Part shown: positions 1 to 64,000 of the stretch, piece after piece
How the letters are laid out: the number at the start of each line of letters is the position of its first letter
Numbering within the stretch: the stretch's first letter is position 1
Source: Methanothrix sp.
Lineage (GTDB): Archaea; Halobacteriota; Methanosarcinia; Methanotrichales; Methanotrichaceae
Assembly (NCBI RefSeq): GCF_024518575.1
Contig: NZ_JANIHG010000004.1
Location: 1 to 64,000, forward strand
Length of the DNA stretch: 64,000 nt
Reading direction: 5' to 3'
Program-made: the position numbers and the translations under genes
Notes under the pieces: generated by a model
Database searches by the model: none
What the model was told of the DNA's origin: nothing
Seen by the model: the letters and a program-made list of their open reading frames with translations, nothing else

Positions 1-31
1 TGAAGTCGCCATTTTAGAGCGTCTGGAGACA

Positions 32-48
32 CCCGCCTGATGGGCGGG
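32..48 (-). terminator. short GC hairpin downstream of the disulfide oxidoreductase gene
   Basis: CCCGCC (32-37) pairs with GGCGGG (43-48) around a 5-nt loop, about 34 nt past the stop of the gene ending at 82 on the minus strand. It could end that transcript, but no T-run follows, so the call is weak. The first 31 bases show nothing recognisable. Confidence 0.25.
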
Positions 49-81
49 AAGCCCATAGCATTCAGGGGCTGCAGATATCCT

Positions 82-1467
82 TTAGCTGTCATGCAGGTTC
101 CCGAAGGCTCTCGCCACAACCTCGCTTATCGCCGGGTGGATAACCTGTGACCTTGCCATCGGCGTTACGTCCTGATTCTCGGCGTTCATCAGATACGTGA
201 CCTGCTGCACGAGCTCCGGTGCAGAGGATCCTATGACGTGGAATCCAAGGATCCTGCCGCTCCTCGCATCGACTATCGCCTTCGCCATCCCCTCTTCATC
301 CCTCGCATACCCCATGGCCGTCTGTCTGTAGTGCGCACGCCCGACGAGTATATCATACCCAGCAGCCCTCGCCTGCTCCTCGGTCATTCCGACGCCAGCT
401 ATCTGTGGATATGTGAAGACTGCATGAGGCACCGCATGGTAATCCACCGTCGCCTTCTTATTTCCACCTTTGGCAGCGCTGATGAGGTTGTGTGCCACGA
501 TCGATGCCTCGTAGTTCGCGGTATGCCTGAACATGTGCTTTCCAGTGATGTCTCCGAGGGCCCATATCCCGGGAGCTGTGGTCTCCAGATGCTCATTCAC
601 CCTGACCCAGCCGGCTCTGTCTATCTCCACCCCACTCTTTTCCGGCTGGAGCATATCGGTGTTCGGACGCCTTCCGGCTGCGAGAAGTATCTCATCGCCC
701 TCGAAGCTCACGGTCTCTCCCCTGGATCTGTCGATCGCTGTCACGACCTTCTTTCCGTCCTCCAGATCCACACGTATCGCCTCCATGTTCGTGTGGATCC
801 GCATGTGTCTCGATAAAGCCCTCAGCGCCATATCAGATATCTCGTGATCCTCAGATTTGAGAAGCCGTGGGTTGCGCCCAACTATTGCGACATCAGAGCC
901 CATCGCGGAGAAGAAGTGCCCGAACTCGCATGCGATGTACCCCCCTCCCAGGATGATCAGGCTTTCAGGGGGTTTCTCTAATGAGAAGACAGAGACGTTA
1001 TCCAGATACCCGGCCTCGCTCAGGCCTGCAACAGGAGGAACAAGCGATCTTGCACCTGCTGCGATGACGATCCATGGAGCTGTTATCTCATCATCACCAA
1101 CCCTGATGACATGATCATCGACAAAAACACCTGTGCTGCGATACCAGCGGAGCTGCTCCTCTTCCTCAATCGCCTTCTCCATCTCCCCCCGCTCGGTCTC
1201 TATCAGATCCCTCATTCTTTTCATGATGAATCCGAAATCTATCGAGTCGACGTGGGCCTTTATCCCGAGCCTGCTGCCGTCCTCCACAGCCCTCACGATA
1301 TCCGCGGGATATATCAGCATCTTAGAGGGGATGCATCCGGTGTTGAGGCACGTCCCACCAAGAGGGCCGTGCTCGATGAGAGCCACCTTGAGACCCTCAA
1401 AAACCGCCCTCTGTGCGACTATGAGTCCGGCTCCGGATCCGATCACAATTACATCGTAATTATCCAT
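82..1467 (-). CDS. dihydrolipoamide dehydrogenase-like pyridine nucleotide-disulfide oxidoreductase
   Basis: FAD/NAD(P)-dependent disulfide oxidoreductase of 461 residues, the usual family length. The N-terminal FAD motif GSGAG is at about residue 10. The redox-active disulfide is C40/C45 in GGTCLNTGC. A second dinucleotide motif GGGYIA lies near residue 170, followed by the FAD-binding GDITG and a C-terminal dimerisation domain with HPAISE in place of the common HPTLSE. The start at 1467 has a strong site (GGAGGGTG) 4 nt upstream. No 2-oxoacid dehydrogenase genes are adjacent, so the substrate is unclear; mercuric reductase-like or CoA-disulfide reductase-like roles are possible. It fits a neighbourhood rich in thiol-redox genes. 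Confidence 0.85.
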   Translation of the reverse strand: MDNYDVIVIGSGAGLIVAQRAVFEGLKVALIEHGPLGGTCLNTGCIPSKMLIYPADIVRAVEDGSRLGIKAHVDSIDFGFIMKRMRDLIETERGEMEKAIEEEEQLRWYRSTGVFVDDHVIRVGDDEITAPWIVIAAGARSLVPPVAGLSEAGYLDNVSVFSLEKPPESLIILGGGYIACEFGHFFSAMGSDVAIVGRNPRLLKSEDHEISDMALRALSRHMRIHTNMEAIRVDLEDGKKVVTAIDRSRGETVSFEGDEILLAAGRRPNTDMLQPEKSGVEIDRAGWVRVNEHLETTAPGIWALGDITGKHMFRHTANYEASIVAHNLISAAKGGNKKATVDYHAVPHAVFTYPQIAGVGMTEEQARAAGYDILVGRAHYRQTAMGYARDEEGMAKAIVDARSGRILGFHVIGSSAPELVQQVTYLMNAENQDVTPMARSQVIHPAISEVVARAFGNLHDS

Positions 1468-1645
1468 AAAACACCCTCCTGGAGAGACGCGCTGCGAGGC
1501 GCAGGCTGTATGCCCGCATCATTGGGTTCAGACGCATGCCGCTGCACGCTGACCCATTCCTGCTATCAATAAGAGCCGGCGATGGCCTGCGCGATTCAGA
1601 TTCTCACCGCTGAGATGATGCGCACTCCAGAACTCGGTATTTCTC

Positions 1646-1789
1646 TCAGCTTAGATATTTCTCCGGATCCTTATCGAACGCCCTTTTGCAGCCCGGAGCG
1701 CAGAAGTAGTACTTCCGGCCTCTGTACTCGCTCACAAACTTCGCAGTCCGCTCGTCGACCTCCATCTTGCAGACAGGATCTATCGCCAT
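1646..1789 (-). CDS. YHS-domain metal-binding protein (47 aa)
   Basis: A 47-residue protein starting MAIDPVCKMEV and containing YYFCAPGCKRAF, which is a complete YHS domain. Such domains accompany heavy-metal ATPases and are thought to bind copper or a similar ion through the cysteines (C7, C30, C34). It lies 15 nt downstream of the copA stop on the same strand, so it is probably the last gene of the SHOCT protein-CopA-YHS operon and may pass metal to or from the ATPase. In many organisms this domain is fused to CopA; here it is separate. Confidence 0.85.
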   Translation of the reverse strand: MAIDPVCKMEVDERTAKFVSEYRGRKYYFCAPGCKRAFDKDPEKYLS

Positions 1790-1804
1790 CTCGAACCCTC
1801 TGAA

Positions 1805-4213
1805 TTAGTTTTGCGCATCTGGTATATACCTTTTGAGCATCAGCGAGAGCGACACAACCGTTACGGACGAGAGGGCCATCGCGAGACCTGCAAGCTCCGG
1901 CCTGAATACAATACCAAAACCCGGATAAAGAACCCCTGCAGCAACTGGTATCAGAGCTGAGTTGTAAGCAAACGCCCAGAATATGTTCTGCTTTATCCTG
2001 GACATAACCTTTCTGCTAAGCTGTATTCCTCTCACAACATCCATGAGATCGTCTCTTATCAGAACGATCTCTCCTGCCTCTATGGCTACATCTGTTCCTG
2101 AGCCGATCGCTATCCCCAGGTCGGCCTGTGCGAGGGCTGGCGCGTCGTTTATGCCATCTCCGACGAATGCGACCGTTTTGCCTGCCTCCTGGAGCTTTCT
2201 GACCTCAGATGCCTTCTCCTGTGGCAGCACCTCCGCATGAACCTCCTCGATCCCGATCTGCTCTGCCACAGACCTCGCGGATCTGATGTTGTCCCCTGTG
2301 ATCATAACGACATCAAGCCCCATACCTCTAAGCTTCTCCACAGCGGCTTTCGCTGAATCCTTGATGGCATCTGATATCGCGACAGCTCCTGCTGCAGCGC
2401 CGGCGACGGAGACGAATAGCACTGTCTGACCCAGCTCCTCGAGAGCGCGAGCTCTCCCCAGCATATCATCAGGTATTCTGGTTCCCCGCTCCGAGATGAA
2501 CGATCTGTTCCCCACAGCCACCTCAAGGCCATCCACACGGCCAAAAACACCCATGCCGGGGAATGCGTAGAAATCCCTCACCTCAGGTATATCGACCCCC
2601 TCCGAGATCGCCCTCCGCACGATCGCCTCGCCGAGGGGATGCTCGGATCTGCTCTCGACGCTTGCCGCCAGCCTGAGCATCTGCTCATCGCCCATGATCT
2701 CAGTGACCTCAGGCCTCCCCACCGTGAGCGTTCCAGTTTTATCGAATACCACTGTTGTGAGTTTGTCTGAGACCTCAAGCGCCTCACCGCTCTTGATGAG
2801 TATTCCGAGCTCCGCTCCTCTTCCTATACCAACGGTCACCGCGGTTGGTGTGGCAAGGCCGAGCGCGCACGGGCATGCAACAACAAGGACGGAGATCATG
2901 GAGGAGAGCGAGAACATCAGGATCCTGTCCTCAGGCAGATACGATCTCCCTAAGAAGTACCATGCCAGAAATGAGAGCATTGCGATTGAAAGCACGATGG
3001 GAATGAATACGCTCACGACTCTATCTGCAAGCCTCTGAATCTCCGGCCTCGATCCCTGCGCTTTATCGACGAGGTCGATTATCTGTGCCAGGAATGTCTC
3101 CCTTCCGACGCGCATGGCGCGCATCTTCAGAGCAGCGTTTTTGTTCAGCGTGCCTCCGATCACCTGCGATCCCGGTTTTTTCAAAACCGGAAGAGGCTCT
3201 CCGGATATCATCGACTCGTCGACATAGCCCTCGCCATCGATTATCTCTCCATCTGCCGGTACCCTATCACCGGGCCTTATCAGGATGATATCCCCTGGCT
3301 TTATCATCTCCGCCGGTATCTCCTTCTCGCTGCCGTCAACGATAAGTGTCGCAGTCCTGGGCTGGAGTGCGACAAGCTTCTTTATAGCGTCTGAGGTCCT
3401 CCACTTCGCCCGCGTCTCCAGGTACCTGCCCAGGTTGAGGAAGGATGCCAGCATCACCGCGGTCTCATAGAAGATGAAATCATGCGAGAGCACGCCGAAC
3501 GTGCTCAGGACGCTGGAAACAAACGCCACGCCGGTGCCCATCGAGTACATCACGTCCATGTTCAGATTTCTGTTCCTGAGCGCCCTGTGAGCAGCTCTGA
3601 AGATGCCGCTGCCCACGTACACAAAGGCAGGGGTTGCCACACACATCATCACTATGCTCATGGTGTGCGTCATCGGCGCAAGGTACATGAGCGCCATGAG
3701 GAGAGCGCTCGCCCCGAATCCCACGATTATCTTCCGCATCCGCTCCCTGAGATCCCTGGCTCTGATCTCAGCCTCGAGGCTCTCGGACTCCTCGCCAACC
3801 ACGCCCAGGTACTGATATCCTGCGCCCTCTATTGCTCTCCGTATATCCTCCAGGCTGACGACTCTGGGATTGTAGGTGACGTATGCCTTCTCCGTGCCGA
3901 GGTTCACAGTGACATCGGAGACGCCATCTATCTCGCGAATCGCATCTGCAACCGTTGATTCGCATGTGGCACAGACCATCCCTCCCACCTTCACGGTCGC
4001 TCTTTCGTTGATCACATCATATCCTGCATCCCTGATCGCACTCTCCAGCTCCGAGAGCTTCAGCCTGGCTGGATCGTACTCCACAAGAGCGGTCTCGCTA
4101 CCCAGATTCACGCTGGCGCTCTCGACCCCCTTCTCTCTCAGAGCGCTCTCTATCGTCGATGCGCACGTGGCGCAGGTCATTCCGGAGATCCTGATCTCCG
4201 CCCTTTTCCTCAT
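1805..4213 (-). CDS. copA: copper-translocating P1B-type ATPase
   Basis: An 802-residue heavy-metal ATPase that exports Cu(I), or possibly Ag, across the cytoplasmic membrane. Two N-terminal heavy-metal-associated domains carry GMTCATC (C14, C17) and GMVCATC (C81, C84). Eight membrane segments are expected; the sixth holds the CPC ion-binding motif (ACPCALG, about residue 440). The phosphorylation site DKTGTLT is near residue 490, the nucleotide-binding HP motif is SEHPLG, and the hinge is GDGINDAPAL. The gene overlaps the upstream SHOCT-protein gene by 4 nt, so the two are translationally coupled. The CPC motif and two CxxC domains favour copper over zinc. Confidence 0.95.
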   Translation of the reverse strand: MRKRAEIRISGMTCATCASTIESALREKGVESASVNLGSETALVEYDPARLKLSELESAIRDAGYDVINERATVKVGGMVCATCESTVADAIREIDGVSDVTVNLGTEKAYVTYNPRVVSLEDIRRAIEGAGYQYLGVVGEESESLEAEIRARDLRERMRKIIVGFGASALLMALMYLAPMTHTMSIVMMCVATPAFVYVGSGIFRAAHRALRNRNLNMDVMYSMGTGVAFVSSVLSTFGVLSHDFIFYETAVMLASFLNLGRYLETRAKWRTSDAIKKLVALQPRTATLIVDGSEKEIPAEMIKPGDIILIRPGDRVPADGEIIDGEGYVDESMISGEPLPVLKKPGSQVIGGTLNKNAALKMRAMRVGRETFLAQIIDLVDKAQGSRPEIQRLADRVVSVFIPIVLSIAMLSFLAWYFLGRSYLPEDRILMFSLSSMISVLVVACPCALGLATPTAVTVGIGRGAELGILIKSGEALEVSDKLTTVVFDKTGTLTVGRPEVTEIMGDEQMLRLAASVESRSEHPLGEAIVRRAISEGVDIPEVRDFYAFPGMGVFGRVDGLEVAVGNRSFISERGTRIPDDMLGRARALEELGQTVLFVSVAGAAAGAVAISDAIKDSAKAAVEKLRGMGLDVVMITGDNIRSARSVAEQIGIEEVHAEVLPQEKASEVRKLQEAGKTVAFVGDGINDAPALAQADLGIAIGSGTDVAIEAGEIVLIRDDLMDVVRGIQLSRKVMSRIKQNIFWAFAYNSALIPVAAGVLYPGFGIVFRPELAGLAMALSSVTVVSLSLMLKRYIPDAQN

Positions 4214-4554
4214 TCTCTTCCTCTTCTGAGATCCTCTTTCATCCTGAGGTACTCGTCTCTCGTCAGCTCGCCCCTCGCGTACCTCTCATCAAGGATCGAC
4301 TCCGCGTTCCTGATCGAACCGCCCGTCTCATCCCTCTTCAGCAGGTAGATGATGAGAAAGAGTATTCCGATCCAAGGGAGAACGACGAGAATCGCCCAGA
4401 GCAGGCCGTTCATGCCCCTCGATTCGGCATCCCTGTAGACCAGATATGCTATGACCAGAAACACCAGCCAGTATCCAAGCATCCATATCAGGGGAAATAC
4501 ACCCCATGTGCCCCACCACATGGGCCCCCAGTCCATCATGTGATACGATATCAT
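4210..4554 (-). CDS. membrane protein with phospholipase-D nuclease-type N-terminus and SHOCT domain
   Basis: A 114-residue protein with two hydrophobic segments in the first 70 residues (the second is followed by LLKRDE), then a C-terminal short helical SHOCT domain, ILDERYARGELTRDEYLRMK (about residues 86-105). SHOCT domains are common oligomerisation tails. The gene is directly upstream of copA and overlaps it by 4 nt. That suggests a membrane accessory or sensor of copper handling, but no metal ligands are obvious apart from a few Met and His residues at the N-terminus. Function is not known. Confidence 0.8.
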   Translation of the reverse strand: MISYHMMDWGPMWWGTWGVFPLIWMLGYWLVFLVIAYLVYRDAESRGMNGLLWAILVVLPWIGILFLIIYLLKRDETGGSIRNAESILDERYARGELTRDEYLRMKEDLRRGRE

Positions 4555-4614
4555 GATGCTTCACTCCGGAAACTGAATCTGCGCCCACCGGCGATGCGGA
4601 GCTGCGCAGCACAA

Positions 4615-5109
4615 TCACATGAACCTCTCGAACCTCTCCCGCGAGGCCTTGCATATCGGGCATACCTCGGGAGGCTCATCCCTGGCGCAGAGATACCCGC
4701 AGACCCTGCACCTCCACACGGGCTTGGAGAGCCCTGCGATCTTTGGCTCGCCGACCTGCCTCTGCTGGGCGGTCCCCTGCCTAGATCCGCGCCTCTCAGG
4801 CACAGGCCTCAGCTCATCCTCTCCCCTCGCTACACGCTCGGAGACGTAAAGAGCGCAGTAGCAAGCCCCGTACTCCGTGAGATCCTGATCCCTGTAGTCG
4901 CAGGGGCAGATTATGTCCAGATCCTCCTCCCTGACGCCGGAGGGAAGCCTGCAGGGGCATGCCATGTATCCGAAACGCTCCATATTCGTCAGAAGGCCGC
5001 GGACGATCCCCATGACGAATGATCTGTCAGGGTTGAGATGGTATCCTGCGGATTCGGCATCTTCTTTGAGCTTCTGGTACAGTTGCTCCACATCCTCATC
5101 GCTCACCAC
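4615..5109 (-). CDS. ferredoxin:disulfide reductase, FTR catalytic domain fused to rubredoxin
   Basis: A 164-residue two-domain protein. Residues 1-95 form a ferredoxin-thioredoxin reductase catalytic domain with C51-P-C53, C68-P-C70 and C83-Y-C85, the ligands of a [4Fe-4S] cluster next to a redox disulfide. Plant-type FTR has CHC at the third position; here it is CYC. Residues 130-164 form a rubredoxin-type Fe site (C134, C137, C150, C153). A fusion of this architecture has been characterised from Methanosarcina. It would pass electrons from ferredoxin to a disulfide partner, plausibly the glutaredoxin-like protein encoded just upstream, whose stop codon abuts this GTG start. Confidence 0.85.
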   Translation of the reverse strand: MVSDEDVEQLYQKLKEDAESAGYHLNPDRSFVMGIVRGLLTNMERFGYMACPCRLPSGVREEDLDIICPCDYRDQDLTEYGACYCALYVSERVARGEDELRPVPERRGSRQGTAQQRQVGEPKIAGLSKPVWRCRVCGYLCARDEPPEVCPICKASRERFERFM

Positions 5110-5391
5110 TTATGCCACCCCTAGGGCGCTCTTTATCTCCTTCTCTCTGTATCCGACGATCACCTTCCCATTTGCAACGAGTGTCGGAAACGTGAGATTC
5201 GGATTGAATTTCCTCAGCTCATCGATCAGCCCTGCCCTCTCAGCGCCGCTCGTCAGATCCACGTAAACGTAATCATAGCTGACGCCGAGCTTCGAAAGAA
5301 GGTCCCTCGTCTTCTTGCACCACATGCACGTGCTCAGCGCATACAGGGTCACACCACCAGCATCGCGTCCATCGACATGCACCTTTCCCAT
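5110..5391 (-). CDS. glutaredoxin/thioredoxin-like protein
   Basis: A 93-residue glutaredoxin-fold protein with active-site motif STCMWCKK (CxxC), a TFPTLV cis-Pro region, and a C-terminal helix. The start at 5391 is chosen because GGAGG sits 9 nt upstream; the longer frame to 5547 adds residues unlike the family. It precedes the ferredoxin:disulfide reductase gene with no spacing, so the two probably form an electron-transfer pair from ferredoxin to protein disulfides. Methanogens often use such glutaredoxin-like proteins instead of the glutathione system. Confidence 0.85.
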   Translation of the reverse strand: MGKVHVDGRDAGGVTLYALSTCMWCKKTRDLLSKLGVSYDYVYVDLTSGAERAGLIDELRKFNPNLTFPTLVANGKVIVGYREKEIKSALGVA

Positions 5392-5627
5392 TTCATATAC
5401 CTCCACAATAATTTGAATCTTAAATCGCTCCAGCATGCGCCCAACCATCTCCCGCTTCTGGCGGGTGTGCATCTGGGTGATTGAAATATGGTGGGAATTC
5501 TCGGCATTAATATCAACTGTTGATGCCCGCTTGCATATTAAATCCATGGGCCGCGGGCTGAGAGCACGTTAGAATGTCCTGCCATACGCTACCGGAGTAT
5601 GGATTCCCATGCTCATGGCTGGTGGTC

Positions 5628-6728
5628 TCATATAATCTCTAAGTAAATAAGCGGCGCGAGGGCGATCAGCATCACCCCTGTGATGATCCGTATCGCGACG
5701 CGATGCTCATGCCTGAAACGCTCGACGCTCTCCGGCTGCATGCCGAGTGCGATGGCTCCGCCCAGCAGCATCACTGGAAGAACCACACCGAGGTTGTACA
5801 GAAAGAGGTACACGAGAGCTGATGATGCGTAGCCCTTTGTGTAGAGTATGCTGATGATCGCCACGTAAACCGCTCCGACACAAGGAGCCTTGACCATGGA
5901 GAACAGCATCCCCAGGAGAAAGTATGCTGCGAGGCTCTGAGCGCCTGCCGCTGCCTGGAAGTACCCAAGTATCCAGTCAGTCCTGAAGAGAGAGCGCCCA
6001 CCGGAGCCAAGACGCCTGGCGTCCTCGAGCTGCATAATCCCGAGCAGGATCAGAAGCGCGCTCAGTACCAGCCTGAGCATCGAGGCAGTATCGCTGTCCT
6101 GCATCATCCTGAAGAGGCCCATTCCGAATACTAAGTACACAAAGAGTATGCCGAGAGAGAAGAAGAAGATCATTAAAAGCAGATCCCTTCTGCGCCCCGC
6201 GCTTGATAGAACTGTTGTTGCAAGGAACGCAAGTATTGCGAGCAGGCAGGGGTTGAAACCCGCAAGAAGACCTGCTACCAGGACCGTCAGCGCTGTGGAC
6301 AGCGTGATGCTCCCGAGTATCTCCGGCGGGTATGGCGTCTCAGACGAAACATTTGTATCGGCCCCGCCTTCGAGAGCAGATACTATGAGCCCCCTTAGCT
6401 TGGTCTCATTGCCGTCGTAATCCCTGTAGCCTATAACAGAGCCGTCGATTATTATCGACGGGACATCCTTGACCCTGAACTCCTTTATGATCCTGCGTCC
6501 ATCCTCGCTGGTGTATGTGAACTCCTTGATCTCCACACCGTTGTAACCGGAGAGCACATCCTCCAGCACCCTGTGTGCAGCGGCGCATTTGACACAGCCA
6601 GGGGCTGTCACGATCAAAACGTCCTCGCATGCTGCTGGATGCACGCAGAGGAGGATAGCGAGAGCTGCAATTATCGTCCTCAGCAGATTGCGAACGGTGT
6701 CGCATGCTGTTCCAGAGCTGGGGGGCAT
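5628..6728 (-). CDS. thioredoxin-like domain fused to CcdA/DsbD-type membrane transporter
   Basis: A 366-residue protein. Residues 15-32 form a hydrophobic signal or anchor. Residues 35-120 are a thioredoxin/glutaredoxin-like domain with C45-V-K-C48 and a VPSIII cis-Pro loop. From residue 140 there are six or more membrane segments of the CcdA/DsbD family, with the conserved NPC motif in the first. CcdA proteins carry reducing equivalents across the membrane to extracytoplasmic thiols, for example in cytochrome c maturation. The built-in thioredoxin domain suggests a self-contained relay. It lies between the glutaredoxin/FTR pair and the permease operon, all on the minus strand. Confidence 0.85.
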   Translation of the reverse strand: MPPSSGTACDTVRNLLRTIIAALAILLCVHPAACEDVLIVTAPGCVKCAAAHRVLEDVLSGYNGVEIKEFTYTSEDGRRIIKEFRVKDVPSIIIDGSVIGYRDYDGNETKLRGLIVSALEGGADTNVSSETPYPPEILGSITLSTALTVLVAGLLAGFNPCLLAILAFLATTVLSSAGRRRDLLLMIFFFSLGILFVYLVFGMGLFRMMQDSDTASMLRLVLSALLILLGIMQLEDARRLGSGGRSLFRTDWILGYFQAAAGAQSLAAYFLLGMLFSMVKAPCVGAVYVAIISILYTKGYASSALVYLFLYNLGVVLPVMLLGGAIALGMQPESVERFRHEHRVAIRIITGVMLIALAPLIYLEII

Positions 6729-6773
6729 CTTCTGTTACCTTCTTATTCGCTGCAGATTGTCATCTTGTGACCT

Positions 6774-7829
6774 TCAGGAGACAAGAGCTCCATAGATCAT
6801 GCCGATGAGCGTCGAGATAAGCACGACCAGTGTGATGTACACTCCGGCCTTTCTCGGGCCTATGACCCTTGCGATCACTATCATATTCGGGAGGCTCAGC
6901 GATGGGCCAGCGAGAAGTAGCGCCAGCGCCGGCCCCGGGGCAGTGACGCCGGCGCTGTAACCGAATAGCGTTCCGACTATGGGGACCTCGAGAAGCGTCG
7001 GCATGTAGAGCACAGCGCCTATGATGGAGGCGGTGAGGCACGATATAAAGCTGTTCGAACCCATTATCCTCCTTATCAGATCCATGGGCAGGAAGTACCC
7101 GATCACACCCACCACGAAAGTACCGGCGAGGAGCAATGGGAAGATTCTCTTCGCAAGCCACCATGTCTCGCCGAGGAATGCGTGTATCTCAACAGGCGTG
7201 TAGTACCTCCACATGGTGTATGCAGCCACAAGTATCAGCGCTGAGAGGATCGCGATCTTCGGCTCTAAACTTATTGCGCTGGATGTCGCGACCAGAAGTA
7301 TGGCGATGAGCACTCCTATGAAGAGAAGCGTGGTTCTGCTCACCGAGCCGTCTTTTGAGCTGGGGTTTCCCTTGGCGCATCTGCTCTTCCCCTCTGGAAA
7401 TACAAATGACATTATCAGTCCGATGAGCACCGCCATCATCACAGCCGCGATGGCTCTTGCAATCCCGATATCCAGGCCCAGAACCCTGGCGGTCAGCACT
7501 ATCGCCATCAGGTTGATGGCCGGGCCGGAGAAGAGGAACGCAGTGGCAGGGCCTATGCCAGCGCCCTTCCTCTCGATTCCCGCGAACATCGGGAGTATGG
7601 TACAGCTGCACACTGCAAGCAGAGTGCCGGAGACCGCTGCAACCGGATAGCAGAGCCATTTGGGTGCATCTGCGCCGAAGTACTTCAGTATTATGTCCTT
7701 CTTCAGGAGCGCGGATATCGCTCCGGCTATGAAGAACGCCGGGATCAGGCATGTCAGCACATGCGCAGAGAGGTACTCGAGGAGGCTCTCAATGCCCGCG
7801 CTCATAGCTGCGTAAATGATATCCTGCAA
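6774..7829 (-). CDS. UPF0718 (DUF318) permease, ArsP-like
   Basis: A 351-residue integral membrane protein of the UPF0718/permease family (PF03773), with 8-10 hydrophobic segments and the repeated family signatures CSCTILP with FSGPAINL, and PTLLEVPI with LLAGPSLSLPN. ArsP members export organoarsenicals, but many relatives have unknown substrates. Start is TTG at 7829, immediately after the TGA of the ArsR gene and preceded by GGTGGTGAT, so the pair is translationally coupled. The regulator suggests a toxic metal(loid) substrate. Confidence 0.85.
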   Translation of the reverse strand: MQDIIYAAMSAGIESLLEYLSAHVLTCLIPAFFIAGAISALLKKDIILKYFGADAPKWLCYPVAAVSGTLLAVCSCTILPMFAGIERKGAGIGPATAFLFSGPAINLMAIVLTARVLGLDIGIARAIAAVMMAVLIGLIMSFVFPEGKSRCAKGNPSSKDGSVSRTTLLFIGVLIAILLVATSSAISLEPKIAILSALILVAAYTMWRYYTPVEIHAFLGETWWLAKRIFPLLLAGTFVVGVIGYFLPMDLIRRIMGSNSFISCLTASIIGAVLYMPTLLEVPIVGTLFGYSAGVTAPGPALALLLAGPSLSLPNMIVIARVIGPRKAGVYITLVVLISTLIGMIYGALVS

Positions 7830-8147
7830 TCAATCACCACCTGTCTCCACGAGACTGGAAAGATGCTCAAGAGCTATCGAATCCGCGGTCTCGAGAAGCT
7901 CCACTACCTTTCTGTTCTTTATGCTGTAAATCGTCCTGTTTCCCTCGATCCTGCGATCAAGAAGCCCCGCATTGTACAGTATGCTCAGATGTTTCGATAT
8001 TGTGGACTGGGATCTCTCAAATGCAGGGAGAATCTCGCACACGCACCGATCTCCACCCGAGAGGAGCATGATTATTTTTATCCTTATCGGATCGGCGAGC
8101 GCACCGAATATGCGGACCTGCATATCCAGCCTTGGAACAGAGAGCAT
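7830..8147 (-). CDS. ArsR-family metalloregulator
   Basis: A 105-residue winged-helix repressor. The DNA-binding region is SQSTISKHLSILYNAGLLDR (about residues 49-68), preceded by DRCVCEI. The latter matches the ELCVCDL motif, in which the CxC cysteines bind As(III), Sb(III) or soft metals in the alpha-3 helix of ArsR proteins. It is first in an operon with the UPF0718 permease and presumably represses it. The start at 8147 lies about 25 nt from a TATA-like element (8168-8176), suggesting a leaderless transcript. Confidence 0.88.
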   Translation of the reverse strand: MLSVPRLDMQVRIFGALADPIRIKIIMLLSGGDRCVCEILPAFERSQSTISKHLSILYNAGLLDRRIEGNRTIYSIKNRKVVELLETADSIALEHLSSLVETGGD

Positions 8148-8165
8148 GGACTGGGCTTTGCGAGT

Positions 8166-8208
8166 GCTGTATATAAGATTATCGGAATATGGCGATATAA
8201 GAATAATC
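8166..8208 (-). promoter_or_regulatory. probable promoter/operator of the arsR-permease operon
   Basis: Read on the minus strand, CTTATATA (8168-8175) sits about 25 nt before the arsR ATG, the normal archaeal TATA position for a leaderless start. Just upstream, GATTAT (8177-8182) and ATAATC (8203-8208) form an interrupted dyad that could be the ArsR operator, since it would cover the TFB/TBP entry side. The dyad is short and imperfect inside, so the operator part is tentative. Confidence 0.4.
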
Positions 8209-8318
8209 AGATCTCTGATTCCAATGTTGGAGAAGAACGCTACTGTAAAGCTTGAACTTCTCCCGCGGAAAGCTTAAATTTGTATTAGCACCAGCAGGTC
8301 TAGCAGGAGGAGTTCTCT

Positions 8319-8492
8319 ATGGCAGACTGTGATCTCTGTACGGTGGCAAAGCCGACTCTGATACCGATAAAGGTCAAGGTGCACACGCTTGCGAATCCCG
8401 AGGGCGCATACAAGGGCGTTTGCGAGAGCTGTCTCGAGGCGCTCAATGCTGCATGGGTAGAGCGGTTCGGTCCAAAGGAGAACAAGAAGTAA
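8319..8492 (+). CDS. small zinc-ribbon-like protein (57 aa)
   Basis: A 57-residue protein MADCDLC...VCESCLEALN with two CxxC pairs (C4/C7 and C34/C37) that would form one zinc or iron knuckle. It has a good ribosome site (AGGAGGAG) 6 nt before the ATG. I do not recognise a named family. It is followed by the membrane-anchored OB-fold gene on the same strand and is divergent from arsR. Confidence 0.75.
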   Translation: MADCDLCTVAKPTLIPIKVKVHTLANPEGAYKGVCESCLEALNAAWVERFGPKENKK

Positions 8493-8556
8493 CAGCTGCG
8501 GGGGCAGTTGCATCTGGCTTCAGAGGGAGGAGAAGATAGCGGTAGTCCTGCTTCTG

Positions 8557-8850
8557 ATGGCCCTCTCCTCTCTGGCCGTCGCTTACTGGGCCTTTGGCAT
8601 ATCTGGATCTGATGACGATATCTCTCTGAGCGGAAGGATCGTCAGCATCAGAGAAACCCGCACCGGCGGTCATCTCATAATCACGCTGGACACAACCCCG
8701 CTGCAGATATTCATCCCCGCGAGGGTCGCAGGGAAGGTCCGAGGGGGTCTGTCCCCGGGCGATCGCGTGCAGGTCAGGGGACGCGTCTCCGAGTACATGG
8801 GCAGAAGCGAGATAGAGGTGGGCAGGCCCTCTGATATAACAAGGCTGTGA
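8557..8850 (+). CDS. membrane-anchored OB-fold (tRNA_anti-like) protein
   Basis: A 97-residue protein from the first ATG: a short hydrophobic N-terminus, then an OB-fold-like beta barrel (SLSGRIVSIRETRTGGHLII, later GDRVQVRGRVSEYMGRSEI). The in-frame codons just upstream of 8557 encode IAVVLLL, so the true start is probably earlier at a non-ATG codon, giving a proper membrane anchor; the ATG has no ribosome site. OB-fold domains of this type bind nucleic acids or small ligands. With an anchor, it would act at or outside the membrane. Specific role unknown. Confidence 0.65.
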   Translation: MALSSLAVAYWAFGISGSDDDISLSGRIVSIRETRTGGHLIITLDTTPLQIFIPARVAGKVRGGLSPGDRVQVRGRVSEYMGRSEIEVGRPSDITRL

Positions 8851-8939
8851 TTGCAAGCGCAGGAGATGTGGCGGATCTGAGGATTCTCGAGAGAGCGTCT
8901 CCATCGCCGTAATTCTTCGAACAGAATGGTGTCGTTCCC

Positions 8940-9500
8940 ATGAGAATCTTGCTCGTAAAGCCAGGTGCTCTCGAGAGGGATGAGGCTGGAAACATACTTT
9001 ACGCAAGCTCATCCGTGACGCTGATAATCTCAGACAGGACTGTGGTGGTGGATACAGGATCCGCTGATGAGAGAGAGCTGGTTTTTGATGGTCTGAAAAG
9101 ATATGGAGCATCGCCAGATGACATAGAGATCGTGGTTAACACACATCTCCATGAGGATCACACAGGCGGCAACGATATGTTCCGAAACGCAGATCTCCTC
9201 TCCTACCATACAGGTCTCCGCGAGGGATGCATTCTGGCGCGGGGAGTGAGTGTCATTGAGACGCCTGGGCACACGCTGGACAGCATATCTGTTCTGTGCA
9301 TGCCCGGCAGTGTCGTGATCGCTGGCGATGCTCTGCCGACCGCTGACAACTACATCAAGGATCTTCCGCCTAGAATACATGCGGACAGGGCTCTCGCCCT
9401 CAGGAGCATGCACAGGATCGCCGGCATCGCCAGGATCGTGGTTCCAGGCCATGGAATGCCGTTCTCGATTCCCGATGGCCACGAGGCTGAGCTCAGGTGA
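8940..9500 (+). CDS. metallo-beta-lactamase-fold hydrolase
   Basis: A 186-residue MBL-fold protein. The metal motif HLHEDHTGG (HxHxDH) is near residue 64, a further metal-binding His follows at ETPGHT, the bridging Asp is in VIAGDAL, and the last His is in VPGHG. It is shorter than glyoxalase II or RNase Z and resembles the archaeal stand-alone MBL hydrolases of unknown substrate. It converges on the UbiD gene with about 55 bases between the stops. Confidence 0.85.
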   Translation: MRILLVKPGALERDEAGNILYASSSVTLIISDRTVVVDTGSADERELVFDGLKRYGASPDDIEIVVNTHLHEDHTGGNDMFRNADLLSYHTGLREGCILARGVSVIETPGHTLDSISVLCMPGSVVIAGDALPTADNYIKDLPPRIHADRALALRSMHRIAGIARIVVPGHGMPFSIPDGHEAELR

Positions 9501-9554
9501 TCTCATATCTGGCGATCATCGCCGTCCGGTTTCAGGGCTTGATTGTCAAATATC

Positions 9555-10808
9555 TCACCATGGTCGGGCCACGCGCCTGAACTTCCAGAGCCTGTCCAGC
9601 TTCGCGGTCGCATCGACCCCGACCTTTGTCGTTATCCCATCCACAGATCTCGGATCCAGCGTGCTTCCTCTCACATTCGGATACATGTAAATGTCCTGAT
9701 CGCCGCGAACCCTTGTCGCGATCGCGTACTCCAGCTCTCTCGGATCGTGGATATCGATATCTGTGTCGACAACAAGCACATGCTTCAGGCTCCCGTGAGC
9801 TGCCATCGCGGCCTTTATGGCTTTCAATCCATCTCCCTCGCCCATCTTCTCTATCTGAACAACCGCATGGAAGTAAGTGCATCCGCCCTCTGTGAGAAGC
9901 ACGTTCTTGACCCTCACGACCTTTGATGCCTCTCTGTATATCAGCGGCTCATACGGCACACCCATCAGCATCCTGTGCTCCCCACCTGCAGGAAGAAGCG
10001 CATGATAGATCGCGTCATCCCTCATCATGATCCTAGTGATCTCTATGACAGGCTCCTCTCTCACAAGATCCATCGTGCCAGTTATGTCCACAAACGGCCC
10101 CTCCTGGGCCCTCTTCTCTGTCAGGTACCCCTCCAGAACGATCTCTGCATGGGGAACCGGAACGCCGTTGTCAAGGGTCACGACCTCAACAACATCCCCG
10201 CGGAGAGCGGATGCATACTCGAACTCCTTGCCCTCAGGCACTCTTGTTGATGCTGCTATGAGAACGACGGGATCAACGCCGATGGCAATCGCTACCGGCA
10301 GCCTCCTGCCTGTCTCGATGGCTCTGGAGTACATCTGGTGTGTGTGTCTTCCCGGGACGAGCCTAGCGGCCAGCCTGGTCCTGTCGAGAACCATCAGTCT
10401 GTGAACGCATGCGTTGATCCTCTCATCCAGCCTGGCCAAAACCACGCCTGATGTTATGTACCGCCCGCCATCTCCTTTGAAATGCCTCAGCACCGGCAGC
10501 CGCGAAAGATCCGGCTCCAGGACGTTCTCCTGGAAGTGCGATGAGTCGACCTCTCTGACATGACCCTCATATTCAACAGCTGAGAGATCGCGCGCCAGGT
10601 TCCTGGCATCCATCCTCAGGGCGCGGGCGAGAAGCTCCCTGCTCCCAAGCAAATTTATGCAGCACTTGTGGCCATCTGCATTGTGGAAGAGCATCGGGCC
10701 CCTTCCGGCTGCGCGCATGGCCAGCTCATACTCTGTGGATACATGCTCGTGGACCTCCTCCAGAACGCCATCCGTGCGGAGATCCTCCAGGAAAGATCTG
10801 AGGCTCAT
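9555..10808 (-). CDS. UbiD-family decarboxylase, candidate anhydromevalonate phosphate decarboxylase
   Basis: A 417-residue UbiD/3-polyprenyl-4-hydroxybenzoate decarboxylase homologue, a prenylated-FMN enzyme. Archaeal members have been shown to act as trans-anhydromevalonate-5-phosphate decarboxylase in the modified mevalonate pathway, and this is the most likely job here. Family landmarks include the N-terminal SLRSFLEDL, the central RLMVLDRTRLAARL region and EGPFVDITGTMD. The start at 10808 is preferred over 10871 because a TATA-like AATATATT lies about 27 nt upstream, suggesting a leaderless transcript. No phosphomevalonate dehydratase genes are in the window, but HMG-CoA reductase is at 38-39 kb. 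Confidence 0.85.
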   Translation of the reverse strand: MSLRSFLEDLRTDGVLEEVHEHVSTEYELAMRAAGRGPMLFHNADGHKCCINLLGSRELLARALRMDARNLARDLSAVEYEGHVREVDSSHFQENVLEPDLSRLPVLRHFKGDGGRYITSGVVLARLDERINACVHRLMVLDRTRLAARLVPGRHTHQMYSRAIETGRRLPVAIAIGVDPVVLIAASTRVPEGKEFEYASALRGDVVEVVTLDNGVPVPHAEIVLEGYLTEKRAQEGPFVDITGTMDLVREEPVIEITRIMMRDDAIYHALLPAGGEHRMLMGVPYEPLIYREASKVVRVKNVLLTEGGCTYFHAVVQIEKMGEGDGLKAIKAAMAAHGSLKHVLVVDTDIDIHDPRELEYAIATRVRGDQDIYMYPNVRGSTLDPRSVDGITTKVGVDATAKLDRLWKFRRVARPW

Positions 10809-11007
10809 GAGGGGGTAGTTGGCAGCATGCTTAATATATTCCCGTCCCTCGAAGAGCCTGCAGCAGAACACTTAATTTTATTTTGTTTATGGAAAATAGA
10901 TATTACAATAATATAAAAATAATATATTCTATGTATTCTTTTTATGATATCGAATTAATTAAAATCAGTGTTGAAATATAATGTCAACAATCTCCTTCAT
11001 TCAAAAA

Positions 11008-11020
11008 CTATTTAAAGATA
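11008..11020 (+). promoter_or_regulatory. TATA box of the TPR gene (leaderless)
   Basis: CTATTTAAAGATA at 11008-11020 is centred about 27 nt before the ATG at 11040 in a very AT-rich stretch, and there is no ribosome site. Transcription would start at or next to the start codon. The rest of the 231-nt divergent spacer (10809-11039) is AT-rich, with no other clear feature. Confidence 0.55.
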
Positions 11021-11039
11021 TAACTCATTCGATATACTG

Positions 11040-13205
11040 ATGGACCAATTAGTAGTGCTTCATGAGATATTCGAGTCATTCTCCAGGGGCACCGGCGCCC
11101 TCCACGATATCGAGCCCAGGGCGGTCGAGGGCAGATGCGCCAGCCTTGTGGTTAAGCTCCTGCGGAGCTGTCTCGATGGTGATATCGACGAGGAGACATG
11201 TCGCGAGCTATCCGAGTGCCTGAGCAACATCTACGAGCTGAAGAGGCTGGGCGACATTTGCCGGCGGGCGGGTATGCCGGAGATCGCGATGAAATGCTAC
11301 TCGAAGGCTCTCTCCCAGGCTCAGGAGCCGCATGTGCGCTCTGTGCTGATGAACAACATGGGCCAGGTCCATGCGCTGAAGGGCGACCTGAGCAAGGCGA
11401 TTGTATACTATAAAAAGGCGCTGGAGGGGTTCGAGTACGCAGGTGATCCGAGCAGCGCTGCCCATGTCATGGGGAACCTCGCATCTGCATACAGGCGTGC
11501 TTACCAGTGGGATCGAGCGGTGGAGTGCTACTTCAAGGGTCTGAAGGGGTTCGAGAAGCTCAACGACAGCTTCGGCGTCGCCCAGATGACCGGCTCTCTG
11601 GGAAGGGTATACGCTGAGATGGGCGAGAGGGAGCTCGCTGTGCTCTATTACGAGAAGAGCCTGAGGATGTTCGAGAACCTTGGCGATCGCAGGAGCGCTG
11701 CCTGGCTTCTGAGCCGTCTGGGGAGGGTCTATGCAGAGATGGGGAGATGGGATGACTCAAAGAGATGCTTCGAGAGGAGTCTCTCCATCTTCGAGGATCT
11801 CGGCCAGAGCCAGAACGCGGGCATAGTTCTCTCTAACCTCGGCCGCTTCTACCTCGAGAAGGGGGATACAGATTCCGCAAGGGATGCTCTTGAGCGCGCC
11901 CTGAAGTCAGTGAGAAAGGAGATGCTTCCCGTTTACCCTAACACGGTTGCAGCGCTAGCAGCAACATACAGCCTGCTCGCGCGCAGGTACGCTGATGAAG
12001 AAAATGTGAAGCAGTCGTCGCAGCTTTACTCGAGAGCGTCCGACTGCTTCAGCGAGCTTGCGCTCCATCCCAAGATCCTCCTATCCGAGCTGAAGGCTGC
12101 TGCAGGCCAGGCCAGATCTCTCTCATATCTTGTGAAGCTCCGCGCAGACCCGCGCGATGACGAGGCTGTCGCCCTCTGCGAGAGAGCGATATCAGCGCTC
12201 GAGAGCACGATAGCCAGCACCGCATCTAAGGACAGGGAGAGGGTCGCATCCCTTGTCAGGTGTCTGCAGGGGATGAAGGAGCTCTGGAGCATAGACCTCT
12301 ACGCAACTGAGCCCTGGAGGATACTCAGCATGGTCTCTGTAGCCACCGAGTACCTGATGGGTGGCATTCGAGAGCTGGCCATGAGCCCAGGATCGTATAA
12401 AGAGATGTACGAAGCGCTTGTCGCCATCAACGGGGCGCTGGATGATGAGAGGCAGAGAAGAGACTCTTCGGCGAACCTGAGGAGGGCAGCTGAGCATCTC
12501 AGGGCATCACAGGTGGATGGCTTCGAGAAGATCGCAGAGACGCTCGAAATTGCTGGAAGATCTGAGCTTGTCCAGGGAATAAGCCCGTCTGACATACTGA
12601 ACTACGGAGCCCACAGAAAGGCCCTGATGAGCATCGGCTGGGCAGCAGCGCAGAGCCTGCTCTCGGAGATCGACAGGACAGGATGGATATACGCATGGGA
12701 TGAGTCCATGAACCTCTCAGAGATGGGTCCGGCGGGCAGGACCGAGCGGATAAGAAGAAAAGCAGAGAGCATCGCAGAGATAAAGGAGGTGCCTGTGGTC
12801 GAGATGGACTTTGCAGAAAACAGGAGCTCTAAAGCCGATGTGCAGCGAGAGAGCGCTGAGGAGAGGGCTGTTGTTAGCAAATCCATCGTGCCCGCGCAGA
12901 CCATGCTCGTGTCAACCGTGGCACCATCACTGCCCGCTCATCCTGAGACAATCCGTCCTGAGATCACGCTGGAGAGTCCATACGTCATCGAGAGCTTCGC
13001 GGATTACGAGCATGAGGGCGCATCTTACGATGAGCTTCAGAGGGAGAGCGCGGATGCGAGCATCGATACCGGCCGTTCGGAGTCTGCCATCGGGACTAAA
13101 AGAGGCAATTTGAGGGATTCGCTCGCCGTCAGGATCCTGGTGGGGCTGATCGCGCTGGCCGGGACAGCATACGCGATAATGCATGTGATTCTAGGTGTGC
13201 TATGA
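11040..13205 (+). CDS. tail-anchored tetratricopeptide-repeat protein
   Basis: A 721-residue protein. Residues about 60-300 hold at least six TPR units (for example GDLSKAIVYYKKALEGFEYA and GDTDSARDALERALKS) of the 40-residue type with Tyr spacing. A helical middle follows, then a low-complexity acidic stretch (about 580-690). A single C-terminal membrane helix (VRILVGLIALAGTAYAIMHV) precedes the stop. This would make a cytoplasmic protein-interaction scaffold held by its tail. No enzyme domain is seen. Large TPR proteins are frequent in Methanothrix. Partner unknown; the neighbours give no clue. Confidence 0.8.
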   Translation: MDQLVVLHEIFESFSRGTGALHDIEPRAVEGRCASLVVKLLRSCLDGDIDEETCRELSECLSNIYELKRLGDICRRAGMPEIAMKCYSKALSQAQEPHVRSVLMNNMGQVHALKGDLSKAIVYYKKALEGFEYAGDPSSAAHVMGNLASAYRRAYQWDRAVECYFKGLKGFEKLNDSFGVAQMTGSLGRVYAEMGERELAVLYYEKSLRMFENLGDRRSAAWLLSRLGRVYAEMGRWDDSKRCFERSLSIFEDLGQSQNAGIVLSNLGRFYLEKGDTDSARDALERALKSVRKEMLPVYPNTVAALAATYSLLARRYADEENVKQSSQLYSRASDCFSELALHPKILLSELKAAAGQARSLSYLVKLRADPRDDEAVALCERAISALESTIASTASKDRERVASLVRCLQGMKELWSIDLYATEPWRILSMVSVATEYLMGGIRELAMSPGSYKEMYEALVAINGALDDERQRRDSSANLRRAAEHLRASQVDGFEKIAETLEIAGRSELVQGISPSDILNYGAHRKALMSIGWAAAQSLLSEIDRTGWIYAWDESMNLSEMGPAGRTERIRRKAESIAEIKEVPVVEMDFAENRSSKADVQRESAEERAVVSKSIVPAQTMLVSTVAPSLPAHPETIRPEITLESPYVIESFADYEHEGASYDELQRESADASIDTGRSESAIGTKRGNLRDSLAVRILVGLIALAGTAYAIMHVILGVL

Positions 13206-13780
13206 ATCTCTGTGTTCCCATGAAAACCCCGCATGCGACAAGCAGAGGCGTGTCAAAGGGATGAAAGCTTTGATGCAGTGTCAGTTCCGTCCAGAAACGC
13301 CCCGACAACAGGAGGTTAACCCTCCACGTCATGCTTTTCGCGGTAAGCATGAAGTTGGGCTGACCACCTGTGCCGGCTCGTTTCGGATGGTGTATCTGGG
13401 TTTGTGTAACTGTGCAGCATCAGTGATATGCTTCCGGGAGAGAGTGAAATATCAGGCTGGCTTTTGAGTCAAGCTGGGGGCGAAAGCACGCAGGCACCTC
13501 AGATCCAAATGGGATGCGCATTTCAGATACGGACACAGAAGCTCCGCCAGCAGAAATAATGGTGGAGAGTAGAATGGTGGGGAGAAGAGCGCAACGACCC
13601 TGGATTTACAGCGCGATCTGGCTCCACGATAACTCACGGATATCATCCTTTCTGTATCTGGAATAGAACTGCCGCCAAGCATAACGACCTATTTTATAGC
13701 AGCCATATTACATCGTCGATCCTTCAGAATAGGGATAAAACTTAATACAGTTGACAACATCCTACTTTCTGGTGGTGCTT
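13206..13780. other. 575-nt non-coding stretch with a diverged repeat
   Basis: No convincing gene. The first 140 bases match 33787-33905 (listed separately as a repeat). A 7-bp hairpin CATGCTT/AAGCATG lies at 13330-13351. The remainder (13352-13780) shows no feature I can name. Confidence 0.5.
13211..13351 (+). repeat. copy A of a two-copy dispersed repeat, possible IS605-type 3' end or small RNA
   Basis: Shares with 33787-33911 the blocks GCGACAAGCAGAGGCGTG, GGATGAAAGCTT, then CAGGAGGTTAAC followed by a hairpin. Here the hairpin stem is CATGCTT/AAGCATG. In the other copy the stem is ATGCTT/AAGCGT, still pairing through a G-U. The order (CCAG-AAC block, then GGAGGTTAAC) recalls the right end of IS200/IS605 elements, but no tnpB remains. 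Origin uncertain. Confidence 0.5.
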
Positions 13781-13900
13781 GTGCCTAAGTTCAAGAAGCG
13801 CGAGACCGAGAGGAAGGGTGGCAAGAAGATGGAGATACTCGAGGAGAAGCTGCTGAAGACACATCTTGATGAGCTGAAGGGCGCAGGCGGTGAGGAGTAG
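13781..13900 (+). CDS. small basic protein (39 aa), coupled to ThiS-like gene
   Basis: GTG start at 13781, reading PKFKKRETERKGGKKMEIL and ending in a Gly/Glu tail. It is highly charged and helical in prediction by eye. It ends 5 nt before the TTG start of the ThiS-like gene, and its last codons supply that gene's ribosome site (GGTGAGGAG). I do not recognise a family. The tight spacing and strong codon bias support a real gene. Confidence 0.6.
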   Translation: MPKFKKRETERKGGKKMEILEEKLLKTHLDELKGAGGEE

Positions 13901-13905
13901 AGGTT

Positions 13906-14115
13906 TTGATATCTGTATCCGTGAGGATATTCGCTGATGTTGTGGCTGAGAGGCAGCTTGTCCTGCCTGAGGGGACCTCGTACTACGAGCTTCTGGATCT
14001 CCTCGGCATAAACCCGGAGACGGTGGTGATCGCGCGGGACGGGACCCCCGTTCCGTTTAACGACGCGGTGCTTCCAGGCGAGATCGAGATCATACGGGTT
14101 GTGTCTGCTGGCTAG
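13906..14115 (+). CDS. ThiS/MoaD-like ubiquitin-fold protein
   Basis: A 69-residue beta-grasp protein (SVRIFADVVAERQLVLPEGT, then GEIEIIRVVSAG). It resembles ThiS, MoaD and archaeal SAMP proteins, which are adenylated on a C-terminal Gly-Gly and then carry sulfur or are conjugated to targets. Here the chain ends Ala-Gly rather than Gly-Gly. Start is TTG. It overlaps the convergent regulator gene by 26 nt. It may serve thiamine, pterin cofactor or tRNA thiolation, or be a non-canonical variant; the neighbours do not decide. Confidence 0.8.
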   Translation: MISVSVRIFADVVAERQLVLPEGTSYYELLDLLGINPETVVIARDGTPVPFNDAVLPGEIEIIRVVSAG

Positions 14116-14506
14116 ATCCCTTCGGGCTGAGCTTCGTGCTCAGCTCCCTCAGCCTCTGTATGCTTTCCATTATTTTTGCGGCTTCTCTCTTCTTCTCCTC
14201 CTCGAAGTGCTTTATGATCTCATCAAGGCTCACAGTCAGCCTGTATACCTTCATCGGCCTGCCCTTGCCGTCCTTCTTGAGCTCCCTCTCCTCAACCCAG
14301 TTGTTCGCTCTGAGAACCCTCATAGCAACTGAGACCTCAGGCTGTCTCAGGTTTGAGCCGATCTCGATCTCCCTGGACGTGGCCTCCTCAACGTTGGAGA
14401 GATAAGTTATCATGGCAGCCACATTTCTTGGTATGCCCACGGAGACCAGCGTCTCCACAAACTCGGCGTCCCTCTCATCGAGAACCCTTACGGAGAACTG
14501 CCTCAT
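14090..14506 (-). CDS. winged-helix transcriptional regulator (archaeal, ArsR/TrmB-like)
   Basis: A 138-residue regulator from the ATG at 14506. A winged-helix domain spans about residues 20-85 (ISYLS-type helix, then SREIEIGSNLRQPEVSVAMR as recognition region and wing GKGRPMKVYRL). A charged coiled coil follows (FEEEKKREAAKIMESIQRLREL) and would dimerise. This form is common in methanogens as a predicted regulator; no ligand domain is present. Its target is unknown. It converges with and overlaps the ThiS-like gene. Confidence 0.8.
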   Translation of the reverse strand: MRQFSVRVLDERDAEFVETLVSVGIPRNVAAMITYLSNVEEATSREIEIGSNLRQPEVSVAMRVLRANNWVEERELKKDGKGRPMKVYRLTVSLDEIIKHFEEEKKREAAKIMESIQRLRELSTKLSPKGSSQQTQPV

Positions 14507-14607
14507 GCATATCACAATCTTCTTTTAGCATTGTCTATTGTTGTTATAATATAAATACTTTATTTTGTGCCACCATAATCTATATGTTAGTAATATTAAT
14601 CTCAATT

Positions 14608-14723
14608 AGCTGTGTTGAATAATGTTTGAGAATCCGATATCAGAGGCCGAATTCATACAAATTTCAATTCCAGTAAAAATCGATAGCTTTAGACATTAGA
14701 GCTCTCAGTTATTCAACAAATCG
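14608..14723 (-). repeat. MITE-like element, copy 1 (116 bp, degenerate ends)
   Basis: Shares the interior of the four other 116-bp elements (GAGAATCCGAT, AGTAAAAATCGATAGCT). It is flanked by perfect 8-bp direct repeats TCTCAATT at 14600-14607 and 14724-14731. The left end is AGCTGTGTTGAATAAT. The right end has decayed from the expected ATTCAACACAGCA to ATTCAACAAATCG. Same orientation as copy 4, opposite to copies 2, 3 and 5. Confidence 0.85.
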
Positions 14724-14731
14724 TCTCAATT

Positions 14732-15108
14732 CGGCTCCACTATAAAGCTGAATTATGGTCGTGTGGTCTGCAACGAACTGTGTACAAGTACAGTTGGGAT
14801 CGACATCGTGCGACGATATGGGAGTCATGTGGCTTCACCCCACTTCAGGCAGATCCATGACAGCATATTCCAGTTATTCGAGCTAAAGACCACAGCGCTG
14901 GAGATATCCCGGAAGGGGACTGCAACACCATCGCCTTCAAGTGTGTCTGCATGGTGCCTGTAGCTGGCGATTGCAGCGCGCTGGAGTTATTTAATGTACA
15001 TCAAGATCCTCACAGCCCACTTGGAGGAATGTTTAAGTATTAGTGACAGGTAACTATTTCGCCGATAACGGCTGCTCGTAAAACAGATTTGGCGTAGGAG
15101 GAAATCAG
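14732..15108. other. leader region of hdrED
   Basis: About 375 nt between the MITE copy and hdrE. GTTTAAGTAT near 15030 is a good TATA candidate, which would give an untranslated leader of about 50 nt. A ribosome site TAGGAGGAAATC lies just before the hdrE ATG. No gene seen; short open frames here lack ribosome sites. Confidence 0.5.
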
Positions 15109-15861
15109 ATGGCGTTTTACACACTGGGCCTCACCTTCTCCATCGTGATAGCTTTGACAGTCGTTGTGCTGGCGATCTGGCTCTATGGCATGTACTTCAA
15201 CTTCAAAAAGTGGGGCATTGGCTCCACAGGATACCAAGAGCCCCTCGCCCACAGCTTCTGGCTGTTCATTGCCACCTGGATTCATGAGGCATTCAAGGAC
15301 GGAGTATGGGTATTTATAAGAACACTTATACTGGATGTGCTTCTCCTCAGGAGAACTCTGCGCAGAAGCCCGGTCAGATGGGTCATGCATATGGCTATCT
15401 TTTATGGATTTGTGACACTTGCCGCGCTCTCTGGTCTTGGCCTTTTCATGGATATTATAGAGCACTTTAACATTCTTGGCATGGCCCATGAGGCTGAGAT
15501 GGTTAAGAAGTCTATGGAGCTGCCATTCGACATCTTTGGGTATCTGTTGCTCTTCGGATCAACGATCTCGATACTTCGCAGGATCCTCCTCAAGGAGGTC
15601 AGGGACGCCACAACAGCTTACGATGTGGTGCTCATCGGGGGCGTTTTCCTGATAACAATAACTGGATTCTATGCAGAGTGGATGCGTGGAAATGCATTCC
15701 TGGTGGGAGATGTCTTCGCAAATCCGGTTTATGCTCCACACTTCGCACTGATACACACGATACTTGCGCTCTGTCTATTCGCATTCATACTCCCGTGGAG
15801 CAGGTACCTTCACGTCATAGCAGCACCGATGACGATCCTCGCAAACAGAGGAGGCGAGTAA
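15109..15861 (+). CDS. hdrE: membrane heterodisulfide reductase cytochrome b subunit HdrE
   Basis: A 250-residue membrane protein with five hydrophobic segments. The histidines in PLAHSF, MHMAIFYG and HFALIHT suit the two b-type haems of HdrE. It takes electrons from methanophenazine and passes them to HdrD, which reduces the CoM-S-S-CoB heterodisulfide; this is the last energy-conserving step of aceticlastic methanogenesis. It precedes hdrD by one base on the same strand, as in Methanosarcina. Confidence 0.93.
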   Translation: MAFYTLGLTFSIVIALTVVVLAIWLYGMYFNFKKWGIGSTGYQEPLAHSFWLFIATWIHEAFKDGVWVFIRTLILDVLLLRRTLRRSPVRWVMHMAIFYGFVTLAALSGLGLFMDIIEHFNILGMAHEAEMVKKSMELPFDIFGYLLLFGSTISILRRILLKEVRDATTAYDVVLIGGVFLITITGFYAEWMRGNAFLVGDVFANPVYAPHFALIHTILALCLFAFILPWSRYLHVIAAPMTILANRGGE

Positions 15862-15862
15862 A

Positions 15863-17233
15863 GTGGCAGATAACAAGCCCAACAATAAGCCTCTCATATC
15901 AGGATTCCTGATGTCTACACAGCTCATGGAGCTGAACGCCTGTACGAGATGCAAGGAGTGCATGAACTGGTGTCCGACTTACGCTGTAAGGCCGGACAGG
16001 CCTGAGATCACACCGATGTACAAGATCGCCAAGTTCAGGGAGATGCTCGACAGTCAATATGGATTGAGAGCGAAGCTCTTCGGCCCAAAGCCGCTCCACG
16101 AGGACGAGATCAACAAGTACACGGAGGATACGTACTACTGCACGACATGCGGCGTCTGCGGCACTGTCTGTGAGTCCGCAATACTCACCGTTGAGCTCTG
16201 GGAGGCCATAAGGCCGAATCTCGTGGCGAGAGGCAACGGCCCCTACGGAAAGCAGTCGTTCTTCCCGAAGCTGCTCAAGACGGACAGGAACCCATATCAG
16301 GCGAAGCAGGAGGAGAGGCTCTGCTGGGTCCCGAAGGACGCAAAGGTCGATGAGTCCGGGAAGATAGCGTACTTCGCAGGATGCACAGCAGCCTACAGAC
16401 AGCAGGCTCTCGGCGTTGCGACGGTGAGGGTTCTGAACGCGCTCGGTGTGGACTTCTGCATGCTCGGCAAGGACGAGTGGTGCTGCGCCTCAGCTCTCGT
16501 CAGGACAGGACAAAGGGACGTGATGAAGGAGCATGCTGTTCACAACATAGACGCTCTGAAGGACAGGGGAGTCGAGACCGTCCTCTACGCATGTGCAGGA
16601 TGCATGAGAACGGCGACAATCGACTGGCCAAGGTGGTATGAAGGGTACATACCATACAAGAATGTGCCTCTGTCAGTATATCTGAGAGAAAAGATAAGGT
16701 CCGGAGAGGTGGATTACAAGAGAAGCATAGACTACACGGTGACATTCCACGATCCATGCCACAGCGGTCGACATCTGATGCACATACAGGGCAGGGACTG
16801 GGCGTTCGAGGCCCCGAGAGATGTTCTCCAGTCGATTCCAGGGCTGAAGTTCATCGATATGGAGAGGAGCAGGGAGTTCCAGAGGTGCTGCGGCGCTGGA
16901 GGCGGTGTGAAGGCCGGAATTCCAGACCTGGCGCTGGACTGCGCTGTGAACAGGCTCAGGGATGCGGAGCAGGTTAAGGCAGACATCATAGCGAGCACGT
17001 GCCCCTTCTGCAGGCGCAACATAATGGACGGCAGGAACTCCGTGAAATCTCAGATAAAGGTCCTGGATGTCGTGGAGCTCGTGGCAGCTGCGATGGGGCT
17101 CGATGTGACGATTCCGGAGAACCCCTACACCAAGTACCAGGAGCAGGACACCATAGTATGCAAGGACGTCTGCAAGCTGGAGACCGTGATTGGCAAGGAG
17201 GCTGGAAAGGATATCGTCGGCGAGGCCCATTAG
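15863..17233 (+). CDS. hdrD: heterodisulfide reductase catalytic subunit HdrD
   Basis: A 456-residue iron-sulfur protein. Two [4Fe-4S] motifs (CTRCKECMNWCP near residue 28, CTTCGVCGTVCE near residue 94) precede two CCG domains. The first CCG domain has CCASAL and CAGC, and the second has HDPCH, RCCGAGGG and CPFC; these hold the catalytic noncubane [4Fe-4S] clusters that reduce CoM-S-S-CoB to the two thiols. GTG start, with a ribosome site inside the end of hdrE. HdrD is attached to the membrane through HdrE. Confidence 0.95.
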   Translation: MADNKPNNKPLISGFLMSTQLMELNACTRCKECMNWCPTYAVRPDRPEITPMYKIAKFREMLDSQYGLRAKLFGPKPLHEDEINKYTEDTYYCTTCGVCGTVCESAILTVELWEAIRPNLVARGNGPYGKQSFFPKLLKTDRNPYQAKQEERLCWVPKDAKVDESGKIAYFAGCTAAYRQQALGVATVRVLNALGVDFCMLGKDEWCCASALVRTGQRDVMKEHAVHNIDALKDRGVETVLYACAGCMRTATIDWPRWYEGYIPYKNVPLSVYLREKIRSGEVDYKRSIDYTVTFHDPCHSGRHLMHIQGRDWAFEAPRDVLQSIPGLKFIDMERSREFQRCCGAGGGVKAGIPDLALDCAVNRLRDAEQVKADIIASTCPFCRRNIMDGRNSVKSQIKVLDVVELVAAAMGLDVTIPENPYTKYQEQDTIVCKDVCKLETVIGKEAGKDIVGEAH

Positions 17234-17431
17234 GCCTCCTCCCATAATTTGTTGCCACAACGTTTTATCGCACACCGTCTACAAATGTCTGGTGGTGTTG
17301 AATCTCTTCTGATTGCTGCTGGAGTCTTGCCATCATTTGCATAAGTTCGTGACCATCTGTATGTGTGATCAATTCTCCACTCCAACCACTATAATCATAT
17401 AGCCAGGGGGCTAGAGCTCGGTGGAGCAAAA

Positions 17432-17899
17432 ATGACAGACATACCAGTACTGACCCTGTCAGAGATACAGCAGCGCGTTGTCGGATGGTGGCTTGGCAAC
17501 TACTACGGAAGCATCGGATACGTTGGAAGAAGGCTCGGAAAGAAGGGCGTCAGGGAGTTCATGGAGCTCGGCGCAAGGCAGGTTGCTGCGACCTTCAAGC
17601 GCCTCGAGCTCAAAGAGCCGCTGGATGTGGCGGTGGCGATAGCGACGAATGAGAAGAACATGTTCGGCTCTGAGATCGAGGTGACGGAGAGCGAGGGATG
17701 TGTGGATATAAAGCGAGAGCGGTGTGCGATCCTAGAGGGCGCTAAGGCGTTCTCGAGGCTCGGGGCATCACTTGTCGCCAGGGAGCACTGCAGGACATGC
17801 TCAGAGACGCACTGGAAACTGGCATTCAGAGAGATGGGCATGAGCCTGGAGACCGAGCTCACTGAGAGCGGATGCTGTATGCGTATAAGAAAGCTCTGA
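17432..17899 (+). CDS. cysteine-containing protein of unknown function downstream of hdrED
   Basis: A 155-residue soluble protein. Its C-terminal half has EHCRTCSETHWKLAF and ends SGCCMRIRKL, reminiscent of small ligand-binding or hydrolase families with a C-terminal cysteine patch, but I cannot place it. It has its own promoter-like AT stretch (TATAATCATATA near 17390) and a GGTGG ribosome site, and is followed by a T7 run, so it is probably a single-gene unit. Its position after hdrED may be chance. Confidence 0.75.
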   Translation: MTDIPVLTLSEIQQRVVGWWLGNYYGSIGYVGRRLGKKGVREFMELGARQVAATFKRLELKEPLDVAVAIATNEKNMFGSEIEVTESEGCVDIKRERCAILEGAKAFSRLGASLVAREHCRTCSETHWKLAFREMGMSLETELTESGCCMRIRKL

Positions 17900-17910
17900 G
17901 CGCTTTTTTT
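17900..17910 (+). terminator. oligo-T terminator
   Basis: Seven T residues (17904-17910) follow the stop at 17899 within a few bases, the usual archaeal intrinsic termination signal. Confidence 0.55.
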
Positions 17911-17977
17911 GAGATCGTGGCGCTCCAGATCGATGGGCCGAAATCAGGCCGTGCAACCCGTATCAATGGATACTATT

Positions 17978-17991
17978 ATTACATATGTAAT
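17978..17991. promoter_or_regulatory. 14-bp palindrome upstream of the fwd operon
   Basis: ATTACATATGTAAT is a perfect palindrome ending 30 nt before the ATG of the ferredoxin-like gene that heads the fwd operon. It overlaps the expected TATA/BRE region, so it may be an operator or the TATA element itself. The regulator is unknown; Tfx (encoded at 34 kb) is one candidate by analogy. Confidence 0.4.
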
Positions 17992-18021
17992 TCAGAAGCA
18001 TTAGAGGGCAGGTGATGTTTA

Positions 18022-18480
18022 ATGGTCAGCGCTATGGAGATCTATCAGCTAACACCAAAGCTGAACTGCAAGAAGTGCGGCCTTCCGACGTGCATGGCAT
18101 TCGCTGTTGCCCTTCTTGCCAGGGAGAAGCAGATCGAGGACTGCACACCTCTGCTGGAGCCAAAATACGAGGCGAAGCTGAAGAAGCTCAGAGAGGTCAT
18201 GGCGCCAATCGCAGGTGCAACAGAGACCGGGCTCATAATCCATGACGAGCGGTGCTATGGCTGCGGCAACTGCGTGGTGGCCTGCCCGGTGAATGTCGCA
18301 AACGACCCGAAGGGATCTGCGATTGGACTGGGGCCAAAGAGCGATAGGGTCATACTGGTCGTTGAGGACGGAGTCGTTAAATGCCTCAACCCAAAGGAGT
18401 GCAGGCGGTTCGGTCCGAACAGGATACTGTGCAATCTATGCACAGCGACCTGCCCGAGCAAGGCTATAGAGTTTGTCTAG
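18022..18480 (+). CDS. 4Fe-4S protein with CdhE/RnfB-like cluster domain and ferredoxin domain
   Basis: A 152-residue protein. Residues 1-45 hold a CxxC-x4-C iron-sulfur domain (NCKKCGLPTC, PF04060 type, as in the corrinoid iron-sulfur protein CdhE). A ferredoxin-like region then has CYGCGNCVVACP near residue 77 and CNLCTATCP near residue 139; the second motif is spaced so far away that the two clusters may bind differently from a standard ferredoxin. It is first in the operon with fwdB and fwdD (8-nt gap), has a perfect GGTGAT ribosome site, and is the probable electron donor or acceptor of the formylmethanofuran dehydrogenase. Confidence 0.85.
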   Translation: MVSAMEIYQLTPKLNCKKCGLPTCMAFAVALLAREKQIEDCTPLLEPKYEAKLKKLREVMAPIAGATETGLIIHDERCYGCGNCVVACPVNVANDPKGSAIGLGPKSDRVILVVEDGVVKCLNPKECRRFGPNRILCNLCTATCPSKAIEFV

Positions 18481-18488
18481 GTGATCAC

Positions 18489-19709
18489 ATGGCTGTATGC
18501 ACTGGATGCTCCCTTCTCTGCGATGATATCGAGGTCTCGATCGATGGCAGGAGGATAACAAAGACGAAGAACCTCTGCAGGAAGGGCTTCGGGAGGTACA
18601 GGTCCCTCAGCTCAGACAGATCTGTGCCGAAGGTTGATGGAAAGCAGGTTGGCATCGACGCGGCCATCTCCAGAGCTGCGGAGATGCTGAGGGATGCGAA
18701 GAGGCCCTTGCTCTTCGGCTGGTCATGCTCGACGCTGGAGGCCCAGCGCAAGGGCATCGAGCTCGCTAAGAGGACAAAGGCGATCATCGATGATACCTCG
18801 TCAATATGCCAGGGAGAGATCGTGGAGATGGTTATTCGCGGAGAGATCCCAACCTGCACCCTGGATGATGTGAGAAACTACGGCGACACCTTGATATTCT
18901 GGGGGTGCGATCCATCGAGCAGCCATCCAAGGCATATGTCCCGCTTCTCATACTTCCCCCGCGGGGAGAAGCTTCAGAGAGGGCATGAGGAGGACAGGAC
19001 CGCGTTTCTCATAGATATCAGGGCATCTCCCACCGCGAAGATACTTTCTGGGAACTTTGTGCAGATTCCTCCCGGAGGAGATGCTGATCTCATAGATGCG
19101 ATGCTTGCTGTCCTTGACGGGAAGATTCCCAGGGTCAGGGACAAAAAGGCCATGATCGCCATGATGAATACTCTGAAAAAAGCAGATACAGGCGTGATAT
19201 TTCCCGGCCTGGGGCTCGCATACTCCCTCAGGGGAAGGATGGATCGCCTGAAGGCGCTGGTGGACAGGCTGAATGAATACACCAAATACAATGTCATACC
19301 GATGGTGGGGCATTACAACATGCGCGGGTTCAACCAGCTCCTCTTCGATGAGACAGGCTTCATAAACAGGGTATCGTTCGCTGACGGTATTGATCACGGC
19401 CCGATGTACAGCGTGGTAGAGGCGTCGAAGAGCTGCGATCTCGCCATGGTTGTGGGATCCGACCCGATATCATCGCTTCCAGCCGGGATCGCGAAGGCGC
19501 TCGCAAGGGTCCCGATGATAACCCTTGATCCGCACAGGACGCTCACCACCGAGCTCTCAAGGGTTGTGATACCCACAGCTCTATCTGGCATCGAGGCTGG
19601 CGGAAGCGCGCTGAGAATGGACGGAGTCAGGATCGGGTTAGATCCGATCGTGAAGAGCGAGTATCCTTCGGACGAAGAGGCTCTGTCGATGATCCTGGGG
19701 GCGATCTGA
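18489..19709 (+). CDS. fwdB: formylmethanofuran dehydrogenase subunit B (catalytic)
   Basis: A 406-residue molybdopterin oxidoreductase subunit. The N-terminal CTGCSLLCDDI and CRKGF bind a [4Fe-4S] cluster. DDTSSICQGE carries the metal-ligand Cys (Sec in some methanogens). It catalyses interconversion of CO2 and formyl-methanofuran at a W- or Mo-bis(pterin) centre. The start at 18489 has a textbook GGTGATC site; a longer open frame upstream overlaps the ferredoxin gene and is not used. Subunits A and C are not next to it, so the complex is encoded in pieces. Confidence 0.93.
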   Translation: MAVCTGCSLLCDDIEVSIDGRRITKTKNLCRKGFGRYRSLSSDRSVPKVDGKQVGIDAAISRAAEMLRDAKRPLLFGWSCSTLEAQRKGIELAKRTKAIIDDTSSICQGEIVEMVIRGEIPTCTLDDVRNYGDTLIFWGCDPSSSHPRHMSRFSYFPRGEKLQRGHEEDRTAFLIDIRASPTAKILSGNFVQIPPGGDADLIDAMLAVLDGKIPRVRDKKAMIAMMNTLKKADTGVIFPGLGLAYSLRGRMDRLKALVDRLNEYTKYNVIPMVGHYNMRGFNQLLFDETGFINRVSFADGIDHGPMYSVVEASKSCDLAMVVGSDPISSLPAGIAKALARVPMITLDPHRTLTTELSRVVIPTALSGIEAGGSALRMDGVRIGLDPIVKSEYPSDEEALSMILGAI

Positions 19710-20087
19710 ATGAAGGTAACGGTCGTGACATTCAGGGACATATTCCAGAGCGAGGCTCAGGAGCTCGACAGGTTTGGAGAGGAATACAGAAAGATGAGCG
19801 CTGTGGTCTTCCTTGATAAAAATGATGCCTCGAAGGCTGGAATAAAGGATGGATCGAATGTGCTATTGGAGAGCGATAATGGTAGGGTTGTCGTCGTGGC
19901 AAGGCTTTCAGAAGATTCGCATCCGGGTCTGGCCTTCATGCCGAACAGCCCGTGGTCAAATCGACTGATCCCAGCTGAGACGGATGAGACCAAGATCCCG
20001 AGCTTTAAGAACATCAGCGCGACGGTCCGCGTCACCTCTGATGGTGTTCCCACAGTTGAGGATCTTCTCAGGGAGATGGTCTCATGA
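19710..20087 (+). CDS. fwdD: formylmethanofuran dehydrogenase subunit D
   Basis: A 125-residue molybdopterin dinucleotide-binding domain (DKNDASKAGIKDGSNVLLES, then GLAFMPNSPWSNRLIP), the C-terminal pterin-binding module that completes FwdB. It starts directly after the fwdB stop. Its own stop overlaps the argF start by 4 nt (ATGA), which ties argF to the operon. Confidence 0.92.
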   Translation: MKVTVVTFRDIFQSEAQELDRFGEEYRKMSAVVFLDKNDASKAGIKDGSNVLLESDNGRVVVVARLSEDSHPGLAFMPNSPWSNRLIPAETDETKIPSFKNISATVRVTSDGVPTVEDLLREMVS

Positions 20088-21022
20088 GCACTCGCTCTCT
20101 GATATCGATAGCGGATCTCTCTCCAGACGAGATCGTGGCGCTGCTGGACAGGGCGGAGGATCTAAAAGCAGAGCGCGCAGGAAGGGGTGGGTGTGCTCTC
20201 GGCGAGAGAAGGCCTCTTGCCGGTAAGAGCTTGGCGATGATCTTCGAAAAGCCCTCGACGCGCACGCGTGTATCTCTGGAGGTCGCAGCCGCAGAGCTTG
20301 GCGGGCATCCGCTCTATCTCAGCGCAGGCGAGCTGCAGCTCGGGCGCGGCGAGACGATCGGAGACACAGCGAGGGTTCTCTCAAGATATGTGCATGGGAT
20401 AACCGCCAGGGTCTTCTCGCACAGGACTGTGGAGGAGCTGGCAGCTCACTCGAGCGTGCCCGTGATAAATGCTCTCTCAGACCAGGAGCATCCGCTCCAG
20501 ATCCTGGCTGATCTCATGACCATCAGGGAGCGCTTCGGCCGCCTGGAGGGTCTCCGGATAGCATGGATCGGGGATGGAAACAATGTGTGCAACTCGCTGA
20601 TACTGGCTTCTGCCATGCTGAAGATGAGAATGATCGTGGCGTCGCCCAGGGGTTATGAGCCAAAGGGCCAAATATTAGAAAGGGCCAGAGAGCTCGGCGG
20701 CGTCCCCGAGATCGCTGCTGAGCCATCGGATGCAGCGCGTGGCGCTGACGTCCTCGTTACAGACACATGGATCTCAATGGGGGATGAGTCTGAGGAGGCA
20801 GAGCGTCTCAGGAGCTTCAGCGGGTACCAGATAAACCAGAGGATCCTCGAGATTGCCGGGAGGGAGGCGATAGTTATGCACTGCCTGCCGGCGCACAGGG
20901 GCCAGGAGATCACGGACGATGTCATGGACGGCCCGCAGAGCGCTGTGTTCGACGAGGCTGAGAACAGGCTTCACACATCAAAGGCTGTCCTCGAATGGAT
21001 GATGGGAGGCAGGCCGCTTTAG
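20084..21022 (+). CDS. argF: ornithine carbamoyltransferase
   Basis: A 312-residue enzyme that joins carbamoyl phosphate and ornithine to citrulline in arginine synthesis. The carbamoyl-phosphate site is EKPSTRTRVS, with HPLQILADL and the ornithine-site HCLPAHRG also present. The length is typical. It is translationally coupled to fwdD by a 4-nt overlap, an unusual partner for an arginine gene, and is followed 4 nt later by tRNA-Leu. Confidence 0.95.
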   Translation: MSTRSLISIADLSPDEIVALLDRAEDLKAERAGRGGCALGERRPLAGKSLAMIFEKPSTRTRVSLEVAAAELGGHPLYLSAGELQLGRGETIGDTARVLSRYVHGITARVFSHRTVEELAAHSSVPVINALSDQEHPLQILADLMTIRERFGRLEGLRIAWIGDGNNVCNSLILASAMLKMRMIVASPRGYEPKGQILERARELGGVPEIAAEPSDAARGADVLVTDTWISMGDESEEAERLRSFSGYQINQRILEIAGREAIVMHCLPAHRGQEITDDVMDGPQSAVFDEAENRLHTSKAVLEWMMGGRPL

Positions 21023-21026
21023 AGAT

Positions 21027-21109
21027 GCGGGGGTTGCCAAGAGGTCAAAGGCGCAGGGCTTAGGACCCTGTCCCGAAGGGGTTCGCGGGTTCGACTCCCG
21101 TCCCCCGCA
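21027..21109 (+). tRNA. tRNA-Leu (anticodon UAG)
   Basis: The acceptor stem GCGGGGG (21027-21033) pairs with CCCCCGC (21102-21108). The anticodon stem CAGGG/CCCTG surrounds the loop CTTAGGA, with anticodon TAG at 21061-21063, reading CUA codons. A long variable arm (TCCCGAAGGGG) marks a type II tRNA, and the T arm has GGGTTCGACTCCC. No CCA is encoded and no intron is seen. It sits 4 nt after the argF stop, so it may be processed from the fwd-argF transcript or have its own internal signals. Confidence 0.96.
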
Positions 21110-21306
21110 TTTTGTAGCATATCTTCTCCGAGCTTTATTCTTGACTTGTGGGGGCGGGGGCTGAATTCCTCAGACTCATGTCGGCTTGATGAAAGCGGAT
21201 CTCTGCCGAGCGATAAAGATGGAGAGCTTTCTAGAATACCGCGTGCTGGATTACCGCGGACAGGCTTCCATAAAACAGAATCTAAAAAATAAATGAAAAT
21301 CCGCGC

Positions 21307-23286
21307 TCAGACTATGAGCGGGATGTTCTCCACCGACTCTGGGTTCGCGAGTGCTGAGATATCGCCGACCGGCTTGCCCAGTGCCTTTGCCTTTATGACC
21401 CTGCGCATGATCTTTCCGGATCTTGTCTTCGGCACATCCTTGACGAAGTAGACGATCTCCGGGTACGCGACCGGGCCTAGGACACTCCTGACATGCTTCG
21501 CGATGTCCTTCTTCAGATCCTCGCTCTCCTTCACGCCCTCCTTGAGGATTATGAAGGCGACGATGACCTCGCCCTTGACCTCGTCTGGCTTGCCGATGAC
21601 TGCAGCCTCAGCGACAGCTGGATGCGAAACTGCAGCGGACTCGACCTCGGCATTGCTGATCCTGTGGCCCGCGACCTTGAGAACATCATCGATCCTGCCC
21701 TGGATCCACCAGTAGCCGTCCTTGTCCCTGGTCGCCTTATCGCCCGCCAGGTATGTGCCTGGCTTGATGTCCCAGTACATCTGCCAGTACTCCTTCATGT
21801 ACCTCTCTGGATCCCTGAAGAAGGCGCGGAGCATCGACGGCCAGGGCGTCTTCTGGACGATGTTGCCGCCGTAGCCGAGTGGCACTGAGTTGCCGTCCTC
21901 ATCGTAGATGTCTGTGTTGAATCCAGGCAGCGGGAACGCCACAGAGCCTGGCTTCTCAGGCGTCATGGGGAGCGGAGCGATCACATGGCATCCTGTCTCG
22001 GTCTGCCACCATGTATCGATGATCGGTGCCTGCCCTCCTCCGATGTTGTTCCTGAACCAGACATAGGCCTCGGGGTTGAGCGGCTCGCCCACGGATGCGA
22101 GTATCCTGATCGACTTGAGGTTGTACTTCTTCGGCCACTCATCGCCCGCCTTCATGAACATCCTGATCGCAGTGGGCGCTGTGTAGAATACAGAGACGCC
22201 GTACTCCTCGATGATGGACCACCATCTCCCAATGTCCGGATAATCTGGAGCGCCCTCGTAGAGTATGCTCGTCGCGCCGAGACAGAGCGGGCCGTAGACT
22301 ACGTATGAGTGTCCTGTGATCCAGCCGCAGTCGGCTGTGCACCAGTAGACATCCTCCTCATGGACATCCAGCGCCCATGCGGTGGTGTATGCCGGACCCA
22401 CACAGAATCCACCGTGAGCATGCTCAATGCCCTTCGGCTTTCCAGTTGTGCCTGATGTGTACAGTATGAAGAGCCTGTCCTCTGGATCGAGCTCCTCAGT
22501 GTGGCACTCTGCGGGCTGATCCTTGACGAGATCGTGGTACCAGACATCGCGCCCCTCCTTCATCGGCACATTAAGGCCTACCCTCTTGACCACAACAACC
22601 TTCTCGACGCTCGGGGCGTTCTGGACCGCCTCATCCACGTTCGGCTTGAGCGGGAGCGGCTTGCCGCGCCTGTAGAAGCCATCAGAGGTCACGACGACCT
22701 TTGCCTCAGCATCGGTAACCCTGCTCTGCAGGCCGCCGGCGCTGAATCCGGAGAAGACCACGCTGTGGATCGCTCCGATCTTGGCACAGGCGAGCATCGT
22801 GATCGGAAGCTCCGGTATCATGGGCAGGTAGACGCTGACCCTGTCGCCTTTCTTAACCCCCAGACTCTTCAGGCCATTTGCCATCTTGTTGACAGCCTGG
22901 TAGAGCTGGTAGTATGTTATCGCCTTTGTGTCGCCAACAGGCTCGCCGACGAAGTAGTATGCGACCTTGTTCCTGCGCCAGGACTTCGCGTGCCTGTCAA
23001 CTGCGTTGTACGCGACGTTGCACTTGCCTCCAAGGAACCACTTCGCATATGGCGGGTTCCACTCGAGGATCTGTGTGTACGGCTTGAACCAGTCCGCGTA
23101 TGTCTGGGCCATCTCATCCCAGAAGTCAAGGTAGTTCTGGGAGCACCACTCACGCATCTCCTTCTCTGTCTTGAAGCCCTTCTTCTTCATCCACTGGTAG
23201 GAGTTCGAGTACTCGATTATCCACTGGGGAGTATTGAATATCCTGGTCTCCTCCTGCAGAACAGCAGTCTTTGCAGTCTCAGCCAT
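21307..23286 (-). CDS. acs: acetyl-CoA synthetase (AMP-forming), third of the tandem
   Basis: A 659-residue ANL-superfamily enzyme making acetyl-CoA from acetate, ATP and CoA with release of AMP and pyrophosphate; this is the acetate entry step of Methanothrix methanogenesis. The AMP-binding loop [11 protein letters not shown] is near residue 270, the hinge [14 protein letters not shown] is near residue 535, and the acetylation-type lysine is in [10 protein letters not shown]. The start has GGAGGTATG upstream. It is last in transcription order of three paralogues on the minus strand. Long stretches are base-identical to the middle copy (78 bp at 22245-22322), pointing to recent duplication or gene conversion. 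Confidence 0.96.
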
Positions 23287-23666
23287 TTACATACCTCCAT
23301 TCATCTAGATCTTCATGTGCTTCCGTCCCGTGATGACGCAGGCATGAGCTGAACTCGAGAACTCCTCCTGAGAAGAAGCGCATCAAGAAGTCCTCCGGCG
23401 TGTATATCCTTACCATGCCGCGATCACCTATCAGCACTGGGAGACTCCGGAAACACGATAATTTCATACGTATGTGCTCATTTATAAATCTATCGATATA
23501 CAATTGTTAGTAAAAATTTGTATTAATTATTTTTCATGATACATGTAACAAAAGCGTCCTGTGTAAAAGGGTTTCGCTATCAATAAGCACATATCAGAAG
23601 CGTAAATACACAAGAGTTCTAATAGAAGATAACATCACGTAAAATCAAATAAAATATGTGGACCGC
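23287..23666 (-). promoter_or_regulatory. 380-nt spacer, leader of the third acs gene
   Basis: AT-rich spacer without a gene. Read on the minus strand, ATTTATAAAT near 23480-23492 is a TATA candidate about 195 nt before the ATG, giving a long untranslated leader. A 74-codon open frame covers part of it but shows no family resemblance. A separate promoter for each acs copy would allow independent control. Confidence 0.4.
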
Positions 23667-25655
23667 TCACTTGATGAGCGGTATGGCATCCACAGCATCC
23701 GGGTTCGCAAGCGCGGAGATATCTCCCACAGGGTTGCCCAGTGCCTTCGCCTTTATGACCCTGCGCATGATCTTTCCGGATCTTGTCTTCGGCACATCCT
23801 TGACGAAGTAGACGATCTCCGGATAAGCGACGGGCCCGAGAACGCCCCTGACGTGCTTTGCGAGCTCCTTCTTCAGATCCTCGCTCTCCTGCACGCCCTC
23901 TCTGAGTATCACGAAGGCGACGATGACCTCGCCCTTGACCTCGTCTGGCTTGCCGATGACAGCTGCCTCTGCGACCTTCGGATGCGAGACAAGCGCTGAC
24001 TCGACCTCAGCGTTGCTGATCCTGTGGCCTGCGACCTTGAGAACATCATCGATCCTGCCCTGGATGAAGAAGTATCCGTCCTTGTCCCTTGTCGCCTTAT
24101 CGCCAGCCAGGTACACTCCAGGCCTGATGTCCCAGTACATCTGCCAGTACTCCTTCATGTACCTCTCGGGGTCCCTGAAGAAGGCGCGGAGCATCGACGG
24201 CCAGGGTGTCGTGTTGACGATATTTCCTCCCATGCCGGATGGTACCGGGTTTGCGTCCTCATCGTAGATATCTGTGTTGAATCCGGGCAGCGGGAACGTG
24301 GGCGATCCGGGCTTGAGCGGTGTGATCGGGAGCGGGGAGACCACGAAGCATCCTGTCTCCGTCTGCCACCATGTATCCATGATCGGGCACCTGTCGCCTC
24401 CGAAGTACTTCCTGTACCATACCCATGCCTCGGGGTTGATGGGCTCTCCGACCGAGCCGAGCAGCCTGAGGCTGGAGAGATCGTACTTCTGCGGCCACTG
24501 CTCGCCAGCCTTCATGAACATTCTTATTGCAGTCGGGGCTGTGTATAATACAGACACCTTGTGCTCCTGGATTATGCTGAACCATCTTCCGAAGTCCGGA
24601 TAATCTGGAGCGCCCTCGTAGAGTATGCTCGTCGCGCCGAGACAGAGCGGGCCGTAGACTACGTATGAGTGCCCTGTGATCCATCCGACATCGGCTGTGC
24701 ACCACCAGACATCATTGTCCTTGAGGTCGAAGACCCAGTGGAGCGTCTGCACTGGACCAACACAGTATCCGCCATGGACGTGCTCGATGCCCTTCGGCTT
24801 GCCGGTTGTGCCTGATGTGTACAGTATGAAGAGCCTGTCCTCCGAGTCCGTCTTCTCGGTCTCGCACTCGTCAGGCTGTTTTGCTACGAGCTCGTGATAC
24901 CAGACATCGCGCCCCTCCTTCATCGGCACATCTATTCCAGCTCTCTTGACCACTACAACCTTCTCGACGCTCGGGGCGTTCTGGACCGCCTCATCCACGT
25001 TCGGCTTGAGCGGGAGTGGCTTGCCGCGCCTGTAGAAGCCATCAGTGGTGACGACGACCTTCGACTCAGCATCCAGAACCCTGCTCTGCAGGCCGCCGGC
25101 ACTGAATCCTGAGAAGACCACGCTGTGGATCGCTCCGATCTTTGCGCAGGCGAGCATCGCTATAGGCGTCTCTGGGATCATCGGCATGTATATGCTGACT
25201 CTATCGCCCTTCTTGACCCCTAAACTCTTCAGGCCGTTAGCGAATTTATTTACGGCCTTATAGAGATCAAGGTAAGTTATCTTCTGCACCTTTTGATCCG
25301 TCGGCTCGGGCACGAAGATGTACGCTACCTTATCCTTCTTTGCGCCCTTCGCGTGCCTGTCCACGGCGTTGTATGCGACGTTGCACTTTCCTCCAACAAA
25401 CCATCTCGCATATGGAGGCTTCCACTCGAGGATCTGTGCGTACGGCTCGAACCAGTCCGCATACGTCTTCGCCATCTCGTCCCAGAACTCTATGTAATGC
25501 TGGCCGGTCCAGGCGCGCATCTCCCTCTCAGAGGTGAAGCCCTTCTTCTTCATCCACTGCATGACGTTTGAGTTCTCAGCAAGCTCCTTCGGGGGATGAA
25601 ATACTCTTGTCTCCTCAAGAAGAACCGCAGTTGTAGCAGCTTTTTGCTCAGCCAT
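23667..25655 (-). CDS. acs: acetyl-CoA synthetase (AMP-forming), second of the tandem
   Basis: A 662-residue AMP-forming acetyl-CoA synthetase with the same motifs as its neighbours ([35 protein letters not shown]). It is closest to the copy at 21.3 kb in its middle part (shared [20 protein letters not shown] segment, and long identical DNA), while its N-terminus ([20 protein letters not shown]) matches the copy at 26 kb better. This mosaic pattern suggests gene conversion among the three. GGAGTG precedes the start. Confidence 0.96.
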
Positions 25656-26018
25656 TTTGACACTCCTTAACAGCCATTTTCTGCCTCCAGCCTCCTTTCC
25701 CGGTCATACCACATCTGCCCTCCCAGCAGACAAATCAGGATGTGGAGGATACGAGGCATTATTACGATTGATGATTATCTCTTTCGTTTATAAAGTTAAC
25801 GTTTGAACGTAATTAATGTTTAATAATGATACTAAATGATCATTATGAAATTGTTTCTGTGAACACTTCTATTTTGTATATTACAAAATGTTGATTTGAT
25901 TTTCTGATTTACGCATGATGAAATGCTCTTTAGAGAAATCCCATTATTTACCGAACTCAAACAAACGGTCAAGAAATAGGTATTTTATTAAATAAAAATA
26001 ATAAAGCCGTGGGACGCT
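25656..26018 (-). promoter_or_regulatory. 363-nt spacer, leader of the second acs gene
   Basis: AT-rich, no gene. TTTATAAA at 25788-25795 (minus-strand reading) is a TATA candidate about 135 nt upstream of the ATG, implying a leader of roughly 110 nt. The 3' side (25800-26018) is very AT-rich with scattered T-runs that could end the upstream acs transcript. Confidence 0.4.
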
Positions 26019-28001
26019 TCACACGATCTTGGGTATAGCGTCCACAGCCTCTGGATTTGCGAGAGTGGAGATGTCCCCGACAGGCTGGCCCATCGCCTTG
26101 GCCCTTATGACCCTGCGCATGATCTTTCCGGATCTTGTCTTTGGCACGTCCTTGACGAAGTATATCGCCTCGGGCGTGGCCACTGGCCCCAACGTCTCCC
26201 TGATATGCTTTGCGATATCTTTCTTCAGTTCCTCGCTCTCCGGAACGCCCTCTCTCAGTATGGCGAATACTATTATGACCTCGCCCTTGACCGGATCCGG
26301 CTTGCCGATGACAGCTGCCTCTGCAACCTTCGGATGTGAAACTGCAGCGGACTCGACCTCCGAGTTCCCGATTCTGTGGCCCGCGACCTTTATGACATCA
26401 TCGATCCTGCCCTGGATCCAGAAGTAGCCATCCTCATCCCTTCGTCCCTTATCGCCCGCCAGGTATGTGCCAGGCCTGACGTTCCAGTATGTCTCCCAGT
26501 ATGTCCTGAAGTACCTCTGCGGATCCTTGTAGAAATCTCTGAGCATCGACGGGTACGGCTCCAGTATGACGATGTTTCCTCCCTCTCCTGGAGGCACAGG
26601 CTTTCCAGCCTCATCCCATACGTCCATGCTGTATCCCGGCAGAGCGAACGTGCAGCTTCCAGGCTTGAGCGGCGTGATCGGCAATGGAGAGCCTATGAAT
26701 GTGCCGGTCTCGGTCTGCCACCATGTATCCATTATCTGGAGCTCATCCCTTCCGATGTTCTTCCTGTACCAGACCCATGCCTCGGGATTGATCGGCTCGC
26801 CCACGGTGCCCAGCAGCCTTAAACTCTTCAGGTTGTACTTCGCAGGCCACTGCTCGCCGGCCCTCATGAACATCCTTATTGCGGTAGGCGCTGTGTAGAG
26901 CACGTTGACGCCGAACTCCTCTATTATCGACCACCATCTTCCGAAGTCCGGATAATCTGGAGAGCCCTCGTAGATTATGCTCGTCGCGCCGAGGGAGAGC
27001 GGGCCATATACGATATACGAGTGGCCAGTGACCCATCCGATATCTGCGGTGCACCACCATACATCATCTTCCTTGAGATCGAAGACCCAGTGGAGAGTCT
27101 GCGGAACACCAACGCAGTACCCGCCGTGCGCATGCTCGATGCCCTTCGGCTTTCCTGTTGTTCCCGATGTGTACAGGATATACAGTCTGTGCTCTGGATC
27201 GAGCTGCTCCGTCTCGCACTCAGCAGGCTGATCCTTGACGAGATCATGCCACCATATATCCCTGTCTTTATTCCACGGGATATCCTGGCCGGTCCTCTTG
27301 TAGACGATCTGATGCTCTATTGTTGGAGCCTCCTGAATCCCCTCATCAGCCTGCTTCTTCAACTCAACGATCTTTCCGCGCCTCCAGAAGCCATCCGTTG
27401 TGATCGATATCTTCGACTCCGCATCCATAACCCTGTCAGCATAAGCCTTTGAGCTGAATCCCGAGAAGACGACGCTGTGGATCGCGCCGATCTTTGCGCA
27501 TGCGAGCATCGCTATCGGCAGCTCCGGGATCATCGGCATGTAAATGCTGACTCTGTCTCCCTTCTTAATCCCTAGACTCTTCAGGCCGTTTGCGAGCTTG
27601 TTGACCTCCCTGTATAGATCCCCATAGGTGAACTTCCTTACGTCGCCAAGAGGCTCTCCCACTGCGATATAAGCTACCTTATTCCTCCTCCAGGACTTAG
27701 CATGCCTGTCCACCGCGTTGTAGGCCATGTTGCACTTGCCGCCAACGAACCACTTGGCATACGGGGGCTTCCAGTCGAGAACCTGCTTGTAGGGCTCAAA
27801 CCAGTCCGCATACGTCTTTGCCATCTCGTCCCAGAACTCCACGTAGTTCTTCGAGCACCACTCGCGCATCTCCTTCTCTGTCTTGAAGCCCTTCTTCTTC
27901 ATCCACTGCATGACATTTGAGTTCTCGACCAGCTCCTTCGGGGGATGGAACAGCCTCCTCTCCTCGAGAAGGACCGCGGTCTTTGCGGTTTCCTCGGCCA
28001 T
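26019..28001 (-). CDS. acs: acetyl-CoA synthetase (AMP-forming), first of the tandem
   Basis: A 660-residue AMP-forming acetyl-CoA synthetase, first in transcription order and the most diverged of the three: its region around residues 195-245 reads [20 protein letters not shown] where the others share [14 protein letters not shown]. The catalytic motifs are intact ([35 protein letters not shown]). The ribosome site AGGAGG is 9 nt before the ATG. Several acs genes are a hallmark of Methanothrix, which lacks the acetate kinase/phosphotransacetylase route used by Methanosarcina. Confidence 0.96.
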
Positions 28002-28970
28002 TTTTATAAACCTCCTTTCATCTCCATCCGCCGCGTGGTCTGAGGGATAGGGCGGCAGATGTTAATGATAGATTATTGTAATGATTAATAAAGCTATTGG
28101 TGCACCGTCCTATTTGCACATCATTTCCACGACAATATAATAAATAATAATTATAGTTCCCATCTCAAACCGCACTCAGAGAGGTTAATCATATTTGTAT
28201 GATTTATCCATAAAATTCAGTTTTTGGTTAAATATTCAAAACGTATTTTCATAATGCGGATGTGACCCATATCTGCAGATGCCATGAACCCCAGTGACGG
28301 ATTGACCAGAACCAAAGATAGTCTCTCGTTTTTATTAAAACCGCGCCAAAGAAAGCATTTCGCAATTCCAATATGATACCATTTTGGTAAGAAAAATAAA
28401 GGTTTTATTCAATTTATGTGCTACTGAGCACCACATAAATTATTCCTACTGGGCAGTGGTCTTTATGCCTTAAGGTGGATAATTTGGCTGGCTCATCTCC
28501 GCAGATTATCGGAGATCCGGATGGAGCCGGGTTTTCGAAATTTGCGGAGTCCCTTTTCTGTCACACTCTGCCAATCCGCTAGTGGATGAACCACCTGGTT
28601 TTGCTCCATTTGTCATCGGTTAGGGTTTCTATGCAATATAATATGATGAATATTTAACAATTTTCCTGCCATCGTATGTATGCTGCCTGATAAGATCGAT
28701 AGCAATCGTCAAGAATCTTAATTTCAAGATAATACCTATGTAAAAATTATTAATCAATTCTTGCGTCGAACTGCATTAACCGATGACACATGGGTTTTGC
28801 TCTATATTGCTGGTAGATAAGCAGGCAGAAGATCCCTCCAGGAAGAAAGTCACGCACGACTTGGTCTGCTGTGCAGGTCTCCTTCCGGGAATTCACAGCA
28901 TGCCATCTGCGCAACAGCGCTTTGCACTGCAGGAAAGCCTTTAAGCCCATCCGCTCATCTCTGGGGTTGA
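28002..28970. other. 969-nt divergent intergenic region with hairpins
   Basis: No gene supported. A TATA-like CTTTATTAAT near 28080-28092 (minus strand) would serve acs. A 9-bp perfect hairpin ATTTATGTG/CACATAAAT lies at 28412-28440, and a second, ATCTCCG/CGGAGAT at 28495-28516, is enclosed by GGCTC/GAGCC. CTTTAAG near 28939-28945 is a plausible TATA for the MoxR gene about 27 nt on. The length is unusual for this gene-dense window, so a small RNA is possible. Confidence 0.4.
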
Positions 28971-30239
28971 ATGGAAGCTGCTAGCCTGCTCTCTAAGATC
29001 ACCTCAATTAAAGATGCCCTGGATGAGCTGCGCCTTCACGTCGGAGTCAAGGATCTCTCCATAGGATCGGAGAGGTTCAACGCGCAGCTGATCTTCTGCA
29101 TGGCAAACGCCTGCCTGAGAAACAGGGCGGTCCTCCTGTACGGCGGCATGGGCGCGAACAAGACCACCCTTGTTAACATCCTTGGAAGCGCTTTCATGAA
29201 CATGAGTTTTGACGATGTTGAGAACCTGATGGTCTCCGGCCACCCAGAGCAGACCGAGGAGAAGATCATCGGATTCATAGATCCGAGACAGTGGATGCAG
29301 CCATCTGGCACTGAAATCAGAGTGCTCTGGACGCCCTGGGCGAGGTCCAGGTGGAAGCTCATAAACGAGATCAACAGATTCCCTGCCGGAAAGCAAAACC
29401 TCTTCCTTGAGATAATCAAGAAGCGAAAGCTGACCTATGCTGGCCAGGTGCTGGAGCCTGGAGATACCTGCTACTTCGCCACGATGAACCCCGAGTTCAG
29501 CTCCACGTACCCGGTGGATGAGGCTCTTATGGACAGAATATCGGCATGCGTTCCTGCGATACAGCCCGGCCTTCTCGCGGGCCTGAACCTCGCGGAGCGC
29601 ACTGAGGAGGTGAGGGATCTTGCGGAGCAGCTCCCTAGGTTCTCAAGGGATGAGTTCGATGCATTGCCTCGTGCTGTTGATGAGATAATGCTTGATCCTC
29701 TCACAGAGCTCTGCATCGTCTCGCTGGTCCGCGACTTCACGCTCTGCGAGCGCGCGCCATGCTTCGACAAGACCCAGCTATCCGGCAGAAACCCTAACCA
29801 TGGTCTTTGCACAGGCTGCCATTACTTCAACAATCCAGAGGTGTGCTGCTGGCAGATCGATGAGGGGCTCTCGGACAGGGTCCGTCAGGATCTCAGGTCG
29901 TTCACGAAGGCTGTCTCGTTCGTCTCAGGCCTCAAGAAGGATAACAAGATAGAGGTCCTGAGGGCGGTTGCACCTTACGTGATATGGCACAGGGTCACAC
30001 CTAACCGCTCGATGCTCGAGCGACCTCCATACTACGGCACAAGGCGCCTCGAGTATATCTCCGATCTCGTGCAGAAGAGCATAGACAGGACGGTCAACGA
30101 GCGCGGCGAGATGAACATGATATTCTCGAGGGCTATCGATGGAGAGATCTCCTTTGACAGAGCCATAAAGGAGCTCTCTGAGTACGACGATCCGATCGCG
30201 AGGCTGGATTACATCCCCATGTTGGAGAGGATGGCGTAA
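28971..30239 (+). CDS. MoxR-like AAA+ ATPase with altered Walker motifs and inserted cysteine cluster
   Basis: A 422-residue AAA+ protein of the MoxR/AAA_5 type. The P-loop reads GGMGANKTT (residues 58-66), with Asn63 in place of the invariant Gly before K64. The Walker B region reads KLINEINR, with Asn132 where Asp is usual but Glu133 kept. Sensor 1 is in FATMNP and the arginine finger candidate is R189. A cysteine set (C259, C264, C280, C283, C292, C293) follows the ATPase core and looks like a metal or Fe-S site. The gene starts a three-gene operon with a GXGXG protein and a VWA protein. MoxR-VWA pairs elsewhere mature metalloenzymes; the substrate here is unknown. Confidence 0.85.
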   Translation: MEAASLLSKITSIKDALDELRLHVGVKDLSIGSERFNAQLIFCMANACLRNRAVLLYGGMGANKTTLVNILGSAFMNMSFDDVENLMVSGHPEQTEEKIIGFIDPRQWMQPSGTEIRVLWTPWARSRWKLINEINRFPAGKQNLFLEIIKKRKLTYAGQVLEPGDTCYFATMNPEFSSTYPVDEALMDRISACVPAIQPGLLAGLNLAERTEEVRDLAEQLPRFSRDEFDALPRAVDEIMLDPLTELCIVSLVRDFTLCERAPCFDKTQLSGRNPNHGLCTGCHYFNNPEVCCWQIDEGLSDRVRQDLRSFTKAVSFVSGLKKDNKIEVLRAVAPYVIWHRVTPNRSMLERPPYYGTRRLEYISDLVQKSIDRTVNERGEMNMIFSRAIDGEISFDRAIKELSEYDDPIARLDYIPMLERMA

Positions 30240-30973
30240 TGGGCCTTAAGAACCTGATGGAGAGCGCATACGGAGGAAAGACCCGGCACAGGAGGCTTGA
30301 CTCTGAGAAGGGTGAGAGGGTCATAAGCCTCGAGGATCTAGCCGACAGGGTCGGAGACCATCCGAAGAAGGAGGAGGTCGCAGAGCTCCTCAACGATGAG
30401 ATAATCCCAAGGATGATATCAAGCATACCGCAGGGGAAGAAGGAGTCCCTGATATGGGGGTATATCACGAGCATCGCTGCAGAGAGGTCCGCGTCTTATG
30501 TGGTTGTCAGGCCGATGGATTTCGCAGGGCTTGAGCTCTCTGGTGGAATGCTAATCCTGATGGGAGATGAAAAGAAGAGACCATCACATGTGGGCGAGAG
30601 GATGCGCTCAGGCATGATCCGACTTGGCGAGGCCGGGGATTACCTCGGCCAGGGCATGAGCGGTGGCGGGATAGTCGCGTCCTCCTGCGGGACCTACGCA
30701 TTCCGCGACATGCGCGGCGGCTGGGGCGTGATCCTGGGAGATGCCGGGAGCTTCATAGGTGTCAACAACTCCGGCGGCAGGATACTTGTTAAGGGCAACG
30801 CAGGCGAGAGGGCTGGCTGGCTGATGCGCTCCGGGCGCCTCACAGTGCTGGGAGACGCCGGAGACTACCTGGGGATCCTTGCGAAGGGCGGCGTTATAAA
30901 GATCCGCGGTGATGCCGGAAGGAATGTCGGCTGGAGGGCTGGCGGTGTCAGGATCGAGATCATCAGAGGATGA
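30239..30973 (+). CDS. GXGXG (glutamate synthase C-domain-like) beta-helix protein
   Basis: A 244-residue protein. Residues 1-85 are helical and charged. Residues about 95-244 form a right-handed beta-helix of repeated G-x-x-G-D-A-G units (GEAGDYLG, GDAGSFIG, GNAGERAG, GDAGDYLG, GDAGRNVG), the fold of the glutamate synthase alpha C-terminal domain and of formylmethanofuran dehydrogenase subunit C. No glutaminase or flavin domain is attached. Its ATG overlaps the MoxR stop (TAATG), and the VWA gene begins one base after its stop, so the three are made together. It may be the scaffold or substrate of the ATPase; that is inference. Confidence 0.85.
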   Translation: MGLKNLMESAYGGKTRHRRLDSEKGERVISLEDLADRVGDHPKKEEVAELLNDEIIPRMISSIPQGKKESLIWGYITSIAAERSASYVVVRPMDFAGLELSGGMLILMGDEKKRPSHVGERMRSGMIRLGEAGDYLGQGMSGGGIVASSCGTYAFRDMRGGWGVILGDAGSFIGVNNSGGRILVKGNAGERAGWLMRSGRLTVLGDAGDYLGILAKGGVIKIRGDAGRNVGWRAGGVRIEIIRG

Positions 30974-30974
30974 G

Positions 30975-32420
30975 ATGCTCAGAATATGGGAGGCGGCGCG
31001 GAGCGAATGGCACTACCCCCAGCTTCCCCGGCCTGTGATATCCTCTGAGAGCTCAGGCGTCTTTCCATTCGATAACTACAGGATATCCATCACAGAGTAC
31101 GATCTGCAGGACTCGTTATATATGGAGAGCCTCTTCGAGCACATCATCCTTCATTACATTTTCTGCCCGAGGTCGCTTGAGGTTGCTGGTGAGCTCGCCC
31201 TAGCAGCGCTGAGGGGCATCAAAAGGAATGACGTGAAACTTGCGAGGACGATCGTGAATATATTCAGTGATATAGTTGTAGACTCATTCAGGCTGGAGCG
31301 GAGCGAGTCTGATGAGCTCAAGGTGGTTCGCCTCTGGAGGCGCATAGCGGAGGGGGTTGAATCGGATCTCGATGTTGCGGTCATATCTTTTCTCGAGAGC
31401 TACTGGTCGGTGGATCTGTGCGGCGCTACCGAGACGCCCGAGTCCAGACTTCTGCTGCAGGTCTTCTCTCCTGGAGTCCGGGATAGATCCCTCTGGAAGA
31501 GACAGTGCCAGCAGATGGCCATGGTACTCTCTCCACTTTCCCCGGGCTCTCTTGGAAGGGACGAGATCAGATCTCTTGAGATCCTGCGCGGGAATGCGAG
31601 ATCTGCGCCGCTTTCAGGTCTCGCCTCCGAGCTTGAGCCAGTTGAGTACATGAGGTGCCTGGAAGTGCTTGGCATCAGGGGAGATCTCAAGCGCTGGTAC
31701 CGCGACCAGGGGTACAGGATAGAGATCGCGGCGAGCAGGTCCAGCAGGAGCGATACATACCCGACAGGCACATCGAGATGGCGCTTCGATGATTCTCCGA
31801 GCGATCTGGATGTCAACTACTCACTCAGCATGAGCCCCAGGCTGGTTCCGGGAGTGACCACTTACAGGAGGGATCAAGAGTCCTGCAGCATGGCGCCTGG
31901 CCGTTCTGAGGTCCCGGATCTTCTTGTTGTTCTAGACAGCAGCAGGTCCATGGATGGCCACAGGAGGGGATCCAGGACATTCTATGCGACGCTGGCCGCG
32001 TTCAAGGCTGCGCAGTTCGCCTACGAGCAGGGCGCTGAGCTCGCTGCGATAAACTTCAGCGAGAGCTTTCTGGTTCAGCCGTGGTGCAGGGACCTCGATG
32101 CCGTGGAGGATGTTCTGGTCGAGTACCTCTGCGGGAGAACGAACATACCAGGGAGCAGGATGCTGGAGCTCGTGAAGGAGAGGAGGGGATGCCTGATACT
32201 CTGCATAACAGACACAGGTATACAGAACCTCTACACACAGTGGGATTATCTGAAGGAGGCTGCCTCACTCGGCAGGTTTGTGCTCTTCTGCATAGATGAG
32301 AAGGGGAAGGACAGATACGTCCTGGAAGCCCTCGGCTCTCTCGGCAGGGTTTATCACATAAACACGCCCGAAGACCTCATATCTCTCGTCGTGGAGACCG
32401 CAGAGGATGCGTATGGGTAG
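30975..32420 (+). CDS. von Willebrand factor A domain protein (CoxE/NorD-like) of the MoxR operon
   Basis: A 481-residue protein. The first 300 residues are mostly helical without a known domain. A VWA domain occupies about 315-480, with the metal-binding MIDAS motif LDSSRS (D321 by count) plus the later Thr and Asp (GRTN, ITDTG). Such proteins work with MoxR ATPases, the VWA domain gripping the target through Mg2+. The start at 30975 follows the previous stop by one base; the upstream extension of the frame overlaps the GXGXG gene and is not needed. Confidence 0.85.
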   Translation: MLRIWEAARSEWHYPQLPRPVISSESSGVFPFDNYRISITEYDLQDSLYMESLFEHIILHYIFCPRSLEVAGELALAALRGIKRNDVKLARTIVNIFSDIVVDSFRLERSESDELKVVRLWRRIAEGVESDLDVAVISFLESYWSVDLCGATETPESRLLLQVFSPGVRDRSLWKRQCQQMAMVLSPLSPGSLGRDEIRSLEILRGNARSAPLSGLASELEPVEYMRCLEVLGIRGDLKRWYRDQGYRIEIAASRSSRSDTYPTGTSRWRFDDSPSDLDVNYSLSMSPRLVPGVTTYRRDQESCSMAPGRSEVPDLLVVLDSSRSMDGHRRGSRTFYATLAAFKAAQFAYEQGAELAAINFSESFLVQPWCRDLDAVEDVLVEYLCGRTNIPGSRMLELVKERRGCLILCITDTGIQNLYTQWDYLKEAASLGRFVLFCIDEKGKDRYVLEALGSLGRVYHINTPEDLISLVVETAEDAYG

Positions 32421-32681
32421 TATCCGGCTGAACTTTACGCGGTTCTGGCAGTCAGAATTCCACACCATTACCAGTGCGCTCGATTCCACATGTTTCGCCG
32501 AGAATTCTGTCGGAGCGTTCTGGTTCGGTCATATCTCTTCAGCGATTCAGCACATGGCCTGCAGTTCGCCATCCTCTGAATGCGCCAGATCTCACCAAAA
32601 CAGTCAGAAACTCCGGCCTGAAGACCGGAGTCTCCGCTACCCCTGCACTCCAGGGGTTTATGAAGGCGATCGACGCATAAG
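32421..32681. other. spacer with two adjacent hairpins upstream of the deoxyhypusine synthase-like gene
   Basis: ACTCCGG/CCGGAGT (32610-32631) and CCCCTG/CAGGGG (32640-32656) form two hairpins in a row, preceded by CAGAA. This could terminate the MoxR operon, or be a relic of an IS200/IS605-type right end, which has a similar layout. GTTTATGA (32656-32663) is a TATA candidate about 22 nt before the next ATG. Confidence 0.35.
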
Positions 32682-33638
32682 ATGCAGATGTTCTCCAACG
32701 GGGCGATATCGATGGACAATGTTCGGCAGCTTTCTGTAAAGCCAAAGATGAGCGTGGATGAGCTGGTGAGGGGCATGGAGGGCTGCGGCTTCGGCGCACG
32801 CAGGCTCGCACGTGCCGCCGAGATCTATCAGGAGATGGTTGAGGGGGATTACAGGAAGTTCTTCACCCTGGCAGGCGCGATGGTGCCTGCTGGCATGAGG
32901 GATCTGATCTCCGATCTTATAAGGAGAGGATTGATTGATGTGCTCGTCACGACCGGAGCGAATCTGGTGCACGATATTGTTGAATCATTCAGCCATCACC
33001 GCCTTGGATATGTTGAGGCGGACGACTCGGAGCTGAGGAGATCGGGGGTATCGAGGATATATGATGTGTACATAACAGACGATGACTTCGTTAGATTCGA
33101 GGATCTGGTCCAGAATCTGCTTCCTGACAGGGAGGACCCCCTCTCCGGAAGGGAGCTGCTGGCGGAGATCGGGTCGAGGATAGAGGACAGAAGATCTATA
33201 CTGAGAAGCGCCAGCGATTGTGGCGTGCCTGTGTTCTGCCCAGCGATAACGGACTCGATGATAGGGCTTCAGGCATGGCTCCACAGGCAGACAAAAAAAC
33301 TGAACATAGATCTTATCGATGATGTGAGGGAGATCGTCGATATATGCTACGAATCAGATAGAGCTGGGATACTCATTGTCGGTGGGGGAGTTCCCAAGAA
33401 CTTCGCCCTGCAGTCGATGCTTGTGACCCCGAACAGCTTCAGGCTTGCGATCCAGCTCACAACAGACCATCCCGAAGGAGGCGGGCTCTCGGGCGCGACG
33501 CTCTCTGAGGCGATATCCTGGGGGAAGATAGATCCTGAGGCAAAGCACGTCACTGTCTACGGGGACGCGACCATAACTCTTCCGGTTCTTGTTGCATCTG
33601 TCATCACCAGGGTCGAGGGGAGAGGTGCACGCGATTAG
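32682..33638 (+). CDS. deoxyhypusine synthase-family protein
   Basis: A 318-residue homologue of deoxyhypusine synthase, which moves an aminobutyl group from spermidine to the aIF5A lysine. The NAD-fold start (TTGANLVHDIVE), the central GVPVFCPAITDSMIG and the catalytic-lysine motif GGGVPKN are kept, followed by TDHPEGGGLSGA. Archaea often have two such genes, and some members act as homospermidine synthase instead. An ATG at 32712 is an alternative start; 32682 is preferred for the TATA-like element just upstream. Confidence 0.88.
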   Translation: MQMFSNGAISMDNVRQLSVKPKMSVDELVRGMEGCGFGARRLARAAEIYQEMVEGDYRKFFTLAGAMVPAGMRDLISDLIRRGLIDVLVTTGANLVHDIVESFSHHRLGYVEADDSELRRSGVSRIYDVYITDDDFVRFEDLVQNLLPDREDPLSGRELLAEIGSRIEDRRSILRSASDCGVPVFCPAITDSMIGLQAWLHRQTKKLNIDLIDDVREIVDICYESDRAGILIVGGGVPKNFALQSMLVTPNSFRLAIQLTTDHPEGGGLSGATLSEAISWGKIDPEAKHVTVYGDATITLPVLVASVITRVEGRGARD

Positions 33639-33967
33639 TTTCCGCAAGGGCTCTTCATTCTCGCTCAGATAGGGAAGAACTCCAATAATCAAATGCGTGG
33701 ATGGCACCTTCAGATCGACTGCGCGATCAGTGCGCGGGAGCGTGATAAGTCCTTCAGTTGCAGTAAGTTCGGGCCAGGCAGGCGTTTGCCGAAAACTCCG
33801 ATGCGACAAGCAGAGGCGTGCCAAAAGGATGAAAGCTTCAAGGTTAGTTTTGTCCAGGAACACCCAGACACAGGAGGTTAACAATTTCATGCTTTCATGG
33901 CAAGCGTTCATATTCAGATCAGAATGGCCAGACCATCCCCTGCAAAGGAGAAAGGATAAAGCATCGA
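33639..33967. other. 329-nt spacer carrying repeat copy B
   Basis: No gene supported between the deoxyhypusine synthase-like gene and the convergent Tfx gene. The stretch 33787-33911 is the second copy of the repeat described at 13211-13351. Short open frames on both strands run through it but have no ribosome site. Confidence 0.5.
33787..33911 (+). repeat. copy B of the two-copy dispersed repeat
   Basis: Matches 13211-13351: GCGACAAGCAGAGGCGTG then GGATGAAAGCTT (33804-33840), GTCCAGGAACACCC (33851-33864), ACAGGAGGTTAAC (33871-33883), then a hairpin with ATGCTT/AAGCGT. The spacing between blocks is kept within a few bases while the sequence between them has drifted. Confidence 0.5.
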
Positions 33968-34405
33968 TCAAGCCGCTTTGGTTGCGCAGCTCTCAACCTC
34001 CTCAACATAGATCTCCCCTTCCTCTGTGACGTATATCTCAACGCTCCTCTCGATGACTCTTCTTCTCGTGAGGTTCGGGGCGATCTCCTTCAATTCCGCC
34101 AGGATGTCTATGGAGTTCACCGGCAGCTTCAATCCCCGCGCGTCGGCCTCTCTGAATATGATCCCGGGCAGGGAGAAGAGGTCTGTGCCCTCAGGGATCC
34201 TGACGGCAACAGGCGCCTGGATCATCTTCCACTGTTTTAGCGTCGCAAGCGCGCGCTCGATGTTCTGCATCGCCCTTCTCTCCAGTATGCTGACATTCGA
34301 TCTGGTCGTGCCAATGATCGCGGCCACCTCCTCCTGCGACCTCCCGCATCTTCTGAGACGGAGGACCTGGATCTGTCTCTCAGTGAGAAATCCGTGTGAG
34401 TTCAT
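33968..34405 (-). CDS. Tfx-family transcriptional regulator
   Basis: A 145-residue protein. Residues 6-50 are a sigma-70 region 4-like helix-turn-helix (FLTERQIQVLRLRRCGRSQE, then IGTTRSNVSILERRA). A C-terminal domain typical of the Tfx family follows (TDLFSLPGIIFREADARGLK). In Methanothermobacter, Tfx binds next to the promoter of a molybdenum formylmethanofuran dehydrogenase operon. Here the gene overlaps tupC by 26 nt on the same strand, linking it to tungstate uptake, and it could control both transport and the fwd operon. Confidence 0.88.
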   Translation of the reverse strand: MNSHGFLTERQIQVLRLRRCGRSQEEVAAIIGTTRSNVSILERRAMQNIERALATLKQWKMIQAPVAVRIPEGTDLFSLPGIIFREADARGLKLPVNSIDILAELKEIAPNLTRRRVIERSVEIYVTEEGEIYVEEVESCATKAA

Positions 34406-35141
34406 GTATGAACCTCCTGTCCAGATGCCTCAACATCCCCGCATGCAGGAACTCCCTCACTTCATCAGAATCAGAGCCCATCAGGAGATCTGGGGATCCG
34501 GATGATACCACCCTGCCGTCCATGATGATCACAATCCTGTCAGCAAGGCGCACCGCCTGGGGCAGGTCGTGGGTCGATATGACAACTGTCATCCCCCTCA
34601 TCTTCGCGCTTGATATCAGATCCTCTATGACATAAGATGTTCTGGGATCGAGATTGGCGGTCGGCTCATCGAGAAGCAGTATCTCCGGGGAGATCGCGAG
34701 AGCTCTTGCAAGTGCCACCCTCTGCATCTCACCTCCTGAGAGCATCCTTGCGGGCCTTCTCTCATATCCCTCGAGGCCGACATCAGAGAGGGCTGCTTTG
34801 ACCCTCTTATCGATCTCATCTTTCGACAAACGGCGTATCCTGAGGCCGTATGCCACGTTATCGTAAACCGTGCCCCTGAGCATGAGAGGCCGCTGGAAGA
34901 CCACGCCGATCCGGCGCCTGGCTGCCAGCTTCTCGCTCTCGTTCTTCGGGGCCTCACCCCTGAAGAGCACGCGACCCTTTGAGGGAACCTCGATGAGATC
35001 CATCACCCTCAGAAGCGTTGTCTTTCCGGCTCCTGTTGGGCCGATAATCCCCAGCGTCTCGCCGGTCCTGACCTCAATGTTTATGTCCTTCAATATCTGC
35101 CTCCCGTTCCTCTCAACGCTCACATCTTCAAGCTGGATCAT
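34380..35141 (-). CDS. tupC: tungstate ABC transporter, ATP-binding subunit
   Basis: A 253-residue ABC ATPase with Walker A GPTGAGKTT (near residue 35), signature LSGGEMQRVALA, Walker B LLLDEPTANLD and switch His in STHDLPQA. It powers the transporter whose permease and binding protein are encoded directly upstream. The assignment to tungstate rests mainly on the TupA protein. It starts one base after the tupB stop. Confidence 0.9.
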   Translation of the reverse strand: MIQLEDVSVERNGRQILKDINIEVRTGETLGIIGPTGAGKTTLLRVMDLIEVPSKGRVLFRGEAPKNESEKLAARRRIGVVFQRPLMLRGTVYDNVAYGLRIRRLSKDEIDKRVKAALSDVGLEGYERRPARMLSGGEMQRVALARALAISPEILLLDEPTANLDPRTSYVIEDLISSAKMRGMTVVISTHDLPQAVRLADRIVIIMDGRVVSSGSPDLLMGSDSDEVREFLHAGMLRHLDRRFIHELTRISH

Positions 35142-35142
35142 C

Positions 35143-35829
35143 CTACCACTCCTGGAGCCTGCCGACCACTGTGTTCACCACCAGGGCTATCGAGATCAGA
35201 ATCAGGCCGAGGGCTATTGACATCTCCAGGTTCCCCATGGAAGTCTCGAGGGCGATCGCAGTCGTGAGAACTCTTGTATAGCCCCTTATGTTTCCCCCGA
35301 TCATCATCGCGACGCCCACCTCTGACAGGGCTCTCCCGAAGCCGAGAAGCAGAGCCGCAAGCACAGGTCCCCTCGCCTCCGCTATAACCGTCCGGATCGT
35401 CTGAAATCTGTCAGCTCCAAGCGATATGGCTGTGTCCCTGAGATCGTCACTTACATTACTCAGAGCTGATATCGTGAGCCCGAGGATGACAGGTGTTATG
35501 AGCACTGACTGGCCGATGATCATTCCATAGGGAGTGTAGAGAAGTCCACAGCTTCCGAGCGGACCCTCCCTTGATATGAGCAGGAATACGAAGAGTCCGA
35601 CGGTCACAGTGGGGATGCTGTAAAGAGTCTGGATGAGATTTATCAAACCACTCCTCCCCGGGAAGTGATGGAAATATATTAGACTTCCAAGAGGCACATT
35701 GATCAGAGATGCGATGGTGACCGAGGAGAGTGCGATTAAAAATGATCGGAGCGTGACCTCTATCACCTCCGGGTTCAGTTCGAGTATCAGCTCGATCGCT
35801 CTGATGAATCCTCTTGTTATCTCATCCAA
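35143..35829 (-). CDS. tupB: tungstate ABC transporter, permease
   Basis: A 228-residue permease with five or six membrane helices and the ABC-coupling EAA-like loop (EARGPVLAALLLGFGRALSE). TupB-type permeases are single-subunit dimers. It overlaps tupA by 8 nt. Part of the tupABC-tfx operon on the minus strand. Confidence 0.9.
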   Translation of the reverse strand: MDEITRGFIRAIELILELNPEVIEVTLRSFLIALSSVTIASLINVPLGSLIYFHHFPGRSGLINLIQTLYSIPTVTVGLFVFLLISREGPLGSCGLLYTPYGMIIGQSVLITPVILGLTISALSNVSDDLRDTAISLGADRFQTIRTVIAEARGPVLAALLLGFGRALSEVGVAMMIGGNIRGYTRVLTTAIALETSMGNLEMSIALGLILISIALVVNTVVGRLQEW

Positions 35830-36700
35830 CTCTGCTCACCATCTCTCCCGGACATTCCGCTTCATTGCATCCGATCTCCGTGCAGCGACCAGCGGCTGGA
35901 TAGAACAGCGCTCTCCCATACATTCCGTAGTTGGCTATGATCTCCTGTCCCTCCTGGGAAAGAAGAAACTCCAAGAACCTCTCAGCAAGATCCAGATGTT
36001 TCGATGCAGAGACCGGTATTGCAGCGTATACATTTAGCAGCTCCTCGCTCTCGGTCACCAGAGGCACGAGGCTGAGGTTGCCCGCGAATGCCATGTATGT
36101 CGACATATCCGTGAGCGTGTAGGCTCTCTTCTCATCTGCCATGATCAGCGTCGCGCCCATACCCTGGCCTGACTCCAGGTACCATCTACCTGCAGGCTCG
36201 ATGCCCGCGCTCTTCCAGAGCTGCTTCTCACGCGCATCTGTCCCGGAGCTGTCGCCGCGGGAGACAAACCGCACATCTGGATCTCTCTCGCCAGCATCTG
36301 CAATCATCCTGAACGCCTCGGATGCGTTCCTGCCCTTTATCCCTGCAGGATCATCAGCAGGGCCGACGATGTAGAAGTAGTTGTACGCAAAGCATCTCCT
36401 CTCAAGGCCGTAGCCTCCGGCTATGAACTCCCTCTCCCTCTCAACATCATGAACGAGGAGGAGATCCACATCCCCGCGCCTCCCCTGCTCCAGCGCGAAT
36501 CCTGTCCCCCCAGAGATGATGTCGACCTCCACCCCATACTCCTCCTCGAACCGGCTCTCGAGGGCATCGAGAAGCTTTGTATCATAAAGGCTCGTTGTCG
36601 TCGCGACTCTCAGCCTTTCATCCGCTGTCCCGCCCGCGGAGAGCAGGCAGATCAGGAATGTTACAAAAAGCAGCTGGACATAACAACTCAGTGATACCAT
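35822..36700 (-). CDS. tupA: tungstate-binding protein of ABC transporter
   Basis: A 292-residue extracytoplasmic binding protein. Residues 1-25 form a signal or anchor helix. The mature part begins ERLRVATTTSLYDTKLLDAL, with the TTTS motif that distinguishes TupA tungstate-binding proteins, and continues with RGDSSGTD and MADEKRAYTLTD. The start at 36700 is chosen for its GGAGTGGAG ribosome site; the frame is open to 36805 but without one. A short Cys-containing tail (CTEIGCNEAEC) extends past the usual end. Confidence 0.9.
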   Translation of the reverse strand: MVSLSCYVQLLFVTFLICLLSAGGTADERLRVATTTSLYDTKLLDALESRFEEEYGVEVDIISGGTGFALEQGRRGDVDLLLVHDVEREREFIAGGYGLERRCFAYNYFYIVGPADDPAGIKGRNASEAFRMIADAGERDPDVRFVSRGDSSGTDAREKQLWKSAGIEPAGRWYLESGQGMGATLIMADEKRAYTLTDMSTYMAFAGNLSLVPLVTESEELLNVYAAIPVSASKHLDLAERFLEFLLSQEGQEIIANYGMYGRALFYPAAGRCTEIGCNEAECPGEMVSRVG

Positions 36701-37202
36701 GCTCCACTCCTGTAAACGATAATGCTGACAACGCCGCATGTATGTAAGCGTTTGGGTGTCAGAACGCATCTGCATATTCCCGAATAACTGAGAGAAGAGG
36801 CACATTTAACATAACGTTTGTATCGAGCTCCCCCTTGCTCAGGCGAAAGACCTGCTGTGTTGGATAAGTCCTAAAATTCGCAACCGAAAGGCCGTTAGGG
36901 GGTAAAGATGGAAATTAGCCAAGAATCGATGCCTAGAGATGAAATTCTGAAAAGGTGATCCAACACAGCTGAAAGACCACAAAACAAGTCTGACGCTTCT
37001 ACCTGGTGGCGTGCATGTGTGCCCATCAGCCACGGGATCCTACGTATCCGCACGATATTCGCTCTTAACCTATGATAAATTGTCCATGGGGGCATTGGTC
37101 CTCCTGTGCGCTCCTGGCGAATGAATGAGCTCTCCTATCAACCGATTAGAATGAACTCGCTGAATAGACCAGAGCGACGATATTTTGTGGAAGTTCGACC
37201 CG
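36701..37202. other. 502-nt spacer upstream of tupA, holding a MITE
   Basis: Contains the 118-bp element at 36853-36970 (separate entry). The part next to tupA should hold its promoter, but I see no outstanding TATA box. Nothing recognisable in 36979-37202. Confidence 0.5.
36853..36970. repeat. MITE-like element, sixth copy, different core (118 bp)
   Basis: The ends TGCTGTGTTGGAT and ATCCAACACAGCT are inverted repeats nearly identical to those of the 116-bp family, but the interior (for example AACCGAAAGGCCGTTAGG) is unrelated. It is flanked by perfect 8-bp direct repeats GAAAGACC at 36845-36852 and 36971-36978. Same ends and same duplication length imply the same transposase. Confidence 0.85.
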
Positions 37203-38027
37203 TCACACTGTGTCTAAGGGGATATGGTCTTTCGGATAAGATCCCAGAACCCTGACCATGCTCGCAGCCCGTCCAACCCCTTCAAGCGATTCTCTCACAG
37301 CATCGTCCTCGATATGGCCCTCGAGATCTATGAAGAAGTAGTAATCCCCCAGCTCCCTTCTGCTGGGCCGCGATTCTATCCTGGTGAGATTGATGTTTCT
37401 GACCGCGAACTCTCTCAGAATGGAGAAGAGCGCTCCAGGCCTGTCCTTCTCGAGGTATACCACTATCGAAGTTCTGTCATCGCCTGTCTTCCTCGCAATC
37501 TCTCTTGAGAGAACAACAAATCGCGTTACATTGTTCTTCGAGTCCTGTATATCCCTGTCGAGCACCTTGAGACCGTAGGTCTTGGCAGCCTCCTCATTCG
37601 CTATCGCAGCCATCTCCGGGAACTCCTGTGCCAGCCTGGCAGCGTGGCTTGTGGAGCCGGTGGTCCTGACCTCCACGCCCGGATACCTCCGGCGGAGGTA
37701 ATGCCTGCACTGGGCGAGCGCCTGGGGATGTGAGAGTATGATTCTGACGCTATCGGGATCGCCTCTCCCCAGAAGACAGTGCCTTATCGGGATCACAACC
37801 TCTCCGCATATGAAGAGTGATCTTCTGAGCAGCAGATCCATCGTCAGCGCCACAGACCCTTCCAGGCTGTTCTCAAGCGGAACGACTCCCGCATCAGCTT
37901 CGCTGCGCTCAACAGCAACGAAGACGTCTTCTATATCATCGAGGTACACAAGCTCTGCATCAGGAAATCGCCTTGATGCGGCCATCTCCGAGTAGGAGCC
38001 CTTCGGCCCGAGAACAGCCACCCTCAC
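37203..38027 (-). CDS. pheA: prephenate dehydratase
   Basis: A 274-residue enzyme turning prephenate into phenylpyruvate for phenylalanine synthesis. The catalytic domain spans residues 1-180 (VAVLGPKGSYSEMAA, TGSTSHAARL with the catalytic Thr/Ser). A regulatory ACT domain follows, with RPGALFSILREFA and the phenylalanine-binding ESRPSRRELGDYYFFID. GTG start; it overlaps the stop of the HMG-CoA reductase gene by 4 nt (GTGA), so the two are co-translated. Confidence 0.94.
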   Translation of the reverse strand: MRVAVLGPKGSYSEMAASRRFPDAELVYLDDIEDVFVAVERSEADAGVVPLENSLEGSVALTMDLLLRRSLFICGEVVIPIRHCLLGRGDPDSVRIILSHPQALAQCRHYLRRRYPGVEVRTTGSTSHAARLAQEFPEMAAIANEEAAKTYGLKVLDRDIQDSKNNVTRFVVLSREIARKTGDDRTSIVVYLEKDRPGALFSILREFAVRNINLTRIESRPSRRELGDYYFFIDLEGHIEDDAVRESLEGVGRAASMVRVLGSYPKDHIPLDTV

Positions 38028-39283
38028 GCAGCACCACCCAGCTCCCTTAGAAGCTCAGACGCCCTCTCGATGTTTATCCTCCGCTCGGACGCCATCCTCT
38101 CAGCGATGATCTCGACCATCTCTCCCCTTGCTCCCGCCTGTAGCGCGATGTTTCTCGCATGCAACGACATGTGCCCCCGCTGGATGCCCTCTGTGGCAAG
38201 AGCCCTCAAAGCCGCGAAGTTCTGAGCGAGGCCGACTGCTGCTATTATCCTGCTCAGCTCGTCCGCAGATCTCACGCCCAGTATCCTCACAGCCGCCCGT
38301 GCGACCGGATGGACACGTGTGGCTCCGCCCACAAGCCCGACTGCTACCGGAAGTTCTATTGTGCCAACGAGATCTCCGTTGTCGTCGATCTCGTATCTGG
38401 ATAGAGACGAGTACTGCCCGGATCTGGCGGCGTATGCATGCGCTCCCGCCTCGACTGCGCGGGTGTCGTTGCCAGTTGCGAGAACAACAGCAGTAACCCC
38501 GTTCATGATGCCCTTGTTGTGCGTGGCAGCCCTGTAAGGATCGACCTCGGCGAGCGCTGCGGCTTTGAAGACCGCAGAGACCGCCTCAGCTCCCCCAATT
38601 GCATCTGCTCTGAAGACCGCCCGCGCCCTGGCGAGGCGCATGTCCGCGAGGTTCGAGATTATCCGGAGATGAACCCTTCCGCCTGTCAGACGCCCGATCT
38701 CAGGGGCCACAGCCTCAGCCATCGTGTTCACAGCGTTCGCGCCCATCGCGTCCCTGCAGTCGACAAGCAGATGCGTGACGACCATGGGACCTGCTCTCGA
38801 ATCTATGACATGCACCTCAAGGCCCACGGCTCCCCCGCCGAGCCTGACGAGCATCGGGTCGACATCGTTTGCGATCCTCACTATCTCAGAGGCATGCTCC
38901 AGGATCCTGCACCTTGCTCCATACGGGTCCTTCAGATCAACAGCCTGGATCTGTGCCCTCATCACAGGTCCTGTCGAGCTTGTGAAGAACCCTCCCCCTT
39001 CGCGCGCCATCCTGGCGCCGTTGCTGGCGGCTGCTATGACCGATGGCTCCTCGGTGGCCATTGGAACCAGAACCTCGCGCCCGTCTATTATGAAGTTTGT
39101 AGCGATCCCGAGCGGAACCTGGAAGAGACCGATCACATTCTCCACCATCTTGTCTGCCTGTTCCACGCTCAGACCGCTCTTTATCATCTCCTCTATCTCA
39201 GCCGCACCGCATGCTTCGACGATCTTTCCAAGCCGCTCATCGGGAGGCAGCTTGTAGAATCCCGGGAGTCTCGAACTCATCAT
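38024..39283 (-). CDS. hmgA: 3-hydroxy-3-methylglutaryl-CoA reductase, class II
   Basis: A 419-residue soluble HMG-CoA reductase making mevalonate for archaeal lipids. Landmarks are ENVIGLFQVP at the substrate loop, VDCRDAMGANAVNT, the catalytic lysine in HNKGIMN, DAMGAN/TGNDTR and the C-terminal GHMSLHARNIA with the catalytic His. Sequence and length point to the class II (bacterial, Archaeoglobus) type rather than the class I enzyme of most archaea. It precedes pheA with a 4-nt overlap. Confidence 0.93.
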   Translation of the reverse strand: MMSSRLPGFYKLPPDERLGKIVEACGAAEIEEMIKSGLSVEQADKMVENVIGLFQVPLGIATNFIIDGREVLVPMATEEPSVIAAASNGARMAREGGGFFTSSTGPVMRAQIQAVDLKDPYGARCRILEHASEIVRIANDVDPMLVRLGGGAVGLEVHVIDSRAGPMVVTHLLVDCRDAMGANAVNTMAEAVAPEIGRLTGGRVHLRIISNLADMRLARARAVFRADAIGGAEAVSAVFKAAALAEVDPYRAATHNKGIMNGVTAVVLATGNDTRAVEAGAHAYAARSGQYSSLSRYEIDDNGDLVGTIELPVAVGLVGGATRVHPVARAAVRILGVRSADELSRIIAAVGLAQNFAALRALATEGIQRGHMSLHARNIALQAGARGEMVEIIAERMASERRINIERASELLRELGGAA

Positions 39284-39321
39284 CTCAATGCCCCATTAAG
39301 CCAGGATCCAGGAAGGGAAAA

Positions 39322-39328
39322 ACTTTAT
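39322..39328 (+). promoter_or_regulatory. TATA-like element for the lyase/beta-RFAP synthase gene
   Basis: CTTTATT at 39322-39328 lies about 27 nt before the ATG at 39353, which has no ribosome site, so the transcript is probably leaderless. The whole divergent spacer is only 69 nt. Confidence 0.45.
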
Positions 39329-39352
39329 TCCATTCTCTCAGATTTCATAAAC

Positions 39353-40882
39353 ATGACCTTTGCCTTTCCTGTGGCCCAGGAGATAGCGAGGCTCGAAAGG
39401 ATCGTGGGCAGGCTCAGTCCTGTACAGAAGATGCTTCTGGGAACCGATGGCTCTGTGACGAGCCTGCTGGAGGTGATCACAGGAGCACCGGTGGGGATCG
39501 AGACGCTCGAGCAGAGGGTGGTGCCGGCGACCGAGGATGTCGCTGGAGAGCTCAACATAGAGGTCGGAGAGGACGTCAATTACCGTGTTGTCCGGCTGAA
39601 GAACGCTCGCACAGGCGAGACGCTGATACATGCGGTCTCATACACCCCGCTCAAGAGGCTGGAGCCTGGCTTCAGGAACGACCTGATGCGCGCTGACATC
39701 CCGATAGGCCAGATACTCCACAAGCACCGCATAGAGTCGCGGCGGGATATAACAAAGACGGAGTGCGAGCACGCAGACGAGAGGATGAGCCAGCTATTCA
39801 ACATCTTCCCCAGGGAGCTGATGCTCTCCAGAAGGTACAAGATCATAAGAAAGGGCGAGCCTCTGATAGCCATAAGGGAGACGTTCCCATACAACATGTT
39901 CCAAGACGCCAGAAGGGTGATCATAGAGACGCCTGCCAGGATCCACATGACGCTCACAGACCTATGCGGCGAGGCTGGGCGGGTCGATGGCGGTGTGGGA
40001 ATTGCGCTCGACAAGCCGAATATAGTTGTGGAGGGCGAGATCGACAGGGAGCTCTCAGTTGATGGCGCAGAGGCGGAGAGAGCGCTGGACGCGGCGAAAA
40101 AGGTCGCTGAAAGATTCGGGCTTGGAGGAGCCCGTATATCTGTCAGAAGCTGCTACAGGACGCATGTGGGTCTCGGCAGCGGCACACAGCTCGCTGTGGC
40201 TGTTGGAAAGACTCTCTGCGAGCTTTACGGGCATAAGGCGAAGATCAGGGATATAGCATCTGCAGTGAGCCGCGGCGGGACCAGCGGCATAGGCGTCGCT
40301 GCATTTGAGATGGGCGGGTTTATAGTGGACGGCGGGCACACATTCGGCCCGGGCAGGGAGAAGTCCGACTTCAGGCCGTCCTCCGCCAGCGCTGGAGTCA
40401 GACCACCGCCCGTGATCGCGCGCCACGACTTTCCTGAAAACTGGAGGATTGTCCTTGCTGTGCCGAACATAGAGAAGGGCGCATACGGGCAGCGCGAGGT
40501 CGATATATTCAGGGAGTACTGCCCTGTCCCTCTCTCAGAGGTCCAGGAGCTCTGCTACCAGATAATGGTCAGGATGATGCCATCCGTTATTGAGGAGGAC
40601 CTCGATACCTTCGGGATGGCTGTAAACAGAATACAGCAACTGGGCTTCAAGCGTGTGGAGGTCGAGCTGCAGCATCCGATGGTCAAGATGCTGATGCAGG
40701 AGATGGTCTCGGCTGGCGCTGCATGCGCTGGCCTGAGCTCGTTCGGACCCACAGTCTACGCGATAACCGACACGAACACAAGGGAGATAGAGTCCGCGGC
40801 CCGTGATGTTATGGGCGATACCGGCGGCGAGATTATTATAACAAGATCGAGGAACGAGGGGGCCAGGATAAGGACCGCCTGA
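39353..40882 (+). CDS. chorismate pyruvate-lyase / beta-ribofuranosylaminobenzene 5'-phosphate synthase fusion
   Basis: A 509-residue protein of two enzymes in line. Residues 1-175 are a DUF98 chorismate lyase-like domain (GTDGSVTSLLE, GEDVNYRVVRLKNARTGE, ADIPIGQIL), expected to give 4-hydroxybenzoate. Residues 176-509 are a GHMP-kinase-fold beta-RFAP synthase (ETPARIHMTL, GLGSGTQLAVAVG, GTSGIGVAAFE, CAGLSSFGPTVYA), which couples an aromatic acid to phosphoribosyl pyrophosphate with loss of CO2, the first committed step to methanopterin. The two steps are consecutive. The long open frame upstream is the shadow of hmgA; the ATG at 39353 is the first good start. Confidence 0.88.
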   Translation: MTFAFPVAQEIARLERIVGRLSPVQKMLLGTDGSVTSLLEVITGAPVGIETLEQRVVPATEDVAGELNIEVGEDVNYRVVRLKNARTGETLIHAVSYTPLKRLEPGFRNDLMRADIPIGQILHKHRIESRRDITKTECEHADERMSQLFNIFPRELMLSRRYKIIRKGEPLIAIRETFPYNMFQDARRVIIETPARIHMTLTDLCGEAGRVDGGVGIALDKPNIVVEGEIDRELSVDGAEAERALDAAKKVAERFGLGGARISVRSCYRTHVGLGSGTQLAVAVGKTLCELYGHKAKIRDIASAVSRGGTSGIGVAAFEMGGFIVDGGHTFGPGREKSDFRPSSASAGVRPPPVIARHDFPENWRIVLAVPNIEKGAYGQREVDIFREYCPVPLSEVQELCYQIMVRMMPSVIEEDLDTFGMAVNRIQQLGFKRVEVELQHPMVKMLMQEMVSAGAACAGLSSFGPTVYAITDTNTREIESAARDVMGDTGGEIIITRSRNEGARIRTA

Positions 40883-40896
40883 CAGGAGGATTTGAG

Positions 40897-41946
40897 ATGA
40901 GATCTTTGCTTGAGAGGCTCAGCAACGCCCATGGAATCTCGGGGAGAGAGGGGGGCGTGATGCAGATAATAAGAGAAGAGATCGCTCCCCACGTCGATGA
41001 TGTTCAGACAGACACACTGGGAAACCTGGTCGCTACCAGGAGGGGCAAAAGGCCATCGGTGATGATTGCAGCACATGCCGATGAGATAGGCCTGATGGTA
41101 AAATTCGTTGACGATAAGGGATTCGTGTACTTCGTGAAGATCGGCGGCTGGTTCGATCAGACGCTTCTGAACCAGAGGGTGATACTTCACACGAAGAGCG
41201 GGCCTGTGGTCGGTGTCATCGGATCAAAACCGCCGCATGTCATGAAGGAGGAAGACAAAAAGAAACCTGTGGAATCCAGGGATATGTTCATAGATGTGGG
41301 GGCCAGGGACCAGAATGAAGCAAAGGAGATGGGTATAGTTCCTGGGGTGCCCATAACCATTGACAGATCATTCGCCCCACTGAGAGGGGACAGGGTCACC
41401 GGGAAGGCATTCGACAATCGTGCCGGTGTGGTGATGATGATTGAGGCCCTGAAGAGGACCAGGACAGAGTGTATGGTCTACGCGGTCAGCACCGTGATGG
41501 AGGAGGTTGGCCTGAAGGGTGCCAAGACGTGCGCATTTGGTATCAAGCCTGATCTGGCCATAGTCACGGACACGACGATTCCAGGGGATCATCCCGGTAT
41601 AGAGAAGAAGGACTCCGCCCTCGAGATGGGGAAGGGTCCTGTCATAACAGTCGTGGACGCTTCGGGACGGGGGCTGATAGCAGACGAGGATGTGCTCGAC
41701 TGGCTTCAAAAGACTGCTGAGCAGTTCAGCATACCCGTACAGCTCGATGTCTCTGGTGGAGGAACGACAGATGCGACCGCGATCCAGCTCTCGAGAGATG
41801 GTGTGAAAACAGGAGTCGTGAGCATCGCCACGAGGTACATCCACTCGCCTGTGGAGGTTCTGAGCCTGGAGGATCTTGATAAGGGAGCTGAGCTGATCGC
41901 GAGGGCGCTCGAGACAGCTCCGAGGTACTTCAGACTGGAAGGTTAG
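40897..41946 (+). CDS. M42-family glutamyl/tetrahedral aminopeptidase
   Basis: A 349-residue zinc aminopeptidase of the TET/cellulase M family. Metal ligands are in AAHADEIG, FDNRAG, MEEVGLKG, TDTTIPGDH and the late HSPVEVLSLED. These peptidases form dodecamers that trim peptides from the proteasome. GGAGG precedes the ATG. It follows the methanopterin gene by 14 nt and may share its transcript. A T7 run at 42036-42042 is a likely terminator. Confidence 0.9.
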   Translation: MRSLLERLSNAHGISGREGGVMQIIREEIAPHVDDVQTDTLGNLVATRRGKRPSVMIAAHADEIGLMVKFVDDKGFVYFVKIGGWFDQTLLNQRVILHTKSGPVVGVIGSKPPHVMKEEDKKKPVESRDMFIDVGARDQNEAKEMGIVPGVPITIDRSFAPLRGDRVTGKAFDNRAGVVMMIEALKRTRTECMVYAVSTVMEEVGLKGAKTCAFGIKPDLAIVTDTTIPGDHPGIEKKDSALEMGKGPVITVVDASGRGLIADEDVLDWLQKTAEQFSIPVQLDVSGGGTTDATAIQLSRDGVKTGVVSIATRYIHSPVEVLSLEDLDKGAELIARALETAPRYFRLEG

Positions 41947-42035
41947 CCGTTGACTCAGAGCAGATCCGCGCTGCCCGAAGCTGTCCAAACCCGTTCACAA
42001 TCCAGGGGACGGTGCCACAGCCGGAGATCTGCCTG

Positions 42036-42042
42036 TTTTTTT
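42036..42042 (+). terminator. oligo-T terminator after the M42 peptidase
   Basis: Seven T residues about 90 nt after the stop, in the short convergent spacer before hisS. Confidence 0.45.
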
Positions 42043-42058
42043 GGGATAGGCGATATCC

Positions 42059-43426
42059 CTATTTTGTGGTTCGCGCAAAAGCGCTTCTCAGCCGCTCCTC
42101 GATCGCCTCAATGCTCAGCTCCTCCTGAGAGCCGCTTGTCATGTTCCTGAGAACGAGCTTCCCGGAGTCGAGCTCTCTTCTTCCGACGATTATGACGTGC
42201 TCGGCGTTGATCGAAGATGCGGACTTCAGCTGAGCGCTCAGGGAGCGTCCCATGACATCGATGATTACAGGGGAGACATTCCTGAGACGCTTTGCGATCC
42301 GAATAGCATCAACCTTCACATCAGGCGTGAAGGCCAGAACCACAGGGGGTATTGGCGGATCAACCTCGCCAACAACCTCCATTATCCTGTCGAATCCGAG
42401 TCCAAAGCCTGTGGAGAACGTCTCCGATCCTCCAAACAGACTTGCAAGCTCGTAAGATCCGCCGCCGCATATCTGGTTCTGGGCTCCGAGACCTGAGGCG
42501 TATATCTCGAAGACAGTTCCGGTGTAGTATTCAAGACCGCGCACTATCTCGAAGTCGACAGTCGCATCGACACCGTATGCATCGAGAAGCTCCAGCATCT
42601 CCCTGAAATCGCTCAGTTTCATCTCCGACTCAGGAGATCTGCCGGACCTCGCAGAGGCGCGTGCGCCCTCTCTCCTGCTCTCTCCGCATGCCGCCTCCAG
42701 AGAAGAATGCGCGCTCCCTGCGCCCTCTGTTGAGATCTCGACGGATGATAGGGCAGCGCTGAGCTCCTCGGCTCTGTCAAGCGCTCCCTTTCCCTTAAGG
42801 CTGATCAGCTCCATGATGCCCAGATCCTCCGCCCCTATGCTCTGGAGCAGCTCCCTGAGCGCATCCCTTTCCTTCTTGTCGATGAGCCTCATTATGCTCT
42901 GCCTGTGTGCCTCAGGGACCTTCTTCAGCATCGATCTAATCAGTCCAAGATACCCGATGTGGATATCCCCTCTGATGCCGACTGCTCTCAGGACCTCGTC
43001 GGCCATCGCTATGACCTCGGCCTCTGAGTCAGAGCGCCTTCCTCCGATGAGCTCGCAGCCGAGCTGCCAGAACTCCCTGAACCTGCCCTTCTGTGGCCTC
43101 TCATACCTGAAACAGTTGGCGAAGTAGTACAGCCTTAACGGCTTCGGGGCGCTGTGAAGCTCGCCGACATACATCCTCATAACAGGTGCGGTGAGCTCGG
43201 GCCTGAGGGCGATATCCCTGCCGCCCTTGTCCTTGAAGCTGTATATCTCCTCTATGACTCCCTCACCTGATTTGAGCGTGAAGAGCTCGAGGTGCTCAAA
43301 AGTCGGAGTCACGACCTCACGGTACCCCCACCGCTCCATCACATCTATCATCTTTTCCCTGACTGCACGCCTTCTGTGGGCCTCCTCAGGCGGGAAGTCC
43401 CTGGTCCCTCTGGGTCTCTGGATCAT
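42059..43426 (-). CDS. hisS: histidyl-tRNA synthetase
   Basis: A 455-residue class II synthetase. Motif 1 is near residue 45, motif 2 is FRYERPQKGRFREFWQLGCE, the histidine-binding region holds the family signature GGGSYELASLFGG, and motif 3 is GFGLGFDRI. A low-complexity insert of about 45 residues (STEGAGSAHSSLEAACGESR region) interrupts the catalytic part, making the protein slightly long. The start at ATG 43426 (GTG at 43429 also possible) is about 25 nt from a TATA box, so it is probably leaderless. Confidence 0.95.
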   Translation of the reverse strand: MIQRPRGTRDFPPEEAHRRRAVREKMIDVMERWGYREVVTPTFEHLELFTLKSGEGVIEEIYSFKDKGGRDIALRPELTAPVMRMYVGELHSAPKPLRLYYFANCFRYERPQKGRFREFWQLGCELIGGRRSDSEAEVIAMADEVLRAVGIRGDIHIGYLGLIRSMLKKVPEAHRQSIMRLIDKKERDALRELLQSIGAEDLGIMELISLKGKGALDRAEELSAALSSVEISTEGAGSAHSSLEAACGESRREGARASARSGRSPESEMKLSDFREMLELLDAYGVDATVDFEIVRGLEYYTGTVFEIYASGLGAQNQICGGGSYELASLFGGSETFSTGFGLGFDRIMEVVGEVDPPIPPVVLAFTPDVKVDAIRIAKRLRNVSPVIIDVMGRSLSAQLKSASSINAEHVIIVGRRELDSGKLVLRNMTSGSQEELSIEAIEERLRSAFARTTK

Positions 43427-43448
43427 CACCCACGAATTCGCAAAAATG

Positions 43449-43459
43449 CCTTTATATCT
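43449..43459. promoter_or_regulatory. shared bidirectional TATA element between hisS and DUF131 gene
   Basis: CCTTTATATCT (43449-43459) reads as a TATA box on both strands. It lies about 25 nt before the hisS start on one side and about 25 nt before the ATG at 43480 on the other. Neither gene has a clear ribosome site, so both transcripts look leaderless from one element. Confidence 0.5.
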
Positions 43460-43479
43460 TGCGGCTATACTTTGAATTG

Positions 43480-43695
43480 ATGCTCCGCCTGATCGGCTGG
43501 TCCCTGATACTGATGGGTATCCTCATAACAATCATCTCCCTCATCTCATCAGATCTTCACATGAGCGAGTTCGGGGGAGTGCTACTCATAGGCCCGATAC
43601 CGATCGTCTTCGGATCCACGCCGGGCATGGCATTCGCAGCCATGCTTCTCACGATAGCGCTCATGCTGATCTCCATAGCGCTCTGGAGGAGATAG
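43480..43695 (+). CDS. DUF131/TIGR00304 membrane protein (71 aa)
   Basis: A 71-residue protein with two membrane helices around the family motif GGVLLIGPIPIVFGS. Conserved in archaea; function unknown. It is followed 2 nt later by a second member, so the pair probably arose by duplication and may form a heteromer. Start is ATG 43480, matching the TATA distance. Confidence 0.8.
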   Translation: MLRLIGWSLILMGILITIISLISSDLHMSEFGGVLLIGPIPIVFGSTPGMAFAAMLLTIALMLISIALWRR

Positions 43696-43697
43696 AG

Positions 43698-43976
43698 TTG
43701 CTGCTGATTGGAATTATCATCATAATCGCGGGGATCATGCTTCTGATGCTCGATAGCGTAATGCGTGAGCGGAGGGGGAACGAGGAGATGGAGATGCCCG
43801 CAGAAAGGGGCGAGATCCGGGGAGGAGCGGTTGTGATGATCGGACCCATTCCAGTGGTGATCGGATCTGATCAAAGGACGGCTGCGATTCTGATGGCGCT
43901 GGCCATTGCTCTCATGGCAATCTGGCTGGTCTCAGCGTATCTGGGTCATTTCGCAGCGCTGTTGGGGTTCAGTTAG
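43698..43976 (+). CDS. DUF131/TIGR00304 membrane protein (92 aa)
   Basis: A 92-residue paralogue of the preceding gene: N-terminal helix, a charged stretch RERRGNEEMEMPAERGE, then GGAVVMIGPIPVVIGSD and a second helix. TTG start with GGAGGAGAT upstream. Function unknown. Confidence 0.8.
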   Translation: MLLIGIIIIIAGIMLLMLDSVMRERRGNEEMEMPAERGEIRGGAVVMIGPIPVVIGSDQRTAAILMALAIALMAIWLVSAYLGHFAALLGFS

Positions 43977-44057
43977 TCTCTCTGCCCATGCCTGAGAGGG
44001 TGAGTTTCCGCTGGCACCTGCAGATTAGAAGTGTTGTGATTCGAGGGAGATGATCGC

Positions 44058-46592
44058 GTGGTTCAGGAGGGCATTTCTGCTTTCTGGGCGCTCAGCACAG
44101 AGGATGTGATGAAAGAGCTTGCCACAGGACCGGCTGGCCTTAGTGAGTCTGAGGCCGAGGAGAGGCTCAGAAAGTATGGTTCGAATATCCCCTGGCGGCG
44201 GAGGCAGCCAAAAGATCTGGTTCTTCTGCTCTCTCAGTTCAGAAGCCCCATAATCATACTGCTCGTCTTCGCTGCACTGCTCTCCTTATACCTGCACCAG
44301 AATTTAGAGGCGGGCCTTGTACTGGTAATAGTCTTCGCAAGCGGGATCCTGGGTTTCTGGCAGGAGAGAACTGCTGCAGGCACAATAGCCAGGCTTCTGG
44401 CAATGGTTCAGGTCAGGGTAACCGTCGTGCGGGCAGGCTCCGAAAAGGAGATCCCGCTTGAGAATGTTGTGCCGGGGGACATCATCATTCTCAGAGCAGG
44501 AGATGTCATTCCGGGAGACTGCCGCATCTTGGAGGCCAGAGATCTCTTCGTCAATGAGGCTGCACTCACAGGCGAGACGTATCCCGTTGAGAAAACGACT
44601 GAAACCCTGCCTGAGGATACACCCATGGCAGAAAGGCGCAACAGCCTGTTCATGGGAACAAGCGTTGTCAACGGAACCGCAACCGCCATCGTGGTGCATA
44701 CAGGAAGGAAGACTGAGTTCGGCAGGATATCGCATCATCTGGAGCTCGGAAGGCCCGAGACAGATTTCGAGAGGGGCCTCAGAAGCTTTGGATATTTTCT
44801 CATGGAGCTCACACTGCTGCTTGTGGTGGTGATCTTCGCCATCAATGTCTATCTGGAGAGGCCTGTACTCGAATCTTTTCTGTTCTCCCTTGCTCTGGCA
44901 GTAGGCCTGACACCACAGCTTCTGCCAGCGATAGTGAGCGTCAACCTGGCACACGGAGCGAGAGAGATGGCCGCACTCCGGGTGATCGTCAAGCGGCTCG
45001 CCTCCATAGAGAACTTCGGCAGCATGAACGTCCTCTGCTGCGACAAAACCGGAACGCTTACCGAAGGGGCAGCGAAGATGCATGCCGCTCTGGGTGTGGA
45101 TGGAAGGGAGAACCAGAATGTTTTCCTCCTCGCATATCTCAACGCATTCTACCAAACCGGCTTCACAAATCCCATAGATCAAGCCATACTCAGCTATTGC
45201 CAGCCAGACATATCTGGTTTCAAGAAGCTGAACGAAGTCCCCTATGACTTTGTTCGCAAGAGGTTGAGCATCCTAGTCTCCAGAGAGGGAGATAGCCTGA
45301 TGATCACCAAGGGCGCCCTGAGAAGTGTTCTGGAGATATCCAGCTCAGCTCAGACCGCTGATGGCATTGTAGATATCGATTCCGTCAAAGAGAACCTACA
45401 GCAGATCTTTGGCGATTTCAGCAGCGAGGGATACAGGGTGCTGGGTCTCGCCCACAAAAAGATATCTGGGACAGCTATAACAAAGGATGATGAGAGCGAT
45501 ATGACCTTTCTTGGCTTTCTCATATTCTTTGATCCCCCAAAGGAGGGCATAGCCAGAACTGTGGCAAACCTCGCAGGCCTTGGCGTGAACCTGAAGATGA
45601 TCACAGGGGACAACAAACTTGTAGCATCAGCTATTGGTGAAGAGGTTGGCCTGAGAAAGGGTATCGTTCTCACAGGCAGCGACCTAAGAAAGATCAGTGA
45701 CGAGGCGCTCCAGAGACTGGTTCGTGATGTTGACATATTCGCTGAAGTCGAGCCGAACCAGAAGGAGCGGATAATCCTCGCTCTGAGAAGAAACGGCGAT
45801 GTGATCGGCTACATGGGAGATGGCATCAACGATGTATCTGCCTTGCACGCCTCAGACATCAGCATCTCTGTTGAGAATGCGGTGGATATTGCCAAAGATG
45901 CGGCTGATATTGTCCTTATGGAAAAAGATCTGAACGTTCTTGTTAGGGGCGTGGTCGCTGGCCGAAAGACGTTCGCCAACACCATGAAGTATGTCTTCAT
46001 GGCAACATCTGCCAATTTCGGCAACATGTTCAGCATGGCCCTCCTCTCGCTATTTCTGCCGTTTCTCCCAATGCTTCCAGTCCAGGTGCTCCTGACCAAT
46101 CTCCTCACCGATCTGCCGGAGATGGCTATAGCCACCGACTCTGTTGACCCTGAAAATCTGATCAGCCCCAGGCGTTGGTCGATAAGGCTCATCCGCGACT
46201 TTATGGCGGTCTTCGGACTGCTGAGCTCCCTGTTCGACTACCTGACCTTCGGAGCACTTCTGTTTCTGCTCCACGCCAACACAGCCCAGTTCCGAACAGG
46301 CTGGTTCATGGAGTCCGTTATATCCGCCTCGATGGTTGTGCTGGTCATACGCACAAGGCGGCCTTTCTTCAGATCTGTGCCCAGTCGATACCTTGTCGCA
46401 TCAACCCTGGCAGTGGGAGCAGCCGCAATTCTGCTGCCCTACACGCCTCTCGGAAGAGTATTCATGTTCACGCCGCTTCCCCTGAGTTTCCTGAGTGCAA
46501 CCGTCGTGATTGTGGTCGTATACGTTCTCACAGCAGAGATGGCCAAGAGTATGTTCTACAGAAAATCCGCTTGGCTGTATGATAGGAGTTAG
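44058..46592 (+). CDS. mgtA: magnesium-translocating P-type ATPase (P3B)
   Basis: An 844-residue P-type ATPase. The phosphorylation motif CCDKTGTLTEG is near residue 330, TGET and MITGDN are present, and the hinge is GDGINDVSAL. The segment before it, VGLTPQLLPAIVSVNLAHGA, and IVKRLASIENFGSMNVLCC match MgtA/MgtB rather than Ca or H ATPases. It would import Mg2+ down its gradient using ATP. GTG start with GAGGGAGATGATC upstream. No regulator or MgtC is adjacent. Confidence 0.92.
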   Translation: MVQEGISAFWALSTEDVMKELATGPAGLSESEAEERLRKYGSNIPWRRRQPKDLVLLLSQFRSPIIILLVFAALLSLYLHQNLEAGLVLVIVFASGILGFWQERTAAGTIARLLAMVQVRVTVVRAGSEKEIPLENVVPGDIIILRAGDVIPGDCRILEARDLFVNEAALTGETYPVEKTTETLPEDTPMAERRNSLFMGTSVVNGTATAIVVHTGRKTEFGRISHHLELGRPETDFERGLRSFGYFLMELTLLLVVVIFAINVYLERPVLESFLFSLALAVGLTPQLLPAIVSVNLAHGAREMAALRVIVKRLASIENFGSMNVLCCDKTGTLTEGAAKMHAALGVDGRENQNVFLLAYLNAFYQTGFTNPIDQAILSYCQPDISGFKKLNEVPYDFVRKRLSILVSREGDSLMITKGALRSVLEISSSAQTADGIVDIDSVKENLQQIFGDFSSEGYRVLGLAHKKISGTAITKDDESDMTFLGFLIFFDPPKEGIARTVANLAGLGVNLKMITGDNKLVASAIGEEVGLRKGIVLTGSDLRKISDEALQRLVRDVDIFAEVEPNQKERIILALRRNGDVIGYMGDGINDVSALHASDISISVENAVDIAKDAADIVLMEKDLNVLVRGVVAGRKTFANTMKYVFMATSANFGNMFSMALLSLFLPFLPMLPVQVLLTNLLTDLPEMAIATDSVDPENLISPRRWSIRLIRDFMAVFGLLSSLFDYLTFGALLFLLHANTAQFRTGWFMESVISASMVVLVIRTRRPFFRSVPSRYLVASTLAVGAAAILLPYTPLGRVFMFTPLPLSFLSATVVIVVVYVLTAEMAKSMFYRKSAWLYDRS

Positions 46593-46729
46593 GTGCATGA
46601 GCACAGCCGATCGAAAAAAATCTGGTCGGGATAGGAAGTGAAGTCTAAGCCTGAACATATGGCAGACCGCATAAAGGCTAAATAGAGCATCGCCAAATGG
46701 TCCAGAGCTGCTTTAGTGGAGGACTGGGT

Positions 46730-49700
46730 GTGATCGTCGAGGTTCCAGGACAGTACAACCCCAAGAATGTCGAGGATGAGGTCAGAGAGTTCTGGCAGAG
46801 AGAGGATACCTACCACAAGGTCAGAAGACTGAGGGCAGGTGGAAGGCGTTTCTTCTTCGTCGACGGCCCTCCGTACACAACCGGCAGGATCCACCTCGGC
46901 ACAGCCTGGAACAAGGTGATCAAGGACTCGATTCTAAGATACATGTCCATGAGGGGGCATGAGCTCAAGGACCGGGCCGGCTGGGACATGCACGGCCTCC
47001 CGATAGAGGTTAAGGTCGAGGAGCACCTCGGATTCAGGAGCAAGAAGGATATCGAGACATATGGAGTGGACAGGTTCATCGAGCAGTGCAAGAGCTTCGC
47101 ATTGAGACAGAAGGACGAGATGACTGAGCAGTTCAAGTCCCTGGGGGTATGGCTCGACTGGGACAACCCGTACATGACGCTGAAGAATGAGTACATAGAG
47201 GCAGCATGGTGGACGCTGAAGAGAGCGCATGAACGCGGACTGCTCGAGAGAGGCCTGAGGGTGGTGAACTGGTGCCCGAGGTGCCAGACAGCCATCGCCG
47301 ACTCAGAGGTCGAGTACTGGGATGAGAGAGACCCATCGATATACGTCAAGTTCCCTGTGGAGGGTGAGGAGAACACATACATCGTGATATGGACCACAAC
47401 ACCCTGGACCATCCCCGCAAACGTCGCTGTGGCTGTTCATAAAGACTTCATGTACTCAAAGGTTCGCGCCTGGCGCAGGGATGGCACTTACGAGATACTC
47501 ATAATGGCAACAGATCTCATCGAGAATGTCCTGAAGCAGGGTAGGTATGTGGATTACGAGATACTGGAGAGCATGAGGGGAGAGGATCTGCTCTCGCTGA
47601 CGTACAGAAACCCGCTACAGGATCTGGTCCCACCGCAGAGGGATTTCGTCCACGGAGTTCATCTTGCCGATTTTGTGACCGCTGAGAACACGGGAATCGT
47701 GCACATAGCCCCGGGCCACGGCCTCGAGGATTACGAGCTCGGCCTCGAGAAGAGGCTCCCGATATTCTGTCCGGTCGGGGAGGACGGAAGATACACATCA
47801 GAGGCAGGCGAGAAATACGAGGGGAAGTACGTCAGGGATGCAAACCCAGAGGTCGTGGAGGATCTCATGGACAGGGGCGCGCTTCTCGCGAGCGGAGAGC
47901 TCGTCCATCGCTACGGCCACTGCTGGAGGTGCAAGACGCCGATAATATTCATAGCTACAAGGCAGTGGTTCATCAGGATATCCGACCTCAGGGACCAGAT
48001 GCTCCAGGAGATCGAGAGGGTCTCCTGGTACCCGGAGTGGGCGGGATCCGCTCGGTTCAAGGACTGGATATCGAACGCACGCGACTGGTGCATATCCAGG
48101 CAGCGGTACTGGGGGATACCCCTGCCGATATGGATCTGCAGGAGCTGCGGATCCATGGATGTCATCGGCACAGCCGCGGAGCTTGAGATGCGTGCAGGCC
48201 GGGCCGTGGAGGATCTGCACCGGCCCGCCGTGGATGATGTGAGGCTTAGATGCAGCTGCGGCGGCGAGATGGAGAGGGTGCCGGATGTCTTCGATGTGTG
48301 GTTCGACAGCGCTGTGGCATCATGGGCCACGCTGAACTTTCCGAGAGAGGATAAAGAGTTCAACGTCTGGTGGCCTGCGGACTTCATAACAGAGGGGCAC
48401 GACCAGACCAGGGGCTGGTTCTACTCGCAGCTCGGCGCGAGCATGGTTGCATTCGGCAGAGCCCCGTATAAGAGCGTCCTCATGCACGGTTTCACGCTCG
48501 ACGAGCAGGGAAGGAAGATGTCGAAGAGCATAGGGAACGTCGTGCATCCAGAGGATGTAGTTGAAAGATATGGCGCCGACACCCTGCGCTTCTACGTCCT
48601 CTCATCGAATGCACCCTGGGAGGACCTCCACTTCAGCTGGGAGGGGGCGATGAATGTCAACCGTATGCTCAACATTCTCTGGAACGCCTACCGCTTCCCC
48701 CTGCCCTACATGATCCTGGACAAATTTGACATATCGAAGGCCGATACGAGCAGATACAGCCTCAGGCCTGAGGACCGCTGGATCATCTCAAGGGTGAACT
48801 CGCTCGCAAAGGAGATCGAGGAGAACATGGCAGAGTACATGCTTCATAGAGTCACAAGATCGCTGCAGGATTTCATCCTCGAGGATCTATCGAGATGGTA
48901 CATCCAGCTTGTGCGCCCACGGACCTGGATCGAGACCGATGATCCGGACAAGCTCGCAGCCTATGCCACCCTATACACAGTCATGTCGAGCCTGGTGAAG
49001 CTCCTGGCGCCGTTCACACCGTTCCTTGCTGAGAGCATCTACCAGAACCTTGTTAGAGGTCTGGATCCAAGCGCCCTTGAGTCTGTCCACATGTGCGACT
49101 GGCCCGGGTACAGGGAGGATCTGATAGATAAAAGGCTCGAGGAGAGCATGCGCTACGTGAGGGAGATCTCGGAAGCGGTCTCCAATGCAAGACAGAAGGG
49201 CGGGAGAAAGCTCCGCTGGCCTGTCTCCAGGATAATGATCTCATCTGATGAGCAGCTTGATCTCAGGGATCTAGTCCATGTTCTCAGGACGCAGACCAAC
49301 TCCAAGGATGTGATCGTTTTGCCTCCGGGAGAGAAGCCCGAGATGAACCTGGAGGTCTCTGTCGTCCAAAAGAAAATAGGGCCCGTATTCAAGGGAGAGT
49401 CGAGAGATGTGGTAGAGGCTATCACATCCATGAATCCGAGGGAGGTAAAGCGGATCATCGAGAGCGGAGCGCCCCTTGAGTGGAAGGGCAAAAGCTACAT
49501 GATCACAGGCGAGATGGTAGAGTTCCGCGAGATACCTCCTGCGAACCTCATACCTGCAGAGTTCTCGAAGGGCATCGTGTACGTGGACATAACGCTCACC
49601 GACGAACTCAAAGCAGAGGGGTACGCGCGCGAGATAATACGGAGGATACAGGATATGAGGAAGGATCTGGATCTGAAGGTGGATGAGATGATCCGGGTCT

Positions 49701-49879
49701 CCGTCGCGCTGGACAGCAGTGAGGTTCTGGGACTCGTATCAGGCTGGAAGGACCACATAAGCAGCGAGGTCAGGGCGACTCTTTTAAGAATGGGAAATGA
49801 TATAGATATTGAGGGAGAACTCACCAAGGACTGGGAGGTGGACGGCGTAAATATAAGGGTCTCAGTGGCAAGAGCCTGA
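46730..49879 (+). CDS. ileS: isoleucyl-tRNA synthetase
   Basis: A 1049-residue class I synthetase. The HIGH-type signature is HLGT (GRIHLGTAW), the editing domain lies around residues 190-390 with WTTTPWTIPANVAV, and the KMSKS loop is GRKMSKSIGN near residue 590. The tail holds anticodon-binding helices and a zinc-type extension. The GTG at 46730 is chosen over the ATG at 46697 because GGAGG lies 8 nt before it. Confidence 0.95.
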   Translation: MIVEVPGQYNPKNVEDEVREFWQREDTYHKVRRLRAGGRRFFFVDGPPYTTGRIHLGTAWNKVIKDSILRYMSMRGHELKDRAGWDMHGLPIEVKVEEHLGFRSKKDIETYGVDRFIEQCKSFALRQKDEMTEQFKSLGVWLDWDNPYMTLKNEYIEAAWWTLKRAHERGLLERGLRVVNWCPRCQTAIADSEVEYWDERDPSIYVKFPVEGEENTYIVIWTTTPWTIPANVAVAVHKDFMYSKVRAWRRDGTYEILIMATDLIENVLKQGRYVDYEILESMRGEDLLSLTYRNPLQDLVPPQRDFVHGVHLADFVTAENTGIVHIAPGHGLEDYELGLEKRLPIFCPVGEDGRYTSEAGEKYEGKYVRDANPEVVEDLMDRGALLASGELVHRYGHCWRCKTPIIFIATRQWFIRISDLRDQMLQEIERVSWYPEWAGSARFKDWISNARDWCISRQRYWGIPLPIWICRSCGSMDVIGTAAELEMRAGRAVEDLHRPAVDDVRLRCSCGGEMERVPDVFDVWFDSAVASWATLNFPREDKEFNVWWPADFITEGHDQTRGWFYSQLGASMVAFGRAPYKSVLMHGFTLDEQGRKMSKSIGNVVHPEDVVERYGADTLRFYVLSSNAPWEDLHFSWEGAMNVNRMLNILWNAYRFPLPYMILDKFDISKADTSRYSLRPEDRWIISRVNSLAKEIEENMAEYMLHRVTRSLQDFILEDLSRWYIQLVRPRTWIETDDPDKLAAYATLYTVMSSLVKLLAPFTPFLAESIYQNLVRGLDPSALESVHMCDWPGYREDLIDKRLEESMRYVREISEAVSNARQKGGRKLRWPVSRIMISSDEQLDLRDLVHVLRTQTNSKDVIVLPPGEKPEMNLEVSVVQKKIGPVFKGESRDVVEAITSMNPREVKRIIESGAPLEWKGKSYMITGEMVEFREIPPANLIPAEFSKGIVYVDITLTDELKAEGYAREIIRRIQDMRKDLDLKVDEMIRVSVALDSSEVLGLVSGWKDHISSEVRATLLRMGNDIDIEGELTKDWEVDGVNIRVSVARA

Positions 49880-49922
49880 CCCCCGTGCGAAGCGAGATCT
49901 CCCTTCTCTGAGAGGAACTCAA

Positions 49923-50405
49923 ATGTCAGATGAATATGAAGATGCTGGTGAGGATAGCGTTGTGCCTGTGCGCGTGAAGGGTGTTTACATAGCAGAGACG
50001 CTTGGCGGAAACCCCTCACCCGTGGTCCTACTCGAGGACGAGAGATCGCGGATAGTCCCGATATTCGTCGGGCTCTCAGAGGCGATATCCATCCACAACG
50101 CCCTCTCCGGGGAGGTCTCGCCCAGGCCGATGACCCACGATCTCTTCATATCTGTCCTCGAGTGCCTGGAGGCGACGATCTCTGATGTGCTAATAGACGA
50201 CCTCGAGGGGGGCATATACTATGCCAGGCTCTCGCTCGTGCATGGCACCAAGAGGAGCGAGCTCGATGCACGGCCGAGCGACTGTCTGGCGCTGGCGATA
50301 AGGGCCAAGGCGCCGATCCACATCCAGGAGAGGATCATAGAGATCTCGGGAATGGACAGGAGTGAGATGGAAGGTTTCAGGCGTCTCGACAGCTACATGC
50401 ACTGA
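49923..50405 (+). CDS. bifunctional nuclease family protein (DUF151)
   Basis: A 160-residue protein of the DUF151 family (PF02577). Landmarks are RIVPIFVGLSEAISI, a variable middle, and RPSDCLALAIRAKAPIHI. Plant and Mycobacterium members have DNase and RNase activity; the archaeal role is not established. It lies between ileS and the RNase Z gene on the same strand. Confidence 0.88.
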   Translation: MSDEYEDAGEDSVVPVRVKGVYIAETLGGNPSPVVLLEDERSRIVPIFVGLSEAISIHNALSGEVSPRPMTHDLFISVLECLEATISDVLIDDLEGGIYYARLSLVHGTKRSELDARPSDCLALAIRAKAPIHIQERIIEISGMDRSEMEGFRRLDSYMH

Positions 50406-50420
50406 TATGATGGTGATCTT

Positions 50421-51338
50421 TTGCTGCAGGTTATCTTTCTGGGTACAGCTGGCTCTCTGCCCACGCCTGACAGGAGCTTGCCGGCCATTCTTGTGAACCG
50501 GGAGGGCGATCTTCTTCTCTTCGATTGCGGTGAGGGCACTCAGAGACAGATGATGATCGCGAGGACAGGCATGATGCGGTTGAGCCACATATTCTTGACA
50601 CACCTTCATGCTGACCACATACTTGGTATACCCGGACTCCTGGAGACCATGGCGTTCCAAGGAAGGGAGAATCCGCTCGTGATAGCCGGCCCTCCGCGCA
50701 CGGCAAGGATGGTGAGCATCCTGAACGGGCTTGGATGCTGCGTGCGGGATTTCGAGATCAGGGTGCTGGAGATGAGGCCGGGGGATTCTGTGCGGATGAG
50801 CGGGTACACTGTAACAGCGATCGCAACCCAGCACAGCGTGCCGAGCCTGGGGTATGTGCTGCTCGAGGACATGCGGCCCGGAAGGTTCAACAGGGAGCGC
50901 GCTATAGAGATCGGTGTTCCTGTTGGTCCTCTCTTCGGAAGGCTCCAGAGGGGGGAGAGCGTGGAGATCGACGGCAGGGTGGTCAGGCCTGAGGACGTCC
51001 TGGGCGCTCCCAGGCCCGGCAGGAAGATCGTATACAGCGGGGACACCAGGCCGACTAATGAGATAGAGGAGGCGAGCAGGAACGCAGACCTGCTCATACA
51101 CGATGGCGCTCTGGCAGATGATATGATCGACTGGGCGGTGGAGACGAAGCACACAACCGCAGGAGAGGCTGCTGCGCTCGCCGCAAGGGCCGGTGTGAGA
51201 AGACTTGTCCTGACGCATATAAGCTCCAGGTACTCTGAGGATACGACGCCGCTTCTGAACGATGCCCGAAAGATATTTCCCGAGACTATGATAGCATCGG
51301 ATCTGATGAGGATCGAAGTTCCTCTCCGGGACGCGTGA
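50421..51338 (+). CDS. rnz: ribonuclease Z
   Basis: A 305-residue tRNA 3'-endonuclease of the metallo-beta-lactamase fold. The zinc motif HLHADHILG is near residue 62, with LGTAGSLPTPDRS at the N-terminus, the later zinc ligands in YSGDTRPT and LTHISSRY, and the HTTAGEAA motif. It trims tRNA 3' trailers before CCA addition, which fits the tRNA-Leu here lacking an encoded CCA. TTG start just after a perfect GGTGATC. Confidence 0.95.
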   Translation: MLQVIFLGTAGSLPTPDRSLPAILVNREGDLLLFDCGEGTQRQMMIARTGMMRLSHIFLTHLHADHILGIPGLLETMAFQGRENPLVIAGPPRTARMVSILNGLGCCVRDFEIRVLEMRPGDSVRMSGYTVTAIATQHSVPSLGYVLLEDMRPGRFNRERAIEIGVPVGPLFGRLQRGESVEIDGRVVRPEDVLGAPRPGRKIVYSGDTRPTNEIEEASRNADLLIHDGALADDMIDWAVETKHTTAGEAAALAARAGVRRLVLTHISSRYSEDTTPLLNDARKIFPETMIASDLMRIEVPLRDA

Positions 51339-51517
51339 AGAGCCATTGGCTGGGGCACAAATCTGCTGGAAGCATGCATTGAGGACGAATGCGATGCCTG
51401 TTCCATGCATACACGCCGAAACCCCGTGAGCCTGGAGTCAGACACCTGGCGGCGCACAGATCCTAAGCATCGCTGCTGCAGGAATCCTTATAGTATCCCA
51501 TCATCATCTTCTCGCAG

Positions 51518-52183
51518 ATGATCAAACGAATTCCCTCAGGATGCAAGAGCATCGATGATCTCCTAGGTGGCGGGTTCGAGGCCGGAATAATAACACAGAT
51601 TTACGGCGAATCCGGTACTGGAAAGACCAACATAGTGATACAGCTATCTGTGCAGACCGTTAGGCTCGGATCGCGTGTGATATTCATAGACACCGAGGGA
51701 TTCTCTCCAGACAGGTTCGTCCAGATCGCTGGGGAGAACGCGAAGGAGATCGCCTCGAAGATCGTGGTCTTCCAGCCGCTCAGCCTCGAGCAGCAGCACA
51801 TGGCGATAAGGGACGCATCCAGAATCGCCGGGGAGGGGTTCGGGCTTATTGTTCTTGATTCCGCGACATCTCTCTACAGAGCGGCTCTGGAATCGACGGA
51901 CAACCGTCAGATCAAGAGATCGCTGACATCTCAGCTCTCAGAGCTCCAGGAGATCGCCAGAAGGCACAGCATACCGGTGGTGATAACGAATCAGGTTTAT
52001 ATGGATATCGACACTGGCATCCTCAGACCTGTGGGGGGCACATCTATGGAGCACCTCTGCAAGGCGATACTCGCGCTGGAGAGGCTGGGCGAGGGGAGGA
52101 GGCGAATGCGTGTGGTGAAACACAGGTCGCAGCCTGAGGGGGAGGTTGCGGAATTTCTGATAACATCCAGCGGTTTGATCTGA
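51518..52183 (+). CDS. radB: DNA repair and recombination protein RadB
   Basis: A 221-residue RecA-fold paralogue of RadA lacking its N-terminal DNA-binding domain. Walker A is GESGTGKTN near residue 30 and Walker B is LIVLDSATS. RadB is found only in euryarchaea and assists RadA in recombination. CCTTATAG around 51486-51493 is about 27 nt from the ATG, so it is probably leaderless. Confidence 0.94.
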   Translation: MIKRIPSGCKSIDDLLGGGFEAGIITQIYGESGTGKTNIVIQLSVQTVRLGSRVIFIDTEGFSPDRFVQIAGENAKEIASKIVVFQPLSLEQQHMAIRDASRIAGEGFGLIVLDSATSLYRAALESTDNRQIKRSLTSQLSELQEIARRHSIPVVITNQVYMDIDTGILRPVGGTSMEHLCKAILALERLGEGRRRMRVVKHRSQPEGEVAEFLITSSGLI

Positions 52184-52318
52184 TTCCAAGCTGTCTTTTT
52201 AAAGAAACTCAGCGTAACGATCATCTGAAGCAGCCGGCATTATTCTTTTCTGAGGAAAACGATGGCAAACGCCCCATTCTGTTCAAGATGCCGGGGGCCT
52301 TTAGCATGCTGCAGGCTC

Positions 52319-52663
52319 TCATTTCAGCTGTTCGACCTCTATCACGCGGAGCGGGACGGATCCCAGAGCCTTTCCGATCATCGCCTTTGCGATCCTTCCT
52401 GCGTGCTCCTCGCTCTCCGCATTGAATATCTTTATCTCGAATATCAGGCCGACCAGGGCGGTTCCCGCAACGAGTAGAACCCCTTCAAGCGGCTCCTCGC
52501 AGCTAGGGCAGTAGCTCTGGCCGACCTCGACCTCGACGTACTCCATGCCGCTCTGGTTTAGCCTCTTGCCAGCCTCTGAGATCGCCACACCGATGGCATC
52601 ATCAGCAGACTTCACATCCCTGACTATCCACGCCCCCTCAAGGGTTACCAAGAAGTTGGACAT
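52319..52663 (-). CDS. UPF0212 (DUF555) protein
   Basis: A 114-residue protein beginning [17 protein letters not shown], the diagnostic start of archaeal UPF0212, with a CPSC pair (YCPSCEE) and [19 protein letters not shown] near the end. Function unknown; widely conserved in euryarchaea. The longer frame to 52831 overlaps the divergent gene and is rejected. Confidence 0.9.
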
Positions 52664-52728
52664 CTCATCCCCCTCGAGAGCGATAAGGATATCTAAGTTG
52701 CGGGTCAGAGAAACAAAAGGTGATACAG

Positions 52729-53001
52729 ATGATCCAGATACCAGGCAGAGTCGGAAAGAGCTCTGGAATGCCGCTGAGCACAGAGAAGGAGTTCGAGCAG
52801 GAGATATACGTAACGCGCGGAGAGATGGCAAACTTCATTCGCGAGCTGGCATCTGCGATCGAGGCTGGCGGCAGGGTTGATCTCTCAAGAGACGACTGGA
52901 CGCTGGGCGTCACTCCCATGGAGCCCCTGAAGATCGAGATACAGTACAAGGGGAACAAGAGGGAGATTGAGATCCAGCTGAAGCTTAAGGAGTTACCGTA
53001 A
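52729..53001 (+). CDS. amphi-Trp domain protein
   Basis: A 90-residue protein with the amphi-Trp pattern: [20 protein letters not shown], then [11 protein letters not shown] and two beta strands ([20 protein letters not shown]). The family is small, mainly archaeal, and of unknown function. The ATG at 52729 has GGTGAT 4 nt upstream; the in-frame GTG inside that site (52720) is not used. Confidence 0.8.
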
Positions 53002-53381
53002 GCGCTGCAGAGCCTGCTGGCTGCAGAACAGAGCATATGCACGGGATCGGCCTGCCGAAATCGCATCACATGTGCAGGCCGGATTCCGGCGCAATCTCAT
53101 GCAGGAAGCCCGCACCTGCGGTGTCCAATGTGCTGTACCATCGCCATATGGCGTGGATCCGCGTGTGGATACACCCGGCAGACTACTAAAGATATTTTTA
53201 GATTGTGCGCTGCACACTCACATCCGCACTAACATGCTGTGTTGAATAATTAAGAGTTCTAAGGTCGAAAGCTATCGATTTTTACTAGAATTGCAATTCG
53301 TATGAATCCAGCCTCTACTATCGGATTCTCAAACATTATTCAACACGGCACACTAACATAAAATTATAAAAATAGGAAAGC
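53002..53381. other. 380-nt convergent spacer with MITE copy 2
   Basis: Holds the element at 53235-53350. The 53002-53226 part is GC-richer and shows no gene or clear structure. Confidence 0.5.
53235..53350 (+). repeat. MITE-like element, copy 2 (116 bp)
   Basis: The left end TGCTGTGTTGAATAAT and right end ATTATTCAACACGGCA are inverted repeats with one mismatch. Flanked by perfect 8-bp direct repeats CACTAACA (53227-53234 and 53351-53358). No coding capacity. Confidence 0.92.
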
Positions 53382-54242
53382 TCAGTAAATCGCGATCTTG
53401 GAGCTTCTCAGAATGAGGACAGGCCTGCTTGCCGTATTTGCCACCCCATATGCTGTGCTTCCGATCCTGCCCTTCTTGATAGCGGTTGCACCCTGTGAGC
53501 TCATCGCGATCAGGGAGACATCCTCCTCAGCTGCAACGGATCTTATCTGCTCGCAGGCCTCGCCGACCACGACCTTTGTGCTCACATTTAAACCGCCTTT
53601 TCTGAGCTCCGCCGCGACCTCATTCAGACGCTCCGTGCCGTATTGGACCGCGGAGTCGATCTCCTCCTGTGTCTCGCCTCTGGAGACCACATGAAGCAGC
53701 ATCAGCTCGCCGATCCCGCTTATGTTCTTCAGGAACGATAGCGCTGCCTCGGCCGGCTGGGAGAAGTCTGTCGGATAAAGCACCTTGTGCAGCAGCCTCG
53801 CGCAGTATATGCCGACCGGCTTTCCCTCCATCATCCTGTATCTCATCAGAAGGAGATGCGTGTTGCCGTAGCGCAGAACGTTCCTGGAGACGCTTCCAAG
53901 GAGCACGCTCTCGATCAGGCTCTTGCCTCTTGCACCCATCGCTATCAGAGAGACATTCTCCTCATCTGCCACCTTCTGTATGGCGCTCGCCACCTCCCCC
54001 TCCAGGACGGAGACCGCCCTCACCTTGACGTTCATTCCCTGCAGGGGGGCCGCCTCGCCCTCCAGCCTCTTCTCCGCCTCCCTTATCTCCGCAACCGGGT
54101 CCCAGACCCTGGCAAGCGGATCCCTGCTGATGACATGAAGGAGGACAACGTCCTTCACACCCGGTATCTGACCAGCGCACTCTACGACCTTTCTCGCATG
54201 CTTAGAAAAGTCCGTGGGGATCAATATCTTCTCAAACATCAT
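53382..54242 (-). CDS. tandem universal stress protein (UspA family)
   Basis: A 286-residue protein of two Usp domains. The first runs from FEKILIPTDFSKHA with the ATP-binding signature GARGKSLIESVLLGS. The second runs from KVLYPTDFSQPAEA with SSQGATAIKKGRIGS. Both keep the G-x2-G-x9-G pattern, so both may bind ATP. The start is at 54242 or 54239 (two ATGs after GGTG). Role in stress is known only for the family. Confidence 0.9.
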   Translation of the reverse strand: MMFEKILIPTDFSKHARKVVECAGQIPGVKDVVLLHVISRDPLARVWDPVAEIREAEKRLEGEAAPLQGMNVKVRAVSVLEGEVASAIQKVADEENVSLIAMGARGKSLIESVLLGSVSRNVLRYGNTHLLLMRYRMMEGKPVGIYCARLLHKVLYPTDFSQPAEAALSFLKNISGIGELMLLHVVSRGETQEEIDSAVQYGTERLNEVAAELRKGGLNVSTKVVVGEACEQIRSVAAEEDVSLIAMSSQGATAIKKGRIGSTAYGVANTASRPVLILRSSKIAIY

Positions 54243-54442
54243 ATTCACCAGGCTTTCACATCTTTCTGCAAAGCTGCACATAATCAATCTATGTCTTTAC
54301 CTTTATTAGTTTTGCCGGCACTGAAGATCGATCCTGATTGTTCATGCGCTCACATTAAACTTGATTCCCGACAAGCCAGATCGTAAATCCATCGCGAGAG
54401 GTCCTGCATGTGGCCTCTGGGCGGTGAGATGTGCAGCTTGTA

Positions 54443-55453
54443 TCACCAGACACCCGGGATCTGTGTACCGCACCTGGGGCACCGGCCATCGACTATGCTG
54501 TTGAGCGTCACGCGGTATGCGAAACGCTCGATCAGAAGCTCGCCGCAGTTGTGGCAGTGCGTGTTCTCCCCCTCGCCAGGGATGTTCCCCGCGTAGATGT
54601 AGCGGATGCCCGCATCTCTGCCGATAGCCATGGCCCTTCGGATCGTGGCTGCGCTCGTTGGCGGCGCATCTCTGAGCTTGTATGTGGGATGGAAGGCTGA
54701 GACATGCCATGGCATATCGACGCTCACTCCTGCGAGAAACTCGGCTATCTCCCTCAGCTGTTTATCAGAGTCGTTGTAGCCGGGAATCACCAGAGTTGTT
54801 ACCTCTGTCCAGACGCCAAGCTTCGGAAAGAGCTCGATGTTTCTCTTCACGGGCTCCACTCTGGCGCTGCATATCTTTCTGTAGAACTCATCATCGCCCT
54901 TAAGATCGATGTTGATCGCGTCCAGGTATGGAGCAATCGCCCTCGCAGCCTCTTCAGTCATGTAGCCGTTGCTGACGAAGTTGTTCTTGAGCCCGAACTC
55001 CTTCGCCTCAACAGCGGTATCGAGCGCAAACTCGAAGAATATCGTCGGCTCTGTATACGTGTAGGATATCGATTGAACTCCAGACTCCAGGGCCTCCGCG
55101 ACGATATCCTCGGGAGCTCTTTCGCTGCCGATGATCATGCCCCGGTCCACGGGCATCTGGGAGATATCAGCGTTCTGGCAGTGTCTGCACTTGAAGTTGC
55201 AGCCAACCGTGGCGATCGAGTAGCTCCTGCTGCCCGGCTGGAAGTGGAACAGAGGCTTTTTCTCCACAGGATCGACATGCTCAGCCACAATCTTGCCATA
55301 AACGAGCGAGTAGAGGGTCCCGTCGATGTTCTCCCTGACACCGCAGATGCCCCTGCGACCAGGATGAATCCTGCAGTTGTGGTTGCAGAGGTTGCATCTG
55401 ACATCGCCGCCCTCAAGCCTCTCGTAAAACATGGCCTCTTTCATGTCAGCCAT
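54443..55453 (-). CDS. AmmeMemoRadiSam-type radical SAM enzyme (PflA-like)
   Basis: A 336-residue radical SAM protein. An N-terminal CNLCNHNCRI region precedes the SAM-binding CNFKCRHCQN (CxxxCxxC) near residue 80, and a C-terminal zinc ribbon has CHNCGE and CPRCG. It belongs to the archaeal group often found with Memo and AMMECR1 genes, which are not adjacent here. The reaction is unknown. Confidence 0.9.
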   Translation of the reverse strand: MADMKEAMFYERLEGGDVRCNLCNHNCRIHPGRRGICGVRENIDGTLYSLVYGKIVAEHVDPVEKKPLFHFQPGSRSYSIATVGCNFKCRHCQNADISQMPVDRGMIIGSERAPEDIVAEALESGVQSISYTYTEPTIFFEFALDTAVEAKEFGLKNNFVSNGYMTEEAARAIAPYLDAINIDLKGDDEFYRKICSARVEPVKRNIELFPKLGVWTEVTTLVIPGYNDSDKQLREIAEFLAGVSVDMPWHVSAFHPTYKLRDAPPTSAATIRRAMAIGRDAGIRYIYAGNIPGEGENTHCHNCGELLIERFAYRVTLNSIVDGRCPRCGTQIPGVW

Positions 55454-55756
55454 GATAATAGGTAAACGTCCTCTTAAATTATATACTCTCCTGAGAGGCT
55501 CTGGATCTCAGAGAGGTGCAGCATGAGATCTGCTGCGCCAATAAGTCCCTGATAACAGCGATCTATCCAATCCAAGCACGGAAGATCGGTTGAATCAGAT
55601 GCTGTGTCGAATAATTAAGAGCTGTAAGGCCGATAGCTATCGATTTTTACTAGGATTGAAATTCGTATGAATCCGGCCTCTGCTATCGGATTCTCAAACA
55701 TTGTTCAACACAGCAGAATCAGATTAAGGGGCCCTATATGAGTTCCTGCAGAGATT
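55454..55756. other. 303-nt spacer with MITE copy 3
   Basis: Contains the element at 55600-55715. The part next to the radical SAM gene is AT-rich (TATATAATTTAAG on the minus strand, near 55470-55490) and probably holds its promoter. Confidence 0.5.
55600..55715 (+). repeat. MITE-like element, copy 3 (116 bp)
   Basis: The ends TGCTGTGTCGAATAAT and TTGTTCAACACAGCA are inverted repeats. Flanked by perfect 8-bp direct repeats GAATCAGA (55592-55599 and 55716-55723). Nearly 90% identical to copy 2 by eye. Confidence 0.92.
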
Positions 55757-56083
55757 CTAACCCCTAACAGCCCTTCTCCAGAGCTTTTCCGCTTTGTCCG
55801 GGATCGACTCTATCTGCTCGTGGATATCGAGACGGTGCTTAATGTCAGCTGCTTTTATGCGGAGCTCCACAGACTCGCGCATGAGCTCCCTGGCCTTTGT
55901 CCTCAGCTCTTCAGACTCGATCCAGAGGGCCTCCGCCTGCTCCGGGTCGAGCTGCCGCATATCCACAGACCTCTTCCGGAGCGAATCTGATTCCTCTATA
56001 GCAGATGCTGACTCTGCTCTCAGCTGCTCAGAGCGCTTCAGGAGATCCTCCATCTCCCTGCGCATCTCATCGTAGCTTTTCAC
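55757..56083 (-). CDS. coiled-coil protein downstream of pdxST
   Basis: A 108-residue, highly charged protein predicted by eye to be one long coiled coil, with a repeating SEQLRAES / SEELRTKA / SVELRIKA pattern of about 11-18 residues. GTG start, 30 nt after pdxT on the same strand. No family recognised. Confidence 0.65.
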   Translation of the reverse strand: MKSYDEMRREMEDLLKRSEQLRAESASAIEESDSLRKRSVDMRQLDPEQAEALWIESEELRTKARELMRESVELRIKAADIKHRLDIHEQIESIPDKAEKLWRRAVRG

Positions 56084-56113
56084 AGCAAACCTGCCATCGA
56101 ATATATGACCACC

Positions 56114-56677
56114 TCAGCCCATCTCCAAGAGCATCCTGTGGAAACGGAGATCCTCTGTGAGCTCAGGATGAAACGCAAGACCTATGAGGTTCCTCTGCCG
56201 GACTGCGACCGTGCGGCCGCCAAAGCGCGCGATCTCCTGCACCCCCTCTCCGCATCTCAGGACGACGGGCGCGCGGATGAAGACCGCCCTGTACGGCCTG
56301 TCGAATCCTGCCACATCTATCTCAGCCTCGAACGACTCGCGCTGCGGGCCGAAGGCGTTTCTTCCCACAGAGATATCAATCAGCCCCAGGGGTCTGACAT
56401 CGCCTGCGTCGATCTCCTTCGCGGCGAGCACGAGCCCTGCGCATGTCGCGAGCACTGGCACATCATTTGCAGCCGCCTGCTTGATCTCAGCTGCTATTCC
56501 TGTCCTCTCGAGCTGCCTGCCGATAGTTGTGCTCTCGCCTCCAGGCATCACTATGCCAGAGCATGTGGGTATAACGCCCGCACGCCGTACTGCGACAGCC
56601 TGGCCGCCTGCTGCCTCTACGGCGCTGATGTGCTCCGATACATCTCCCTGGAGGGCTATGACCCCTATCCTCCTCAC
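56114..56677 (-). CDS. pdxT: pyridoxal 5'-phosphate synthase, glutaminase subunit
   Basis: A 187-residue class I glutaminase with the nucleophile Cys in VLATCAGLVL (near residue 80), GGEST near residue 48, and the His/Glu pair in AFHPELTED. It releases ammonia that is channelled to PdxS. GTG start with GGGAGGTAAC upstream, 45 nt after pdxS. Confidence 0.95.
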   Translation of the reverse strand: MRRIGVIALQGDVSEHISAVEAAGGQAVAVRRAGVIPTCSGIVMPGGESTTIGRQLERTGIAAEIKQAAANDVPVLATCAGLVLAAKEIDAGDVRPLGLIDISVGRNAFGPQRESFEAEIDVAGFDRPYRAVFIRAPVVLRCGEGVQEIARFGGRTVAVRQRNLIGLAFHPELTEDLRFHRMLLEMG

Positions 56678-56722
56678 GTTACCTCCCGGGCAGAAGCCCC
56701 GGGCTCTTGCGGAAGAGCCGGC

Positions 56723-57616
56723 TCACCATCCTCTCGCCTGCAGCGCCTCTCCTTCCTGAAGGGTGGTGACGTCTATGCCCTTCATCGGCCTTCCAAGACC
56801 TCTGGAGACCCTGGCCAGAACCTCCGGCTCGTCGTAGTGATGCACAGCCTCGACTATTGCTGCAGCCATCGCCTCCGGGTTCTCGGACTTGAATATGCCG
56901 GAGCCGACGAAAACACCATCAGCACCGAGCTGCATCATCAGAGCCGCATCTGCCGGCGTTGCTATGCCACCGGCAGCGAAATTGACCACAGGCAGCCGCT
57001 GGAGACGGGCGCACTCCGCAACCAGCTCCGGGTCGGCCTCGATCTCGCGCGCGAACTTCGTCAGCTCCTCGCTGTTCATGCCCTTGAGCTTCCTTATGTC
57101 GCCCATGATCATCTTCATGTGCCTCACGGCCTGGCTGACATCACCGGTGCCCGCCTCCCCCTTGGTCCGTATCATGGCTGCGCCTTCCTTTATACGCCTG
57201 AGGGCCTCCCCCAGGTTCCTGGCGCCGCATACGAATGGGACCTTGAATTTGGTCTTGTCGATGTGGAACTCGTCCGCAGGGGTGAGAACCTCCGACTCGT
57301 CGATCATATCCACCCCTATCGCCTCCAGGATCTGTGCCTCGACGAAGTGGCCGATCCTGACCTTGGCCATGACAGGAATGGTCACAGCATCTATGATCTC
57401 CTCGATCACCTTTGGATCCGCCATCCTTGCCACGCCGCCCATCCTCCTGATATCAGCAGGAACCGCATGGAGGGCCATGACTGCGACAGCTCCGGCCTCC
57501 TCAGCGATCATGGCCTGCTCCGGGGTGGTGACATCCATGATGACTCCACCCTTCTGCATCTTGGCGAAGCCGCGCTTCAGCAGCTCCGTACCGAATCGAA
57601 GATTCTCCAGCTCCAT
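56723..57616 (-). CDS. pdxS: pyridoxal 5'-phosphate synthase, lyase subunit
   Basis: A 297-residue TIM-barrel enzyme making pyridoxal phosphate (vitamin B6) from ribose phosphate, glyceraldehyde phosphate and ammonia. Landmarks are [31 protein letters not shown], the catalytic lysine in MAKVRIGH, and [30 protein letters not shown]. First gene of pdxS-pdxT; GAGGTAAG precedes the ATG. Confidence 0.96.
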
Positions 57617-57680
57617 GATAGTTTCTTACCTCGAACGGTGAACTAGCTGCATTTACGGTAAATAAACTTTGCCCCGCCCC

Positions 57681-57796
57681 TGCTGTGTTGAATAATGTTT
57701 GAGAATCCGATAGCAGAGGCTGGATTCGTACGAATTGCAATTCTAGTAAAAATCGATAGCTCTCGACCTTAGAGCTCTTAATTATTCAACACAACA
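57681..57796 (-). repeat. MITE-like element, copy 4 (116 bp)
   Basis: The ends TGCTGTGTTGAATAAT and ATTATTCAACACAACA are inverted repeats. Flanked by perfect 8-bp direct repeats CCCGCCCC (57673-57680 and 57797-57804). Inverted relative to copies 2, 3 and 5. It lies 65 nt upstream of pdxS and may affect its promoter. Confidence 0.92.
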
Positions 57797-57854
57797 CCCG
57801 CCCCTGAAATGCCTGTCAGAATTGTGGGCTGAAACTGGATCGAGATCATAATGC

Positions 57855-58033
57855 AGCGTTGGATATACTCACCCTCGGACTGAGGGGTAGAGCCTGTGGA
57901 GATGCTGGATAAACAGATCCATGAGACCTTAGACCTCGTCGATGCCTCTCGATGCAGTTCGAGAGACGTCGAGGGGCTTCGACAAAGTCGAAACGCAGGA
58001 AGCTCCGCTCTTCAGGGCGGAGAGTGGATCACT
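57855..58033 (+). mobile_element. relic of an IS200/IS605 (TnpB) element: 3' coding end and right-end hairpins
   Basis: A frame at about 57860-57907 reads ILTLGLRGRACGDAG and stop, which resembles the C-terminus of TnpB proteins. It is followed by three hairpins: CTCTCGA/TCGAGAG, TTCGAC/GTCGAA, and CTCCGC/GCGGAG with TCTTCAGG inside. The last sits in CAGGAAGCTCCGC...GGCGGAGAGTGGATCAC, the typical archaeal IS605 right end and omega-RNA tail. The rest of tnpB is gone. Recognition is from memory of the family, not a search. Confidence 0.5.
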
Positions 58034-59203
58034 TCATTCAGATGCTATGGCCTCGACCGGATCGAGCCTGGATGCCCTGTAGGCCGGATAGAGTCCCGCC
58101 AGCAGGTTGACAACCATGGAGTAGACAACCGCCCACAAGAAGAACTCAGGCTTCATCACCACGGTCATCCTCGATACCATGTATATCTCGCTCGGTAGCT
58201 CAACCGGATACATCATGATGAGCCTGGCTGCGATGTACGCCAGGATGCACCCGATGAGGGCAGATGGGGGAGCGAGGATGAGGCTCTCAAGAATGAATAT
58301 CTTCATTATCGAGAGCCTCGTCGCGCCCATCGCCATCAGTATACCTATCTCCTTCGTCCTGCGGGTTATTATCATTATCATGGTATTGGCTATGCCGAAT
58401 CCCGCTATCGCGAATATTAGAATATAGAAGATAACCACAAAGCGCGACTGCGTCTCGAGTAGATTCAGTATATCACGGTTGATCTCAACCCAGCTCCTGG
58501 CGTTGTAGCTGGTTTTTCTGTTGACATCCTCTGCGAGATTCGGTGCCTCGTATAGGTCAGAGAGCCTCACAGAGATCTCCGAGACGACATCGCCCTCACC
58601 GAGGATATCCTGTGCGGTCTTCAGCGGAATGTACACAAGAGTTTTGTCGCTTGCTGTGCCGGTCTCTATGATGCCTGCGACCTTTAGACTGATGGATCTG
58701 TTCTGCCTGACCAGCTCTATCCTGTCGCCGCTTGAAGCTCTTATCTCCTCAGCAAGCCTGCTGCCGATAACAGCTGAGTACCTGCTCAGCTCCAGCTCAC
58801 TGAAACTCCCCTCGATCAGGTCCCTCTCAACCCTCATCAGAGGCTCCTCATCTGCTGCCCTGACCCCGATCACCTCCACACCCCTTGCCCTGTCCCTGTG
58901 CTTGACGACCGCCTTCCCACGCAGTCTGGGGGAGACCGCCTCAACCCCAGGGTACGCCCATACTGCGGCAGAGAGCGTTCTGTAGAGGTGTATCTCGTTC
59001 TCGCCCTCCTTCGGCTCGATCACAACATGAGGATTGTTCTCGATGGTTGTGCTCATGATCTCCTCCCTGAAACCGCCCATCAGGCCCATCATGACGACGA
59101 TGATCGCCACAGCCAGAGCTACAGAAAGCACAGTGAAGAACGCCATCCTGGGGTTTCTGACGATGTGATGGGATGCAATGATGTGCTCAAACATCTCGCT
59201 CAT
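58034..59203 (-). CDS. MacB/FtsX-type ABC transporter permease
   Basis: A 389-residue permease. An N-terminal helix (about 18-40) precedes a large external MacB-PCD-type domain (about 45-260) and three C-terminal helices of the FtsX domain (for example FVVIFYILIFAIAGFGIANT). Such proteins export lipoproteins, lipids or peptides, or act as mechanotransmitters. Its start overlaps the upstream permease by 4 nt (ATGA). No ABC ATPase is encoded nearby. Confidence 0.88.
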   Translation of the reverse strand: MSEMFEHIIASHHIVRNPRMAFFTVLSVALAVAIIVVMMGLMGGFREEIMSTTIENNPHVVIEPKEGENEIHLYRTLSAAVWAYPGVEAVSPRLRGKAVVKHRDRARGVEVIGVRAADEEPLMRVERDLIEGSFSELELSRYSAVIGSRLAEEIRASSGDRIELVRQNRSISLKVAGIIETGTASDKTLVYIPLKTAQDILGEGDVVSEISVRLSDLYEAPNLAEDVNRKTSYNARSWVEINRDILNLLETQSRFVVIFYILIFAIAGFGIANTMIMIITRRTKEIGILMAMGATRLSIMKIFILESLILAPPSALIGCILAYIAARLIMMYPVELPSEIYMVSRMTVVMKPEFFLWAVVYSMVVNLLAGLYPAYRASRLDPVEAIASE

Positions 59204-60408
59204 CCACGCAGGGCGATCACAGGATCGAGCTTCGATGCCTTGTGCGCGGGATACACGCCCGCGGCCAGGCTCAGTAGGACCGCGGCAAGCACTATGACCA
59301 GGATTTTCCAGGGGTCTATCACCACAGGCAGCACGAACTCCTCCCAGCCGGGTGCCTCGACCTCGAACCCCATGCCTTTGAGATAAAGAGAGAGAGCCAC
59401 GCCTCCTGCAGCGCCGCAGATGCCACCTATGAGCCCCAGAACAGTGCTCTGGATGAGGAATATGTTGCGTATCATCGCCTCTGTTGCTCCCTCAGCCATG
59501 AGCATGCCTATCTCAGATGTCTTCTCGAGAACAAGCATGTACATCACGCTCGCTATCCCGAAGGCCGCGATGATCATTATCAGAAGCATGATGATGTTGT
59601 TCTCAAAGTTCTCTATCGCAATGGTCCTGAGGATCTCCGGGTAAAGCTGCTGCCAGCTCTCTGCCTTGTAGCCAGTCGCAGAGATCTCCCTGCTGACCCG
59701 ATCCGCCATGTATATGTCCTCGAGCTTGATATCTATGCCGTTTATGACATCCCCCTCACCCAGGAAGTTTCTGGCTGTGCGGAGAGAGACGAATGTCATC
59801 TCCTCAGGAAAGCCCTGCGGCGGATCGAATATCCCGGCGATCATGAGGTTTAGGGGATTAGCGTCCGGGAACCTCGCGTCCAAAGTATCTCCCAGCTCCA
59901 CATCCAGCTTCTCGGCGAGCTTCGTCGATATCACTATCCTGTTCTCCTGCTGGATCGACTGGAGATCTCCATAAATCATGCGCTCTGAGATGCTCGGATA
60001 GATCCTTTCCATCTCTGATGGTATAACGCCAATGAGAATGACGTTCTCGACGTTGTTCTTGTGCGAGAGCGATGCGGCTGCGCTCAGGCGAGGAGAGACT
60101 GCGGTAACGCCCTCAAGCTGCCATATCCTCTCCATTAGCGTCCTGTAGAGGTAGATGTACCCCTCACCCTCCTTCGGGCTCACGCTGACATGCGCGAGGT
60201 CCTTTACGATAATGTCTAGGAGGTACTCCTGAAAGCCAGCCTGGAGCGATACAGAGGTCACACTGACAGCCACCGCCAGCCCGATTGCCAGCACAGAAAG
60301 AGCAGTCTGACGCCTCCGGCTTCTGATATATCGGAACGCTATGAACGTCTCGAACAGATAACCACGCCCTTGCTGAACTTTTTCAGCCTCTGGAGCAGCT
60401 TGCTCCAG
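59200..60408 (-). CDS. MacB/FtsX-type ABC transporter permease, first of the pair
   Basis: Paralogue of the following gene: N-terminal helix, external domain (VSPKEGEGYIYLYRTLMERI), three C-terminal helices. The first ordinary start is GTG at 60294, but the frame upstream still encodes typical family sequence (FETFIAFRYIRSRRRQTALS), so the real start is earlier. The only candidates are CTG at 60357 or CTG at 60408; the latter lies about 8 nt after an AGGAGGAGGGAGG site and is given here. No ATG exists in this frame. The 5' part forms a 14-bp perfect hairpin. Confidence 0.8.
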   Translation of the reverse strand: MEQAAPEAEKVQQGRGYLFETFIAFRYIRSRRRQTALSVLAIGLAVAVSVTSVSLQAGFQEYLLDIIVKDLAHVSVSPKEGEGYIYLYRTLMERIWQLEGVTAVSPRLSAAASLSHKNNVENVILIGVIPSEMERIYPSISERMIYGDLQSIQQENRIVISTKLAEKLDVELGDTLDARFPDANPLNLMIAGIFDPPQGFPEEMTFVSLRTARNFLGEGDVINGIDIKLEDIYMADRVSREISATGYKAESWQQLYPEILRTIAIENFENNIIMLLIMIIAAFGIASVMYMLVLEKTSEIGMLMAEGATEAMIRNIFLIQSTVLGLIGGICGAAGGVALSLYLKGMGFEVEAPGWEEFVLPVVIDPWKILVIVLAAVLLSLAAGVYPAHKASKLDPVIALRG

Positions 60409-60414
60409 AGGCTG
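60384..60414 (-). promoter_or_regulatory. 14-bp perfect hairpin at the 5' end of the permease operon
   Basis: CAGCCTCTGGAGCA and TGCTCCAGAGGCTG pair perfectly around a 3-nt loop. The hairpin starts a few bases after the purine-rich ribosome-site-like stretch and contains the possible CTG start, so it could control translation of the permease pair. Confidence 0.5.
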
Positions 60415-60809
60415 TCCCTCCCTCCTCCTGTATAATTGCTATCAGTAACACATATTATTCGTGAATAAAATCGAAATTATGAGCTGCTCCAGACTCTCGA
60501 AAAAGCCAATGTGTGACATGAAGTTATGGTCTTCTCGAGCCAGGGTGGGAACGCAACAGGACCGCACGCTTCCCCCTGCAACCTCAAAGTATTTTAAACT
60601 TGGGGATCTCGTCTTCCGATCTCCTGGGAAGATTTTGTCAGGCACATACTGCATGGTCGTGATCTCGCATCAAGATCTGTTGCATGCGACTGCTTCATGC
60701 GGCATTTTGCCCATGTACGCTGATTCCTGAAAGCACATCCGGCGCTCCGGGCCCAAGACCATCTGCTAAAGTTGCCCAAAAGCAGGAACTAATGATGGAG
60801 CGCCTTGAA
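60415..60809. other. 395-nt spacer upstream of the permease operon
   Basis: No gene supported. Minus-strand TATA candidates are TTTTATTCA near 60465 and TTTAAAATA near 60590. The remainder shows nothing I can name. Confidence 0.45.
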
Positions 60810-62003
60810 TCATGCTCGAACTCCCTCAGATCTCCCCCGCAGCATCATCTCTCCGAGAACCATACAGAATGAAGCAGCTGCGGCCATCAGAGCGCCGAAG
60901 AGAAACGTAGCATCCGGGCCGAATGCCTGCCATATCGAGCCGGCGATCAGGCCGGACGCTATCGATGCGATTCCAACCATTCCATGATAGACGCCCAGTG
61001 CTGTGCATCTCACCTCATCACAGCTCAGATCCGAGACGTATGCGCTCTGCGCTCCATCGACAATCGCGAATACAAGACCATACATGACGAAGAGCAGCAC
61101 GAGCCACCCTGTAGAGGATACGAAGGCGAACCCGAGTGCCACCAACGAGAATAACGCGTAGCCGATTGCAAGCGTCCATCTTCTTCCTACGAGATCGGAT
61201 ACCACACCGCTTGGTATGGCCATCCCCGAGTAGACGATGTTATACAGGATGTAAAGCAGAAGAGGAGCTCCAACTGCCAGGGAGCCAACGAAGAGCTCCT
61301 GTGCCCTGAGCATGAAGAACATGTAGCTGAAGTTCGCAAGCGAGAATATGGATGCCACGAGGACGAACCACCTGAGTCGCAGCGGCAAAGAGGAGATGCC
61401 TGGTCTGATGATTGCCATCGGAGATCTCCGTACATCCCTGACATAGATGAGGGGGATAAATGCCATCAGTGAGAGCGCTGCGGCCACAGCCAGGATCTGC
61501 CTGAAGCTCAGCCCCGCGCTCCAGAGGAGATAAGCGAGACCTGATCCCAGCACCGCTCCGAATGTGTCAAGCGCTCTCACCGTGCCGAAACCCCTTCCCA
61601 TATGTGAGGACTCGACAGATCCCGAGATGATTGCATCCTTTGGCGCTGCCCTCACACCCTTGCCGCATCGCTCGACGCTTTTAAGCAGGACAACATGCTG
61701 CCATGTTCCGGATAAGGGCAGAAGCGTCTTGGCCACCGCAGAGAGACCATAGCCCGCTACGACTAAAGTCTTCCTTTTCCCTGTTATGTCACCCGCGTAT
61801 CCTGAGAGTATCTTCAGCATGCTCGGAATTCCCTCGCTGAGACCTCCCACCAGCCCCACAGCGATCGCACCACCACCCAGTGATGTTATGAAGAGGGGCA
61901 TGATCGGCTGTATGATCTCGCTGCTGGTGTCGTTTAACAGGCTGACCAGCCCTATGAAGAGGACATTTCTGCTGCCAGCCTCAGCCCGCTGATCCTCTGA
62001 CAT
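60810..62003 (-). CDS. major facilitator superfamily transporter
   Basis: A 397-residue MFS protein with 12 hydrophobic segments. The loop between helices 2 and 3 reads GYAGDITGKRKTLV, a version of the MFS signature, with a second copy between helices 8 and 9 (VSDLVGRRWTLA). SVERCGKGVRAAPKDAIIS is typical of a drug/sugar-type subfamily common in methanogens. The substrate is unknown. Confidence 0.88.
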   Translation of the reverse strand: MSEDQRAEAGSRNVLFIGLVSLLNDTSSEIIQPIMPLFITSLGGGAIAVGLVGGLSEGIPSMLKILSGYAGDITGKRKTLVVAGYGLSAVAKTLLPLSGTWQHVVLLKSVERCGKGVRAAPKDAIISGSVESSHMGRGFGTVRALDTFGAVLGSGLAYLLWSAGLSFRQILAVAAALSLMAFIPLIYVRDVRRSPMAIIRPGISSLPLRLRWFVLVASIFSLANFSYMFFMLRAQELFVGSLAVGAPLLLYILYNIVYSGMAIPSGVVSDLVGRRWTLAIGYALFSLVALGFAFVSSTGWLVLLFVMYGLVFAIVDGAQSAYVSDLSCDEVRCTALGVYHGMVGIASIASGLIAGSIWQAFGPDATFLFGALMAAAASFCMVLGEMMLRGRSEGVRA

Positions 62004-62042
62004 ACGATCTGACCGTTGGGTCTACGGATATATCATATTAAC

Positions 62043-62158
62043 TGCTGTGTTGAATAACAAATATCTCTGGGGTCGGATGCTATCGGTTTTTGCCAGAATT
62101 TGAATCTGCATGAATTCGGCCTCTGCTATCGGATTCTCAAACATTATTCAACACAGCA
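62043..62158 (+). repeat. MITE-like element, copy 5 (116 bp)
   Basis: The ends TGCTGTGTTGAATAAC and CATTATTCAACACAGCA are inverted repeats. The flanking direct repeats are ATATTAAC (62035-62042) and ATATTAGC (62159-62166), 7 of 8 identical. It lies between the divergent MFS and aminotransferase genes, where both promoters should be. Confidence 0.9.
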
Positions 62159-62229
62159 ATATTAGCGAAACATTCATACTCCAAGCTTCCTGTGGAAGAT
62201 TCGAATAAGATAAAGAGGAGATCTGAGTA

Positions 62230-63321
62230 ATGGATTTCATCCCGATTGCCAGGCCGCTCCTGGGCGACGAGGAGATAGAGGCTGTATCCGAGGTGATCAG
62301 GTCTGGCATGCTTGTTCAAGGGGAGCTGGTCAGGCGATTTGAGGAGATGTTCTCATCATACATCGGAGTGAGAAACTCGGTCGCTGTGAGCAACGGCACC
62401 GTGGCGCTGGATCTCGCGCTCAAGGCGTTCGGTCTCAAACCCGGAGACGAGGTGATATGCCCGGCGTTCACATTCATCGCTACATCAAACGCAGTTCTTT
62501 ACCAGGGGCTCATGCCCATCTTTGCGGATGTTGATCCCAGGACGTTCAACATAGATCCGGGGGATGTTCTGGAGAGGGTGAACCGCAACACAAAAGCGAT
62601 CATTGGGGTGCACCTCTACGGCCAGCCGTTCGATGTTAAGGCCATCGGAGAGATATGCGAGGATCACAACCTCATCCTCATAGAAGACTGCGCACAGGCG
62701 CATGGCGCTGAGTACGATGGAAAGCGGGTGGGGGGATTCGGCACAGGATGCTTCTCATTCTACCCGACGAAGAACATGACCACCGGAGAGGGTGGGATGA
62801 TAACAACAGATGACGATGCGCTTGCAGAGCGCGTGAGACTTCTGAGGAACCACGGCGACCTCGGGAAGTACAACCACGTGATGCTCGGATACAACTACAG
62901 AATGACGAACATCCAGGGCGCGATAGGCCTTGTTCAGCTCGGAAAGCTGGATGAATTCATAAATGCCAGGATAAGGAATGCAGAGTATCTCAGCTTGCAC
63001 ATAAGCAGAGACGGCATAACAACTCCATGGAGGGATCCCAGGTGCAAGCATGTTTACAACCAGTACGTTCTCAGGGTCGAGGATGACTTCCCGATGAGCC
63101 GTGATGCGCTTTCCAGCCATCTCCAGTCGAGAGGTATCGGTACAGGCGTACATTACCCGATGCCTGTTTATGAGCAGCCTCTGTACAGGCAGCTCGGGAT
63201 CGGATCGCGCTGTCCGGTTGCTGAAGACGTCTCGAGAAGAGTGATAAGCGTTCCGGTGCATCCAGGGCTCAGCAATGAAGAGCTGAAGAGAATCGCGGAT
63301 GCGGTGAACAGCGCAGGGTGA
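62230..63321 (+). CDS. DegT/DnrJ/EryC1/StrS-family sugar aminotransferase
   Basis: A 363-residue PLP enzyme that aminates keto sugars on nucleotide carriers. The substrate entry region is VSNGTVALDLALKAFGL. The PLP-binding lysine is in SFYPTKNMTTGEGGM. DCAQAHGA and the C-terminal HYPMPVYEQPLY complete the family pattern. GAGGAGATC precedes the ATG. The following gene is a matching sugar dehydrogenase, so the pair probably oxidises and aminates a UDP-sugar, as in diacetamido-sugar pathways. Confidence 0.9.
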   Translation: MDFIPIARPLLGDEEIEAVSEVIRSGMLVQGELVRRFEEMFSSYIGVRNSVAVSNGTVALDLALKAFGLKPGDEVICPAFTFIATSNAVLYQGLMPIFADVDPRTFNIDPGDVLERVNRNTKAIIGVHLYGQPFDVKAIGEICEDHNLILIEDCAQAHGAEYDGKRVGGFGTGCFSFYPTKNMTTGEGGMITTDDDALAERVRLLRNHGDLGKYNHVMLGYNYRMTNIQGAIGLVQLGKLDEFINARIRNAEYLSLHISRDGITTPWRDPRCKHVYNQYVLRVEDDFPMSRDALSSHLQSRGIGTGVHYPMPVYEQPLYRQLGIGSRCPVAEDVSRRVISVPVHPGLSNEELKRIADAVNSAG

Positions 63322-63325
63322 TCCG

Positions 63326-64000
63326 ATGGATGTGGGAGTAATAGGCGTCGGCTCGATGGGTCGCAATCATGTGCGCGTTTACTCTGAGCTGAAGGGGGTG
63401 GAGAACCTCTACGTCTACGATTCTGTGGAGAAAAACGCTGAGGCTGCGAGGGAGTATGCGACGATATGCCGCAGCATCGATGAGCTTCTCGATGCATCTG
63501 AGGCCGTCTCCATCTGTGTCCCCACAAAGTATCATTACGATGTTGCCATGCGTGTGATAGAGGCAGGAGTCCACTGTCTCATAGAGAAGCCAATGACGCT
63601 CAAGTTAGATGAAGCGGATGCGCTTTTAAGTGCAATTCGTGATAAGGATCTGGTGGTGGGCGTCGGGCACATCGAGCGCTTCAATCCGATAGTGAAGGAG
63701 ATTAAAAGGATAATCACGTCGCCCGTATATGTTGAGATAAAGAGGCACAATCCCAGCTCGTCGAGGATCACCGATTCATCGGTCGTCGAGGACCTGATGA
63801 TCCACGATATCGATATAGTCTTCAACGTGCTCTTCCCGGAAAGGGAGGATTACAGTATAAGCAGCGCTGGCACGAGGAACGTATGCGAGGCACTGATACG
63901 ATTCGGCTCGTCGATTGTCTCCCTGTCAGCGAGCCGCATGTCCTCTAAGAAATTCAGGACTTTCTACGTCGAGGAGGAGGGTGTGACAACAGAGGGCGAC
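63326..64000 (+). CDS. Gfo/Idh/MocA-family oxidoreductase (partial, runs off the window)
   Basis: The first 225 residues of an NAD(P)-dependent sugar dehydrogenase. The Rossmann motif GVIGVGSMGRNH is at the start, the catalytic-lysine motif EKPMTL is near residue 92, and GHIERFNP and MIHDIDIVF follow. It starts 4 nt after the aminotransferase stop, so the two form one operon. Members paired with DegT enzymes oxidise C3 of UDP-GlcNAc-type sugars before amination, which suits surface-glycan or S-layer sugar synthesis. The 3' end lies outside the window. Confidence 0.88.
   Translation, partial: MDVGVIGVGSMGRNHVRVYSELKGVENLYVYDSVEKNAEAAREYATICRSIDELLDASEAVSICVPTKYHYDVAMRVIEAGVHCLIEKPMTLKLDEADALLSAIRDKDLVVGVGHIERFNPIVKEIKRIITSPVYVEIKRHNPSSSRITDSSVVEDLMIHDIDIVFNVLFPEREDYSISSAGTRNVCEALIRFGSSIVSLSASRMSSKKFRTFYVEEEGVTTEGD

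Follow-up and report, generated by a model that had tools for sequence, protein, structure and literature searches.

Introduction

Couples of a MoxR-class AAA+ ATPase and a VWA protein activate enzymes, nitric oxide reductase and Rubisco among them, although to our knowledge few of their clients have been identified, and archaeal ones hardly at all. In the described couples NorQ-NorD, CbbQ-CbbO and RavA-ViaA, the ATPase is accompanied by a larger protein composed of an N-terminal domain and a C-terminal VWA domain with a MIDAS, and the pair CoxD-CoxE is used in the maturation of a metalloenzyme, carbon monoxide dehydrogenase. The mechanism is established for NorQD, in which a finger of the VWA protein enters the pore of the AAA+ ring and touches the helix-2 insert, the MIDAS is thought to engage an acidic surface of the client, and rotation powered by ATP puts strain on the linker, so that the client opens and metal can be inserted (PMC9976466, PMC13036017). 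In addition, MoxR-vWA-centric ternary systems have been recognized, in which the third component is VMAP, iSTAND, FtsH or a beta-propeller (Kaur et al. 2020, PMC7159879).

The locus described here lies in a 64,000-nucleotide stretch of a Methanothrix sp. contig (NZ_JANIHG010000004.1; family Methanotrichaceae), which is referred to as the window. It consists of three genes, hereafter the trio, encoding an AAA+ ATPase, a GXGXG beta-helix protein and a VWA protein. The ATPase and the VWA protein correspond in composition to those of NorQ-NorD, CbbQ-CbbO and RavA-ViaA, whereas the trio differs from these couples in its additional FwdC-like GXGXG component, in a four-cysteine insert of the ATPase, in Walker A and Walker B changes within the window's family, and in having no client gene alongside. 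With the ternary systems of Kaur et al. it shares the combination of MoxR, VWA and a conserved third protein, but this protein is a GXGXG beta-helix, and effectors and defence-library matches are absent. MoxR-VWA couples and ternary systems were known already, but a GXGXG protein is not among the third components that Kaur et al. describe; a preliminary description of the locus had taken it for a candidate undescribed maturation system, and in the literature searched no paper was found to name both MoxR and GXGXG. It is proposed here, with an even chance of being right, that the trio makes up a MoxR/VWA-type remodelling machine, similar to NorQD and CbbQO but with three components, in which the beta-helix would be the client-facing part.

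Gene organization and selection

The three genes are intact and closely coupled (Table 1), since the stop codon TAA of the ATPase gene and the start codon ATG of the GXGXG gene share one base (TAATG, 30237-30241), and a single nucleotide separates the GXGXG stop codon from the ATG of the VWA gene. These boundaries agree exactly with the preliminary description, and its naming of the products as an AAA+ ATPase, a GXGXG beta-helix protein resembling FwdC, and a VWA protein with a MIDAS is borne out by Pfam, alignment and fold. Not contained in that description, which was made from sequence only, were the four-cysteine insert, the altered Walker motifs and the promoter-like element. In three congeneric species, a near-identical form of the latter, GAAAGCCTTTAAGCCC, precedes the AAA+ start codon; in the window it matches once, against 0.07 matches expected. 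No RNA families were found in the trio region with Rfam.

Table 1. Coordinates of the trio and of its sequence features in the window
Feature	Position	Strand	Remarks
Promoter-like element GAAAGCCTTTAAGCCC	28933..28948	+	23-38 bases 5' of the AAA+ start codon; putatively BRE/TATA-like
MoxR-class AAA+ ATPase gene (P0001)	28971..30239	+	422 aa
Altered Walker A, GGMGANKT	29142..29165	+	N before K
HPEQTEEK signature	29241..29264	+	Lies between the two Walker motifs, at the expected place of the helix-2 insert
Altered Walker B, LINE	29358..29369	+	D to N
Four-cysteine insert of the ATPase (C259, C280, C283-H284, C293)	29745..29849	+	Candidate metal site
GXGXG beta-helix protein gene (P0002)	30239..30973	+	244 aa
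FwdC-like beta-helix repeats	30554..30934	+	TIGR03122 match under cut-off
VWA-domain protein gene (P0003)	30975..32420	+	481 aa, counted from ATG
Beta-hairpin before the VWA core	31746..31892	+	Candidate pore-inserting finger
MIDAS residues D321-x-S323-x-S325, T389, D413	31935..32213	+	

Compared with congeners, the three genes have dN/dS values of 0.07-0.19, which is indicative of strong purifying selection, and the genome of the window contains a single copy of the trio. Both observations bear on whether the trio is a conflict or defence system of the MoxR-vWA ternary type (PMC7159879), with which it has the same logic of MoxR, VWA and a third protein. Besides the selection and the single copy, that reading has against it the lack of matches to any PADLOC family, the failure to find plasmid or viral relatives, and a third component that is not VMAP, iSTAND, FtsH or a beta-propeller and comes with no effector domains, so that a defence function appears very improbable.

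Several other genes of the window were noted. Upstream, on the reverse strand (21307-28001), are three tandem genes for AMP-forming acetate-CoA ligases of 659, 662 and 660 aa, an array typical of acetoclastic Methanothrix. Directly 3' of the trio, a deoxyhypusine-synthase-like gene (32682-33638, +) is followed by a reverse-strand region (33968-36805) encoding an HTH regulator and then an ABC transporter set (ATPase, permease and substrate-binding protein) of tungstate/molybdate (Tup-like) appearance. Farther away, a histidyl-tRNA synthetase gene (42059-43429, -) encodes a Ser/Arg/Ala-rich insert in the middle of the protein.

The AAA+ protein

P0001 is a MoxR-class protein by profile, lid domain, fold and descent, with ATP hydrolysis uncertain. 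In Pfam it scores above the cut-off for AAA_5 and slightly under it for AAA_3. Its AF2 model (pLDDT 77.8) has the MoxR protein 2r44 as best PDB match in Foldseek (E 2.8e-11), followed by RavA, and the same two proteins are returned by PDB profile matches. The MoxR/Mg-chelatase-type lid, AAA_lid_2, was matched by all 11 AAA+ members examined from a second family, which we infer to be Archaeoglobaceae and which is treated below. Moreover, a quick tree unites the trio AAA+ proteins from the two families to the exclusion of generic MoxR proteins (SH-aLRT 96).

The nucleotide site sets the two families apart. Walker A reads GANKT in 20/20 members from the window's family versus GSGKT in 12/12 second-family homologues, and Walker B reads NE versus DE in the same sets; the second family shows the canonical form of both motifs, with DE in Walker B, that is expected of a MoxR AAA+ protein, whereas the window's family departs from it, and ATP hydrolysis in the latter is uncertain as a result. 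The lysine, threonine and glutamate of these motifs are nevertheless retained, together with the sensor-1 asparagine (N173) and the arginine finger (D188-R189), which are invariant in the AAA+ alignment, so that nucleotide binding is likely.

Two further features distinguish the trio ATPases. The HPEQTEEK signature is kept in both families and is missing from 14/14 generic MoxR proteins. The cysteines C259, C280, C283 and C293, as well as His284, are invariant in 31 AAA+ sequences spanning both families; because the insert that carries them is a low-confidence loop in the AF2 model, metal binding is put forward as a proposal.

The VWA protein

Although Pfam detects it weakly (E 0.07), the VWA domain of P0003 is established by alignment of the MIDAS and by the predicted fold. 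The complete MIDAS (DxSxS-T-D) is invariant in 34 VWA sequences from both families, and the N-terminal domain is likewise homologous between them (hhalign E 6.8e-8). The structural model (pLDDT 82) comprises an N-terminal helical domain, a hairpin and then the VWA fold, and in the PDB it matches best the NorD VWA domain of the NorQ-NorD complex (E 2.6e-6); numerous other VWA domains score nearly as well. The strands of the hairpin (258-268 and 297-306), modelled at lower confidence, may be the counterpart of the NorD finger. By analogy, the AAA+ and VWA proteins of the trio appear to possess the elements needed for a NorQD-like mechanism.

CoxD-CoxE is also a MoxR-VWA pair, but P0003 matches Pfam VWA_CoxE only with E 0.15, below the cut-off, and no carbon monoxide dehydrogenase or molybdenum hydroxylase genes were recognized beside the trio in the window or in the loci compared. 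The trio is accordingly not assigned to CoxD-CoxE, with which no sequence test groups it. A pattern scan for close VWA relatives, which also covered phyla other than the window's own, returned only two Methanothrix-like loci, and a Methanothrix locus is 88% identical to that of the window. A weak VWA match in G050, from another Methanosarcinia family, was dismissed as a generic VWA gene near a transposase and without partner genes.

The GXGXG beta-helix protein

P0002 scores above the Pfam cut-off for GXGXG, and the named family closest to it is FwdC, a subunit of formylmethanofuran dehydrogenase. The match to the FwdC profile TIGR03122 reaches 74.8 bits against a cut-off of 130.65 and covers profile positions 62-197 of 260, and the profile of the second-family GXGXG proteins matches FwdC in the PDB with E 1.8e-27. 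P0002 shares the GXGXG beta-helix repeats with FwdC but has a different N-terminal segment, and the trio GXGXG proteins form clades of their own outside FwdC. Given the partial match under the cut-off, the separate clade and a true FwdC at another place of this genome (G000:C34), P0002 is not FwdC itself. Nor is it a stand-alone glutamate synthase subunit, the outcome that the preliminary description had named as fatal to its proposal: GltB-type matches are weaker than those to FwdC, and the other GXGXG proteins of the genome, presumed to be of the glutamate-synthase type, branch apart.

Between the families, no match was found for the N-terminal segments of the Methanotrichaceae and presumed Archaeoglobaceae trio GXGXG proteins, and their beta-helices match each other no better than they match FwdC. 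The two GXGXG partners may therefore be separate recruitments.

Distribution in Methanotrichaceae

Among 50 Methanotrichaceae genomes, the VWA protein is nearly full length in 39, present as fragments only in 6 and missing from 5. The order AAA-GXGXG-VWA is constant across genera in the loci examined, while the flanks vary, and the Acs, deoxyhypusine-synthase and Tup genes are neighbours of the trio only within the window's genus. Genomes of the family without the VWA gene are also without a full-length AAA+ gene and without the trio GXGXG gene. As the genes adjoin, some of these absences could be explained by contig gaps, which does not apply to two genomes with decayed remnants inside contigs: G035 retains a deleted VWA gene alone (L170 7557-8232), and G085 an AAA+ piece followed by the end of the VWA gene (L171 5681-6143). 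From the joint absence of all three genes and from these two remnants, it follows that the trio is lost as a unit in Methanotrichaceae.

Suggested links to formylmethanofuran dehydrogenase, acetate and tungsten

The kinship with FwdC invites a reading in which the trio serves solely to assemble formylmethanofuran dehydrogenase (Fwd/Fmd): its GXGXG protein would mimic FwdC until the MoxR-VWA motor exchanges it for the real subunit. It is in keeping with this that FwdC was detected in every relative searched. The same survey, proposed in the preliminary description as a co-occurrence check, included genomes without the trio and gave no link: FwdC occurs without the trio in Methanosarcinia relatives (e.g. 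G003, G006 and G010), in G328 and in G067, a Methanotrichaceae genome that lacks all three trio genes and has a full-length FwdC, and the trio is therefore not generally required. Furthermore, the trio GXGXG clades fall outside FwdC, and in neither family did the trio loci show a conserved neighbour resembling fwd. An assembly factor for Fwd/Fmd is accordingly quite unlikely.

A tungsten or molybdenum enzyme as client, the suggestion of the preliminary description, is left without support by this occurrence of Fwd in trio-less genomes and by the restriction of the Acs and Tup adjacency to a single genus, for which reason a link of the trio to Acs and Tup by neighbourhood was also rejected. In the second family, the presence of AMP-forming acetyl-CoA synthetase likewise fails to follow that of the trio: the strongest Acs class is found both in genera that have the trio (g73, g75) and in others that do not (g77, g40).

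A rearranged trio in a second family

Searching with an AAA+ profile brought up remote homologues (E 1e-17 to 1e-23) in a single further family of the phylum, the presumed Archaeoglobaceae, in which 3/13 genera have full-length homologues; among the 345-394 genomes sampled from the phylum, no third family contains a clear AAA+ homologue. The operon order there is AAA-VWA-GXGXG, often with a second GXGXG gene. One genus has the VWA-GXGXG pair apart from the AAA+ gene, and its genomes still hold all three genes, with the exception of an incomplete one (G450) without a full AAA+ match. That the parts recur in another order is the most telling indication of a joint function of the three proteins.

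The neighbourhood search suggested in the preliminary description thus gave a clear answer within the phylum, as the trio is kept across genera and rearranged in the second family. That three unrelated genes came to lie together by chance has nothing in its favour except that the individual families are common; with linkage conserved amid unrelated flanks, the order rearranged and the genes lost jointly, this idea was rejected and retains next to no probability.

The second-family operons bear on a further alternative, namely that the GXGXG protein is a scaffold or subunit of the client itself and that the MoxR-VWA pair, encoded beside this substrate, is devoted to activating or assembling it. 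MoxR-VWA genes often adjoin those of their clients, as is often so for CbbQO and NorQD, the beta-helices of FwdC and GltB are structural parts of large redox enzymes, and several of these operons have two GXGXG paralogues after the VWA gene. Against it, no catalytic gene is kept beside the trio in both families, and a lone beta-helix has no known activity. We regard the GXGXG protein as client to be unlikely, though with an appreciable share of the probability.

Some additional genes were observed around the second-family loci. A small lipoprotein-like gene adjoins the split-off AAA+ gene in genus g73 (L090 9210-9743, +; also L089, L093, L094 and L096). In two genera, the AAA+ gene is preceded at a distance of about 10-40 bases by a radical-SAM gene (L086 9298-10209, -; also L090, L094 and L096), for which no specific maturase model scored above the cut-off. 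Finally, genome G442 encodes an AAA+ protein with a similar cysteine pattern and without a VWA or GXGXG neighbour (L148 6003-7178, +); its contig may be a contaminant, and its placement is unsure because of a long branch.

Proposed mechanism

If the trio is a remodelling machine with the beta-helix as its client-facing part, the AAA+ protein would form a nucleotide-driven ring, which the VWA protein would plug with its finger while offering the metal ion of its MIDAS to an acidic residue of the client, presumably a redox or metal enzyme. The beta-helix is best placed on the client side because such subunits are structural parts of large redox enzymes, and it is probably an adaptor, which could plausibly dock the machine onto a multi-subunit redox enzyme; it might otherwise serve as a placeholder for a beta-helix subunit while the enzyme assembles.

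A more specific formulation can be offered tentatively, at somewhat less than even chances: the trio would represent a new class of MoxR-VWA system, with the FwdC-like beta-helix as the client-recognition module for a redox enzyme of Methanotrichaceae and some Archaeoglobaceae, a methanogen motor in which both Walker sites were altered and then fixed, and a four-cysteine metal site on the ring.

Significance

How MoxR-VWA machines choose their clients becomes more accessible to study through a conserved third component that is folded like an Fwd subunit. The changes at the Walker sites, in turn, prompt one to ask if a MoxR ring could function while hydrolysing hardly any ATP or none. The natural absences and the split operons make the trio testable by comparison, and most sampled members of Methanotrichaceae, a family with a central part in making methane from acetate, have kept it.
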